From Pteria penguin (taxonomy: Eukaryota; Mollusca; Bivalvia; Pterioida; Pteriidae), in assembly GCA_035048485.1 (NCBI GenBank), contig CM068587.1:35089316-35153315 (forward strand): DNA of 64,000 nt, in the 5' to 3' direction. Positions 1 through 64,000 of this stretch are shown one piece after another. Numbering within the stretch: the stretch's first letter is position 1; each line of letters starts with the position of its first letter. The notes beneath the pieces are model-generated. The model was not told where the DNA came from. It saw only the letters and a program-made list of their open reading frames with translations, and ran no database searches. The position numbers were made by a program, and so were the translations under genes.

Positions 1-186
1 GTCAAAACAAGAAAAAGGAAGAAAAAAAAGTGAGCTACTCTAGCTAATAGATACATATTAAAACTCTCAGAATGCCAGTTACCCTTTGGCTGCCACTGAC
101 CTACTTTTCAGTCCCTTTTGGATTTGTTGGGACCGGAAGGGGACTTTTTATTTTTATGGAGATAAGATTCTCCATCTTAGTGTTTT

Positions 187-391
187 TCATAAACTGACTA
201 CATATTTCATAAACTGACTACATATTTCATAAACTGACTGCATATTTCATAAACTGACTACATATTTCATAAACTGACTACATATTTCATAAACTGACTG
301 CATATTTCATAAACTGACTACATATTTCATAAACTGACTGCATATTTTCATAAACTGACTGCATATTTTCATAAACTGACTGCATATTTTC
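187..391. repeat. Tandem repeat, 20-21 bp unit
   Basis: About ten head-to-tail copies of a unit reading catatttcataaactgacta. The last three copies have one extra T (21 bp), and the A/G at the final position alternates between copies. It lies upstream of the first visible COQ8 exon, presumably in an intron. Confidence 0.95.
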
Positions 392-542
392 AAAAATGAA
401 GATTTGACTCAAGAATGAGTTATTGGCGAATACCTTACTAATATTAAAAGTTTTGAACTAGTCAATTCGAAAATAACAAACAAATTGCATAAGGATTATG
501 TATAGATATATTTATGCAGTATAGTGCCCTATTTTTCTTCAG

Positions 543-624
543 TATCCTGGTGTAGCTAACAGTATAGACAGTGATATCAACAACCTCATGGGAACTCTTA
601 AAATCTGGAATTTCCTACCAAAAG
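543..624 (+). CDS. COQ8: COQ8 exon a (N-lobe, after the kinase lysine)
   Basis: Acceptor AG is at 541-542 and donor GT at 625-626. The 82-nt exon encodes [20 protein letters not shown] and onward to PKG, ending in phase 1. It matches the COQ8 segment directly after the VAxKxQ strand. Confidence 0.93.
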
Positions 625-3600
625 GTGCGTTATTGTGAAATATATCTTATTTAAGAAAGTGATTGATTAAAAGGTTGAATAATATATATAAAAAGCATTA
701 TGAACGACTTGTTGTTCAAATGTTAGATGAAATGTTGTCCAGTATATAGTCAACACATATGTATGTTGCCAATTTATTAAGATATGTTAATTTGTGAAAA
801 TTGGTAAATGTTTAATTTTTATGTAAAGTAGAAGGGGAGGGGCAATTTTGAATTTTGAAAAAAAAAATTTAGTTTATTTTAAACAATATCTTACATGTAT
901 GCTCATAAATTTATTTAAAATATTAATTAATGCAGCTTGAACTATTTCATCATTTGAATTTTGCAAGAAAATGCAAGAGAATTCCAATTATATTTCTTCT
1001 TTTGTAGATGTTATAAATATAACTCTTAAACTTGATCATATAAACACAAAATTAAATACTAGTATTGTAAGTTTTGTAACCGATAAAAACCGATACTAAT
1101 TTTATTACTTACACTACATGTGAATCTTTGTTTACAGGTCTATATGTAGAGGATGTGATAAAAATAGCCAAGATGGAGCTAGCCTGGGAAGTAGATTATT
1201 ATAGAGAGGCTCGATGTAGTAAATTATTCAGGTAATATTTAGTTTTTCTTCGTGAATATTTCCCATTTATAGCCTAGTAGTCTAAGAAAAGGCCGACAGA
1301 GTGCATTGTCCGAGGGCACAGCATGATAATCCTTTGGCTTGGATGAAGATCAGACTAATTTTGATCAGATATCTAGTCTACCATATTAAACATTGAACCA
1401 TGCCCTTTTATGAAATACCTGAAGATAGAGTGTGTTACGTGATTACACATGATAATTCAGTTGCTGGGATATGGACCAAACAGATTTTCATAACTTCCCT
1501 CTGTCAAATACTTATGGATCATGTGATAGTTGGGGTTAAAGTTTTGGAATTCCATGTTTTTATCAGTAGAAAATATTTGATATGAAATTTGTATTTTAGG
1601 GAGCAGTTAAAGGATGACCCAGTGTTTGTTGTACCAGAGATAATTGATGAACTAAGTGCTGGTCAAGTTCTTACCTCAGAATTTATTGAGGGAATACCTC
1701 TGGACAAGTGTGCTGACCTTGAACAGGAAACCCGAGATATGGTAAGTGGCACTATAAGGTTTTCTGTGAAGAATATTCTGTGATCTTTCTCATTTCAGAT
1801 ATATATATATATATATAACTCCATCTTTATTATTATTGTTTCCCGCTTTTCACGAAAGCATGGGGACATTAAATCTCATTCGTCTGTCCGTCTGTCACAA
1901 AAAATTTAACCTTGGTCATAACCGTAAGATGTATGGCCTTCATATCTGGCATGTGTGTCCCTAATTGCAATACCTTTCTGTTGGTACCAAAATTTTTATC
2001 ATGTGACCTTGACAGTGACCTTTGACCTACTCCAGTTTAACTTTTTAACCATAAAACATAGGGCCTTCACATTTGGCATGTATGTCCCTAATTGCAATAC
2101 CGGTACCTTTCCGTTTGTATCAGAATTTTTTATCATGTGACCTTGACCATGACCTTTGACCTACTTCAATGTAACTTTTTAACCGTAAGACGTAGGGCCT
2201 TTATATCTGGCATGTGTGTCTGTAGACATGCACAACCATGACAGTATGTCACAGATCACTGCACCCTTACTGAAAGAGCCCTGAAAGCGGGGGGACCACA
2301 ATTCTCTGAATTTTCTTGTTATTATCTTTATTACTTTTTTTTTGGATGGGGTGGAGGGCATAGAAATTATAATATTTAGCTCACCAGGATGAATGTCCTG
2401 AGAGCTATTGTCATATCCCCGACAACGTTGTTGTTGTTGTCATTATCCATAGACAAAAATTTCAACCAGGATCATAACTTTAGAACCATTAGAGACAGGG
2501 CTTTGATATTTCACTTATGTATTGCTTGTGCTAAGACCTTTCATTGAATACCAAAACAATTGACCTTGTGACCTTGCTACTATGTTTTTAACTTGATATC
2601 TGTAAGCATGACCAAGAAAATTGTGGAAAGCTGATTTTGAATAAAAAGCAATAACACTGGAAAAAAGTAGATCAACCATGACCAAAGCAGAACTTTATCT
2701 GTAACTTCTTATTGGGAAGTTTGCTACCAAGTTTCAGCTTGATACCTTTAAGCATGGCAAAGAAATGTCTGGAAAACCAGTATGACAGACACACAGACAA
2801 ACGGATTGGAAACCTATAGTCCCCTCGGTTTTCACTGATGGAAGATTAATAATCAAGCAAGCACTCATTTACTTTGAAATATCTAATGGCAGATGTGACT
2901 GTTCAGTTGGAGATGCTTACACATTCACAGATCCTGTGTGTGTGGGGGGGGGTTTCAGGAATCATTATAGCTCTGTTAATCCTGACTGATTCTGTCGTTT
3001 CTTTTTTTTTCTGTGGTGAGATACATACAGCATATATATAGCAGATTAATTTTACAAAGTAAAATTGTGTGTCTCTCAGAGACAAGTTCTTGGCACCCTG
3101 TTTTTATATATTTTCTGTTATAGGTTTCCTTTATTATTCACAGCTTCTGTGAGAAAATAATGTGAGAATTTAATAAATTACAAAGATGCATGATTTCATT
3201 TGAGGTCGTTAAAAATCCAAGAATGAAACTGTAAAACATTGAAAGATTTCTAATATGTATTTCCATTAGTTATATGAAGCTTTCACTGCCTTGTAGTCAC
3301 AGTTTGACTTTTATTGATTTTTGTAGATTTACAGTTAGCATTTGTATTTATACTGATCAATTGTCATTGACACGTAATTCATTTGTTTTTATGCCCCTCT
3401 TCTTGGAAGACTGGCGTATATTGCTTTGCAAATGTGGTAGATGCCCCCTATTGATTTTCAGGTCATAATTTCAAAGGTCATCGAGTGCAATGCAGCATTT
3501 TATACAATCGGTGTTCACCCAGTATTTTGAAAACCCTTTGCTTGATATTGATAATATTCCATATGCTAGATTTATATTTCAATTGTGAATGGAATTTTCA

Positions 3601-6600
3601 AGAAATTTTTATGAGATTTCACTTCATACTGCATAATTTCTTAAATACGATGTGCGGTGTTAGTCCCAAAATCAGGGGATAGGGGTCTATAATATAATTT
3701 TGACGGTCACTGATAGAGACACAAGCTTGAAGTATCGGCTTAACCATGCCAAGAAAGGTTCACCATTGTGTTTACTCAGAGGCGCCGTCAGATTACACTT
3801 CTCGTTTGACGAGTATAAATAGTATTCTGAAGTGACCTTTGTCTGTTCGTTTGTCCATACGTTAATTTTTGATCAGTTTCACTCTAGCATCTCTTATGCC
3901 CCGGATTGATAGATCAGAGGCATGTTACTTTTGATTTGTCTGTTTGTTTGTCTGTCTATTGTCAATTTGAACATTCGCCATAAGTTTTTAACCGTGAAAG
4001 ATTCTTCATATTTTCTCTCATAAAATCAAAGTCGTTTTCTCTAAATCATCGACTAGAACAGTGATGCCGTCAATCTTACTTCAGAGTATGATAATGTCAA
4101 GAATTCGAGCAATATCTACAGAAACCGAAATCTTGAAAATATTCATTACACACTTCCAAAACAAAAAAGAAAAAAGTAAAGATACACAAGCGAGGGAATC
4201 TATCAACTGGAAGCGCAGCGACTTTCTTTTTTATTCTGTTTACCTTGACACTCTCAATATAGCATGAAAAACAACATAAAAATGTCCTTTAGAAACGATA
4301 AATGTACACTTTCACAAAATACTTGCATGTCTGTTCCAACGTATTTCCTGAATTATCTATTCACTTTCTATTACCAGTGATTGCCTTGATAAACGATTGT
4401 GTGAAGTTTTAGCCCCTCTATCTCCGTGATACAGCGAGTGTTCGAGTAGCGATAAGGAACTCTGTGAAATACATGTTAAGTAGGTGGATAGTTGAGTATG
4501 TTCGGTGCATGAACTGCAGAATTTGCCTCAGAATTTTTTTCCACACATGTGCATACATGTACATATTTACCCGAAATTCCATTACTCAGTTTAGCAAATT
4601 AGAAATTTTAACCATGTATTAACATTTTTCTACTAATATAGATATATGGCGGCACCTGTCTGGTGCATGTCTGATCAGCAAGCCGTATATTGGTATTGGT
4701 ATTGACAGCAACATACTAATCCAAAGTTAGTCACCCCTCTCATGTGTATAAAACGTGTATAAAAAGTTTTACATTTTTCTCCGTATGAAATCAAAACATA
4801 TCGCTATTCTTTTTTCGATTTTCCAAAACGACATAAGCGAGCCTGGCAATTTACTGCGCTCAGCTCTTCCTAGGTGAAATATTCCTGAATCTGGCGTTAA
4901 TAACCATCAAAGTATGGTCTAATGGCCGTGTTGGTAAGCATGTCATAAACAACAGGAAAACTCATGCATTGAGAACATTGTTTGAATGATGCATCATCCG
5001 GTCATCGGCAGATTAAAGACATCGATCGTCCAAAGCAAATCAAAGCGAAATAGCTACTAAGTGCATGCAACTGTACCGAATCAACTTTTTGCACATTAAT
5101 GTTGAAAGAAGGCTTTGATTTTTCATTAAGATAAATGTAGAGTGTGGTTTGAACACTATCAATAATATTTGATGCACCATACCATAAATAAAGTTAAAGT
5201 GAAGGCCGTGAATTTTCTGAAATTCTACTTTAACATATCGAATAATATGAGTTGTGATGATGGGTTATAGCCGTTATGGACTGTCAAGAATTGAATTAGA
5301 AAACTGTTCCTGGATATATAGTCGACACATTTGCAACTTACACTAAAATTGTTTAGATCACGTGACGTGGTACTCATTTGTGATTAAGTGATATAAGAAC
5401 TGCGACTTATAGAGTGACTTAAAAGCTGCGAGTTTTTCAGCTGTAGATAATAGTTTGGCATCGATGCTACATTGTATTTAGTGACGAAGTTGATAAAGTG
5501 ATTTCGATAATTAAGTTAGAACCTGCAACAAATTTACAACGAATAAATGTCAATTACAGAAGAAACTAATCTTTATTGTAAACATCAGAGGCGAATTTCG
5601 GATTTTCTCCTCTTACATTTTGTAAAGGAGTTTCTATTTGCATAACTTGGATTGATGGATTGGTTGGTCACACGATGAAGGGTATAGTGATAAATTTTTT
5701 TTCCGAATTATCTCTGAAGCTTAGCAAATTTATTGCCCAAGTAATTAAGACGTCGTGCTTTTAAAAAGCCACGACTGTTGTTTGTGCTTCAGTTGAAATT
5801 TGTTCATTCAACAGGTTAGCAGAAATAAACACAAAAATCTGAGTTCTTTTTGATTTACGAAGTGAAAATTTTATAAAGTCAGTTGTGAAAACAAACAACA
5901 TGGATAACGAAACGGAAATGATGTTAGAAACATTCGGTGACATGCGGAAGACTGCTGACATGGTAATGGGTGTGTTGAGCATTTGCCTCATTCCAGGAAT
6001 ATTATTCGGAAATATTCTAGTACTAGTTTCTCTTGCGAAATTTCACTTTCGGTTTCGGACTACAACCAATTTGTTCATTGGGAGTCTGTCGTCTGCGGAC
6101 TGTATGTTGGCCTCTGTCACGATTCCATTGTATGTCGCGTTTTATTTCAAAGGTGAACAGTTATCAGAGATGAAATACCTGTGTCTTATCAAGTACTCAT
6201 CGGTCGTTTGCTCCATGAGTGCGTCATTGTTGAGTTTGGTCGCTATTGCGTTTGATCGCTACATCGCAATTTTGTATCCTTTGAAGTATCGGGTAATCAT
6301 GACTCGGAAGAGAGCGTGGATCGCCATATCCTCGATCTGGATTTATAACATCGGATTGTTATTGACGCCATTGGTGTGGAATAAATACAATAACGTCGTT
6401 CACATTTGTGATTTCTTTCTGGTTTTGCCTCGTGGATTTTCAATATTTTCTACTTTCATAATGATATTTCTATGTTTAATAACTTCTTTCTTACTGTATG
6501 TTAGAATTTTTGTCGTTGCTCGGAGACACCGAAAGAAAATGAAGGAAAGACGAGCACAGCATGACCGTAAAATGCAGAGGCAATTCGAAAAAGACACGAG

Positions 6601-9600
6601 GTCGGCTACAACGATGGCGTTGATACTTTTCCTGTTTTTCGCTTTTTGGATTCCATTTATGTTGGGAGGACCATTAAAATATTTGGATTTAGAGAAAAAC
6701 ATCATCGAAGTAATAAAGAATATAACTCTTTTCATCGCGATGACAAATTCTGCCGTAAACCCGGTCATATATTGCTGGATGCGCAATGATTTCCGAATGG
6801 CGTTTAAAACAATTTTGTCAGGATTTCCGAAAAGTGATTTTTCTGATTCTAAAAACGACAATTCTTTTTCGTATGAAAACAATGATGAAATCAAGGGGCA
6901 TATTCATCCTATAAATCAGGCAACGAAAACTGCTACCAGTTTATCAACTGGGGTGTCGAATTTAACTTTGAACATACTGTAAGATTTGTGCATTTTGTCG
7001 GACTTTTTAAAAGAGTTTATTACATAATATAACACAGAAAACAGGGCCTTGCAAATTTAATTTCATATTGTATATTGTACCAGTAATGAAATATAGAAAT
7101 GAAAGCAAAACGAAGCGTTATTATGCTCCCCGATTTTTGAGGTAATAAGTAGTCACCACTTTTTCCTTCTGTATAACCCTAAATTTCGGGATCATATCGC
7201 CTTAATCAATGCATAAATTTCGATTATACGTCTCAGAGTTATTTCCATGCCCTTGTTCTCAATTTTTTCAAGGTCAAAGACCAGTTCATCTACGATTTGG
7301 AACATGGAATCGTATTTTGTCCATTGCTCTCTCCAAGATTGAAGCATAATGACAGTAGATTGTTACTTTATTCACTGACCTTGGTTTAGTATTCACTGAC
7401 CTTGGTTTAGTACCGACCCAGGTCAAATAAATGTGAAGTCGTCACTGTAAAAATGTCAGATAAAGGTCGTATTGTCTTACGTGTCATATATACATAAAAT
7501 TTGATGATTATAACTGAACTCTCTCCTTCTTCCCGGATCAGTGTGTAACAAATTGTAAAACCATACCGCGCCATCGCGGGAATACCATACCGGTAAGAAA
7601 GTCAGTGACATGAAACACCTGTTTAAGAGAATATTCTGTATGTTTAAATATTTCCAAGTGTAACACGTTTTCTATACTAATTGACACATGTGGGCATAGG
7701 TCAATGTAAATAAATATCTACACGTTTCCTATGCAATCTCCTGCTCAAGTTTTGTTTTACCGATTTATGTAGAGTTTACTGAATCACAGATCAAGTTCTG
7801 GGGCGCGTTTTACTGAAGAATTTAATATGACAAATCGTAAATACTGAAGGACAAATTATGGCCTTGAGTCCGTGTCAAGGCAGTGTCCTTATATTCGTCT
7901 ATTAAATTTGTGGTTCGTTCTATTGCTTAATAAGATGTGTTGGGGGGGTAGCTCAGAGTTCAATATCGGGTCAGATTTCGACCACGAATGGGGAAAGCCG
8001 ACAGGTGTGCCAGTGTCCCTGTCGGAGGACGATACCTTTATGCATTCCAGTTTCCTCTACAACTCGATACTGTAACGTAACCCCCTAAGAGAAATAATCC
8101 CAGTTTGGCGTTAAAACTGAACAGGTCTGTTTCAAGTGACCCTGCAGGGAATGAAATGTTGTGAATAAATTTGTCATCATCTTACGGTTTAATTGTCCAT
8201 ACTGTGTTCAGTTTGTATCATCGGACCGCTGATTTTGTATATACATTATAGTATGAATTCAGCGAAGTCTGAAAATGGCGAAAGATTTCGATCTGTGCCG
8301 TTTTATTAAAAAGTATGGGATTACAGTCTAGAAATTCCTCCCTTTAAATCCAGTATTTTTCCTGACCATAAGTTCAAACGAGCCATTACGTTTATTCGTA
8401 TCTATACATTTGGATAATAAACAAGCACATACGACTTATTAAGCGTCATTTTTAAGGTCAATTTACGCATCAAAATGACCGCTTTATCGACTGATGTGAT
8501 TAAACGAACACATTTTCCCAAATACAGTCCCTATCACAAGGTTAAAATGGATGTTTCAGAAATAGACAGCTGATCGATGTATTATATCTGTACAGACATG
8601 CGCTCACACCGCCTACACGAGGTCTTATGATTTCTGTAATGAGCTTTACTGGCCAAGAGAGCTAATCCGTGTTCGCCCATTAATCATATTTATCATATTA
8701 GCGTAACATCCTTTCGGTCAGTTTGATTAACATTGCATTTGATTAAGTGACATTTAATGTATTGAACGGGATGAATTGATACAAGCACTTGCATGCAGTG
8801 TAGGGCCGTGACTTTCAAATGACCTCTCAATATCGTCTCAATCTTATTTTAGTTCGACTTTTCGTGTATACAGAATGTTAAAGATTGAATAAAATATAGT
8901 ATTGTAGAACGTAAGTGCTTTTCGTATGTTGCATGTTCTCATTAACGAAGTGATATACCGGTAGTGGCGGATCCAGGATTTCCGGAAAAAAAGGGAAAAA
9001 GGGGGGGGGGCACATGTGTATAAGCCAAACTACTCAGCCATTTTTGGTGCTAAATCTGGATTTTTACTTGTAAATATGTGGCTAAAAAGGGGAGGGGGCG
9101 GCTCCCGACCCCCTCTAAATCCGCCACTGTGATCCGGCCAAACGTATAAATGTAGTAGAAACCACATTTTTACGATGTATTAATTTATATCAAACACATG
9201 TCACGAACCAACATAGTCAAGATAGGTATATTCAACACATACGACGAACATTGAAAATACAACATGCATACGCTAAAACTATTTATAGACAGAGAATGAA
9301 AATCTATATAAGAAAGATGAAACATGTACTGTACAGTCAGAATAAAAACGAGACAAAACATGCAGCATCTCCTACCAGCTGGCTGTGTCCGTCACTGTAG
9401 GTTACATATACGAATTAATTGATCATTTCTTAACGTCACTGTGCGATTATTTCACGTGTATGGTTGCAACGGACCCACTATAAGCAGTGAGGAATCTTTT
9501 ACGTGCCACACCTACCGTGACTAGGGCCCTCGGTTTTCACTATCTCATCGGAAAGACCGGACTCTGGTATGCTCATGGCGGGAGTGGAACCCGGTTCCTC

Positions 9601-12600
9601 TCATTCACGAGTTGAACACGTCATCTACGGAGCCAGCAAGTTTAACATGTACTAAAGGCTGTAGAATAAATGGCAATGTCTTTTATGCAGTGAATCTTAC
9701 AATATACGAAAGTGCTCGTGGAAAATTAATAAAAAATGAAAAAGCGTAGCGGATAAATATAGGGAAAAAAGTGAAACTGATTATCAAACACTTATATGAG
9801 ATGCAACACCAACTCGCTCGTTATCCTCTCCCGCGAACAAACGGATAACGAGCGGAGCAGAGGTAATTAATTAGATTGATGCAACACAATACTTAGTATA
9901 ATCATGCTATTAAGTAGAAAATTAAATTTAGCAAAAGAAATGCTGAGTTATAACAGGATCAGTGGCGTAGCTCGGCAGTGAAAAATGAGGTGGGGGGGGG
10001 GGGGGGGCACAACCTTCCAAACGTGAAAAGTAAAAAAAAAAGAAGAAGTGTCCCCAGCGGCAACAAAGTCCGAAAAAGCTATTTTTAGCACAAAGGTCAC
10101 AGTGAAGGTCTCAAGGTCATTGACCTTGTCCGGTATCAATTGAAAGGGCTTCATTAGTGGAGTATGCATGCCAGATATGAAGTCTATCTTTTTGGTTCAA
10201 AAGTTATGGCGAAGTTTTACAACAGCCACCAGAAAGGGAAAAAAAAGCCAATATGCCCCAGATCTTTCGATCTAGGACATAAAAACTTCTGTTTGAATTT
10301 ATTCCAATTTCCCTCTCTGAACAGGGAAGTATAATCTTAAACTATACACCCTTGCTCTGAATGATTAAATAAAAGACGAATTATTTACTTTAGTACTTTA
10401 GTGGCTACTATGGCTACTAATCAGCAACAAAACATGTTACAGTGTGGTTATTTTTTATTTCACACTTTTATGCACAAGTTAAGTGGGTGGTATGCACATT
10501 AAAGGTCCGTGGCTGCTCATCATGTTACAATGTTCACACTTTAATACTTTCCAAAGAAAGCTTCTCAGTGCTCGTTCTTGCTGACGAATTGTCTTCCAAT
10601 TTGAATGTCATACACATTATCAGTCAGAGTCTAATCCGAAAGACAGAGCACCGGGTATGCCCCCGACGGGTGTCGAACCCGGACCTCTTGGTCACAAGCC
10701 GAACAACTCATCCACTGGACTACACCTGTTATATCTTTCAGATAACAGCAAACTATAATAATGCGACTCTATTGCATTATCTCGGACTTGTATAATATCA
10801 TTCAAAACATAAATACTTACAATGGAAGACATCAAAGATATTTTGTTCGCGAAACTTTCTATTGTTGCAACATATTGCATAATCAGGATACATCAACCTC
10901 CAGTAAAACAGAAAACCTTATCCGCAATTTTGTAGTTACGGATTAGTTGGTTGGTTGGTTGATTGGTGTTTTACGTCGCTTTCAACAATATTTCAGTTAT
11001 ATCGCGACATGGAAGCAGGAGGTTACCAACCTCTTAAACATAGTGGCGCAACCCGGGAATCGAACCCGGATCGTCGGCGCCGCAAGCCAAGCGCTTAACC
11101 ACTACACCACGCCTGCCCCTAGTTAGTTACGGATTAGAAATCAGACATTAAAAATATAAAAGAAAATAGATTTACTTCGCTTAAAATGTCTTATTAAAGT
11201 TTATTTAAACTTTAAATATTACTCTATAAGTGGGGGGCACAAACATGGTTGGGCCCCCCTACCACTTTTCAAAGTGGGGGGGGGGGGGGTTGCCCACGCT
11301 GCCCCTCCCCCCATCTCCTACGTCCTTGCAGGATAGACTAAAAAGAAGACCACGCTAGTGCTCTTTAGCACTAATATTATCCCTATAAGCTGTCGGAGAA
11401 GTTTAACGTACTATGATGGTCTAAGAATTTAAAGTAAGGATACAGAGTTGATTTCTATTTACAGATTGCAGAGAATATATTACGACTGTGTATGACAGAA
11501 CTTTATGATTGGCGATTCATGCAGACAGACCCTAACTGGGCCAACTTCTTCTACAATCCAGAAACTGGCAAAGTAAGATACACAAATATTCTTAATTTCA
11601 GACTGCCTCGATCAGCTGATGGAAAGTTTGCTGCTTAGTAATATTTATTTTCTTTGTATAAATAAGATGCATATCAGCTTTCTAAACCTCATGAAAGCTA
11701 AAGGCATACAAAATCAGCCAAAATAGTAAAAATAGAAAAAAGAACGTCTACTGAAGGGGCACATGTGAATCCTAAAACAAAAGGGTGATCCGGTTGTTCA
11801 GCCTGGGGCTCAAACTAACTTACTTTATCATTTAAAGTTTTTATCCTTCAAAGGCTTGATAAGCCCATTGAAACACATTATATAGATTGCCTAAGAAAAC
11901 TGAATATTTACATAAACCTATAAGAATTTTCTGTTGTCATTGCAGTTAGCACTACTGGATTTCGGAGCTAGTCGATCGTTTCCGACGGAATTCGTCGACA
12001 GATACATTATGATTATCAAATCGGCTGCAGACAAAGATCGAGAGGGTATACTGAAGTATTCACAAGAGGCTGGCTTCCTCACAGGATATGAAAGCAAGGT
12101 AACTACACATTCAATCTCACTCCCTTTCGTCAAATAATGAAACTTTTTTTTCTCCACTTTGAGTGGCAATGTTGATCAGTGGATGAGGTGCTTGGCTCAT
12201 AACTGAGAGTTCTCTGGTTCGATTCCCACCAAGGGCATACTGTGTGCCCTGTCTTGGATAAAACAGGTAAACCGAGATCCCGTGTCACGATAAACGTGGC
12301 GTGTACAGATCACTCTCTCCTTCAGGTGGGCCCGTTGCAAAAGTAAAATTTCTATAAAATGCATTAGGTAGATGAAGTCACGGTATGCCTAAAGTAATCG
12401 TGGAGTGACAACTCTATAAATTTGTATATGAACCACTACAGTGTCGGATAGGGCTTACCAGTAGGAGTTGCTGCATGTTTTGTCTCGCCTTTAGTTAGAG
12501 TGTACAGTACATGTTTCACCTTTCTTACAAAGTTTCCCATCCTTAAAAGTTTGTCTATCAGAGTTCACCCATCAGAGTTGTTTCTCAAATTGTAAATCAT

Positions 12601-14130
12601 TTGCAAAATTCCGTGTACAAGACGTAATTTTCATGCATGTGTTACTAGCATCATAACTGGGTAGAACATTCTGAGTCTAAGTATATCTAAACAAGGAATA
12701 AACGAGGTAAGTAAACTTGCTCTGAAAGACGTTGACATCAGAACGTGTTTTGATAATCAGTGGTAATTTTCAGTAAACAAAGTACTTAAATTATATGTGT
12801 TATAACCTATTAGAGTATACAGCGTGCCTCTAATTACTAGAATTGGTTTTCTGATGACATAACTTGGGTTCATTACCACGTGGTGTCGATCGCTGCGTGA
12901 TGAGAAACAATAATGAATGCAAAATATCTGGGAATGTCTAGACAAATCTGTCACGTTTCGAAGTCATTGATTACTGTATCAGTGAATATACAATGCTGAA
13001 ATACTTTTATATACTTACTTTTTCTGGAGATTTTACTGAAAGTTTCAATTTGTAATGACGTCATACTTCGACTCCGGCTTGTTCACGTTGGAAGGGTTAT
13101 TATCTATTTCAGTGTATGTTATTTGATTTTTGTTTTTCATCACGTAGATAATCGCACTTATATAACAAATAAAATCATTGTCTGAATGTTATTTTCATTA
13201 CCAAATTAAATAAAATATCTGTACACTGCATGTCTTTTTAATGGAGCTTGATTAGCTCATTGGATGAGGTGCTGGGTTTATGACCGAGGGATTCCGAGTT
13301 CGACTCCCGCCGTGGTTACACTGGTGTCCAGTCTGGGACAGTGAAAACCGGGTGTCACGGTCCCTCACTGCTTTGGATGGATCCAATACAAGATTTTAAT
13401 TTCTGTGCAATGCATCAGACAGATGTTTTTACTCTATAAATGAAATTATCATGGAGTGATGTAAAACAATGGTCAATGTTTTCTGTTCTCTCTGTTTTGT
13501 TGTCAGTATCGTTTTATTGAAGTAATCATTGCACTAAATGTAAAACACTGATAAAATCTCTTCATGCATGCAGAACACCGGTGCGCCCAGGGCGGGAGTC
13601 GAACCCGGGACCTCTCGGTCAGGAGCCGATCACATTATCCACTGGGCCACACCGGTTTTAGCTATATTAGCAGACGAAATATACACATCATACTGGATTT
13701 GTTTGTCATTTTTGCTTCAGAGAATCTAGGTATATATGTAATATGTAAACTTTTAAGTTATATACTGACATGAAACGCGTTTCAAATGATGTCCAGTTGA
13801 CAATAAAACAATTTTCATTCATTTCAGGATATGGTAGAAGCACATATTAAGGCTATCTCTATTCTAGGCGAGTCCATATCATCTGACCAGAAATTCGACT
13901 TTGGTTTGCAAAACACAACTGGTCGTGTGATGGACATCATTCCGGTGATGGCCAAAGATAGATTGACCCCTCCCCCGCCCGAGACCTATTCTCTCCATAG
14001 GAAAATGGCCGGTGCGTTCCTTATATGTACGAAATTAAGAGCTCGGGTGAATTGTAAAAAAGTGTTTGATGATGTATGGAGTAGATATGAATTCGGTAGA
14101 AAAGACGATGCCTCGATTTGGACTGAATGA
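543..14130 (+). CDS. COQ8: COQ8 (ADCK3/ADCK4-type) atypical kinase, 3' six exons, gene partial at its 5' side
   Basis: Six exons (543-624, 1138-1231, 1600-1741, 11465-11572, 11946-12098, 13828-14130) join with consistent phases and GT-AG borders into 293 residues plus a stop. COQ8 proteins are mitochondrial inner-membrane UbiB-family atypical kinases/ATPases that support the coenzyme Q biosynthetic complex. Visible family marks are YPGVA just after the expected N-lobe lysine, the [12 protein letters not shown] helix, [11 protein letters not shown] (catalytic-loop equivalent), [10 protein letters not shown] (metal-binding DFG) and the conserved end [15 protein letters not shown]. The KxGQ motif, the alanine-rich loop and the lysine strand should lie on exons before this window. 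COQ8A and COQ8B cannot be told apart here; invertebrates usually have one orthologue. An intronless GPCR gene sits inside the 9.7-kb intron between the third and fourth exons listed. Confidence 0.95.
1138..1231 (+). CDS. COQ8: COQ8 exon b (alpha-C helix region)
   Basis: Acceptor AG is at 1136-1137 and donor GT at 1232-1233. The 94-nt exon completes the split glycine codon, then encodes [20 protein letters not shown] and [10 protein letters not shown]. The glutamate in ELAWE corresponds to the helix residue expected to pair with the N-lobe lysine. Confidence 0.94.
1600..1741 (+). CDS. COQ8: COQ8 exon c (hinge region)
   Basis: Acceptor AG is at 1598-1599 and donor GTAAGT starts at 1742. The 142-nt exon encodes the split arginine, then [20 protein letters not shown] and the [13 protein letters not shown] hinge, ending at a codon boundary after RDM. 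The PEIVDEL and TTELVSG equivalents of vertebrate COQ8 are recognisable. Confidence 0.95.
1796..2230. repeat. Short AT microsatellite and about 130-bp tandem units of a dispersed repeat
   Basis: An (AT)n stretch near 1798-1816 is followed by about 2.5 copies of a unit recognisable by ctttttaaccgtaagacgta, ggccttcatatctggcatgt and accttgacctttgacctac. The ggcctt landmark recurs at about 1934, 2062 and 2196. Repeats with this wording are widespread in mollusc introns. No coding capacity is seen. Confidence 0.75.
2389..2850. repeat. Dispersed intronic repeat, two diverged parts
   Basis: It starts near gagctattgtcatatccccg with a short GTT microsatellite, includes the phrase taccaagtttcagcttgata, and ends with tgacagacacacagacaaac. 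The style is that of dispersed mollusc non-coding repeats. No TSD or open frame was found. The function is unknown and it is probably a MITE-like remnant. Confidence 0.5.
2860..5880. other. COQ8 intron, no gene recognised
   Basis: Only short, low-quality open frames occur. A fragment at about 3897-3990 (cttatgccccggattgatag, then gtctgtttgtttgtctgtct) is half of the foldback repeat family seen complete at 25479-25791. The stretch 4300-5880 presumably includes the promoter of the downstream GPCR, but no core promoter element stands out. Confidence 0.5.
5900..6982 (+). CDS. Class A (rhodopsin-like) G protein-coupled receptor, intronless, orphan
   Basis: This is a plasma-membrane receptor of 360 residues with seven hydrophobic segments. 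ATG at 5900 is preferred because the frame upstream of it opens only with a GTG. Class A marks are N38 (1.50) in GNILVL, D67 (2.50), C95 (3.25) paired with C170 in the second extracellular loop, DRY 119-121, Y200 in TM5, W250/P252 in TM6, and NPVIY 287-291. There is an N-glycosylation sequon at N3 (NET), a basic third intracellular loop and a polar tail. Residue 3.32 is V102 rather than Asp, arguing against an amine ligand. The DRYIAI and LLTPLVWNK wording recalls adenosine receptors, but the TM6 Asn of adenosine receptors is missing and TM5 lacks the usual proline. The ligand is unknown. The gene is nested in a COQ8 intron in the same orientation. Confidence 0.93.
   Translation: MDNETEMMLETFGDMRKTADMVMGVLSICLIPGILFGNILVLVSLAKFHFRFRTTTNLFIGSLSSADCMLASVTIPLYVAFYFKGEQLSEMKYLCLIKYSSVVCSMSASLLSLVAIAFDRYIAILYPLKYRVIMTRKRAWIAISSIWIYNIGLLLTPLVWNKYNNVVHICDFFLVLPRGFSIFSTFIMIFLCLITSFLLYVRIFVVARRHRKKMKERRAQHDRKMQRQFEKDTRSATTMALILFLFFAFWIPFMLGGPLKYLDLEKNIIEVIKNITLFIAMTNSAVNPVIYCWMRNDFRMAFKTILSGFPKSDFSDSKNDNSFSYENNDEIKGHIHPINQATKTATSLSTGVSNLTLNIL
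7426..7431 (+). terminator. Possible polyadenylation signal for the GPCR gene
   Basis: The AATAAA hexamer lies about 440 nt after the GPCR stop codon. No transcript evidence is available, and AT-rich DNA gives many chance matches. Confidence 0.3.
7440..8960. other. COQ8 intron between GPCR and MITE, no gene recognised
   Basis: The longest open frame (7872-8075) does not resemble a known family and has no supporting splice sites. Just upstream, at about 7369-7411, a 21-22 bp phrase (ttcactgaccttggtttagt) is duplicated in tandem. Confidence 0.5.
8963..9128. mobile_element. MITE, terminal inverted repeats agtggcgga
   Basis: The element begins agtggcggatccaggatttc and ends ctctaaatccgccact, so the ends are inverted repeats of about 10-16 bp. 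The inside is G-run rich and non-coding. Related elements are at 16314-16525 and 31460-31627. No clear target duplication was found. The short TIR form fits a non-autonomous DNA transposon. Confidence 0.75.
9405..9640 (-). mobile_element. tRNA-derived SINE, family A, decayed copy
   Basis: Read on the - strand, it has the family order: tRNA-like head with a B-box-like ggaaccgggttccactcccg, central part near ctcggttttcactatctcat, and tail with cgtcactgtgcgattatttc. It is diverged and lacks clear TSDs. Confidence 0.7.
9962..10275. mobile_element. MITE end plus fragment of foldback repeat family
   Basis: At 9962 a cagtggcgtagctcgg end is followed by a long G run. From about 10070, the text gctatttttagc, gaaagggcttcattagt, ggttcaaaagttatggc and gatctttcgatct matches the right half of the element at 25479-25791. 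The two are merged or nested and their borders are uncertain. Confidence 0.55.
10625..10729 (-). mobile_element. SINE family A head fragment
   Basis: On the - strand it carries a tRNA-like region with A-box-like and B-box (gggttcgacacccg) sequences, beginning acaggtgtagtccagtggat. Only the head and the start of the body are present. Confidence 0.65.
10933..11137 (-). mobile_element. SINE family B, full length, with perfect 14-bp target duplications
   Basis: The SINE body is 11123 to 10947 on the - strand. It starts ggggcaggcgtggtgtagtg (A box), has ccgggttcgattcccgggtt (B box), and ends with gttgaaagcgacgtaaaaca and (caac)n. Both flanks carry tagttacggattag (10933-10946 and 11124-11137), identical at all 14 positions, so the insertion is recent. 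It is a Pol III-type non-coding retroposon that moves with a partner LINE's machinery. Confidence 0.96.
11465..11572 (+). CDS. COQ8: COQ8 exon d (catalytic loop)
   Basis: Acceptor AG is at 11463-11464 and donor GTAAGA starts at 11573. The 36 codons encode [20 protein letters not shown] and [16 protein letters not shown]. The QTDPNW block holds the catalytic-loop Asp and Asn of the UbiB family. Confidence 0.96.
11946..12098 (+). CDS. COQ8: COQ8 exon e (DFG motif)
   Basis: Acceptor AG is at 11944-11945 and donor GTAACT starts at 12099. The 51 codons start [20 protein letters not shown] and end [11 protein letters not shown] is the metal-binding motif, and FLTGYE is conserved in COQ8. Confidence 0.96.
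12176..12412 (+). mobile_element. SINE family A, + strand, diverged
   Basis: The order is tRNA-like head (gtggatgaggtgcttggctc, B-box ggttcgattcccacc), body (gtgtgccctgtcttggataa, cgtgtcacgataaacgtggc, ggtgggcccgttgc), then gaatcgtggagtgac-like tail wording. No TSD was recognised. It lies in the intron between the last two COQ8 exons. Confidence 0.75.
13240..13462 (+). mobile_element. SINE family A, + strand, diverged
   Basis: The head contains tgattagctcattggatgag and gagttcgactcccgccgtgg. The body has gggacagtgaaaaccgggtg and ggtccctcactgctt, and the tail has atcatggagtgatgtaaaac. It shares the family A layout and is in the same intron as the previous copy. Confidence 0.78.
13570..13657 (-). 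mobile_element. SINE family A head, - strand fragment
   Basis: On the - strand it reads accggtgtggcccagtggat, then a B-box inside gggttcgactcccgccctgg. Only the tRNA-like head is present. Confidence 0.7.
13828..14130 (+). CDS. COQ8: COQ8 terminal coding exon
   Basis: Acceptor AG is at 13826-13827. The 100 codons plus a TGA stop encode the C-lobe end, including [20 protein letters not shown], the proline run [20 protein letters not shown], and a tail ending DDASIWTE. This agrees with the vertebrate end ([20 protein letters not shown] style), so the reading frame is complete at the 3' side. Confidence 0.96.
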   Translation, partial: DMVEAHIKAISILGESISSDQKFDFGLQNTTGRVMDIIPVMAKDRLTPPPPETYSLHRKMAGAFLICTKLRARVNCKKVFDDVWSRYEFGRKDDASIWTE

Positions 14131-15600
14131 GAGATAATGCCTCAAGGAAGTCTAGTATGGAATACATTAGCCTCGATCTGGTTTATAATATGAGTTAGAG
14201 ACATTGTCATCATCTGAATTAAGGAGCAGAAATTGTCATAATCTGAATTATGGAGGAGAAATATTGGACTCAATCTGGACGGAATAGAATCTCCATTGTC
14301 CACATGGATAAAACAGAAACAATACATCGACCTGGTCAGAATGGGAGAAACGTTGCCTTAGATTGAGATAAAACAGTAGAGGTATTGCCTCCAAATGAAT
14401 TAAAAAGGCGACACAGATGTGTATCATTGGAAATTTAATAATAGTGTTCTAAGAGATATAATAATTAAATGGGGTATTCATTGATTTTATTCTTCAAACG
14501 AAGTCCATGACAAGATGCACAAGTTGGCCATTTTGGATTATTTCAATATCAAAAATTGTTCAGCTGAATATTGGCGCCCCAACTAGAACTTGAAATAATT
14601 TCAGGTGTCATTAGGATGAGCTACGTTACCTAAAAATTTAATAAAAAATGAAAACCGTTGTCGAAACGATCCACTCCTGTGAAGTGGCTTTTTAAGAGGT
14701 CTTGTCGTTCCCATTCCTAAGCAATAGTTAGAGCAGTCTTATAAAAATCGTTCCTTTACGATACTCTTCATGTACATGTCTCGTAGAGGAGCGAAGTACA
14801 AGTCGCGATTTAGTAAGATTGCAGCTAGAACTTTGTATTTTCGATTTTGTACTTTGTATTTTGTAACTTCCAAAATGTCATAATAATACACAAAAATTGG
14901 ACAAATATCCATTAAATGGTTGATTTCTCAAGGTAAACAAATTCAGCGATACCTCATATCACGTAGGTATGTCAAGCATTAAAAAGAAAGTGTACAGAAT
15001 GCTCCTAGGAGATCGTATTTTACAATATGAGCTCGTTCTGGCCTGAACAAAAAATGATTTTGTTGGAAATCGTTTTATACCTAGTTGAGAAGTATAACGT
15101 CTCTAGGCTTTGCAAGATTTTGAACATATGCATCTAAACTAACAGACGGACGGATGCCAGTCAAACTCCATAACAATAACGAACTTTGAATATTTGGTAA
15201 AGTGAAAATAGAGAAAGCATTATGGGTTTTTTTGTCTCATACGATCATAGTACGTGCAAAAGTTGCAATTGTTTTATGCAGTACTGGTTTTTGTAATCAT
15301 GTAGCTTTTTTCAATTTGCATTTCAGTCGGAGCCTTTCACACTTGTGGTTCTGTTATATGAATACCTTTGTTTAATTGTGATCATTCGATTGCTGTATTT
15401 CTATTTTATATATATCATGGCGGGCTAAGAAGTGACAGAGGATTGTGGGAATTCTCAGATAGGTGATCTTGTCAGAATGCCACAACCCGAAGTTACACGA
15501 TGCTTTAGATATGAACATAGTGCATATATGTCTCTGTCTTCGTGTAATATCAATTATACTACTTCATGTGTTTCAAAATAATAAAGAAGGAATAAAGAAA
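14131..15600 (+). other. Probable COQ8 3' UTR and downstream DNA
   Basis: No open frame of note. AATAAA hexamers occur at 14640-14645, 15580-15585 and 15591-15596; the last pair, about 1.45 kb after the stop, is a good candidate for the transcript end. Just after the stop there is a loose periodic phrase (ctggtttataatatga, atctgaattaaggag, ctgaattatggaggag). Confidence 0.45.
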
Positions 15601-16313
15601 TTCTTTTCAAGTATGGATGTTTGATTATTTATCTGTTCTTTGTTCTGTATCGGTACTTCTATGTTCTTTAATTTCTTAAGTTTGCTGAATTTAATAAATG
15701 ATAGAAAAATTCATTGTATTTGTGATGAACTGAAAGATGTTTAAAAGAAAACAAGTTCTAGAACAATCGACAGAGTTGGTGGAGTGTTTGGCCCGAATAC
15801 AGACAGTCCAAAATCGATTTCCAAATAGCGCTTACTTTGTTAAATAGAATGTTAAGCTCATGTTTTCTGATTGGGAAATGTCATAAAATTGTTGAAAGTT
15901 TGTAAAACCCGAATGTTTTTGGTCATCTGAATACAGATCATTGCAAGTTCAAGGTTAAAACCTTTTTAATCTAACTAGAAAAAAATCTTTTAAATGGCCG
16001 AATAATACTGTAAAGCATGTCAAAGTTGAAACGGATACATTGTCATTTAGATACATGTATATATTTACCAACATTGATGAGAACGAAAAACCATCTGACA
16101 TGGCTGTACATGAGGGAGATACCCCAAAATATTAACGAACATCACGATACGAGTTCTTCTGTCCGCAATACTGCTAAAAATAATTTAAATGTAGACATTT
16201 TTGTTCATAGAAATAAAAACTTGTAGAAAGTTTCCGAGTTGAAAACTAAAACGGTGCCGGAGATAACACCTTTCGAATATGCCTTATCAGGGCCAGCATG
16301 GTATACAGCAGTG

Positions 16314-16525
16314 CAGTGGCGGGATTTAGAGGGAAAAGAGGAGGGGGAGGCATTTTCCGACACAAATTTACAGGGTATATATAGATAAGGTTGAAAACGC
16401 TCAAATAATATGAGTAAAACTCAAGATTTGACACCCGGAATGACAGAGTATTTTGGCTAATACTTAACTTTTACGTGTTCACCCCATTCCCCCACCCTTT
16501 TTCGGAAATCCAGGGTCCGCCACTG
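16314..16525. mobile_element. MITE, cagtggcgg terminal inverted repeats
   Basis: It begins cagtggcgggatttagaggg and ends tttcggaaatccagggtccgccactg (last 14 bases: agggtccgccactg). It is 212 bp and non-coding, of the same family as 8963-9128 and 31460-31627. No convincing TSD. Confidence 0.78.
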
Positions 16526-17420
16526 AAAAATATTAACGAAGAGCAGTCCCATTAATTAAATAACCCGTCACATATTGCTCTCTTTCTCTCATCCACGTTT
16601 TTTTTTTCATTCTCAACCCCTCCTCTCTTTCGCCTAGCGATAGCATATCATATTAAATCAAATTATTATTATAATGCCACAGGAGTGGTAAATGTCCATG
16701 TTGGCCTTTTGCCTGTGAGAAAGTTCACTGGAAAACCAACTAATTAATTTATTAGAATACTTCCATTCGCACGACATTTCGTTACATCGATATTTCTCGT
16801 CTACACCGCTTGACTGAAACTAATTCTATTAAATTAAATTTGTCAAAATATTTATAGCACACTTTGACAAAATGTATTGATTCAGTTATAGCGCTCTGAT
16901 TTTCTTTAAATATGACCCTGAGATTTCCACCTCGAGTATGTGACAACAAACTTCTATCTGAACTCGTTCATTACTGCTACGTCCAACACAAAAGAAATGT
17001 ATAAATATATTACACAAAAGAAAAGAGAAATATACATGCCTAATGAGATTCGGTCTCGGATAATTCATAATCCCAGTAATCTCAAATATAATACAAATAA
17101 GGGCAAAACGATATATTGAAATTAATACTTGCTCCCGTCTGCCAATCGGCTTATTACACAAATCTCTGAACAGTGAAACATGTAGATTAATCCGCGTAGA
17201 GAACGAACATTGTAGGTAGAAACGACTTTGGTGAAAAGTACTTCTCTTAGTTTTGAGTAAAATTTAAGTGTTGTTTTTTTTCGAGCTCTTCAACTTTATA
17301 ATGTGTAAGGGTTGGGTGATGAACTTGGAAAATGTACTTGTTCTGTAACACAACCTTATCCAAGTATACAGATTTTGAAAACAGTTAAACAAGTAAGTAT
17401 ACTTATAGTATAATATTGTT
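16526..17420. other. Intergenic or intron, nothing recognised
   Basis: AT-rich sequence with no gene family match. Part of it may be intron or promoter of the gene beginning near 17649. Confidence 0.4.
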
Positions 17421-17421
17421 G

Positions 17422-17505
<84 letters not shown>
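17422..17505. repeat. (AT)n microsatellite
   Basis: About 42 uninterrupted AT dinucleotides, followed by a poly-A run near 17527-17540. It is likely polymorphic and lies about 140 bp before a splice acceptor. Confidence 0.97.
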
Positions 17506-17507
<2 letters not shown>

Positions 17508-17678
17508 TTTGTCATCAAACCAAACCAAAAAAAAAAAAAAGAAATTAAATCTTGATATGTTATCTCAAAGTGGTAATATGGTAGGATCAATAGCTTTTTC
17601 TTCATATTTTGCTAAAATATCGCTTTACACTGAATATTTCTTTTGCAGAAGTGAACTCCGCAATCACGTCGATAATCG

Positions 17679-19184
17679 ATGGCATCAAAAGTCACTCCCT
17701 ATTTTATTTTGACGGCAGATGGCGTTTCAACTCCGGATAAATCGTTCAGTGACGTCACAACTTCACATGGAGAAGATTTACGTGAAAACGTCAACAACGC
17801 AACTGACAAAAAACGGCATTTAACGATGTCGCGAAACGAATTAACTCGAAAGAGGATGGATCTCCTTCAGCGGAAGTTAGAGGAATCACGTGAAAGACAC
17901 GTGGAAAAGCTGAAATTAAACAGCGCCGCCGTGACATCACACGTTGGCGACGCTTTCCTTCCACATACACCTCATTCGTATGTTCCTCCAGAAATCGCGC
18001 CTAGAAAGACTTCACCGTCTAACGTCAAAAATATGGAAATGGTTCCCGTAATGAACGCCAATAATCAAAACGGAGGGACACCTTATGTTTATTTCGTGGT
18101 ATCGGTCGACAAGTTAACGAAATCACAAAGAGAGTTATCTTCCTTGGATGAAAATTTTGCTAATGTTAGTATAAGTACGGCGTCCACAAACAGGCGTAGT
18201 ACGCGGCATCCCTTATCCCGACGGACGCGGCGAACACACGACGATTCGTTTATATATCGTAACGACGGCAGTATCGTGCCGAATCCTGGTTTACAACGAA
18301 GTATCACGATGCCTTCCCAGTATCCACGAAATCCCCCTACAACACCGGCTACAGTAACGACAACTCTTGACAAAACAGATGACGGAGTCAGCGATAAAAG
18401 ACGTTCTATTGGAGATCTCACGGACTTTAACGATAACAAGTCGGGATGTTCAGCTCGGCTTCTGGAATTACCGTATATACCTTTGGATCAACAAAGAAAG
18501 AATCTCGGTTCTTCTAATGCCTCTATGGAAGGAAAAGCCATGGAAGTATACAGGAAAACGGTATCGCAAGATTCCCGGAGGGTGCATTTTGATGAAAATA
18601 TTGATTTGCCTAATATTTGTGGAAATGGACTTTCAATTCCCAGAGGTTTCCTCTCCTCGAGATGTCTCGGCTCCAGACCCACGACAATGCCCGCGATAAT
18701 GAGTAATCGTGAAGAGCTCGACAAACCGAAATATATTTGCCCAAGAACTGCTTTTGGAACCCCACGACAGAAAAAGAATTCGAAGATGCTGAATTTACCG
18801 AAAATAGATATTGTATCTGGCGTTTACGATGAGTTGATAGTAAAAGCTATCGAAAGTTATATCCATGAATTTCCTGCAGGGTCGAAGCAGACAAATCTTG
18901 CACGCCAACTTTTGAAACAGTTGAAGGACCGCACCATTACTTCCGGTGATTTAGCGCATTTAGAAAAGCGAAACAAATCGCTGGGAAAACTGACAATAAA
19001 AGAAATAGATCCCGACACAGCGAAAAGTTTTGAAGGTGGAGCAAAGAGTTCCAAAGGGGGATCAAAAAGATCGACAAAACCAAAAGCTGACAGGACGTTC
19101 AGTACACTGGCACCTACGTGTTTCCAAATGGCGGCACCAGGGAAAATGTCATCCAGGGAGGGAGCAATTGTCGGGGGTGATTAG
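17679..19184 (+). CDS. Uncharacterised 501-residue basic, Ser/Thr-rich protein
   Basis: This is one open frame of 501 codons. The start ATG at 17679 is preceded by an in-frame TAA at 17673-17675. A splice acceptor (ttcttttgcag ending at 17648) lies just before, so the 5' UTR is probably spliced. No known domain is recognised. Residues about 45-80 are a charged predicted helix (RNELTRKRMDLLQRKLEESR). Residues 85-360 are low-complexity and rich in Ser, Thr, Pro and Arg. Residues about 365-430 look like a folded helical segment (YDELIVKAIESYIHEF, NLARQLLKQLKD). The tail is Gly/Ser/Lys-rich. There is no signal peptide or membrane segment. The ORF length and codon order argue for a real gene, but its function is unknown. 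Confidence 0.8.
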   Translation: MASKVTPYFILTADGVSTPDKSFSDVTTSHGEDLRENVNNATDKKRHLTMSRNELTRKRMDLLQRKLEESRERHVEKLKLNSAAVTSHVGDAFLPHTPHSYVPPEIAPRKTSPSNVKNMEMVPVMNANNQNGGTPYVYFVVSVDKLTKSQRELSSLDENFANVSISTASTNRRSTRHPLSRRTRRTHDDSFIYRNDGSIVPNPGLQRSITMPSQYPRNPPTTPATVTTTLDKTDDGVSDKRRSIGDLTDFNDNKSGCSARLLELPYIPLDQQRKNLGSSNASMEGKAMEVYRKTVSQDSRRVHFDENIDLPNICGNGLSIPRGFLSSRCLGSRPTTMPAIMSNREELDKPKYICPRTAFGTPRQKKNSKMLNLPKIDIVSGVYDELIVKAIESYIHEFPAGSKQTNLARQLLKQLKDRTITSGDLAHLEKRNKSLGKLTIKEIDPDTAKSFEGGAKSSKGGSKRSTKPKADRTFSTLAPTCFQMAAPGKMSSREGAIVGGD

Positions 19185-19278
19185 TGAATGAAACGTAGAT
19201 TGCTGATGCATTTCAACGTATATTTTTTCATGTGTTTGTATAATGGATTACATTGTAAATGATATTTTATATCATAAT

Positions 19279-19284
19279 ATTAAA
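19279..19284 (+). terminator. Possible polyadenylation signal (ATTAAA)
   Basis: The common variant hexamer lies about 95 nt after the stop codon of the 501-residue ORF. The position is typical of a compact 3' UTR; not confirmed. Confidence 0.45.
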
Positions 19285-19299
19285 ACTTTTCATTTTACG

Positions 19300-20100
19300 A
19301 CATTTTGTCATCCATTGCAATCTTATTCACCACATGTTGCTATAAGATTATTTTGTTAAGTTTTTGTTTTTGTTGTCATGTATTTCCTGACGATATTCTT
19401 TAAAGAAATTGAATCTGTTTCAATCAAACACGTATTTTCATCGTATCATGCCCATTGAATATCGATGAAATTAAAAAAAAAGTGTATGAATCGTTTCTTT
19501 TCATGTGCCAAATTAAATAATTTCATATTCTGTACATGAGTGGTTCTTTTGTCAATCAGATATAAAATATAGCAACATTACCCCTCCCCCCCCTTTTTTT
19601 TTCTTTATATCATACAAAATGTCATCTCTTCAAATCATAAAAATAAACATTGAAAACAAATCATCAACTGGTGTTCGAACCCAGACATGAAAGGGATGAG
19701 AGATCATAGCGAGTTTCAATGAGGTACTTTAGTACTATTGTGTCCAGTCAACATAACCCATGGACAACTCGCCACATACATCTGTGGTTCATGTGTCATA
19801 AATGTTTCCGAAACTGGATCCTTAAGCTTGTTATCAATTATAATAAATCGAAAAGACATTTCCCCATTAAAATGGCTCCATGATTAGGTGCTAAGTTTTG
19901 GGTATAACGTCTTTAAGTTTTGTTTATGATTTCATAATTTATTGTGGTTAATGTTGACTGGATAAACCATCTTAAAAATGATCATCTCATCGTGATCAAG
20001 TTGAAACTTACTAAATGATTAGTTATTTGATTTCGATTTTACGTATATTTTTACTCATAGCGAGGCATGGATGCAAGAAGATATACCAAACACAAGCCGG
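19300..20100. other. Intergenic, nothing recognised
   Basis: AT-rich with a C/T homopolymer block near 19570-19603. A short tactggtgttcgaacccagac-like phrase at 19670 resembles a SINE B-box but has no body around it. Confidence 0.4.
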
Positions 20101-20107
20101 GGAAAAC

Positions 20108-20200
20108 CCAGAAAAACCAAAACCAACCCCCCCCCCCCCCCAAACAACCCCCCCCAAAAAAAACCTCAAAAAACAAACAAAAACAAAAACCCAAACAAAA
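20108..20200. repeat. A/C-only low-complexity tract
   Basis: C runs and A runs (ccccccccc, aaaaccccc, acaaacaaaaacaaaaac) with almost no G or T. It is one of several strand-asymmetric tracts in this window. Confidence 0.9.
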
Positions 20201-20484
20201 CACTGCTATACAGCCACAATCACACAAGCAAATTTAAGTACCGTTCCACTGCAACATTCACCGTTTAGCATCTTAACCTGTCAGGACTTACGAAAATTTA
20301 ACTCCTCAATGTTAATTTCGTAATCTTACATAAAATTCAAATTCTCTCACGAAAGCATGTATGAGTATGTTTGTGCAGTAGTCATATTTTAAGTGATTTC
20401 CATTATTAATATTTATTTGGTTTATATGTGATATGCCATCACTAGCTGAGAGGGAAAAGAAATAGGGAGAGGGAGGATGAGAAA

Positions 20485-20529
<45 letters not shown>

Positions 20530-20558
20530 GGTGTGTGTGTGTGTAGGTGTGTGTGTGG
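20485..20558. repeat. (GT)n microsatellite, interrupted
   Basis: An uninterrupted GT run of about 18 units is followed by imperfect GTGTGTAGGTGTG variants. Probably variable in length. Confidence 0.95.
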
Positions 20559-20670
20559 AAGAGAGAAAGAGAATTTCTGGTTCAGTTATATAACATAAAT
20601 TTGGAAAAGGAGATGATACATCAATACATAATTTATATATCTCCGATTTCTCGTATTTCATTCTTTATAT

Positions 20671-20850
20671 AACAGTATTTTTAGTTAAGCGCTTGGATTG
20701 CGGCGCCGACGGTCCGGGTTCGATTCCCGGGTTGCGCCACTATGTTTAAGAGGCTGGTTACTTCTTGCTTCCATGTCGCGATATAACTGAAATATTGTTG
20801 AAAGCGACGTAAAACACCAATCAACCAACCAACCAACCAACAGTATTTTT
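20671..20850 (+). mobile_element. SINE family B, 5'-truncated, with 12-bp target duplications
   Basis: The body is 20683-20838 and starts inside the A-box region (agttaagcgcttggattgcg). The B box (ccgggttcgattcccgggtt), tail (gttgaaagcgacgtaaaaca) and (caac)n follow. The flanks aacagtattttt (20671-20682 and 20839-20850) are identical. The missing first 20-odd bases with intact duplications imply truncation at insertion. Confidence 0.93.
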
Positions 20851-21457
20851 GGCATACATATATTTTACTAAAATTAGGTCAAATTTAATGTTAAAAGAAT
20901 CGACTGTCGTTCAACTTTGTTTGAAAATGGAGATCATTCCGAGGTCGTGAGCTTAATTTCATACATTTCTAAACCGTTCTTATGGTTGAATCAGAGTGCA
21001 GTGTAAACTACTTACCCTTGATTAACCTGCTTAATGTTGTTAGGGGCATAATAGCCATATAAAGTTTGAGAAGTCATATGCCGTTTCTTAATTTCAAAAT
21101 AATTCCTTACATAAGTAGACTAGGACGACGATATTTTTTTTCATCAGATCGACGAAGTGCTCTACAAAGTTCTGAAAATAGACGGATTTCTATAGATGTC
21201 CCGGAGACGGACCTCGTGTTTGGTCTGAAAACATTACAAGTACAGGTCATTTTGGGGCACTTTTAAGAGAAAGTCCTTTTTTTCAAAATTTTACCACAGA
21301 TGTATCTGGAACACATATTGACATTAACCCCCCCCCTCCCTTGTGTTGTTTTTGTTTTGTTCATGCATTTGTCATTTACTTAGGACATGGTATTCTTAGA
21401 GTGAACCTATTGCTTATGACCATCTTCAGCATAAATATGTCCGCATCTTGGTAACAA

Positions 21458-21673
21458 GGGGTCTTATTCACAAAGAAACTTAAGTCTTAGTCTTAGAACT
21501 GATACCTAACATACCACGTGTCATTATTCTAAGAATCAGTCGAAAGTTTGTGAATAGCTTGTCAGATATACTGTTTATAAAACTTTTTATTAATTCTTAG
21601 AATTAAGACACATGCTACCACATAGATCTCTATTCTCAGACTTAGACTTAAGTTTCTTTGTGAATAAGGTCCC
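21458..21673. mobile_element. MITE with long TIRs, 216 bp
   Basis: The left end is ggggtcttattcacaaagaa then acttaagtcttag. The right end reversed is gggaccttattcacaaagaa then acttaagtctaag. TIRs are about 36 bp with only a few mismatches. The interior is AT-rich with further internal inverted wording and no coding capacity. No TSD is obvious at the flanks. Confidence 0.88.
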
Positions 21674-21775
21674 AGAGGCAGATATTACGTCGCCCCCTCC
21701 CCACTTTCGATTTTCTAAATAATTGTTTATTTTTGTTTTATTTTTCACATACCCAAATTTAGTCACATAATATGT

Positions 21776-21980
21776 CGCACACAATATATGTCAAAAACAT
21801 GATTAGTCTGATTTTGTTAGAATTCGGCAGCCTTCCTGGGCTTGGGGACCCCACCAAGGCGAATTTATTCATGTAATATTTCAAAAACACAATATATGTC
21901 AAAACACAGTTATATGTCTGATTTTGTTAGAATTCGGCAGCCTTCGTTGGCTATGCCCCTGGGCCCCACCAGGGCGAAGC
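21776..21980. repeat. Imperfect direct duplication, about 110-bp period
   Basis: The phrases acaatatatgtcaaaa, ctgattttgttagaattcgg, cagccttc and ccccaccaaggcgaa appear twice in the same order about 110 bp apart. The second copy has a few insertions. Non-coding. Confidence 0.8.
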
Positions 21981-22059
21981 TCCTGATCCACTATGGACAT
22001 CATAGCAGCCCTAGACCCTCGACCACTTACTGCGCCCACCCATCCCCGCCCCCGTTTTG

Positions 22060-23255
22060 AAAATTTTGGATCCGCTAAATGCTTTCAGCAGTTTGTAATA
22101 CACTTCGTCATGGTTATGCTCCTTCCAGAAAGGATTTCACGTGATATCAACTATGAAAATCATGGGCAGACCTTTATATCGCCGAAAATAAAGTGTGAGC
22201 AATCATAGGATCATAGCAGGTAGAAACAATAGGACATTTTTATAAGTAATTCTGCAATCGATTGTGTTGCAGTTTGGAATTTTCAGTACCAGATAAAAGT
22301 TTCTAATTCTCAAATAGATAATGCATATTTTACATGTACTCCGTAGCCGTCCGTAGAGAGTTAAGGATTATAGAACATATTTATGGAACGATTTGTAATC
22401 ATTGCTGCAGTTTGTTTGTAAGAATCATGAGTTTTAATTTAACTTTACATCTATTTGGGGTAACTCTACTAATTACACGTGGGTAATGATTTTTGAATAT
22501 AGTCCCAAATTTAAATAGTCCCACGTTTGGCACTCTATTGCTGGCTTATGATTATATATATCTCTCTTTTTGAGGTGTTTCTATAAAAAAGAAATGTTAT
22601 AGTATTACATGACCATGTATGAGAACAATCTCCAAAGCAGAGTTGTCGTTCCTTTACAATCCACACACACACCTCTGCCAACGTCTCAGGTTTTACAAGA
22701 TTCTTGTAAAATCAGAGTTTTGCCTCTAGACGATATGACTTGGTCTTCAATGGCTTTATTACTTAAATTTAAAGCATTTACCATGTTACATTGAGTTTTA
22801 ATCGGGCTTCTACAAAAAATAAACCACGAATTTATACCGCCCTATATTTTCTCAGCGTACAAATCAGCGAACTTGTGTAATACAGTTTGTCAATAACACT
22901 ATCATTTGCACCTCATTGTGTAATATTTGCCCAGATAACTTGAATACGATGACAATTTTTCCCAAAACAGTCTATATTTTCTACCTTCTGACTAGGGACT
23001 ACTTTCAGTAGTTGGCAGAGATTAAAGGGAGTGCAAGGACCGTAACTCTGATTTGGAGATTGGTATGAGAATTTGTGTTTACCTAAGTACTGAAATAGAT
23101 TCTATTCATCATAAGAAGGGATATTTAGCATTAAATAAAGATTTTTGGCTTGAATGGAAATAGCAAAAACTTAAGTCTAATATGTCTAGACAAAAAGTGA
23201 ATAAGCAATATATCTATAAAAATGCAACACAATGATGAATGGGACGTTCTCCAAT
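22060..23255. other. Intergenic, nothing recognised
   Basis: Short open frames only. No SINE, MITE or exon with convincing splice sites was found. Confidence 0.4.
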
Positions 23256-23261
23256 GAAATA

Positions 23262-23390
23262 TTGCGGCGCCGACGATACGGGTTTGATTCCCGGATTGCG
23301 CCACTACGTTTAAGGGGTTGGTTACCTCCTGCTTCCATGTCGCGATATAACTGAAAAATTGTTGAAAGCGACGTAAAACACCAATCAACA
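23262..23390 (+). mobile_element. SINE family B fragment abutting the miniature LTR-like element
   Basis: Starts at ttgcggcgccgacgatacgg, with B box, body and tail to caccaatcaaca. The tRNA-like 5' third is missing. The tail touches the start of the element at 23394. Confidence 0.88.
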
Positions 23391-23393
23391 TAT

Positions 23394-23541
23394 CGTGACG
23401 GAGACATAAAAACGAGGTTAACGCCTTCGCCAGTGAGTTAGCTTTTCTGGCAATGTGGTTATCCTCGCCCAGTTTTGTTGCAAAGTTAAGCAGTGTGGGC
23501 AGTGTCTGGGTGGCCGATGGGTGACCCGCCGACACGTTACA
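23394..23541 (+). repeat. Left terminal repeat with 5S-like block
   Basis: The 5S-like block runs about 23482-23530: A-box-like aaagttaagcagtg, intermediate gggc, and C-box-like gatgggtgacccgcc. Its first part (ttagcttttctggcaatgtg, gttatcctcg) matches the right repeat. Confidence 0.7.
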
Positions 23542-23736
23542 TTTGGTGGCAGCGTAGTCACCCTAGCATTTGAGTAACCGGTCTCCTAGTCATCCTCTTT
23601 GGATGGACAGACAGTTGGCCTGGGGGCAGGGTGTTCCTGCGATAGTAGACTGGATGTGTACTGTAGGAGAGGTCACTTGGTTGACTAGGGGAACCCACAG
23701 TCCTAAGATTTGGGTCGAAGCCTTCTAGAAGAGTAG

Positions 23737-23882
23737 TGTGACAGACATATAAACAAGTTGAACTCCCTCGCTAATGACCTAGCTTTTCTGGCGATGTGGC
23801 TATCCTCGTCCAGCTTTGACGCAAAGTAAAGCAACTGTGAGTGCGTGCAGTACTGGGATGGGTGACCCGCCGACACGTTATA
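23737..23882 (+). repeat. Right terminal repeat with 5S-like block
   Basis: The 5S-like block runs about 23823-23871. This copy is nearer to canonical 5S than the left one, with aaagtaaagcaactg and agtactgggatgggtgacc. Confidence 0.7.
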
Positions 23883-24240
23883 ACATGGTAAAACCCAAAT
23901 TTCTCATTTTTAGCTTCAAATCTAATCCTATTTGTTCTTTATTGAAAAAGAAAAATCAAATCAGTCTTACCTAGTTAATGTGAACTTTTATTCACAGCTT
24001 TGTTGCAAAAGATTTAACAAAAACTATTGGCATTTCATCAAAGTAAACTACAGTTTGGAAACCCTACTATTCGTGAAAAGCATGAAAATAAACTCGGATA
24101 AAACACATATGTGCAGTTATATGTAATATTTAAAATGTACATTATATGAATATTCAAAAGAAGTAAAACAAACAAACCTGTTGTCAAATTTTCTAACCCG
24201 TTTTCATGTATGATCATTAACCTTTTTTATATAATCTGAA

Positions 24241-25068
24241 TCAGGTTTCTCTGGATTCCATAAAATTTCTTAAAACGTTATCATTCGCGATACTGTACCC
24301 GATCCTATGGTTACAGTAAAACCAATACGAACTGCGGTAGGCGTCTGTGCTCACGTGATCAGAACACCACATCCTCTGACAGAAGTTACACGTTCTCTGC
24401 ATTGGTGACCGCAATTTCAGTTCCGTGCGACACCGGCAATGGCCTTCATGAGGCGTTACAATATCTCTGAGTCTATTCTTTACGGAGTTCATTCTTTGCT
24501 TGACACAGACGAACTCTTCTTTGTCCGCTTCCAGTCTTTCTAATCTACGCTCGTAAATTTTGTTTTTGACCTCTAAAGATATCTCTTCGTTTACTTTCAG
24601 CAAGCGCCACAAACTTTTAGAAAGAGAACATTTCTCCATGCAATAGCTCAATAGCTGTTCTAGATTGAACTGATCCGCGGCCTTAATGCACTGAATAATA
24701 AAATCCTGCGGTTGTTCGAGCTCGATCTCATTCAGAAGGGTCTCCTCACATTTGTCTCTGAGTTTCTTTATTTGATATTCCTCCGCTAGAGGGAGCAATC
24801 TGAACGCGGCGTTGACACCATCTTCGAGCTCGTCATCTGTTCCCGGGTTTAGGAAATTCAGAAGTTCGGATATGTCTCGATGTCTTTTCCCGGGAAGCTC
24901 AACTTCATCTTGATTTTTCTCTTTAAAGTGTGAGGTAAACATACATTTGAATACGGGTGAAGCATATGCCAAGAGACACTTACTGGTTTTGAACCTATGA
25001 CCATCTACAAGTAAGATTATGTCTGTGAGAGATTCTTCTTCTTCTGCCTCGAATAACAGCGCATTCAT
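24241..25068 (-). CDS. BTB/POZ domain protein with C-terminal Cys/His cluster, single exon
   Basis: The 275-residue protein has ATG at 25068 and an in-frame stop shortly upstream. Residues 13-115 form a BTB/POZ fold (SLTDIILLVDGHRFKTSKCL, ASPVFKCMFTSHFKE, VELPGKRHRDISELLNFLNP, LAEEYQIKKLRDKCEETLL), which normally mediates dimerisation and, in many relatives, recruitment of cullin-3 ligases. Residues 116-165 look like the helical segment that follows BTB domains, and about 166-205 is a charged helix. The C-terminus has H210, C211, C213, C227, C230, C235, H238, C252 and H254, suggesting zinc binding. There is no MATH or Kelch domain. Such BTB genes are expanded in bivalves; the partner is unknown. 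Confidence 0.9.
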   Translation of the reverse strand: MNALLFEAEEEESLTDIILLVDGHRFKTSKCLLAYASPVFKCMFTSHFKEKNQDEVELPGKRHRDISELLNFLNPGTDDELEDGVNAAFRLLPLAEEYQIKKLRDKCEETLLNEIELEQPQDFIIQCIKAADQFNLEQLLSYCMEKCSLSKSLWRLLKVNEEISLEVKNKIYERRLERLEADKEEFVCVKQRMNSVKNRLRDIVTPHEGHCRCRTELKLRSPMQRTCNFCQRMWCSDHVSTDAYRSSYWFYCNHRIGYSIANDNVLRNFMESRET

Positions 25069-25108
25069 TCTCTCTCTAAGCAGTCAAAGACGTACATAGC
25101 GACACCTA

Positions 25109-25173
25109 TGACGTCATTAAAAGGTATCTATTGTATGGCAGCAAGTATAAATAGAATGGAAGGTGTGACGTCA
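25109..25173 (-). promoter_or_regulatory. Putative BTB promoter: TATA-like box flanked by two perfect CRE palindromes
   Basis: TGACGTCA occurs at 25109-25116 and 25166-25173. Between them, 25146-25153 reads TATAAATA (TATTTATA on the - strand), about 78 bp before the BTB start codon. This is compatible with a short 5' UTR. TGACGTCA is the consensus for CREB/ATF bZIP factors. Evidence is motif-only. Confidence 0.5.
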
Positions 25174-25388
25174 TGGTATTATTTAAATTGATTTACATCA
25201 TTCTTGTTATCCGAAATATCACACCCAATCACCGAAGTGATCCTGCAATTTACGCTGGAAAATTTGTAAATTTGGACGATGTCACAGTAGTTGATATGAC
25301 GGGCAAACATTTTACGTACTGCGATGTGTCAAAATTCAACAAATATTCCTTACCATTAGGCAGATGGATGGAGAACTCAGCTGAGTAG
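25173..25388 (+). CDS. Possible 71-residue small ORF opposite the BTB promoter
   Basis: ATG at 25173. The N-terminus is hydrophobic (MVLFKLIYIILVI), like a signal or anchor segment, followed by a polar stretch (YAGKFVNLDDVTVVDMTG) and a stop at TAG. It is divergent from the BTB gene, with the TATA-like box only 20 bp upstream, too near to serve it. No family is recognised; it may be spurious. Confidence 0.25.
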   Translation: MVLFKLIYIILVIRNITPNHRSDPAIYAGKFVNLDDVTVVDMTGKHFTYCDVSKFNKYSLPLGRWMENSAE

Positions 25389-25424
25389 TTTATCAAAGAC
25401 ACAGGCTGTGTTTGTGGAATACTA

Positions 25425-25791
25425 ATGCCCCCGGCGGCACCAAAGTCCTAAAAGTTATTTTTAGCGTGAAGGTTTCGAGTTTTTATGCCTCCGGATCGAT
25501 AGATCGGGGGTATATTGTTTTTGACCTGTCTGTTTGATTGTCTGTCTGTTGTCAACTTTAACCTTGGCTATAACTTTTGAAGTGATAAATTTTGTCGAGC
25601 TAAAACGGTCATCGACCTTGATATCATTTGAAAGGGCTTCATTAGTTGAGTACGCATATCAAATTTGAAGTCTCTATCCCTCCGGTTCAAAAGTTATAGC
25701 CAAGTTAAAGTTGACAACAGACAGACAAAAAAAAAACCAGACAGGACAAAAACTATATACCCCCGATCTATCGGCCCGGGAGCATAAAAAC
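25425..25791. mobile_element. Foldback/MITE element with about 105-bp inverted ends
   Basis: The left arm starts gtttttatgcctccggatcg (25479) and includes gtctgtctgttgtcaacttt. The right arm ends with cccgatctatcggcccggga and gcataaaaac (25791). Arms pair over about 105 bp with scattered mismatches. Flanking text at 25425 (aatgcccccggcggcaccaa, gttatttttagcgtgaaggt) recurs at 39570. Non-coding. Confidence 0.85.
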
Positions 25792-25799
25792 TTGAATAC

Positions 25800-26380
25800 T
25801 TCAAAATACCGTGTATATCTAAACGGTAATAGAAGCGGGCATAACTCATGTTGCATTGTATTGACGGGCCTTGGTGATGAGGATGGGATTGACCCAGCAT
25901 CCGTTGTATCGCCGTCATTACCGTGCAAGCTTCTGTCGACTTTCAGTAGCGGCTCCAGAGATCGAGGAAGTCACCGGGGAAGGTCCAGGTATAAAAGATA
26001 GGAAGACTTCGGAGGGTATTCCGAACATTCGAGTGACTTTGTTAGTGAAATTTTCTAACTCTGACTCTCTTCCTACTAAATGTGAAAGGAATTCAACTTC
26101 TGGAAATTCAAATAATTTTTTTAATGATTTTAAAATTCATCGACTAATGCATGTGATATTAATAAACGATTTAGTTACACCGAATTTAAAGAGGTGATAA
26201 ACAAACGTTATTTACCTTGTAACAAAGAATCGAAGAAGTCCTCCAAAGGGAAGTCCGGTACATAAAAAGTAAAGGTACACAAACACTCGATATTGTGTTC
26301 CTTTACTCTTTATTTACTTTGTATCACCGAAATGATCTTATTTAACACAATGAAAATGAAAATAATCAGCTGAGGAAGGG
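25800..26380. other. Intergenic stretch before the LINE, nothing confident
   Basis: One 108-codon frame (25871-26197) is open but has no recognised domain. It could be a remnant of the LINE upstream region. Confidence 0.3.
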
Positions 26381-26919
26381 GATGTGGTGGAATTAATTCT
26401 TGAGACTCAAGGAAGTAAATGAATTTTGCAATAGTATTAAGAATATATATGATAAAAAACCCCAAAACCCAAGATAAATGGTCATATCTTTGATTTACAT
26501 CAGATACATAAGAAAGACATAGATACGTAATTGCTTCAATGATAAAAAATACAGCTTAATAATTTTTATTATTGCTGTCTTCAGCTGAAGATATATTTGG
26601 CACATCTTTACCGTGTAATTCAAATGCCAGCATTAAAAGTAGAAATAAAGAATCGTTTAACAGTGAATGCCTTGCTGCATGAAAAACATATGGAAAAGGT
26701 AGACAGAAATATAAGAAATATGGGACACGGATTTTAAAACAAGAATTGCAAGAAGTTCAAAGGCATTACAAGTCCACAAGTGACAGTGTCACCAATAATT
26801 CAGAATTAATTTGAGGCGGGGAATTAAGAACTTAACAGATTAGAACTCTGAAGAATTTTGAAAAATTAGAAACAATAAATGTAAAAAACATTATCATAAT
26901 GTGAATATTGTGATTTCTA

Positions 26920-27199
26920 AAATCATTTTATTGATTGATTAATTGGTTCTTTCACAAATATTGTGGCGGCATCTGCCCGATGCATTGCATAGAAATTTAT
27001 ACCTTTGCAATGGACCTCCCGAAGCATTGAGAGATTTTTTATGTGCCACTCTTACCGCGACACGGGACTTCGGTGTTTTGGTACTCTCTCGTCCGAAAGA
27101 CAAGACACAAGTGTGACCACGGCGGGAGTCGAACCCAGGACCTTTCTGTCATGAACTGAGCACCTCATCCACTGATCCACACCGGCTTTTAAATCATTT
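26920..27199 (-). mobile_element. SINE family A inserted in the LINE linker region, - strand
   Basis: The body lies at about 26929-27190. The head on the - strand has the B box within gggttcgactcccgccgtgg; the tail has ttgattgattaatt. The flank aaatcattt is present on both sides (26920-26928 and 27191-27199). Confidence 0.85.
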
Positions 27200-27560
27200 A
27201 AAGAATATAAATAAAAATGGGTATCAATGATATGCATGATAATCTAGATGAGAAAAAGTCTGACGAAAGTTTTTGAAGATAGTTATTCTATTAAAATTCC
27301 TATTGAAAATTCCTATTACTCAAGAGGGAATTGATAAGACTGTAAAATCAATTTAAAATATTAAATAGGCGGATCTGGATGCTTTTATCAACGAGTACCT
27401 GAGATCTTATATAAGTGTTATGGTTATCCCGTATGAAAAGTTCTTCAGTTTAGTTTTTGATACCGGTATTGTTCCGAAAGAATGGTTGATTGGACATATA
27501 AAACCAATTACAAATGTATTAGAAAAGAAGGTAGTCAGGCAAACCCACAAAACTCCCATC

Positions 27561-27861
27561 AATAACTTTGTTAAGCCGGCGTGGCCTAGTGGTATCGCTC
27601 TGGCATCCTGATCGGGAGGCCGGGGTTCGATTCCCGCTCTGGTCATGCCGGTGTCCTGTCTTTCGGATGAGACAGTAAAAGCCGAGGCCCCGTGTCGTGG
27701 TATGCATGGCACGTTAAAGATCCCTCACTGCTTCGGGTGGGTCCGTTGCTAAGGTCAAAATTTGTATGCCCCGCATCAGGTAGATGCTGTCACCATATAC
27801 GTGAAATATTCGTGGTGTGACGTTAAACAAAAATCAATCAATCAATCAGTAACTTCGTTAA
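27561..27861 (+). mobile_element. SINE family A, nearly intact, inserted in the LINE RT frame
   Basis: The body is 27575-27847: head gccggcgtggcctagtggta (A box), B box in ggggttcgattcccgctctg, body, tail gtgacgttaaac and (caat)n. The TSDs aataactttgttaa (27561-27574) and agtaacttcgttaa (27848-27861) match at 12 of 14. Removing the SINE and one duplication rejoins the LLSCLGK reading of the LINE. Confidence 0.93.
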
Positions 27862-28839
27862 GTTGCCTTGGTAAAGTTTTACTTCTGTCTTGTGTAATAG
27901 CAGAATATATGCTATAGGTACTAATCCTATGCAAAGAAAACCAAAGTGCTTCAAGACTAGCTAATCAACGGTAGGTAATATGTTTCCCTTTTTTCTTTGA
28001 TTGAATTGTCCTTGAATTGTGCATACATGCAATTGGATTGTGCTTTTATTGACTTTAAAGCTTCATTTGGTGAAGTATGGAGATTAGATTTATGGAGAAA
28101 ATCGTTAAATTGTCATATATCTGGAAAATGGCAGTTATCATAAATGTGTATGATGGTTGTAAATCTAGAAAATTCTACAGTAATTATCGTTCTGAATACT
28201 TTCCTCGCAAAAAGGAGGCCGTCAGGGTGAGAATTTATCACCTCCGTTATTTCAAATTTATCTAAATGATTAAGAAGAATTTTTGATGCGTGAAAATGTT
28301 ATTGGTTTATATCTATTTTCTGAAGAAACTGAAAAAGAACTTAATTTATATTCAAATGTTATGGAAATGATGTACGCTGACGATACTTGCCTGAAACTAA
28401 GAATGATTTCCGATATCAATTGAAGTGTTTTGAAAAAAATGTTTTGGCGAGTGGAATTACATGTGAATACATAATACTAAAGTTATTAGCTTTTGTGCTA
28501 AGAGAACCTGTAAAATCAATTATGATGAAATTGAAAATGTAAAAAATTTAAATATTTGGGTTTGGGGCCTTACACTCAGAAAATATTTAAGTCAATTTCA
28601 TTTACTTTATTCCATTGTCAAACGTTCAAATAGATTGTTATTTGTTATTTGGTTATTACAAAATGTAGAAAATGAGATAAGGTTGTTAGCTGATATAAAG
28701 CAAATCTTATATGATCAATTTCAACAAAAATGGGTGTCTTATGTTAAAAATACATTGTGATTTTCTTTATCTCAGCAACCCTGTGAGTGGGGAGAGGTCA
28801 AAATAGTTCAAATAGTGTATTCTTTTACCTTACTATAAA

Positions 28840-28885
28840 TAAAAGATAGTTGAAAGCAACATTAAGGACAACCAACTAATCTATT
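28840..28885 (+). repeat. Fragment resembling the SINE B tail
   Basis: tagttgaaagcaacattaag then gacaaccaac aligns with the SINE B end (gttgaaagcgacgtaaaaca then ccaatcaacc), about 75% alike over some 39 bp. Probably a degraded SINE tail. Confidence 0.45.
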
Positions 28886-29291
28886 TCAAATTTTAACTAG
28901 CAAATTAATATTATTGTAGAAGAAATAATTTCCATGAATTTAAAACATACTGGTTTTTAGTTTTACATGCCTATACTTTTTTCTTCTTTTTCTATCAAAT
29001 CTTGAAATATTTTGCCGATCCTGACCGTTATTTTGTTATCTGGTCAAATGCTTTGTATATCATTTGCGTACATTTGATTATTAACAAGAAATAAGTTAAA
29101 AAGTGGAGTGGAGCGTGTGACTTGGTTGTTAGCATGTTGTATTTGTAATTGAGAACATCACCGGATCGCACCTTCCCATGATCTTCGGATTTTAGCGTTG
29201 TGACTTTGGACAAGCCATGGATAAATAGGTGCTTAATTAAGGCATCAAAGTAGTAATTGGTTTTCCACATGTTAGTGAACTTAGAAGTCTC

Positions 29292-30218
29292 TATCAATAT
29301 CAATATCTTTATTCTCATAAACTGCACATATAAATAACAGTGTAGAGAACATATACAATATATACAAATATACAGTACATAAATATCAGCACATGCGGAA
29401 GGAAATAATTAACCTGGAGGTTGGACTCTGTCCTTAATAAAAGAAATAAACTTACATAATTTAAACTGCAGAATGCTATCTTTTGAATTGAACAGTTTGT
29501 TATATTTAAATGTATTTGGATTAACATAGTAAACTTCAGGCAAACACTTTTTTCTAAATGCCTTGATTTCAGCGTTATTACATATACAAATATAATGGTA
29601 CTCATCACCAATTTCATTTAATTCACATAGTGTGCATTTACGCTCAGATCTTGGGACATTGTACCATCTGCCAGTTTCAATTGGTAGTTTGATGTTACAA
29701 CATCTATATTTACACAATAATTTTGCATTTTTAGAAGGAAGTGAAAGTAAATAACTTTCTAGATTCAATTTTATTTTGAAAATTCTATAATTAATCGCTT
29801 TAGGCGAATTGAAAACATCACTCTGCCATTTCTGTAGAAATTGATCATATAAAGTTTTATATACAATATTACGTAACCATGTCAAATTGGGAAAAGTATG
29901 AGACAGCCAAATATATGAAAGTCCACATTCGTCAAGAATATTCTTGATACATTTAATCCATGGTATGTAATTTGTTTTACGTAAAATAGCATACAGTTTT
30001 GTACATAATTTATTAGATGATATCAACTTTGCCCAGAAAGTAATCATTCTAACTTTTATATTAACGGACATAGGATATCTTCCTAATTCACCATAAACCA
30101 TGTAATTGGGGGTAGAATTATTCAGATTCAAAATATATTTACAAAATTTTAAATGTAATTTTTCAACAACATCTATGTTCGAAAATCCCCAAATTTCACA
30201 ACTGTACAATAGTATGGG
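29292..30218 (-). pseudogene. LINE 3' end: C-terminal RT region, 5'-truncated
   Basis: The open frame 30218-29409 on the - strand has no ATG at its head; it opens after an in-frame TAG and reads into LLYSCEIWGFSNIDVVEKLH. It shows the usual C-terminal LINE wording (FCKYILNLNNSTPNYMVYGE, LYDQFLQKWQSDVF, CTLCELNEIGDEYHYIC). The zinc-knuckle-like CTLC...H..C near the end is conserved in this kind of LINE. The 3' side continues through an AATAAAG-like stretch to a short (gatatt)n tail at about 29292-29310. Same family as the decayed + strand copy nearby. Confidence 0.88.
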
Positions 30219-30229
30219 CTATGATCTAT

Positions 30230-30595
30230 GAAAAAGAGTATAATTTTGGGGCTTCCTTTACTTTTCATTAAAAAGAGAGGTCTCCCATTTTTAAGGTAAA
30301 GAGCAAACAAATAACACACAGATACACACACGCTAAAGAAAGAAAGAAAAAACTATACTACATCGTGATTTTTCATTTTCAAAATTTGTCTTGTTTGAAC
30401 TTATCCTCTGTCCGCAGAAAATGTGCATTCTGAAAATAATTTATCCCTTGAGACTTGTCAATAGTCCATAAATAGCATTTCAATCAAAAAGAGGTACCTG
30501 GCATTAATATTGGCTCAGAAACTTGTGATTTTTCATCCCAAGCTTAACTTAGGGTAGACAAAACGATTACAAGAGTCCAGTCAGGGTCAGTTGGT
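30230..30595. other. Short gap, nothing recognised
   Basis: AT-rich sequence with no motif of note. Confidence 0.4.
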
Positions 30596-30599
30596 ACAT

Positions 30600-31405
30600 T
30601 GATACCATAAGATAGTTAATCTGCAATGGGTAACACTGGATTGGTGTCGTTCTGTCGGGAAAGGGGCGGGGGGTGTTCCTGGCTCTCATCTCATTTACAC
30701 CGTAGAAGCCGGCCTTTAAGTTTCCATAGCTTGGAGAAAAAATTTAAACCAGAAAACTTCTTTCTCGAGAAATATTATCATATACTACTGAAGGTATCAT
30801 AAACATTTCAATATTCTAAATGTGTCGGCTCGGAATTTTTTAAGGTGATTTATTATCATTTGCATCGCTATTTGTTCTTCGATGAGACCTTATAAACCAA
30901 AGTCCGAATGCGGGTGCCGTCAGCATATAAAGCAATGTCCCATGTGGGTGCCGTCACGATATATCGCCATGCAGCATATGGGTGCCGTCACCATATAAAG
31001 CAATGCGCCATGTGGGTGCCGTCACCATATAAAACAATGCACCTTGCAGGTGCCGTCACCATATAAAGCAATGCACCATACAGGTGCCGTCACCATATAA
31101 AGCAATGCACCATGTGGGTGCCGTCACCATATTAAAAATGCGCAATGTGGGTGCCGTCACCATACAAAGCCATGCACCATGCAGGTGCCGTCACCATATA
31201 AAGCCATGCACCATGCGGGTGCCGTCACTGTATAAAGCAGTGCACCATGTGGGGGCCGTCACCATATAAAGCAATGCACCTTGCGGGTGCCGTCACCATA
31301 TAGAGCAATGCACCATGCAGGTGACGTCACCATATAAATCAATGCACCATGCGGGAGCCGTCACCATGTAAGAGCAATAATCTTGGAGTAGCGTAAAACT
31401 TCAAT
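30600..31405 (+). mobile_element. Decayed SINE-like body that contains the 34-bp array
   Basis: Before the array: ttggtgtcgttctgtcggga, then gtgtcggctcggaatttttt. After it: cttggagtagcgtaaaactt. The same order without an array occurs at 43145-43355 (gtcggctcggattttcc, caggcaggtgccgccaccat, ttttggagtgttgtaaaaca). Confidence 0.55.
30906..31374. repeat. Tandem array, 34-bp unit, about 14 copies
   Basis: The unit reads gtgccgtcaccatataaagc then aatgcaccatgcgg. Copies differ by a few bases (g/a at gggtgcc, cag variants). One unit shows ttaaaaatgcgc variation. Translation gives a periodic ORF, which is not a gene. Confidence 0.96.
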
Positions 31406-31459
31406 ACAAAAAACAAAAATCTAAATGTTTCTTTATATCTGCTCCCATTTTTCTTAACC

Positions 31460-31627
31460 AGTGGCAGATTTAGAGGGGTGGCTAGGGCCACCTCCCCCCT
31501 CCCCCTCCCCCCTTTTCGCCACATATTTACTAGTAAATATCCAGATTTGGCACCAAAATTGGTTGAGTAATATGGCTATATTCACATGCCCCCCCCCCTT
31601 TTTCGGAAATCCTGGTTCCGTCACTGT
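31460..31627. mobile_element. MITE, cagtggc terminal inverted repeats
   Basis: It starts cagtggcagatttagagggg and ends ggaaatcctggttccgtcactg in shortened form (tggttccgtcactg). Non-coding, with C runs inside. Third member of the family at 8963 and 16314. Confidence 0.78.
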
Positions 31628-31639
31628 TAACCATTCCAT

Positions 31640-32520
31640 CTTCTTAATGCCAGTGCTATGTTATAACAAATATGTCACTCACAGAAGACCTTGAAAGGAC
31701 TGGTTTCAAGGGAGACACTTGTAATAACTGTCAATAAACAGCTTGTTGATATGTACATGTTATGCTTAATATTTGAAAATTAATGATAATATTTTTTTTT
31801 TCTGAAATAAACAGTAAATAAATAAAATGAACATGTACATGAGTTAACAAATAAATAGATGAAAAATAGACAAGTGATAAAAAAGTAAATAAATAAATCA
31901 ATGAATGAATGACTGTTAACGCCCAAACAAATAAGAAATTTCTTTTGACAATTTAATTTTAAGAAAATTACATAGCATTATTGAGAACCAAGCTCTTGAA
32001 TAGATAAAAAGCGACGTTTGTGAAGAGTTCATGTAAAGGATGTATCTATATAAACTTGACATTTTGAAGATGTTTATGATCACAAACACTCTTTTCCAAA
32101 TACTTGAAGGAAATCCCAAGACTGCCGTTAACGGTAAACTGTAAAACAATGGACGTCATTTATCCACTAAGTATATCTTAGGGATTGTATTTACTTGAGA
32201 ATGTAAAACAAAAGACCCATTAGACGACAGTAAGTGTCCATCGAGAAAATTACAAATTATTAGCACAGTCCGAGTGTCCATGTGGCAAACTTTTAATGTC
32301 ATGTTCTTCGCAGCAGATAACAATACCGCCGAGGGGACACAATTTTTGTTTAATGTCTAGTTTTATATTCATTTTACGATTTTATTTGAAATTATTTCAT
32401 TTCGTTTTTATGTCAAAGATATGACTGCGTGATAATGCAAAATAATTTTGAATCTTATCATAGAAATTACGACATGGTAAGTAAGTCGGAATCTTCATTT
32501 AATATATTGCAAACTTTTTA
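31640..32520. other. Intergenic, nothing recognised
   Basis: AT-rich with ataaataaa wording near 31800-31910. No gene match. Confidence 0.4.
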
Positions 32521-32536
32521 AGCAATGGATAAAAAT

Positions 32537-32985
32537 CAGACTAGTCTCACCTATGAATTTCAAGTGTCCATGAAAGTCCACTGTGGTACATTGTTGTTAA
32601 TACCACAGCCACTTTTCACCAGTTACTTTCTTATTTTACAATTATTTCACACTTATCCCCTCTGCGGAGTGGGGCCCGTAGAAAAGTTCCCCGCGAAGGG
32701 TTTGACTATGTGTTATAATATTTTTTCCTAATGTTATGTGGCAATGACACTTTTTACACAGTGTTAATTCACATTCATTTATATATACAGTGCTGAGTTT
32801 CATTGGTTGCTTCTGTATGTAATGGCATTTATGACCGGTGTGGCTAGCCTTTCAGGAGACGCTCACTCCTCTCAGACATCTGGTCTCACCTCTGAATTTC
32901 AGGGGCCCGTGAATGTCCACTATAGTACATTGTTGTTAGTGTCATAGTCACTTGACACCAGTTACTTTCGTATTTTGTTTCAGTA
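32537..32985. repeat. Two diverged copies of a dispersed repeat
   Basis: Copies at about 32537-32640 and 32884-32985 share tgaatttcaagtgtccatga-like wording, gtccactgtggtacattgtt and accagttactttcttatttt. A third, weaker copy is near 39180-39300. Non-coding. Confidence 0.7.
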
Positions 32986-32999
32986 TCACTTTACAAATG

Positions 33000-34090
33000 C
33001 TATTTCAAATATGGCAACTCTCACAGATGGCATTCAAAAACTATGAACGCTTTTGATGCCATAAGCTAACATTAATAATATGAACGCTGAAAAAATAGAG
33101 CTGGATCATTTTCTCACAGAGAGTATCTCAGGGGAAGCGGAATTTGAGTTTTATAATGGTTCTTGTAATAACAGGATGAAAAGTAACATACTAAAGAATA
33201 TATCTGAATTTGTGATTATAGTGTATCAATATTTGGATAGACTTGGTTCGAATGAAGAATATGAAAAATACTCCATAGTGTTTAATATTTTACTTTTACC
33301 TACAATGAAATTTCTTAGAATATCTTGGGGTTTTTTTTCAAAATTGTGCAAGATTTTCACATTCTTTTATAAGGTCAGAACAATAAAATAGGAAAATCTT
33401 TAATTTTCTGTAATATTTCAAGATTTAAAAAAAATCGAAAAGATTGGTTTACTCCTGACCTGAATATTAATTGTCTTGTTAATTCAATCATTATTATTTA
33501 CACGAAACTTCATATTTCACATGATACAAGGGGCCCGATGCCCGACAAACTACTGTTTGCTGGAATTTTCATCATGAAGCCCTTTTCCTCCACAAGTACC
33601 AGGAAAGATTGAGGAGTTCAGAATGGCAATTAGCATTGATGCGATCCGAAAACATCGTCCATTTCGTCGCACACTTGAAAATAAGACTGGGAGGTAAGTA
33701 CATGTACTAGCCATGTTTTCAAAACATTTCTTTATCACATGACCACAAAATGTCGGATGCTGCTTGTGTTACAATTAAATCTACTCCCACATGTGATCGC
33801 TACACAAAGCGCATATCTTTTATATCCACATCAATTTAATAGTAAATAACATCAAACTGCATTTTGTAATTATTTACAGTTTTACAAGGGGTTTATTTTA
33901 TGTCTCATTACTTTATCTTCTTCCGCTAAGTTGCTCAAATCGGGCATTATCAATACGATTACCCCGAGTCTTACTGAAACGGGCAGAGTGATCTGGCTGA
34001 GCCTTGAGTTTATGCCGGGTGCATAACCTTGTTTCTATAGGTAATGGGTGAATGTAATTGAAAAAGACTTTGAAAGTGTCTTGTCATTTA
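33000..34090. other. No gene recognised
   Basis: A 103-codon frame at 33080-33391 has no known domain, and its poly-T run (tttttttt near 33334) argues against coding. Confidence 0.4.
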
Positions 34091-34091
34091 C

Positions 34092-34268
34092 GGTCAAATC
34101 TGTTTTAAGCGACCACCGAGGGGGAAGATGAAAAAGTGACCTCATAAGGCAGGTGGTCTCTTTTCACAGGTTGATTTGGTATGGACAACTAGTAGTTAGG
34201 AATAGAGAATTGTGGTTGTTGAAGACAGGTGGTTGCTTAATACAGGTGATCTTTGAAGCAGGTTTGAC
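34092..34268. mobile_element. MITE-like repeat (ggtcaaatctg / caggtttgac ends)
   Basis: It begins ggtcaaatctgttttaagcg accacc and ends with ggtggttgcttaataca and gaagcaggtttgac, so the ends are inverted. A sister copy is at 36671-36828. Non-coding. Confidence 0.75.
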
Positions 34269-34269
34269 T

Positions 34270-36050
34270 TTCACGTACTGTTGTCTTTATCAGTGTGGTA
34301 ATGCTTTGGTTTCTTGGTTCGTTGTTGTACAAGTAAAGGTGGTTTTTTGTGAAAAGCAATGAGCGTATTTATGATTTATTGATGTTTCTTTAATGTTCGA
34401 CATGATTAACAATATTTAAGAAGCGGCAAGAGCTTTGACTCGACTAAATAACTGAGACGAAAATAAGAATGAGATATTAATAAATCATTTACATTACTTT
34501 CCAGAAACTTTGGCTACATTGCAATCACACGACCAACTGATAACGGTTAATTATAATGATAAGTAATGTAGTAAACAAAGTATTCGTTTAAAAGGTCGAA
34601 TTTTCCCACTTACCGACCAATTGACAAATGCAAAATTTACTACTTAAATATATCTGTGGCATCCTCCTTATCAACTTACGATCAACAGGAAGTCAATGTA
34701 GATAGACTATCAAATATTACAAGAAGGAATTAACCCAAGAAAGACTTCAATACTTTTATTGATATATTCATTAGTTTCCTTATCTTATGATACATGTACA
34801 TTATTTTACTTTTCTTGATAACATTAAGTACTCTGATGTGGAATTTAAATCTTGATTTATTTTGAAAGTAATGAAAAGAAGATAATGTATAACAAGTCGT
34901 AATGATGACAATAAACATGGGGATTTTGGAGGTGTAACCAATGATTATGGTAATTTACTCCCTCCCCCTATTTTTTTTTTACTTTTTAAATAATAACGTA
35001 GTGAGTAAGTGTAAAATGCATATAAGGTTTGAAATTATTCCTTGTTGAAAAGTACAATGAAAACAAATCCTGTTCCCATGTGTATATAATTTATTCCAGC
35101 GCCTTACAAAGTGTGATATGATTAAAAGATAATTTTCCAGCAGGCTTTTTGATTTCATTGAAAATTATTTACAGTGTACCATTGATATAAATAAATATTG
35201 AACTAAAACTTACCGCATAGTAATCATTAAACGCGATCAAAAAGATTTTTCTTTATTATTCATTCTTTTTATTTCTTTACCTCTAGATTTGAGCAATACA
35301 GTTTTAGTATATTCTCAAACTTCAGTATTTTAAAACTACTATTTGACTAACAACACTGATTAATCTGTATATGTAAACCATTGCTTCAATGATATGAAAT
35401 ATTTGATGACATCCCCCTGTAAAATTTGTGACTGAGCTCTTTGAAAATTCCTAAGCTGCTTCGCTTATTTCTTCATGCATGAAAATGACGAGAAAAAATT
35501 GTAACGGCTTTCATATTTGAAAGACATTCCTGAAAGTTTTTAAAATACCTGGGATTTTATTTACAGTTTCACTATTTCCCTAAAATTTCAAGGACGGAAC
35601 TTATAATTGTAAAGAAATACTAATGCTGGCAATATAAACGACTCTGATTTACTTTTGTTTCAGTTCAGACAATACATATTTGTCTAGGTTTTGCCAATGT
35701 TCACATGTTTTTCCAATGATGAGATATGGCAGCCCAGTGTACATTTCTGACGACAGACAATTATTGTTGGCGCAGTTTACCATTTTCTCATCCTGTAAAA
35801 GAGATATATACAGAAATGAAGTAGGTATTTTTCTGCAATACGACGTTCTTATTCACATATTATTTAAAGCTTTAAATGCTTTCGGTTTGTATTTATACCA
35901 GTGGTGTCCCTTTGCAGAGGCTACGTAAACTACGTACAATGATGAAATGTATAGACATAATCTTCTCTTTTATCACCCCTCTGTTTTTAAAGAATATGAC
36001 CAAGATCAAAGATAAGAATCCTACAACTGCTTGTAGATTTCGGCGGAATG
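34270..36050. other. No gene confirmed; one possible exon at 35665-35820
   Basis: AT-rich. A tttgtttcag acceptor at 35664 is followed by an open stretch and a GAA/gtaggt donor-like site near 35820. See findings. The remainder shows nothing. Confidence 0.3.
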
Positions 36051-36054
36051 ATTT

Positions 36055-36220
36055 TTAACAAAAACAAAAACAAACAAACAGACCAACCAACCAACCAATC
36101 AACCAAACAAACACAAACAAAACAAAACCAAAAAAACCCCACAAAAACAAAAAACAAAACAAAACAAAAAAAAAAGGTAAAAGGAACAACAAACAAACAA
36201 ATAAAAAAAAAAGATAATTG
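36055..36220. repeat. A/C-rich strand-asymmetric low-complexity tract
   Basis: Runs of aacaaaaacaaaaacaaaca, accaaccaaccaacc and long A runs, with almost no T or G. Confidence 0.9.
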
Positions 36221-36324
36221 TATGAGGTAAATTGATTAGAGTAAAGTATTCGTTTTGACGTCTAAGTTAGGGCATTTGAATCTATGCATGATTTATCTTC
36301 AGATAAAAAAACCCCCAAAAACCA

Positions 36325-36347
36325 GAGAGAGAGAGAGAGAGAGAGAG
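36325..36347. repeat. (AG)n microsatellite
   Basis: About 11 uninterrupted AG dinucleotides. Confidence 0.9.
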
Positions 36348-36670
36348 TTTTACACGGATATGATAGAAACCAACACCTATGTACCCTAGATCATATATTT
36401 TGCCGAGATTAAGTGCACGTGTGGTTACTCGAAATAATATTCGTGATTACTACTCAGATTACAGAAACAGTATAGCGGAAAATAACAAACGTGTATCGTG
36501 ACAATAAACGCTACAAAACTCGTGATATGATAGTGTTACCCACAAATCTATCTCTATTTTATAGCTTCGCTAAGTAAATGTAGGAAGACGTCCGTTTTCA
36601 GTGCACAAATCTGGACAGAAATTGCAAATGGGCCTTAAATGTAAAACTATGCTTCAGTCAAAGAATTCTA

Positions 36671-36828
36671 CAGTCAAATCTGATTTCAGCAACCACCAAA
36701 TGGAAAGTGGTAAAGTGGGCGCTTATTGTAGGTTGATTTTGTAAAATTCTTAGTAGAAAGGAAAAAGAAAGGTGGGTTTTAAAGACAGGTGACTGCTTAA
36801 TGCAGGTGGTCTTTGAAGCAAGTTGATT
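36671..36828. mobile_element. MITE-like repeat, second copy
   Basis: It begins cagtcaaatctgatttcagc and ends with gcttaatgcaggtggtcttt then gaagcaagttgatta. Same layout as 34092-34268, more degraded. Confidence 0.7.
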
Positions 36829-36829
36829 A

Positions 36830-37970
36830 TAATTAATAGGTGTAGTAAACATACTAGAACAATTATTTACTAACATTATCATGGAAACATATGTTGCAAA
36901 CGAAAAGACATGCATCGGGATTCTCCATTCTTGATACTCTGGAAATTGGTAGTATAGGCGTCGATGTCGTCATGGTGATAAGTAACATTAAAGCGAGGCT
37001 GCCGAGTAAGATGATAGAGCTCATCGTTAAAATTCTTCACTTCTGAAAAAAAAATTAAGTTTTAATATTTATTACCTACAGAAAACTTGGACAGACATTA
37101 TGATGTAAACTGCATCCGAGCTTTGATATAGTGTTCTATCCAAATTTTCGTTTCATTCCTCATCAACTTCCCCCTACCCACTTTTCAATGTAAGATTTAT
37201 TGAATCACTTTAAATTTGTATGAAACGGAATGTGCAGGAGAATTAACCATTACTAATGCAGTACGAATCCCTGTTATACGTATTTTTTAATATGTGATTA
37301 TCGGGAACAAGCCATAAAAGCCCTTTTAAGAAAAAGCGTTACTTTCAAGACACTGACGCGGTAATGGAAATCCGGAATGTGAGATGTCGGGATCGGAGGC
37401 TTTCTGAATATCTAATACAATCAAAATATGTAAACGTCAACGTCAACGTGGGGCAATTTTAAAGTCAATCATTTGAAATATGTGCAAAAACTGTCATTTC
37501 TTAGAGTTTCAAAGGTCTGAATTCCACTCAGTTAATCAAACTTTTATGGTTGGATGTTTTGTCGTTTTTAAGTCTGTCAATGAATAAATGCATAAAAGGA
37601 GATAAAGTGAAAAGCGTCTTTGATGTGTAATTCTTTGTAGTTATTATGATCATCATACGCTCGACTATTAGTAAAATATGACGGAGTTCAATTCTCAGGA
37701 GAGTCATTAGTTTTTTTTTTGTATTGGTTTTTCTCTGCCATTTTAATTCATTTTTATGCTGTTTAAGATGACAAAAGTGGTCGGCTGGAGGTTTTTCAAT
37801 GAAACTGATTTTTAAATTTATGCAATTTTTAAACTTGGATGGTAAAAGCATGCATTTTGTATAAATTAATCATGTTCCTCTACCCCCTCTTGCGAATAGA
37901 TGAAAAACAGTATAATATATAAAGTTTCTGTTAGTACATGTAAGGTATTCTAAAAGGAAGAAGAAGGACG
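36830..37970. other. No gene recognised
   Basis: Only short frames. A small run of cgtcaacgtcaacgt near 37436-37450. No exon or mobile element was identified. Confidence 0.4.
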
Positions 37971-37978
37971 TAATAAAC

Positions 37979-38158
37979 GTTTTTCACATCGAATATGATG
38001 TCAGGACACTTATGCCAGACATGGTAGTTTTTGCCGGAATTTTCATTATGACGTTTATACTCAGCATTGTGACGTAAAAAATGGCGTAAAGTTTTCTTAC
38101 GACAAATTATCGCATGTCTGGCATAGAGCGAAAAATAAGGTCGATGTGAAAAAAAGAC
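37979..38158. repeat. 180-bp inverted repeat, likely foldback element
   Basis: The left arm contains gtttttcacatcga and atgccagacatg. The right arm contains catgtctggcat and tcgatgtgaaaaaaagac, in mirrored order. Arms of about 45 bp pair with gaps. The interior is non-coding. Confidence 0.78.
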
Positions 38159-38159
38159 T

Positions 38160-39560
38160 ATTGACCCTTAACTATCAATGCGGTACTGATGTTTTGGTAG
38201 GCAAAATCATAACTGTACCCGCAAAATGACGTCAGAGACAATTAACTTTTTATTTTGACGTCAAAAATTTTACGTGAAACGTTATCATTTGCCAAGCAAA
38301 TTGTTAGTCCCGCAGTGATGATGATACTTTCGATATCAGAAAAAGTAACAAAGTGTTAAAGGAAAGAGGTGACACATCAGGACAGGGATCTGAAATATAC
38401 CTTAACAACGGAAATATCCTGTTCTATTAACCAATAATTACCGGTCAATCATAAGACAATTAAGATGTATTCAGGGAACAATAATTTTGTCAGCATTGAT
38501 GGCATGCTGTGAATAAGGATTGCATCAAGTAAAAGTGATATCCTGTTACGAACACTATAACGATACCAGTAATCAGAATTTATTGAGAGTTCTCACACGT
38601 TTTCTAATGAAAGTGGAGGCTAATGGAATTATTTGATAATTTTATATGCAAATAAATTTACATCATCTGTCTGATTGATCTTCTGCCTTTTAGTTAAAGA
38701 AGGGCGAGAATGTCTGCCGTATTCTGTCATATAGATAACTGAATAATTCTACTTTTGATCGCGGAGTGATGTAAATGAGTGAGTCGGTTGAACTTCAATG
38801 TGCCTCTCCCACTCTTCGTTGAGGTGCAAAGCTGCCATCAAAAAGTTGAGAGGAATTGTTTTTTATTTTTTTGAGGCAATTTTTCACTTAGACTACGATT
38901 ATACGCCATAGTGTTATTCAAAAGCATATAAAACATCAAGATTTCTATTTTTTGAAAAAAGATTATTCTTTAAGTTTCTTTAAATTAACATTCGTATTTA
39001 ACATTATTGACTTTGCAGTATGGAGCTCGTAAAATATTCGCAACCAAGGGGTTTGATTGACTTAAAATTATTATACCCCTTGCTACAATGCTTTATGGCT
39101 GTCAGACCTCTTCTATAATGATGACCCATACTCATTTCATTCGTACAGTGTTCAAATGCTTAGCAGGTGTTGCTAGTCAGATAGGAGATGCTTATTCCTC
39201 CCACACAGTTAGTGTCATCTCTGATTTTCTATGATATAACATTGTCCATCGAGGTACATCATTGTTAGAGCCACAATCGCCAGGTGTATCATCACATGCC
39301 ACATAATATTATATATGATATATCATGTGTCATATCTTGTAAAATTGTCATAATAATCTCTGAACATTTGAATCCCCTTTGGATGATTTATTGATACTGA
39401 CGATTTATCTATATTTTCATAGCATGTATAATATCATATACAATATCAATTATATCATATTATATCATAGTTTATCAGATTTCTGAGGATGACCTTGGAA
39501 GGTTTAATGTAAACTACATTTTATTGCATTAAGGCGAAAATATTATAAACAAGCTGTATT
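38160..39560. other. No gene recognised
   Basis: AT-rich sequence. At 39296-39475 there is a stretch rich in atatcatata wording with low complexity. The copy of the 32.5-kb repeat at 39180-39300 falls here. Confidence 0.4.
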
Positions 39561-39564
39561 TGTG

Positions 39565-39745
39565 AAACACTAATGCCCCCGGCGGCAACAAAGTCCAAAA
39601 CGTTATTTTTAGCGTGAAAGTCATTGTCAAGGTAAAAAGGTAATCGAACTTGGTATCATTTGAAAGGGCTTCATTAGTTGAGTACGCATGTCAAATATGA
39701 ATTCTCTTCCTCTCATGGTTCAAAAGGTATGGCCAAGGTTTATAA
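39565..39745. mobile_element. Fragment of the foldback repeat family
   Basis: aatgcccccggcggcaacaa, gttatttttagcgtgaaagt, tgaaagggcttcattagttg and ggttcaaaaggtatggccaa appear in the same order as at 25425-25695 and 10070-10215. Confidence 0.8.
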
Positions 39746-39767
39746 TTGTAAGGGAGCAACCATTTGA

Positions 39768-39997
39768 TTTTTAGGGGGGGGGGGGGCGGAAGATTTTGCA
39801 AAACAAAAAAAGTCCGGCTCAAATTTTGACAAAATAATAATAATAATAATAATCCAGCCCGAAGGACCGGCAAAAAATAACAATAATTGTCAATAAATAA
39901 ATAAAAAAAAAAATAATCCGGCTCTGAAATTTGGCATAAAAATTGTTCAGATCGGTGAAAGTCTTCCTCCGCCCCCCCCCCCCCCCCCCCCCCCCCC
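39768..39997. mobile_element. MITE-like element with poly-G / poly-C ends
   Basis: The left end is ggggggggggggcggaagat and the right end agtcttcctccgcccccccc, forming inverted ends. The interior has ccggctc twice in the same sense (aagtccggctc, aatccggctctg) and short AAT microsatellites. Confidence 0.7.
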
Positions 39998-39999
39998 TC

Positions 40000-40350
40000 A
40001 TAATGTGTTTGGGACAGGTTTTATACGACTAGTTTCCAGATAAATATTGTGTTGATGTTTGGTAATATGTTCTAATCATGAAGTTTAAACAATCAAGTTT
40101 GTCACTTAAACGTTGATAAAGCACTCCTATAGGCTTGATTGTGGAAACAAACAACGCGATTTTTGACATTGACTTTACACGCTGAATTTAATATTTTCCG
40201 AGTGGCCTTGCGTGTCATGCTGAAACTGACATTTATTTTACACATATTGGCAGCTCGGTGAGTTAAATGAAATAAATACTTAATAACTTTAATTTATCCA
40301 AGGTCAAAATAAATCTTCCTAATCTCAGTATCATGAGAATTTCTACGATT
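40000..40350. other. No gene recognised
   Basis: Plain AT-rich sequence. Confidence 0.4.
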
Positions 40351-40351
40351 C

Positions 40352-40353
40352 TC

Positions 40354-40400
<47 letters not shown>
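40352..40400. repeat. (CT)n-(CA)n compound microsatellite
   Basis: About 17 CT units followed by about five CA units. Confidence 0.92.
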
Positions 40401-40439
40401 TCATATATAGAGATATAGAGATAAAAGGAATAAGTGTGG

Positions 40440-40612
40440 GTTTAAGTAGCAGTGGTAGATAACTTCGGGTCAGTTTCTTCTAAGGTGATTTTTTCCTTCT
40501 GATGAGAGTGTATAAGCCAAGGTCCTATGTCACGGTAAACCCTGGAACGTTGAAAAACTCGGGTGGATCCGTATAGTTAAGAGCACTGATTTTGGTGTAG
40601 CGCAAAACAATA
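40440..40612 (+). mobile_element. SINE family A-like fragment, decayed
   Basis: gatgagagtgtataagccaa, ggtcctatgtcacggtaaac, ctcgggtggatccgt and tggtgtagcgcaaaacaata follow the body order of family A. The head is unrecognisable. Confidence 0.5.
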
Positions 40613-41394
40613 ACAGAGCTAAACGATTACACAAAAGTGGTGATATGTACACCCATGCAATATAGAAACACCATGACAGATTCTACCCGGGACAAAGCTA
40701 AAAAGGCGGAAGTAAAATAAAGACAAATACATAGTTTAAGACATAACAAAATCTTCAGTAACACAACAAACAGCATTCAGAATTGTCAGTAAACACAATT
40801 AATTTTTGTGTTTAAAGAGGCATCGGTTCCAGCCTTCTCTTTTAATACAAAAGCAGTGTAAATAAAGAGCCTTGCTAAATGTAAGTAATAAATCTCTATA
40901 GGTAGATGTAGGACAATAAGACGATCGACGTAGAATTTCAAAGTTGTGTATGGTGAATTCTGGCAGAATGTTTCGAGGTTTTGGTTAAAAAAAAGTTTTG
41001 TTCACACCAATGTCGTCTCCTTCAACCCCGAGTTTAACCGGTTTATTAAATCCCATCCTAAAACCATTTCTCTACTTTCACTTTCAACCATCAATGCATT
41101 TAGCACATACATATATTTCTACAAGAAATAAAAGTGCAAATTATGATCTTTTTGATAGTGTATACCTTTCAAATAATATGTTGATGTATTATCGTGCTAA
41201 TAAAGTCATGTGCTGGGTAAGTCTCTCATTTGGGATGGTAACGCTTAAATCTATCGCAAGCGTTCAAATTACAAAGAGTGGTGTCTTCGCTTTCTGGCAA
41301 AATAATGTTAAATACTCGAACGATCATGACGTACCAATAACTTAGACATAGACGGAAACAGTGTACGATTTTTACATGGATATATTGCGATTAC

Positions 41395-41649
41395 TTATGA
41401 ACTACGTTTTCTTGAAAGGGGGGCGGGGCGGGGAGAGGTCTTTGGACTGATGTTAGAGGAATAGGTCCGATATGGAGAAGCAGATTCAGCATCAGATCGT
41501 GCGGCTGTAGAGCTTTTGTCAGAGACGACAGGATTGGAGGTCTCTCCTCCACCTTTCCGTTTGGTGCCTGGTCGGTCTTTCTTTTCCAAAAATGGCTGAA
41601 GTATATAAGAGATCATCAGGTGTGCTTTGTTAAATCTGGACAAGATCAT
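41395..41649 (-). CDS. Uncertain 84-codon ORF, possible gene or element remnant
   Basis: ATG at 41649. It is rich in Ser, Pro, Lys and Arg (QPFLEKKDRPGTKRKGGGET, SSTAARSDAESASPYRTYSS). The stop follows the glycine-repeat-like ggggcgggg region. Composition is peptide-like rather than random, but no family is recognised and no splice sites confirm it. Confidence 0.2.
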   Translation of the reverse strand: MILSRFNKAHLMISYILQPFLEKKDRPGTKRKGGGETSNPVVSDKSSTAARSDAESASPYRTYSSNISPKTSPRPAPLSRKRSS

Positions 41650-42690
41650 ATCTCCGGATACAATAATTAATAGATCTGACTAGATAAATCCATAGGAAAT
41701 TTTTAAAGGGGAAGGGGGGGGGGGTTGCAGCCTATTCGGTCTGGAAAGGTGGGGGTTGCAGCCCTAAAAATGGTCGATAATGATCCTTTTGGGGTAAAAT
41801 TTTCCGACCAAAGGGAGGTTGCAACCGCATAAGGGGGCTCGGACGTTTGCCAAAATCGTTTAACGTTTAAACGGAAAGCATTAACCGAAACGGTGCCGTT
41901 TAATCGTCCCGCTTCTCTAATGTGTTATTATATTGTAATAAATCCCTAAGCCCTCATTCTTGAGATATTTATCGACACCTACAAACTTACACACTATTGT
42001 GGTTTTCCAATGTTTGAGGCTTTGGTCCTTTAAAACCTGCACGAAGATCGTATGTGTCCAGCATCAATAGATGACATGAAATTCAGCTGTAGACTTTTAA
42101 TAAACATATTTCAAACAAATTTCAAACATTAGAATTAACACATGCTGAAATGAAGAATACTGAATTCAACAAGAGGTCACAAATATCAGAAATTTCACTT
42201 GCTCTAGCAATCTGCCATTTCCCTCGGTAGCTGGTAGGGTAGGTAAATCGGGTAGTGAAGAAGTTTGTGGAGTGTGTTCATGTTCACCCGAATCGCGCTC
42301 TTTTTAATGAGTAGAGGAAGCTCAGGTGTCGGATTCGCCTCGGGAACTGTTTCACATTTGTTTGTTAACTGTGTCGTACTTAAAAGACGCACGCAGCTTT
42401 GTAACAGTATCACATATACAAGCGAGGTAACTCTGGTCAACGTCGTTTAAACGTTTTTAAAATATGTGCTAAACGTTTAATGCATGTTACCGACACGGTA
42501 CCGGTTACACGTTTAAAACTTCCTAGTCTTACAACCGCCCTCCTCTAAATCCGCCGATGAAGTCGCACGAGCACGACTTCAGTATGGACGCAGTATCGAC
42601 ACCCATGTTGCAGTGCGGTCTTGTAGACTGTCTTGATCTAAACTCTCAGAAGACGGGAGAAGGACGAAAGAAGGACAGGATAGATTGTCC
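41650..42690. other. No gene recognised; G-run fragments
   Basis: 41700-41850 has G-rich phrases (ggggttgcagcc twice, gggaggttgcaacc) that look like MITE remnants. Near 41860-41905 and 42445-42520, taaacgtttaa-like palindromic wording recurs. Confidence 0.4.
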
Positions 42691-42694
42691 ACGA

Positions 42695-42793
42695 ACTGGC
42701 TAATGACCGGACAGATTTTAGCATAAACTTAACTTGTTGAGAGGACTGGCTAATGACCGGACAGATTTTAGCATAAACTTAACATGTTGCGAT
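42695..42793. repeat. 50-bp direct tandem duplication
   Basis: actggctaatgaccggacag followed by attttagcataaacttaac occurs at 42695 and 42745, essentially identical (t/a difference after taac). Confidence 0.93.
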
Positions 42794-43144
42794 TGCTCAT
42801 GAATCTTTAATGGGCGACCGGCAAGTCTGACGCAACATATATCCCACATTCAGGAAAGAAATTCAATATTTACGAAGTTCAAGATCTTTTTGGCATTTGA
42901 ACGCATTTCCTATATATCCTCCGGCTTTACTGGCCTTTATGACTAGTCGATCGGATTAACCTGTCTAATAATGTTGAATATAAACAGTAAACTAAACGTA
43001 CATAGCTTGAATTAGAAGGTATTATTTAGGTATCAGAAAACTTCTTTCGTATCCATTTCAGGATTTTAGATGACACCGTATAAGAGGGGTAAAAAAGTAT
43101 GACACAAGATTTACAATCATGTATACTTAAGATTACATCACTCG

Positions 43145-43355
43145 TTAAGGCATGGGAGCAGGTTGGTCCGCTAACTTCAAACATGACTGAGGACCCAGGT
43201 ATGGTTCCGTTTGTCGGCTCGGATTTTCCTGAAATGATTTATCATCTGCCTTCCTATCTGTCCTTTTGATATTACAATGTAAAGCGAGGCCACGTGTCAC
43301 TGCACCAGGCAGGTGCCGCCACCATGATTAATTTTGGAGTGTTGTAAAACAATGA
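43145..43355 (+). mobile_element. SINE-like fragment, decayed
   Basis: It includes gtcggctcggattttcctga, gcgaggccacgtgtcactgc, accaggcaggtgccgccacc and tggagtgttgtaaaacaatg. It is a body-like relative of the sequence around the 34-bp array. Confidence 0.6.
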
Positions 43356-43360
43356 AGCGC

Positions 43361-43810
43361 CTACTGTCCATGCCACTCACTTTGTAAACCGGAAAATCTG
43401 GATTTTCACTTATTTATCTTTAAAATAGTTTTACAAAATTAATATCAATCGACAGATCTTGTTTAGTCGTAACTTTTGGTGTATGTTATATGTTTCTACG
43501 AAGAAGCATTCGTATTTTATAGGGAAAAAAATCATTTTTGATAGGGCGTTTTCTATGTTAATTTTGACGCATTGAGTCTAAGGGAAACTTGGTGACATCA
43601 CGTCAAAATTTAACATGAAAATCGCCCTATCTAAAATTGATTTTTTTTTCTATAAGATATGAACGCTTCTTCATACAAACATATAGCATACACCAAAAGT
43701 TACGACTAAACAAGATGTATCGAATGATTTTGCCTTTTGAAATTTTTCTGAAGACGAATAACTGAAAATCCAGATTTTCCAGTTTCCAGAGTGAGTGGCG
43801 CGGACAGTAG
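43361..43810. repeat. 450-bp inverted repeat (foldback element), about 205-bp arms
   Basis: The left arm starts ctactgtccatgccactcac and the right arm ends gtgagtggcgcggacagtag. Mirrored blocks include gaaaatctggattttc, cttgtttagtcgtaactttt, ggtgtatgttatatgttt, gaagaagcattcgtatttta and gatagggcg. The centre (about 43575-43600) has a short unpaired loop. Arms are about 85% alike. Non-coding. Confidence 0.9.
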
Positions 43811-43814
43811 CTGT

Positions 43815-45955
43815 GGGTTAATCGTTTCAAATAGCAAAACCTTGACTACGTCAATACTATTGAATATATATATATATACGTGTTCATGCACAGATAAAAT
43901 TTGAAACACTTGTGAAATTTGATTATACTTATTAAAATATCAATATTTGTTCATCAGCCATGTGTTTTAGCTCGGATATATATATATTCTAAATTTTCTA
44001 AGCGAATGAAGAGGGAAAATCTTACACAAAGCTTGAAAGGCTTGAAAGCTTCAGTGTGACGTCACCCGAGTAATAGCCTTTATTAGTCGTATAAATGCAA
44101 TTTTAATGAGAAAAGTTGCTGAATTAACACATATCATTAAATGGCAAGTCCCATATTAAAGTACGATAAATACAAAATAGGAAAGGGAGAGTTATGACAA
44201 TAATCATAACTCCAATGTTTTGTATGCTTGAATATGTAATGTGTTTATTGTACGTATATTATTGATGTTTTGTAAATACACGTATATACATTACAAAATA
44301 CGTTTCAAAATAAATGAATTGAATTGAATTGAAACTTTCTATGTGCATCATATTGTATCAAAAATGCATTTGAAACATGATCTATTCAAAGGTGTCAATT
44401 TGTCAAAGGAGCACAAAGTTTGCCGCCGTTTTCAACTAAATTGTTATTTCACATAGCTAACATGTACAAAAAGGATATCAAGACAGCAGGCACTTTACCA
44501 ACAATATGCGAAAAAAAAACTCCTATTACAACAAATGATAGTTTTTACCTTACCTGGAATGAAAGAAGGCCGGTACAGAGGGTGATTTGTAATGAATCAA
44601 ATAAGACATAATGATGCTTTATATGGAAAATTTTCCAATGCTGCGATCGATGCTTACGTAGTATCAATTTTCACCCAATCAGACGCTCAGAAAAATATGA
44701 ACCCTGCAGCATAGCAAAATAGTTCCATAGTGTTTTTCTGTTTTTATTCTTTGAGTAAACATATTTGTTTATTTTATATTGTTTATCTGACTTTTTGGTA
44801 TTAATAGAAATGGTCTTTAACACAGTACGTGTCACAATATCACAGAATCAATGTAGACAAGAAACGAAAAGAAAAAAATATATATATATCATGTGTTTGT
44901 CAGCCAAAGTTTATATCATAAGTCAAATTAGATTCTGTCAGACATATTTGTATATTTGAAATATATAATAAGTAATATAAATAAATATATGATAAATAAT
45001 ATAAATATATGATAAACATATTTGAAATATATAATAAGTATATGCCGACAACCAGCAGCAAGAGAGTGTTCTTGATGTTGCTAATTGTTGATATAATGAC
45101 AACATTAAATAAAATCTCGAGATATAAATTTTAAAGAAAAAACATCCTTAAGAACAATTTTCTCGTAGTGCGATACAGAATATAAAAAGCAACTTATGGA
45201 TAAAATACATCCAGAGCATTCAGTGTATTCATATCATCAGTGTTCATGAATTACATGGGTTAATCATCATCAAATAGAATCAAATTAAATGGTTCGGAAT
45301 TTTTTACATGCAAAATGAGCTGTGCAATCAGTTCTAAATGTAAAGATTTTCGTTCTCAACTCTATCAGTTGAACTTTAAGCGAAATTCTATAATATATCG
45401 ATCAGCTTCAACGAAAAATCTTTGAGAACATATACAAAAAAAGAGTCAGTTTCCTTCTTTGATCAAGATTCTTAACTGAAATTAAAAAAGAAAAAAATTC
45501 AAGCCAAGGCATTGGTATGAGATATGTCTAAAGGTTACCATCCGCATACAATATGCTGTGATGCACGTTTTATTTGCAATAATTTTATCGCCTACTTGGA
45601 TGAGCATGAATCTACGTAAAATATTGCACCCGTTACGCTTGGTTTCACTTTTAAACCAAAAAATGTATATGGCTTCTCGCGAAAATTATATCTCGCCTAT
45701 ACATGTATTTTCAAAGTGATATGAACCCGAAAAAAGTAACGCGAAATTTAAATGTGCTGTATAGTATTTGGAAGATGTATGGGGATGCTTTATTTAGTTT
45801 CGTATAAAAATTCATTTCTTTTCTTAGAAATACGAAAATATGTGTTGTTGATGACCGTAATACCGAACTTGATAGTTGTACCATACTTGGCGGACATTCG
45901 AGACAAAAGGATGTACTTTCACCAGGCCCCTTGATTTCATCATCGTTTGATATTC
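43815..45955. other. No gene recognised
   Basis: AT-rich sequence. aatgaattgaattgaattga near 44313 is a short repeat, and 44940-45045 has repeated atataaataaatatatgata wording. The short ORF at 44420-44611 lacks an ATG and any known motif. Confidence 0.4.
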
Positions 45956-45960
45956 CTTTT

Positions 45961-46142
45961 CATGCGCGGATCCAGAAATTTTTGTCAGAGGGGGTCCAAC
46001 CAAAAAAGGTAAATTTTACTCTTAGAACAGGGGGGGTCCAACCCCCAAAATGCCCAAATATTACCTATTTTGGTAAAATTTTCGGATTCCAGGGGGGGGG
46101 GGGTCCAGACCCCCCTAACCCCCCCCTCTGTATCCGCGCATG
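45961..46142. mobile_element. MITE with catgcgcgga terminal inverted repeats
   Basis: It begins catgcgcggatccag and ends ctgtatccgcgcatg. Inside are G/C homopolymer runs and gggggtccaac repeated. 182 bp, non-coding. The flanks (ccttttc / ctttttat) may be a weak duplication. Confidence 0.85.
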
Positions 46143-46491
46143 CTTTTTATCTAATTACAACGTTATATTCCGCGAACGTCTGGATGAATTATGTTTACGG
46201 CTCTTTTGACCTAGTTTAATAGTATTTCTGGTATGTTTTGAAAAAAAAAGAACAGAGTCTCTAGATTGCAACCGTTATAAATTGTAATTACCTTTTGAGG
46301 AAGTCTTGTCACGTCACTGCCAGTAAAATGGTTTGTTCATGGTACACTTTTATTTTTATTTTATTATACGATTTAGTGTCATATCTGGAGAATAATTCAT
46401 CATGTGGTTTTCTGTAACATGAACGTAAAGTGGCTGTCCCACAGCGGAGGAATCAAAATACAATAATTTTTTCTTTCTTTAATGATTCAAT

Positions 46492-46715
46492 GAGACGGCG
46501 CAGCTCAATCAGTAGTGTGCTTATCTTGAGCCCGAGAGCTCCAGCGGAGACTTGTTTGTGATAAACTTTTCGGCTTAGACAGTGAAAACTGTGGTGTCGT
46601 GCCATGTTGGTCGTGTACCAAGTGTGGTTCTGTTGATAAAGTCAAAATCTAAGTGCCATTACACTGTCTATGTTAAATGAATTTTCCGCGTGGCGACGAC
46701 GTAAAAAAGCAACAA
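46492..46715 (+). mobile_element. SINE family A-like copy, decayed
   Basis: The head acggcgcagctcaatcagta is tRNA-like. The body has ttagacagtgaaaactgtgg, tgtcgtgccatgttgg and gataaagtcaaaatc; the tail is gacgacgtaaaaaagcaac with (aac)n. Confidence 0.6.
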
Positions 46716-47876
46716 CAACAACAGCCTCAACATCGACATATTCTTGATTCAAAGCCACTTTTGTTTAAAAAAGGATATCGTAAGATGTGTGAAATCAGAA
46801 ATGCGACAAAGAAATAAAATTATTAGAAATACGATCACCTGCTTGTTTTGTTGTCAATGGAAAAATGTAAATTTCAGCGATTTGAGGCTCGATGCACATA
46901 CACACATACATGTATATTTGATATTGAATGTCGACAGAAGACGGTAATTTGTTTCTAGTGCGAGTCATGGTGTGTGCTGTTCGTATAGGACATTGTGCAA
47001 TCATACTATTGTCTTATCTTAATTTTATTTCAAATAATTAAAAAAGAGTAAGCATAAGCTCTCTTTTAATTATTAGAGATTGAAAGCTAGCGAATGACAA
47101 TATGAATACATTTCAACTTTATTGTAATACCAATAATTTGTTTCTCGACATCGGCCATATTTTCAATTTGGCAATATCGCCTTTCACTGCTTTGATGACT
47201 AAATCACTGGATAGTTGCCTAGTGGTATTCAAACATTCTCTGGAAAAGTTTTTTCTTCCATAAAAGTAATAATAGAATGAATGTATCTGACAACAATGTA
47301 ACAGCGGTGAGACCAGGTGCCTGAGAGAAGAAAGAGTCTCCTGTTTTACTAGCTACATTCGCAACGAATACCTTAAAACATAGAGGGGGTTCAACATATT
47401 TAAGTACTGCACACAGGAGTTGAATATGACTAACAAAAGAAAGCAAACCGTCATATCCTAAAATCAAGGGTATAATAATTCCTGTATAGGAGTCATAAGT
47501 AAAACACCAATAGCAGTTTTAGCTCCTTTCCCTTACAATACATACAGAGAAATAAAGCATTCGTTTTTAATCTGTCTGAGCAATTATTATATTTTTTTTT
47601 CATTTTTAGTTTTCATCCTACTAAATACATGCATGTGTTCATGTTTACTGTATAATTATTTTTTTCTAGAGTTCGTATTTGTGTTTCAAATTGGAATTTG
47701 TATTTTTAATTGATTTGATTGTACTTTACGTTTGGCTAGAATATATATCTACAAATCTAAATTCAGCAGATCACAAGTTAACTCCTCAGCCGATGCCGGT
47801 ATCAATTCATTAATGGGAAGACTACGACATTGCGAATCAAGTGTCTTGTTTACGAAATTCCCACTGACCACAGTTT
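46716..47876. other. No gene recognised
   Basis: Only small frames. No domain, exon or repeat family was identified. Confidence 0.4.
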
Positions 47877-48078
47877 CTTTTTCTTGTTTTGGGGGCAGGC
47901 TTGGTGTAGTGGTTAAGCGCTTGGCTTGCGGCGCCGACGGTCCGGGTTCGATTCCCGGGTTGCGCCACTATGTTTAAGAGGTTGGTTACCTCCTGTTTCC
48001 ATGTCGCGATATAATTGAAAAATTGTTGAAAGCGACGTAAAACACCAGTCAACCAACCAACCAACTTTTTCTTGTTTT
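47877..48078 (+). mobile_element. SINE family B, full length, 14-bp target duplications
   Basis: The body is 47891-48064, with gggggcaggcttggtgtagt and gttaagcgcttggcttgcgg (A box region), B box, tail and (caac)n. The flank ctttttcttgtttt is identical on both sides (47877-47890 and 48065-48078). A recent insertion. Confidence 0.95.
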
Positions 48079-48129
48079 AATTCACTCGTATGGTAGCGTA
48101 GACGCACATGAATTTAGCTCCATAAAAAG

Positions 48130-48290
48130 GACCAACTGGTAGCAGTGAGAATCTATGCCGTAACGCAGGACAACGGTTTTAAATGTCTCATCCGAAAAAC
48201 AGGACTCCAACCAGCTACAGTTGAGACTCGAAGTCGAAACCGTTTGGCCATGAGCCAAGCACGCCACCGATTAATCTACCCTGGCATTAC
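48130..48290 (-). mobile_element. SINE family A-like copy, decayed, - strand
   Basis: Family wording on this strand: ggtagcagtgagaatctatg, atgtctcatccgaaaaacag, gactccaaccagctacag and a tRNA-like end around ggccatgagccaagcacgcc. Confidence 0.6.
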
Positions 48291-48676
48291 TGGTCACGGT
48301 GTTGACATCACCGTCCATCTCTTTCTAACTAGTGCTCTGTTATCATTGAGTCACGTACTCCACAACAAAGTAATTACACCATTCAAATATCGATTATTAT
48401 CGTTTTTGCTTCCATAAAACTTAACCGGGAAAAATATTTGAATGAAAATGTGTATAGCGCATAACGACTGATTTTTGCATAACTCCGTTACGGAGAAGTT
48501 CATTGCATTAAGCTTAGGCGAGAGATCATTGTATTAAAAAGAATATTTATTCAATAGTCCGTTGTATAAGATTGTTAGGGTTTTACCTAAGTGTATGGCT
48601 AGTTATATTCATCAGTGCATATCTTCACTGTATGTGTGTTCCCTATTTTTACTGAAATTTTACATGTTTCACGTCA

Positions 48677-48719
48677 GTCGGGCGCGCCTGAGCGGAAATC
48701 CGGGTCAGGCGCTCCCGAC
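48677..48719. other. GC-rich inverted repeat (hairpin)
   Basis: gtcgggcgcgcctgagc and gtcaggcgctcccgac pair almost perfectly around a 10-nt loop (ggaaatccgg). It is unusual in base composition for this AT-rich region. Confidence 0.75.
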
Positions 48720-48734
48720 TATTTTCACGTTTAC

Positions 48735-48746
48735 AACCCCCTCCCC

Positions 48747-48779
<33 letters not shown>

Positions 48780-48815
48780 TTTGGGGGGGGGGGTGTTTGT
48801 TTGTTTGTTTGTTTT
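48735..48815. repeat. G/T-only low-complexity tract
   Basis: tttgtttttgttttgttttg, a G run, then gtttgtttgtttgtttgttt. The reverse strand is A/C only. Confidence 0.9.
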
Positions 48816-48819
48816 TCGG

Positions 48820-49588
48820 ATTGTTGATCTTGCTGTTTTAAAGCGTCTTTTTTTCTCATGCTTCTGCAGTTCTTACCAGTCAGTCCTAATATTTAATTTT
48901 AATTCTTTATTTTACTGCTGCTCGATTAATTCCCCGCTACGTCCATGTTCTGATAACTGGTGTGTGCATACAATAATCTTCTTCTTTTTCACGTAATTTC
49001 CTTGTCGCTCAATTATTTTACCGCAGTATCCACCTTCTGATAATCGATGTAAATCTCCTCTGTATTTGCAATATTTAGTCTTCCTCTTTTCGCATAATTT
49101 TTTCGCCCTTAACTCGTGTCCATATCCTAGCGATTTTTTTTTTTCATGTGGGTGAATTTCACTCAAGATAGATGTTTCTTAGTTTAATACATAGATACGT
49201 AAACACGTATCCATGTATAGCGCTAAGGCAGTGTTTAATGACCTTGACCGAATGTCAAGGTCTTTTAAGCTAAACACTTGCATGGTGTCTGTCTGGGTCA
49301 TAACAATCTATCGGAAAAGTAATTTTATGAACTTTATAGGACAAGTTGTCTGTGGCTAGAAGATTTGTCATTAATTTGACCTTTAGTTATGCTCTCAAGG
49401 TTAGGGTTATAGTGGGCTAAGGCACTGGAATGTATTTGGTCATCATTGAAATGGCATCAGTTGTATCTGACCTGCCATTCGTTTAAAGAATGGTGACAAA
49501 CTGTGTGATTCTAATACATGTCCTCATATCTCATGACCTTGACTATAGGCGATATTCATTGTGGAATGTGGATTTATTTGGACATTAA
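48820..49588. other. No gene recognised
   Basis: The 84-codon frame 48912-49166 (- strand) has no domain. Contains gaccttgaccgaatgtcaag wording of a dispersed repeat near 49240. Confidence 0.35.
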
Positions 49589-49590
49589 CA

Positions 49591-49790
49591 ACTGATTGAT
49601 TGATTGATTGATTGATTATCGTTTTACGTCACTCCACGATTATTCCACGTATATGGTGACGGCATCTGCCTGATGCATTGCGTAGGAATTTTTACCTCAG
49701 CAACGGACCCACCCCAGGTATGACAGAACACAGGTATCGAACCCGGGACCTCTCGGTCACAAGCATAGCACCTCTCTACCCTAAAACTAT
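49591..49790 (-). mobile_element. SINE family A with an internal deletion, - strand
   Basis: The tail (gattgattgattgattgatt, ttttacgtcactccacgatt), body (gtgacggcatctgcctgatg, caacggacccaccc) and B box (tatcgaacccgggacctctc) are present. The central body between the two is shortened. Confidence 0.82.
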
Positions 49791-49794
49791 GAGA

Positions 49795-51765
49795 ACATAT
49801 TATGCAACGTGGGCGCTCGTTTTAAAAATCTTCCAGTCTCAATACATATATTTTCTAGGATCGTTAGATGAGAGTGATATTTCTCGCACCGGAGATCGAC
49901 TAATCCCGTTTTTATCAGTACTGGAAAATTCTATCCGGAACACTTTCTATCCTTCCGCGCGTCGTCTGCATTGTTTACAAACAAATGAAACATATTACAA
50001 CATATTAGATTTTGTGTGTTATCGTTAAATTTAATGTTGAAAAATCCTATCAAAATATAAAGTTTTTTCATGCATATCATGGTGTTTTATGTTATTGCGA
50101 TGGACTATCTTTTTATTCAATCAGTGATTCAGCCATCAAAGGGAGTAAACAAAAACATTAAAAATAGCTATAGCTTACATCGAGCTGCTGAGGTGCGAGA
50201 AAAATAATCAAGCACTAGTTTGAGTTCCAGATAGAAAAAGATCAGTCTCCGGCTGGATGAATCAACATATCTCAACTAGTGCTAGATTCTATTAATGTCA
50301 CCACTTTTATTGCGTAATCAATTATTTTGATCAACATATGGCCCCTGACTGACCTTTCTTGATGTAGACATCAAAAAGAAGGTCGTAACGTCTTGATACG
50401 ACGTCAACTGCAGATCGTTTAATTGACAGATAGATATCTGATTTTGTTAGATTCCTTTAAGGATATATCTATTTAATCCAACTTTTGCGTAATTTGGATC
50501 CAATCAATGCCACCATCTTCGATAACTGATGCGTCTTCGAGAAAAGTGCAAGATGCTACAAGACAAATATACAAAAGGTGATGGAGTGTATAGATGTAAG
50601 ACCTAGCTTCCAAAATCAAGCGAATACATGTATATGTTTGATGAAAACAATATTTTATTTTACCATCAACCTCAAATTGAAATTATACACACCATCCCGG
50701 CGAGATTTTTGATGAGGATGAAATTGATTTTTTATATTTTAGAATCCTGATACGATATCTTTCTGTTCACACATACTCGTGTATTAAGTAGAACAGAAGT
50801 AGGGATGAATTTATGACTTGGAAACGATTCCAAAAGCATGACATCCCCTCGAAATGCATTCTGATATGTATTTGACCTCTGACCTTAATTTTCTGAACTT
50901 AAAAATCAATAGCGTTGATCAACTCCCCATCAAACACATTTAGTTGTGTTATATCTGGTAACTTGGTGTTAGAGAGAAACTATTTATTGTATCACAATGT
51001 ATTTTAAAAACCCAAGAAATTAACACTGAAAATGCCAACTAAACCATATATTTATGTACACATGTATATTTATTTTTAACGATGTTTATCCAACAGAATT
51101 TACAATATTAAATGATATAAAGAGCAATATCACAAAAAAGGCCTCTCAGATTTGCGCCATATTACTTTGAAGTCACAATTGAAATTTAACGTCATAATGA
51201 AAATTCTAGTGACTGTTCGATATACGGCCCCTTACATATCTAAAATTGGGGGAAGGGATAAAATGTTTAAGTGTGGCATCTTTTTCTACGTGGGCTATGT
51301 CAGATGTTTTTTCAGTTTACTTGCCGAAAATGATTTGTCGACGTGTTCTAGGTAAAAATGACAAATATGACCATATTTTACAATGAATGGACAGTGTTTC
51401 ATTAAGTATCATATGGGATTATATTTATCTCTAATGTACTATCCATGAGATTTCAATCATGCTACATACCTATAAATACCTAGATCTCATTATAGGTAAA
51501 ACTCTTTAAATCGTAACAAAATTAATGAATTTTGCTTAAACTGTAATTAATAAATTCATCGATAGAAATAGAATGCGAAATATACTCAAAGTCTTTCCGT
51601 CGTGACCTCTGGTGAGTCACAATCACGAGTAGCAACAAGGTACAATCCTTTCATGTAACTGAATTACAGCGAAATATAGCAGACATTATTTAATATAACG
51701 ATTATTATGTGTCTGCCATTTTCATAACTCTAAGAGGATGCAAATAAGTATCAATGAAATTCGGT
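49795..51765. other. No gene recognised
   Basis: AT-rich sequence with no recognised motif. Short frames only. Confidence 0.4.
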
Positions 51766-51774
51766 GATTCAATA

Positions 51775-52880
51775 TCTGAGGCGCTGGGATAGGTCGTTGA
51801 ATATCTCGAGCAGCAAGATAAGTAATGCAACACTAGGTATATTGGAATGGATGATTATATAAAATAACACTGCGATAAATGATTCAGTATCGGTGTACTG
51901 GAGTAGGTGATTCCATATCAAGGCACCCAGATATAGATGGTTCAATAGAGCACTGGGATAGGTGATTCGCGTAATCGGTGATATCAGCATAAGGTCACTG
52001 AGATCGGTGACTCAATAGCAGGGCTCTCGCTGTGATCATGATTCTAAATCAGAGCACCGAGATTGATGACTCAATATCAGAGCACCGAGATAGATGACTC
52101 AATATCAGAGCGCCGAGATAGATGACTCAATATCAGGGGACCGAGATAGATGACTTAATATCAGAGCACCGAGATAGATAATTCAATATCAGGACACCGA
52201 GATAGATGACTTAATATCAGAGCACCGAGATAGATGACTCAATATCAGAGCGCCGAGATAGATGACTCAATATCAGGGGACCGAGATAGATGACTTAATA
52301 TCAGAGCACCGAGATAGATAATTCAATATCAGGACACCGAGATAGATGACTTAATATCAGAGCACCGAGATAGATGACTCAATGTCAGAGCACCGAGATT
52401 GATGACTCAATATCAGAGCACCGAGATAGATGACTCAATATCAGAGCACCGAGATAGATGACTCAATATCAGGGCACCGAGATAGATGACTCAATATAAG
52501 GGCACCGAGATAGATGACTCACTATCATGCCACCGAGATAGATGATTCAACGTCAGAGTACCGAGACAGATGACTCAAAATTAAGGCACCGAGATAGATG
52601 ACTATATCAGGGCACCGAGACAGATGACTCAGTACCAAAGAATCGAGATAAATGATTCAATATTAGGGCACCGAGACAGATGACTTAATATCAGGGCACC
52701 GAGATAGATGACTCAATATCAGGGCACCAAGATAGATGTCTCAATATTAGGGCGCCGAAATAGATGATTCAATATCAGGGCACTTAGATAAATGACTCAA
52801 TATCAGGGCACCGAGATAGATGACTCAATATCAGGGCACCGAGATAGATGATTCTACACGAGTAACTGGGATAGGTGATT
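51775..52880. repeat. Satellite array A, 28-bp unit
   Basis: The unit reads gatagatgactcaatatcag then agcaccga. It is most regular from about 52020 to 52850 and degenerate on both sides. There are about 30 copies with variants (gggg, gcgc, gaca). It contains TGACTCA in most copies. Confidence 0.95.
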
Positions 52881-55505
52881 CATAATCATAGTGATGGAAT
52901 AGGTGATTCGACATTAGAGCTTGACATAGGTGACCTAGGATTGGTGCACTGGAACAATGATAGGGCGACTCAATATGTCCGGACCGAGACAAGTGATTAC
53001 ATACCAGGGCCATGACAAAGGTATCTCAGTATCAGAGCAGTGGGATTGTACTGAGACAGGTGACTCAGTACAGGGGCATCAGGATTTTACCGAGATAGTT
53101 GAGTCAGTATCGGGCACTAGGATTGTACTGAGATAGATGACTCAGTATCGGTGCACTGGGATTATACTGAGATAGGTGACTCAGTATCGGTGCACTGGGA
53201 TTGTACTGAGATAGATGACTCAGTATCGGTGCAATGGGATTATACTGAGATAGGTGACTCAGTATCGGGGCACTAGGATTGTACTGAGATAGGTGACTCG
53301 GTATCGGTGCACTGGGATTATACTGAGATAGGTGACTCAGTATCGGGGCACTAGGATTGTACTGAGATAGGTGACTCAGTATCGGGGCACTGGGATTATA
53401 CTGAGATAGGTGACTCAGTATCGGGGCACTGGGATTATATTTGCCAATAAGTATTTTATTATGTAATCATATTATAGGATTTATGGCAGTTATAATAATA
53501 TAGATACAATTGATGCAATTGGCACTGAAATGCCAACAGATAGGCCAGAAAACTATTTTGTTTAGGAATTTATTTTTTGTTTTGCTTGCCGGCAACGAAA
53601 CATATACTGTAGAGATAATTTTATCCGTTGTCCGAATAAATATACGTCTGTGACTCAGTATCGGAGCACTGGGATTGTACTGAGATAAGTGACTCAGTAT
53701 CGGGCACTGGGATTGTACTGAGCTGGTGACTCAGTATCGGACACTGGGATTGTACTGAGATAGATGACTCAGTATCGGGCACTGGGATTATACTGAGATA
53801 GGTGACTCAATATCGGGGCACTGGGATTGTACTGAGCTGGTGACTCAGTATCGGTCACTGGGATTGTACTGAGATAGATGACTCAGTATCGGGCACTGGG
53901 ATTATACTGAGATAAGTGACTCAATATCGGGCACTGGGATTGTACTGAGATAAGTGACTCAATATCGGGCACTGGGATTGTACTGAGATTGGTGACTCAA
54001 TATCGGGCACTGGGATTGTACTGATATAGGTGATTCAGTATCGGGCACTGGAATTGTACTGAGCTGGTGAATCAGTATCGGGCACTGGGATTGTACTGAG
54101 CTGGTGACTCAGTATCGGGGCACTAGGATTGTACTGAGCTGGTGAATCAGTATCGGGCACTGGGAATGTATTGAGCTGGTGACTCAGTATCGGGCACTGG
54201 GATTATACTGAGATAGGTGACTCAGTATCGGACACTGGGATTGTACTGAGCTGGTGACTCAGTATCGGGCACTAGGATTGTACTGAGATAGGTGACTCAG
54301 TATCGGGGCACTAGGATTGTACTGAGCTGGTGAATCAGTATCGGGCACTGGGATTGTACTGAGATAGGTGACTCAGTATCGGGGCACTGGGATTATACTG
54401 AGATAGGTGACTCAGTATCGGGGCACTGGGATTATATTTGCCAATAAGTATTTTATTATGTAATCATATTATAGGAGTTATGGCAGTTATAATAATATAG
54501 ATACAATTGATGCAATTGGCACTGAAATGCCAACAGATAGGCCAGAAAACTATTTTGTTTAGGAATTTATTTTTTGTTTTGCTTGCCGGCAACGAAACAT
54601 ATACTGTAGAGATAATTTTATCCGTTGTCCGAATAAATATACGTCTGTGACTCAGTATCGGAGCACTGGGATTGTACTGAGATAAGTGACTCAGTATCGG
54701 GCACTGGGATTGTACTGAGCTGGTGACTCAGTATCGGACACTGGGATTGTACTGAGATAGATGACTCAGTATCGGGCACTGGGATTATACTGAGATAGGT
54801 GACTCAATATCGGGGCACTGGGATTGTACTGAGCTGGTGACTCAGTATCGGTCACTGGGATTGTACTGAGATAGATGACTCAGTATCGGGCACTGGGATT
54901 ATACTGAGATAAGTGACTCAATATCGGGCACTGGGATTGTACTGAGATAAGTGACTCAATATCAGGCACTGGGATTGTACTGAGATTGGTGACTCAATAT
55001 CGGGCACTGGGATTGTACTGAGATAGGTGATTCAGTATCGGGCACTGGGATTGTACTGAGCTGGTGAATCAGTATCGGGCACTGGGATTGTACTGAGCTG
55101 GTGACTCAGTATCGGGGCACTAGGATTGTACTGAGCTGGTGAATCAGTATCGGGCACTGGGAATGTACTGAGCTGGTGACTCAGTATCGGGCACTGGGAT
55201 TATACTGAGATAGGTGACTCAGTATCGGACACTGGGATTGTACTGAGCTGGTGACTCAGTATCGGGCACTAGGATTGTACTGAGATAGGTGACTCAGTAT
55301 CGGGGCACTAGGATTGTACTGAGCTGGTGAATCAGTATCGGGCACTGGGATTGTACTGAGATATGTGACTCAGTATCGGGGCACTAGGATTGTACTAAGA
55401 TAGGTGACTCAGTATCGGGGCACTAGGATTGTACTGAGATAGGTGACTCAGTATCGGGCACTGGGATTTTACTGAGATAAGTGAATCATTATCAGGACAC
55501 TAAGA
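52881..55505. repeat. Satellite array B, 36-39-bp unit, including a 997-bp tandem duplication
   Basis: The unit reads gataggtgactcagtatcgg then ggcactgggattgtactga (39 bp); gagctggtgac variants are shorter. A 205-bp non-repetitive insert (ttgccaataagtattttatt to gaataaatatacgtctg) occurs at 53441-53650 and again at 54438-54647. Copy-to-copy differences across this 997-bp unit are few. It covers about 2.6 kb. Confidence 0.95.
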
Positions 55506-55529
55506 CATGGGATTTAGTTTCAGACTTTC

Positions 55530-55606
55530 AGGTGTAGTTCAATCGGTGGCGTGTTGTGCTTTTGACTGAGAAGTCATGGGTTAGGGTCCCACACCTGACT
55601 AGTTGG
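55530..55606 (+). mobile_element. SINE family A head, split from its body
   Basis: tRNA-like head: caggtgtagttcaatcggtg, then gtcatgggttagggtcccac. The continuation of the SINE is at 56098 after 490 bp of low-complexity DNA. Confidence 0.7.
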
Positions 55607-55623
55607 TATATTATTACTACTAC

Positions 55624-55660
<37 letters not shown>

Positions 55661-55812
55661 TTGTTGGGGTTTTTATTATTTATTTATTTATTCATTATTC
55701 ACTATTCATTTTCTTATTTTCTTATTATCATTTTGTGTGTGTGTTTGGGTTTTTGGGGGGTTTTTTGTTTTTGTATTTTGTTTTTATTTTTGTGTTTGTA
55801 TTTGTTTTTGGG

Positions 55813-55878
<66 letters not shown>

Positions 55879-56097
55879 TTGTTGGGGTTTTTTTTATTAT
55901 TTATTTATTTATTTATTCATTTTTCATTTTCTTATTTCCTTATTTTATTATTATTATTTTGTGTGTTTGTTTAGGGTTTTTTTTTTTGTCTTGTTTTTGT
56001 TTTTGGGGGGGTTTTTTTGTTTTTGTTTTTGGGGTTTTTTTTATGTATTTTTTGTTTGTATTTGGTTTTTTTTACTTTTTTTTTGGGGGGGGGGGAG
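55607..56097. repeat. T/G-rich low-complexity block with (TTA)n and an internal 218-bp duplication
   Basis: The phrases (tta)n then ttgttggggttttt and ttatttatttattcat occur at about 55661 and 55879. The rest is T runs and G runs with almost no C. It sits inside a SINE. Confidence 0.92.
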
Positions 56098-56240
56098 GTT
56101 TAATGAGACAATACAAACCAAGATCCTGTGTTGTGGTTAGCATTGGTACCTCATAGGTCCTTCGTTGCTGTGGGATGTACTTTACTGAATAACATTTTGA
56201 CCTATATTTGCTTGCATTGTGTGGAATTATTGGTCTTGTT
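56098..56240 (+). mobile_element. SINE family A body, split from its head
   Basis: aatgagacaatacaaaccaa, gatcctgtgttgtggttagc and cattttgacctatatttgct match the family A body (atgagacagtaaaagccgag, ccccgtgtcgtggta). Confidence 0.7.
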
Positions 56241-56244
56241 GCCT

Positions 56245-56585
56245 CATTACGGAAACGAAATTTGATTCATAAAATGATTTCATATCAAACTTTATACGAG
56301 TAGGAATGTCCCATGTATTTCATTACCAGAAATATCGGTATATTGGTGGAACGTAATAAATCCCCAGCTTCATTATGTAAGTGACGTTTTGACTCTGGTA
56401 TAAATCAATATGTACTTATTAGACCATAAGTATCACTCCCATAATAGATTAACAAGTCTGAAAGCAACTCAGTAGATATGAGTTCGATTTCTCACCATGT
56501 CCATTTGTATGAGAAAGCTAGCCTTCTTATTTCTTCTTACAATATACGTGAATATTACAACGTTGCGTTGCATTGTATAATTTTA
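56245..56585. other. No gene recognised
   Basis: AT-rich unique sequence. Confidence 0.4.
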
Positions 56586-56589
56586 TTCT

Positions 56590-57075
56590 GTCTGTAGATA
56601 CTAAATAACTTTGTCCTTAGACAGTAAATAACTTTGTCCTTAGATACTAAATAACTTTGTCCTTAGATACTAAATAACTTTGTCCTTAGATACTAAATAA
56701 CCTAATCTTTCAATCACCCTGTGATTGGCTACATATATCAATCACCCTATCCTTCAATATTAAGTCACTCTATTCTTATATATCAAACAAACCTTTCATA
56801 ACTACAATCTGAAAAATTGAATCACCTAGTTCTTAAATGTTGCTTTATTATGTCAAAAGATAGTAAATCACACTGTCATTCAACATTTAATCTTCCTGTC
56901 CCTAGACTTAGATATCAAATTCTTTTGTCTTTAAAAACTAAATAACTTTGTCTTTAGATAGTAAATCACCCAGTCGTTAGTTATGAAATCACCATTTCTA
57001 CAGATTTAAATCACCTTGTCTTTAGCTACTGAATAGTCATCTCTATAGAAATTATATATCCCTGTTCTTAGATAT
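56590..57075. repeat. Tandem repeat, about 24-bp unit, decaying downstream
   Basis: The unit is gatactaaataactttgtcc then ttag, with about five near-identical copies at 56594-56700, followed by increasingly diverged copies (taaatcaccctgtcttt type) to about 57075. Confidence 0.9.
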
Positions 57076-57364
57076 GATCTTATAAAAAGCAATAATGTCT
57101 TTAAGAATTTAAATCTCCCGCGGGATGATTTTTTCATTACTAGTACAAAAAGCTGTTTATTTATTACTGACCATTTCTTTAAGACTAAATGCTTTTTGTT
57201 TTCAATTCCTGGGAAACAATAAAGAGTCAGTAAAAGAGAAAAAAAGCCAGTCATAGGTGGAACCAAACATTTCAATGAAGCCCTTATAAACAAAAGTTTA
57301 AAAAAAAAACATGTCATACAGATGTGTACCAAATATGAGGTCTATTTGATTCTCGGAAAGATTT

Positions 57365-58195
57365 TTAAACGATATTCCTCATACAAGCCTATGTAAGACT
57401 TGTCGATGCTTGTGGTTAAATATGGGTATTCCCTTGAATAAAGTGATAGAGTATATCATGTTATTGTTATATACTAAATATGATGTCATGCATGGTGTCC
57501 TATCACCTTTGAAATTAAAATCAGCATAAATGACAGTCATTTATGCTGATTTTAATTTCACAAATTACATATAAGTCATAGGACAATGGCTTATGGTTCT
57601 TGAAAAAAATATTATGATATTCAAGTATAAGCCTATGTAAAAACTTTCGGCCCTTGGGGCAGGGCAAAATATTGCCGTAGGGCCTTCTTTTAAACAAACT
57701 TGATACTACAGATGAAAAAATGCTGAATGCCAAATACAATCATTGTGGCCCATAGTTTTTCAAATGATTTTGATGGCTATTTCCTATATAAAAATAGCAC
57801 GTCTCTGGAGCAGGGCCAAATATTGTCACAGGGCCTTTTCTTAAATAAAAATGATACTGCACGTCTTCCGAATGCTGTATAGCATATATAAAGTCACTGC
57901 GGCTTGTAGTAATCTAAAAACAATCCAATGTAAGCCTAGTATGTAAAAAAAATGTTGGCCCCAAGGAGAGGGCAAAGCATTGACACAAGGTCATCTGTTG
58001 AAGAAACATGAAACTGTTTGTGATAAGATTATGTATACCAAATGAAAAGTTATTGAGGTGAGTGTTTCCTCAGAAGAAAATTCTTAAAGATAAATTTTCT
58101 GGGAAAAAAAGCAATTGTAAGAACTGTTGGTCCCCTGAGACAGGGCCAAATATTGCCACACCTTCTTCCCTTGAACAAACTTGATACTATTTATC
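57365..58195. repeat. Tandem repeat, about 150-175-bp unit, four to five copies
   Basis: The landmark gcagggccaaatattgccac (or close) occurs near 57657, 57807, 57964 and 58136, with ataagcctatgtaaaa-like and aaacaaacttgatact-like phrases in order. Non-coding. Confidence 0.85.
57510..57560. other. Perfect 24-bp inverted repeat with 3-nt loop
   Basis: The left arm (57510-57533) ends cagcataaatga and the right arm (57537-57560) begins tcatttatgctg. All 24 bases pair exactly, with spacer cag. It lies inside the 57.4-58.2 kb repeat region. Confidence 0.92.
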
Positions 58196-58213
58196 GTACT
58201 AATGCAATAAGTA

Positions 58214-58545
58214 TTGTTTTTGGTGGGGTTTTTTTTGCTTTTTTGTTTGTTTGGTTTTATTTTATTTTTTTTGTGGTTTTTTTATTATTAATTTTTTGGT
58301 TTTTGTTTTGTTTTGTTTGTTTGTTTGGGGTTTTCTTTTGTTTTCTTTTGTTTTTGCTTTGTTTTGTTTATTTGTTTGGGTTTTTTTCTTGGTTTTGTTT
58401 TTGTTTGTTTGTTTGGTTTTTTTTTCTTGTTTTGCTTTGTGTGGTTTGTTTGTTTGGATTTTTTTTTGGGGGGGGGGGTGTTTGTTTGTTTGGGATTTTT
58501 GTTTGTTTGTTTGGTTGGTTTTTTGGGGGATCTATTTTTTTTCTA
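58214..58545. repeat. G/T-only low-complexity tract
   Basis: gttttgttttgtttgtttgt, ggtttttttcttggtttt, a ggggggggggtgtttgtttg junction and ttggttggttttttggggga. C occurs only in a handful of positions. It produces long Phe/Cys/Gly/Leu pseudo-ORFs. Confidence 0.93.
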
Positions 58546-58549
58546 AACG

Positions 58550-59820
58550 CTTGTAGATATTCATCCAATTTTTGGTGTTTGAGTCTACCACCAGATTCGT
58601 TGATTTTTGACGAAATTTTGGACTTACAAAATTCTGTTATACATGCTGATTGGACCCATTTTTGTGGTAAGTACATGTACTATTTTTATGTAAACTATAT
58701 GTGTATATTGCATTTGCTTGCTCATTAGCTGTCATAATCTTGAACATAGCACCAAGCATAATTTGAGGTTGTGTGTGTGTTTTGGGGGCCTTAGTTTTTT
58801 CCATTTGCCAGTAGGGGACTTAGTATTGCCTAAGCAATACTTTCAGAATGCTTGTTTTATTTGGGGTGGGGTTGGGGTAAATGGAAGCTCTTTTTTGTCA
58901 CATCGCCGTTATGTATATCACAAAGGATGATAATGTTTTCTAAAATAGCTCTTAACTTTAGCGCACTAAATATGTTCACACCCAAACAAACAATCATAGT
59001 AAAATAAAGAGTGAATGAAATAAAGGAAGCTAAAGACGCATTAAACAATATGTTTGTCAATGAACTTTAGAACATTAGAACAACACTCTCCCTCTCTATA
59101 ATCTCTTTATCCCCTTAATCTCCATTTTGCATTAAATTTGTCACAAAACAGTGAGCAGCACTCACCACATATCCCTATCAGGCCGTCAACTCATCAGTTA
59201 GCTGTAGGATCAGTGTCGGCATTAATAGTAAGTTTAAGGGTCTTTATCCCGGTAATTCTTCGGCCACAACAGCGAGGCATGGTTCTCTAATTACCACCCT
59301 TAATAAGACATCACCGGTCAATGTGTGTCCGTTTTGGTAAGAATGATTTCTTAGCGTACTCTCCCTGCTTGTCTCCATCGTTCTGTACGATCTCGATTCG
59401 TTAGCAAGGTTATTATTATATTCAAATTCAGCAATTCTTTGTAGAATGAAGTGGGATGCAGACCATATGTAAAATAAATTAGCAGTTATATTTTCATTAC
59501 TGAGTATTGGATTTCTATCAAAGGAGAGAAGAAAGGGTTGTTGAGGAATGTCTAGATTTATCAAAATTGTGAGGTTTGATCTCTGATTATATGTGTAAAA
59601 CGAGAGTAGGGTACCTGAGTGATGCAATAGTTACATGTATAGAGTTTTCACAGAACAGAGGAAAATGAAAATGCGGAGAAATCGCTGAAATAACCCTGAA
59701 ACCCCATCCCTCTTATACTCTCCCTTTTGCTCTGCATGCAGTTGTACTTTCATGTTCAGATCATTAGTGTAAGGCATAAATGGCTTGTGTGCATGCGTGA
59801 ATAATCACAATAACTTTCTC
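58550..59820. other. No gene confirmed
   Basis: A 127-codon frame on the - strand (59627-59244) reads peptide-like (IAEFEYNNNLANESRSYRTM) but begins without ATG and has no known domain. It is left as unconfirmed. The rest shows nothing. Confidence 0.3.
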
Positions 59821-59825
59821 AGTGC

Positions 59826-60000
59826 CCCCCCCCCCCTTCCAAAAAGGAAAAAACAAAACCCGCACACACAAACATATACACTTGTATTTATACCCCCCCC
59901 CCCCAAAAAAAAAACCCCACAAAATCCAAAACAATAACATCAACAACAACAACAAAATAAAAACAAAAAACAAACAAAAAAGAAAAAACAGATGAAAAAA
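59826..60000. repeat. A/C-rich low-complexity tracts
   Basis: Runs of C followed by A (ccccccccccccaaaaaaaa), then aacaacaacaacaaaataaa. Almost no G. Confidence 0.88.
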
Positions 60001-60018
60001 ATGAAAATAAAAAAGAAA

Positions 60019-60265
60019 GAGAAAATAATAATTAATAACAAGATATTAAGATGTAATAACAAGTTAATATTTCGTAATAACGACATCCTTTATATGTTGT
60101 AAAAACGAAATAATATGCCGTTATAACGAGATAATAAGTCGTTATAACGACTTCTGTCGTATGTCCTAATAACGAGATATTAAGTCGTAACAACGAGTCA
60201 ATATGCCGTTATAACAAGATATTAAGTCGTAAAAACGACATCCCTAGTATGTCGTAATAACGAGA
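60019..60265. repeat. Imperfect repeats of gtcgtaataacgaga / ttataacgag wording
   Basis: gtcgtaataacgagatatta, gtcgttataacgac and close variants recur at about 30-60 bp spacing. Many are partly palindromic (cgttataacg). Non-coding. Confidence 0.82.
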
Positions 60266-60269
60266 AATT

Positions 60270-61135
60270 ATTTGTTATGGAAATAAACAAAATCTGTATC
60301 AATGATATATGCAACCATCAATGGCCATTAATTGCATCTTTTTAAAAATATTTTTCGTGCATATTCCACAATATGACATTTACATATTATCAATATGTCC
60401 TTGTAATCAAAGAATATCTTGAAATATTTAAACAATAACGGCATCACCTGTTTCATTCGTTTGTGATAAAATTCCTACAATTATCATGTGAACGCGTTCA
60501 TTCATCAGTTGAAAAAAGCCATCCTATAAATCAAAAGAAGAAAAATTTCGGAGACGCACTTAAACAAAAAAAATTACCATTCTTTGGATATAATTATGCT
60601 GTAATCTACAAGAGTATTCATAGAGAAGTAAACATCAAAGAGTTCAAACTATGCGAAGATGTATGCATCTCTAACGCCAAGAAAGCCATTGCAATTAAGC
60701 CAACTTCATGAAATACGAAAACTTAATTTAATTTTCAAGTTGGATTATTCATGCGTGTATTAATGACTTATGATAATAGCAACAGAAAAGCTGATAAAAC
60801 TTGCATATCCTTTACCTATGGCTTCAACAATAAAATTCGCACTTTGCGGGGAAAAGGGCGCTTGTTTAACGCTCAAGGTCAACAAATGTCATCGCGAATC
60901 GAACTAATAGTAAAAGTTTACCCTTTTAGTTACAACGCCTCCATAAAACATTGAGTTTCATTAAGAGGGTTAGCTTTTTTTATTAGTTCATACGTCCTCT
61001 AACAGTTGGAATCTACTATAATCTTCACATGATTCTATTTAACGTCCGTGATTTTCTCTTTCGTAAAACGAGCTCTTTGGTCATTATTTTTACTGTGCTA
61101 TTCATTAATTCATATTCTTTTTCCCCTTTATTTTT
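60270..61135. other. No gene recognised
   Basis: Two open frames (60463-60711, 60751-60954) have no known domain. Confidence 0.35.
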
Positions 61136-61137
61136 AC

Positions 61138-61440
61138 CTTAGTCATTAGGATTGATTGATTGATTGATTTTTGTTTTACGTCACACCACGAATATTTCAC
61201 GTAAATGGTGACGGCATCTGCCCGATGCGGGGCACACAAATTTTGACCTTTGCAACGGACCCACCCGAAGTAGTGAGGGATCTTTAACGTGTCATGCATA
61301 CCACGACACGGGGCCTTGGCTTTTACTGTCTCATCCGAAAGACATGACACCGGCATGACCAGAGCGGGACTCGAACCCCGGCCTCCCGATCAAGAGTCCG
61401 ACGCGATACCACTAGGCCACGCCGGCTTTCTTAGTCATTA
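61138..61440 (-). mobile_element. SINE family A, near full length, 11-bp target duplications
   Basis: The body is 61149-61429 on the - strand. Head gccggcgtggcctagtggta, B box gggttcgagtcccgctctgg, tail acgtgaaatattcgtggtgt and gacgtaaaac. The flanks cttagtcatta (61138-61148 and 61430-61440) are identical. Recent insertion and a good reference copy for the family. Confidence 0.95.
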
Positions 61441-61584
61441 AGTAGATAAGAATGTGTCTTGAGTCCCTCCTCCCCTTTTGTTTGTAACAGTAATAAATCG
61501 CCATTTTTAAATGTCAGTTTTATACGTCCGTATCAAGATGTGGGCATATTATGCTATACCGCTGTCGTCCGTCCGTTCCCACCA

Positions 61585-62030
61585 TCTTGTCCGCGCTTCT
61601 TCTCCTTAGCCACCAAGACATTTGCAGATGATTTGATAGTGAATATAAAGGGTCTAGCTTAAAGCTGTGACCTCCGTTTCAAATTTTGGTCTAGTCCCGG
61701 GGGTAGTGGAAAATGGGGTAAAAAAAGAAACTTGTCCGCGCTTCTCCTTAACTAAGACAGATGTAGATGATTTTGTGGTGGTATATGAAAGGGTCTAACT
61801 TGAAGTTGTGCACCTGGGTTTTTGACTTTTGTCTGGCACCTGAGGTATGGGGAAAATGAGCGGGAAAAAAACATGTCCGCGTTTCTTCTGCATAACCAAG
61901 ACAGTTGCATGGTGAATACAAAGGGTCTGGTTTAAAGCTGTGACCTGGGTTTTAAATTTTGGTCTAGCCACTGAGATAGTGGAAAATCGGCGGGGTAAAA
62001 AAGAAACTTGTCCGCGCTTCTTTTGCGGGT
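61585..62030. repeat. Tandem repeat, about 141-bp unit, three copies
   Basis: The landmark cttgtccgcgcttctt recurs at 61585, 61731, 61872 and 62007. Between them: aagggtctagcttaaagctg, tttggtctag and gtggaaaat. Non-coding. Confidence 0.88.
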
Positions 62031-62069
62031 CTCTTTGGTAACTTTTATGAAATACTGAAATAAAAAAAA

Positions 62070-62860
62070 AGGGATCCAAGTCCCATAACTCTGTAACGAC
62101 AAAATGGAATTTGATCAAAACTGAAAGGTGGCTTCCCCTATACTATCTAAACATTCTGTATAACTTTCGTGAAAAACAACTGACGTTTACTTAAGTTGTT
62201 ACGTTATATAGCATCTCCATAGCATCTTATCATAGTAAAAATAAAATCCAAGTTCCATAACTCCGTAACGACAAAACTTAATTTGCTCAAATTCGACACG
62301 CGGCTTCCCCTACCCTGGTTGAGTTGCATGAAAAACAGCTGACGTTTACTGAAGTTATTGCGTTCCATAGTATCTTACTCTGGCAAAAATAAAATCTAAA
62401 TCCCATAACTTCGTAACGACGAAACAGAATTTGCTCAAAATCGATAGGCGGCTTCACCTACCTTATTTAAGCATTCTGTATGAGTTTCATGAAAAACAAC
62501 TGACGTTTACTTAAGTTATTGCGTTCCATAGCATCTTATCATAGCAAAAATAAAATCCAAATCCCATAACTCCGGAACGACAAAACGGAAATTGCTCAAA
62601 ATCGAAAGGCGGCTTCCTCTACATTATCTAAGCACTCTGTATGATTTTCATGAAAATCAACTGACGTTTATTTAAGTTATCGCGTTCCATAGCATCTTTT
62701 CATAGTAAAAATTAAATCGAAGTCCCATAACTCCGGAACGACAAAACTGAATTTGCTCAAAATCGAAAGACGGCTTCCTCTACACTATTTCAGCATTCGG
62801 TATGAGTTTAATGAAAAATAATTGACGTTTACTTAAGTTATTGCGTTCTATAGTGGACAA
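62070..62860. repeat. Tandem repeat, about 161-bp unit, five copies
   Basis: The landmark tcccataactccgtaacgac (or close) recurs at about 62081, 62254, 62401, 62562 and 62723. Constant parts: caactgacgtttacttaagt, gcgttccatagcatctta and aggcggcttcccctac. Typical of a bivalve dispersed repeat family. Confidence 0.9.
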
Positions 62861-62869
62861 ACAGACGGA

Positions 62870-63285
62870 CATTGTCATACCATAATACGTCCCGTCTTTC
62901 GACGAGCCTATTAAAACTAAAAGGTAAATTAACACGGGATCAAATGCCGTTTTCGGAACACTTCAATGCAAAATTTCAACTGGTGTAAGATACAAATTTT
63001 GGAAATTCCGATCCAACAACAATCTTTCTGAACTTTCTGAAAAGATTTGTAAGGAAACATCAGGTAAGTTGGACTTGCAAATTTGTTGTTGAATACCTCG
63101 ATCATTTCACCTTTATGGCAGCGGCCAGTGTTAAGTGGTGGAGGACACTGATGGATCCACTTCAGCAAGTAAAGCAGGAGGTTTTCCACTAACCATAACA
63201 TGGATTCAGACCCAGATTTGACAGTTAATGGTGAGTTTCAGAGGAGACCTTCAGTCCATCAAATTGTGAAAGTTGAATCAAATAA
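62870..63285. other. No gene confirmed
   Basis: A 90-codon frame on the - strand (63201-62929) has an ATG (MLWLVENLLLYLLKWIHQCP) but no recognisable domain. Confidence 0.3.
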
Positions 63286-63289
63286 CATA

Positions 63290-63690
63290 GGGTGGTTCAG
63301 TCAGTGGCTTGCTTAGCTTGAAGTACAGAAGTTTTGGTTAGAGTCCAATAAGAAGCTCTCTTCTGTGTCCTGTTTTTCAGAAGAGATAGTAAAATTCATG
63401 GCCAGTGTCACAATATATGTTGGCACATAAAGACCCCTCACTGTTTCAGTTCACAAGTTTTTGTAAATAACCGTGTGATTACTTTGAAACAACCCCTTTG
63501 ACTTAAGCTATATTTTACAGTACATTTTTCAGACTAAGTTGAAGGGGCCTTTTCAAAGAGATGACATGATTTATTTACAAATAACTGTGTTTGGCTGAGT
63601 CTGGTGTATAGATCAGAATTCTAGTACACTGCAACAGGCAGATATGTCATCACCATATAAGTATATAACTAAAATACAATAATATTTGTC
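63290..63690 (+). mobile_element. SINE family A-like copy, decayed
   Basis: The head is degraded (cagtcagtggcttgcttagc). Body: ttttcagaagagatagtaaa, aaagacccctcactgtttca and gcaacaggcagatatgtcat; the end is close to caccatataagtatataac. Confidence 0.55.
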
Positions 63691-63699
63691 TGAGGTAAT

Positions 63700-64000
63700 A
63701 CAGAAAACCAAATATCTTCTAGATAGTTTTCACTTAGCTTAAATTCACAGGAGTTATCTCCCGTGGTCAGCCATTTTGTGGGTCAGAATGTGAAGTTTTC
63801 GTGCCTTTAATCAACCCAAAGAAACAGGACTGAAATTTTTTTAAAAATCATTTTTGAAAATATAAATTGCTTAACAAATCCAATAAATAATTTAGATATA
63901 ATGTATTTTCAAAAAACTGTTCATCTTATTGCAAAATTATAAAAACCCTCTCACCCACCAAAGGTTGTGAAAATTTGGTAATAATATTGAATGAAAATCT
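63700..64000. other. Window end, nothing recognised
   Basis: AT-rich sequence without a gene match. Confidence 0.4.

Follow-up and report, generated by a model that had tools for sequence, protein, structure and literature searches.

A dispersed TRIM family with 5S-derived promoter blocks in its LTRs in the bivalve Pteria penguin

Introduction

In the literature searched, TRIMs of the 5S type are represented by Cassandra in land plants and by Ajax in two nemerteans. Ajax comprises the elements Ajax-1_NGe and Ajax-1_LiLo, of 434 and 421 bp, which carry a partial 5S promoter, a primer-binding site (PBS) for tRNA-Leu and target-site duplications (TSDs) of 5 bp (Kojima, 2024; PMC10886601). Cassandra elements are 565–860 bp long, with the PBS TGGTATCAGAGC and with LTRs in which box A is followed, after 18 nucleotides (N18), by box C (PMC7215508). 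Both their start and their terminator lie inside the LTR, which gives an R repeat of 18 bp, and in Kojima's view Ajax and Cassandra arose independently (PMC10886601). Helenus elements, described from fungi, animals including bivalves, and one plant, have tRNA-like LTRs, and in animals their TSDs are 4 bp long (PMC10886601). From bivalves, biv-TRIM is described with TDRs of 202–218 bp, an internal part of 77–80 bp, the polypurine tract (PPT) GGGGAGA, no clear PBS, the inner sequence TGATCCCAAAGGAC, and solo and tandem forms; a 5S part is not reported in the accessible text of that description (PMC6934838). A 5S-derived Pol III promoter is also present in SINE3 and other 5S-derived SINEs, which have no LTRs and carry the 5S part at their head (PMC10886601).

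The stretch of P. penguin DNA analysed here, referred to as the window, is 64,000 nucleotides long, and its positions 23394–23882 hold a single copy of a dispersed repeat family. The copy measures 489 bp, with repeats of 148 and 146 bp on either side of a 195-bp middle, as had been proposed by a sequence-only reading of the locus (two repeats of about 147 bp around a 195-bp spacer), and its boundaries agree with those of the family. Like Ajax, it is a TRIM whose LTRs contain of 5S no more than the promoter region, with a tRNA-Leu PBS and a similar size (434/421 versus 489 bp), and of the succession box A, intermediate element (IE) and box C that characterises the Ajax LTR, the box A region and box C are kept while the IE part is altered (PMC10886601). 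By description, it differs from Ajax in the length of the TSD (4 versus 5 bp) and in its host, since Ajax is reported from nemerteans only in the accessible text (PMC10886601). Compared in this way, the bivalve family stands closest to Ajax and is of the TRIMp3 kind, with a Pol III promoter block derived from a small-RNA gene in its LTR, as judged against the host 5S; we do not assign it to Ajax itself, given the different TSD length and a comparison made by description only. The difference in TSD length points to another helper or another origin.

With Cassandra, the element shares box A-N18-box C at the same spacing in the LTRs, but its PBS is TGGTGGCAGCG instead of TGGTATCAGAGC (PMC7215508), and its predicted R is about 12 nt instead of 18 bp (PMC10886601). 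Biv-TRIM, likewise a bivalve TRIM with solo and tandem forms, is set apart by description, the lengths of the present element being 148/195/146 bp (PMC6934838), and its inner sequence TGATCCCAAAGGAC is absent from the 5S element at up to three mismatches. Helenus, too, is a TRIM whose LTR contains a Pol III promoter-like part, and its animal members share the TSD length of 4 bp, but there the promoter part derives from a tRNA and not from 5S (PMC10886601). The combination that defines the SINE3 class, a 5S-like head and a LINE-type tail without LTR or PBS, is not that of the bivalve element.

The sequence-only reading had regarded the element as new for an animal and knew of no well-described mollusc equivalent. 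For molluscs, no 5S-type TRIM was found in the literature search, whose scope lay outside Repbase, supplements and most subscription journals; an animal case is already known, however, in Ajax of two nemerteans (PMC10886601). Within the searched literature, the bivalve family thus adds a second animal phylum. We consider it highly probable that the element is a non-autonomous, non-coding TRIM into whose LTRs the internal control region was taken up from a metazoan 5S gene and which would follow the Pol III cycle proposed below. What the bivalve genome holds is a genuine TRIMp3 family, present in many copies and carrying a 5S promoter, and by analogy it most likely works like Cassandra and Ajax.

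Structure of the window copy

The features of the window copy are collected in Table 1. Between its two direct repeats, the gapped identity is 79% (BLASTN, E of about 2e-22). Two LTRs around an internal part, a length below 1 kb and occurrence in many copies are what defines a TRIM, and a PBS after the 5′ LTR, a PPT before the 3′ LTR and a TSD at 4 bp, within the expected 4–6 bp, are present as well. The terminal TG is mutated, the PPT is broken and the TSD contains one mismatch; as an insertion, the window copy is old and decayed, a fossil. Although 13 open reading frames of at least 30 aa overlap the element, the longest of them, of 143 aa, extends into the flank. The element can be taken as non-coding from the shortness of its frames and the decay of the family, the protein search having covered the antisense LTR frame only.

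Table 1. Features of the 5S-type TRIM copy and its flanks, in window coordinates
Feature	Position	Strand	Basis
Left TSD atat (right partner acat, one mismatch)	23390..23393	.	4-bp TSD is the family rule
5′ LTR, 148 bp, CGTGACGG...CGTTACA (family-typical: TGTGACGG...CGTTACA)	23394..23541	+	Repeat alignment, family ends
Predicted Pol III initiation (+1 around 23435) with the shared TTTT 23443–23446, 5′ LTR	23435..23446	+	Alignment to 5S geometry; TTTT in 31/38 aligned copies; proposed role
5S-derived block, 5′ LTR, spanning the box A and box C regions; diverged in window copy	23483..23530	+	5S alignment; weak taken alone
Internal region, 195 bp	23542..23736	+	Between LTRs
PBS TGGTGGCAGCG, complementary to 3′ end plus CCA of host tRNA-Leu(AAG/UAG), 2 nt past LTR	23544..23554	+	
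Polypurine tract remnant AGAAGAG (family: GAAGAGGGAG then TAG), directly 5′ of 3′ LTR	23727..23733	+	
3′ LTR, 146 bp, TGTGACAG...CGTTATA	23737..23882	+	Repeat alignment, family ends
Start/TTTT pair, 3′ LTR; predicted RNA 3′ end at TTTT 23784–23787	23776..23787	+	TTTT in 30/37 aligned copies; proposed role
5S-derived block, 3′ LTR: box A region, altered middle, box C region	23824..23871	+	Score 47 versus host 5S; best 5S-like place in window
Right TSD acat	23883..23886	.	4-bp TSD is the family rule

Copies and insertion sites in the host genome

The host genome (838 Mb in 49 contigs) was searched with three queries, the results of which were merged at 1.5 kb. The family occupies at least 72 places on 14 contigs: the whole element as query detected 40 of them, the middle alone 6 and the LTR alone 24, and the other 2 were hit by both partial queries. 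Taken singly, the whole element gave at least 47 matches at 71–100% identity (40 of 240 candidates scored), the middle at least 42 (40 of 114 candidates scored) and the 3′ LTR at least 42 (40 of 188 candidates scored); these counts are lower bounds, and the copies were found through their likeness to the window copy. The 39 other whole-element places were taken with their flanks, and the window element was mapped onto each. A typical family LTR is about 147 bp long and has the ends TGTGACGG and CGTTACA.

Both termini are recognisable in 27 copies, and 17 of these are flanked by 4-bp TSDs with at most one mismatch, five of them exact. None of 10000 re-pairings of the flanks reached either count (means of 3.4 and 0.36, respectively), and over all 40 copies the numbers are likewise 17 and 5. 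A TSD of 5 bp was rejected: at the family ends it gives no exact pair and one of 27 with at most one mismatch, none of it above chance, and the best shifted 5-bp register yields one exact pair and 9/40 with at most one mismatch, compared with 5 and 17/40 at 4 bp. The multi-copy occurrence with TSDs of 4–6 bp that was envisaged for the locus is therefore borne out by at least 72 places and a 4-bp rule, to which the window copy conforms with one mismatch.

Seven loci were initially noted as candidates for solo LTRs. One (L089) is clearly a solo LTR and is flanked by an exact cgcc duplication; two (L080 and L094) are preceded by a PPT-like sequence and are probably truncated copies, and another (L084) is without a normal 3′ end. 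Some LTRs have no second LTR or middle within 1.5 kb, and tandem forms are represented by neighbouring matches on one contig (C13:8447064 and C13:8447334) and by a further locus (L106). The sequence-only reading had allowed that the copies might prove to be tandem or solo units without the order of LTR and PBS; instead, the order LTR-PBS-PPT-LTR is found in tens of copies. Together with the dispersal, the 4-bp TSDs, the solo LTR and the 5S-type block, it upholds the proposed miniature LTR element.

For the LTR alignment, 76 of the 80 LTRs of 40 copies were retained, those with fewer than 100 aligned bases or stretched beyond 190 being dropped, and the mean majority share of the columns is 0.85. 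LTR identity is 0.744 within copies and 0.729 between copies, a value reached in 3 of 10000 permutations. A copy's own LTR pair is closer than average in 26/36 copies, and its own 3′ LTR is the best match of its 5′ LTR in 4/36. LTR pairs of one copy would be expected to be clearly closer than random pairs, and they were found to be only slightly closer; this small gap fits an old burst from near-identical masters. Judged by its sequences, the family appears old, and the divergence of about a quarter between the LTRs, which had been counted as a weak point of the window copy, is usual in it.

Used as a protein query, the antisense open frame of the LTR, a chance frame, found one frame of 71 aa in a public ENA contig of 12159 bases (P0022; E 8e-7). 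It looks like an antisense reading of a related LTR, and the contig is possibly from the same species, which is only a hint. Exact searches of viral and prokaryote contigs for the LTR end and for animal 5S gave no match.

Origin of the 5S-like block

The 5S gene of the host was found with Rfam RF00001 (best match 116.7 bits), and among the 46 matches listed, 45 lie in one region of contig C11 and the other on C6, with 47 of 16310 candidates scored. When the majority sequence of the 76 LTRs is compared with this gene, its 48-nt block scores 62, while the best of 5000 dinucleotide shuffles scores 26; a fall of the 5S similarity to chance in the family consensus, which had been considered beforehand, is the opposite of what is seen. 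The block corresponds approximately to host 5S positions 49–95: its first 18 bases are identical, the middle, where the intermediate element is located, is changed, and box C is identical but for one added C. The first 48 nt of 5S are not recognisable in the family block. Individually, 71/76 LTRs lie above the 95% point of the shuffles, and the reverse complements of the LTRs lie at shuffle level. By its sequence, the block is of 5S internal promoter origin and was most probably captured from a metazoan 5S rRNA gene.

In the window copy itself, the distance from the start of box A to the start of GGATGGG (CGATGGG in the 5′ LTR) is 33 nt in both LTRs (23482 to 23515 and 23823 to 23856), exactly as the sequence-only reading had stated. 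Its claim that both repeats hold 5S-like boxes holds firmly for the 3′ LTR, which scores 47 against the host 5S (best of 5000 shuffles 31), whereas the 5′ LTR is weak when taken alone, with a score of 23 that 36/5000 shuffles reach. A scan of the whole window against 5S in 146-nt pieces on both strands agrees with this, the pieces with the 3′ LTR block scoring 47 (30 where the block is cut) and the best elsewhere 28, with the 5′ LTR outside the 12 best pieces. Of all sites in the window, the one in the 3′ LTR comes closest to the Cassandra pattern box A-N18-box C, with 2/25 mismatches; the best sites of 100 whole-window shuffles have 3 to 6. The 5′ LTR fits the pattern with 5/25, which is matched by 8/5000 shuffles of that LTR and is not distinctive window-wide, as a tandem array near 53 kb contains no fewer than five sites with this number of mismatches. 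This array (53025–55501, units of about 39 bp) holds words like that of the 5S box C (AGATAGGTGACT) and can yield 5S-like matches by chance; another long array, with units of about 28 bp, lies at 52048–52851. The 5S case of the window copy thus rests on its 3′ LTR, and in the family it is far beyond chance. The sequence-only reading had suggested aligning the repeats to 5S with a covariance model; in the Rfam scan of window and element, nothing of 5S was matched in the element up to E 10, since the element has kept no more of 5S than its promoter.

Measured in aligned columns, the distance between the boxes is unchanged in 52 of the 69 measurable LTRs (of 76). A best free match finds both boxes with at most three mismatches in 66/76 LTRs and the 18-nt gap in just 21 of these, a count which is misleading because of a second box-A-like word near the LTR start, and the aligned columns were used in its place. 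The boxes are not better kept than their surroundings (conservation of 0.851 for box A and 0.856 for box C versus 0.860 for the first part of the LTR), which is expected after neutral decay, yet gives no support for selection.

Primer, polypurine tract and candidate helpers

Two bases past the 5′ LTR, the PBS TGGTGGCAGCG is exact in 14 and has at most one mismatch in 30 of the 39 copies from which this piece was obtained. Since a look-up of tRNA-Leu in a viral contig yielded no tRNA, the host's own genes were used instead. The tRNA end GGTTCGAATCCCACCGCTGCCA occurs at 13 places in the host, and the six loci examined are tRNA-Leu with anticodon AAG or UAG (ARAGORN); host tRNA-Leu genes end in CCGCTGCCA, and the reverse complement of the 3′ end plus CCA is TGGTGGCAGCGGTGGG. 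The match of PBS and tRNA runs for 11 nt and then breaks, a longer match being kept in a few copies (L095, L097). The primer, for which the sequence-only reading had named no tRNA, is thereby assigned to host tRNA-Leu(AAG/UAG). Genes for tRNA-Leu(AAG) and tRNA-Leu(UAG) form a cluster on both strands of host contig C5, at about 30.836–30.843 Mb (L050–L054). At the other end of the internal region, the majority of 37 copies reads GAAGAGGGAG, TAG and then TGTGACGG, and this tract is partly lost in the window copy.

The LTR end followed by the longer tRNA-Leu PBS, with at most two mismatches, occurs at 16 places in the host, 4 of which (L095, L097, L106 and L107) belong to the 5S-TRIM family. None of the 12 non-family loci, taken with 1.5 kb on each side, has the LTR or internal sequence of the 5S-TRIM. 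Eight of them (L098, L101–L105, L108 and L110) have in common an LTR-like stretch, about 507 bp long and 96–99% alike, of the form TGTAGCAT...CGTTACA with the tRNA-Leu PBS TGGTGGCAGCGGTGGG; L101, L102, L103 and L105 are alike upstream too and are therefore not independent insertions. This set is a young LTR-retrotransposon-like family of the host genome. Another locus (L109) has a gag-like frame of 246 aa with 19 relatives, one of them named CCHC-type and one carrying PF03732, which we take to be Retrotrans_gag; the Pfam matches of the frame itself are all below the cut-off. Possible helpers with the same primer exist, and none is tied to the 5S-TRIM.

Shared TTTT sites and a proposed Pol III cycle

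In a 5S gene, the start lies 48 nt before the first base matched by the block, and projecting this distance onto the element places +1 at about 23435 and 23776. When TTTT runs are projected from the 40 copies, the only positions common to at least six of them are 23443 (31/38) and 23784 (30/37), each 8 nt after a predicted start. Their four columns are kept at 0.961, versus 0.879 for the other T columns of the LTR, a level reached by 4/10000 random sets of four columns. Between the two shared sites, a TTTT occurs in 18/40 copies, while shuffles expect 28.5.

On this geometry, the 5S block of the 5′ LTR would be recognised by TFIIIA and Pol III, with initiation near 23435, some 48 nt upstream of its box A. 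As start and terminator form a pair within one LTR, the 5′ TTTT, 8 nt downstream, must be read through; Pol III would continue through what is left of the 5′ LTR and through the internal region, enter the 3′ LTR and stop at the TTTT near its start (23784–23787), giving an RNA of about 350 nt with some 12 nt repeated at both ends as R. First-strand synthesis would be primed by tRNA-Leu at the PBS, R would permit the strand jump, and the polypurine tract would prime the second strand. The reverse transcriptase and integrase of an autonomous element would then insert the copy with a 4-bp duplication. That this helper is probably of the Gypsy type is a guess from the 4-bp TSD and from the link that Kojima draws between animal Helenus and Gypsy. 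The two shared TTTT sites predict the ends of the RNA precisely, and they make directly testable how a Pol III RNA could feed an LTR cycle, including the read-through of the first terminator.

Tentatively, and with somewhat less than even confidence, the molluscs may harbour a second animal lineage of LTR retrotransposons in which the whole RNA cycle runs on Pol III. A start with a TTTT 8 nt behind it would make a minimal R of about 12 nt, one signal serving as both start and stop, and the 5S block would have been either taken up independently of Ajax or passed between phyla.

Alternative explanations

A TRIM transcribed by Pol II, with the 5S block as a passive relic or an enhancer-like part, would agree with box columns that decay like the remaining LTR and with the altered intermediate-element part. 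Such a reading is nevertheless unlikely, as 5S sequence and spacing are retained family-wide in the box A region and in box C, and the sole widely shared TTTT sites stand where the R repeat of a Pol III transcript needs them. The family might also have arisen by deletion from an autonomous LTR element that has the same 5S LTR in its full-length form, and several host LTR elements do share the PBS and the CGTTACA end; the lack of shared LTR or internal sequence within 1.5 kb at the 12 non-family loci, and the LTR-like stretch of about 507 bp, with the start TGTAGCAT, in the one young family looked at, make this quite improbable.

The remaining explanations dispense with an LTR element altogether. 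That 5S-headed SINEs of the SINE3 type came to stand in tandem by chance is highly improbable: short dispersed repeats with a 5S promoter block are the hallmark of SINE3, and single units occur, but tens of copies have LTR, internal part and LTR with PBS and PPT, the ends are TG...CA with 4-bp duplications, no tail was seen by eye in the listed flanks, and the unit has its block at the 3′ end and not at the head. Decayed 5S rDNA or an immobile tandem satellite, which the 5S similarity and the tandem copies on C13 and at L106 might suggest, is scarcely conceivable given a family spread over 14 contigs, with nearly all listed 5S matches in one C11 region, a recognisable 5S part confined to positions 49–95, and TSDs. 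The TRIM with a captured 5S promoter and a Pol III cycle remains the preferred reading.

Neighbourhood of the element

A BTB-domain gene (Pfam) adjoins the element at 24241–25083 on the minus strand; its best named relatives are from the bivalves Mytilus, Mizuhopecten, Pinctada, Potamilus and Sinanodonta, at 50–67% identity, followed by the snail Haliotis, which by itself would place the host among bivalves. On the other side, a shortened copy of a tRNA-headed SINE (23262–23389) stops immediately before the TRIM. Compared by eye, this SINE belongs to a tRNA-Arg-like family with a tRNA head, then TTTAAGAGGTTGGTTACCTCC and a CAACC-like repeat tail; a fuller copy lies at about 47894–48060 and another at 11045–11117 on the minus strand, and two copies were called tRNA-Arg genes by ARAGORN.
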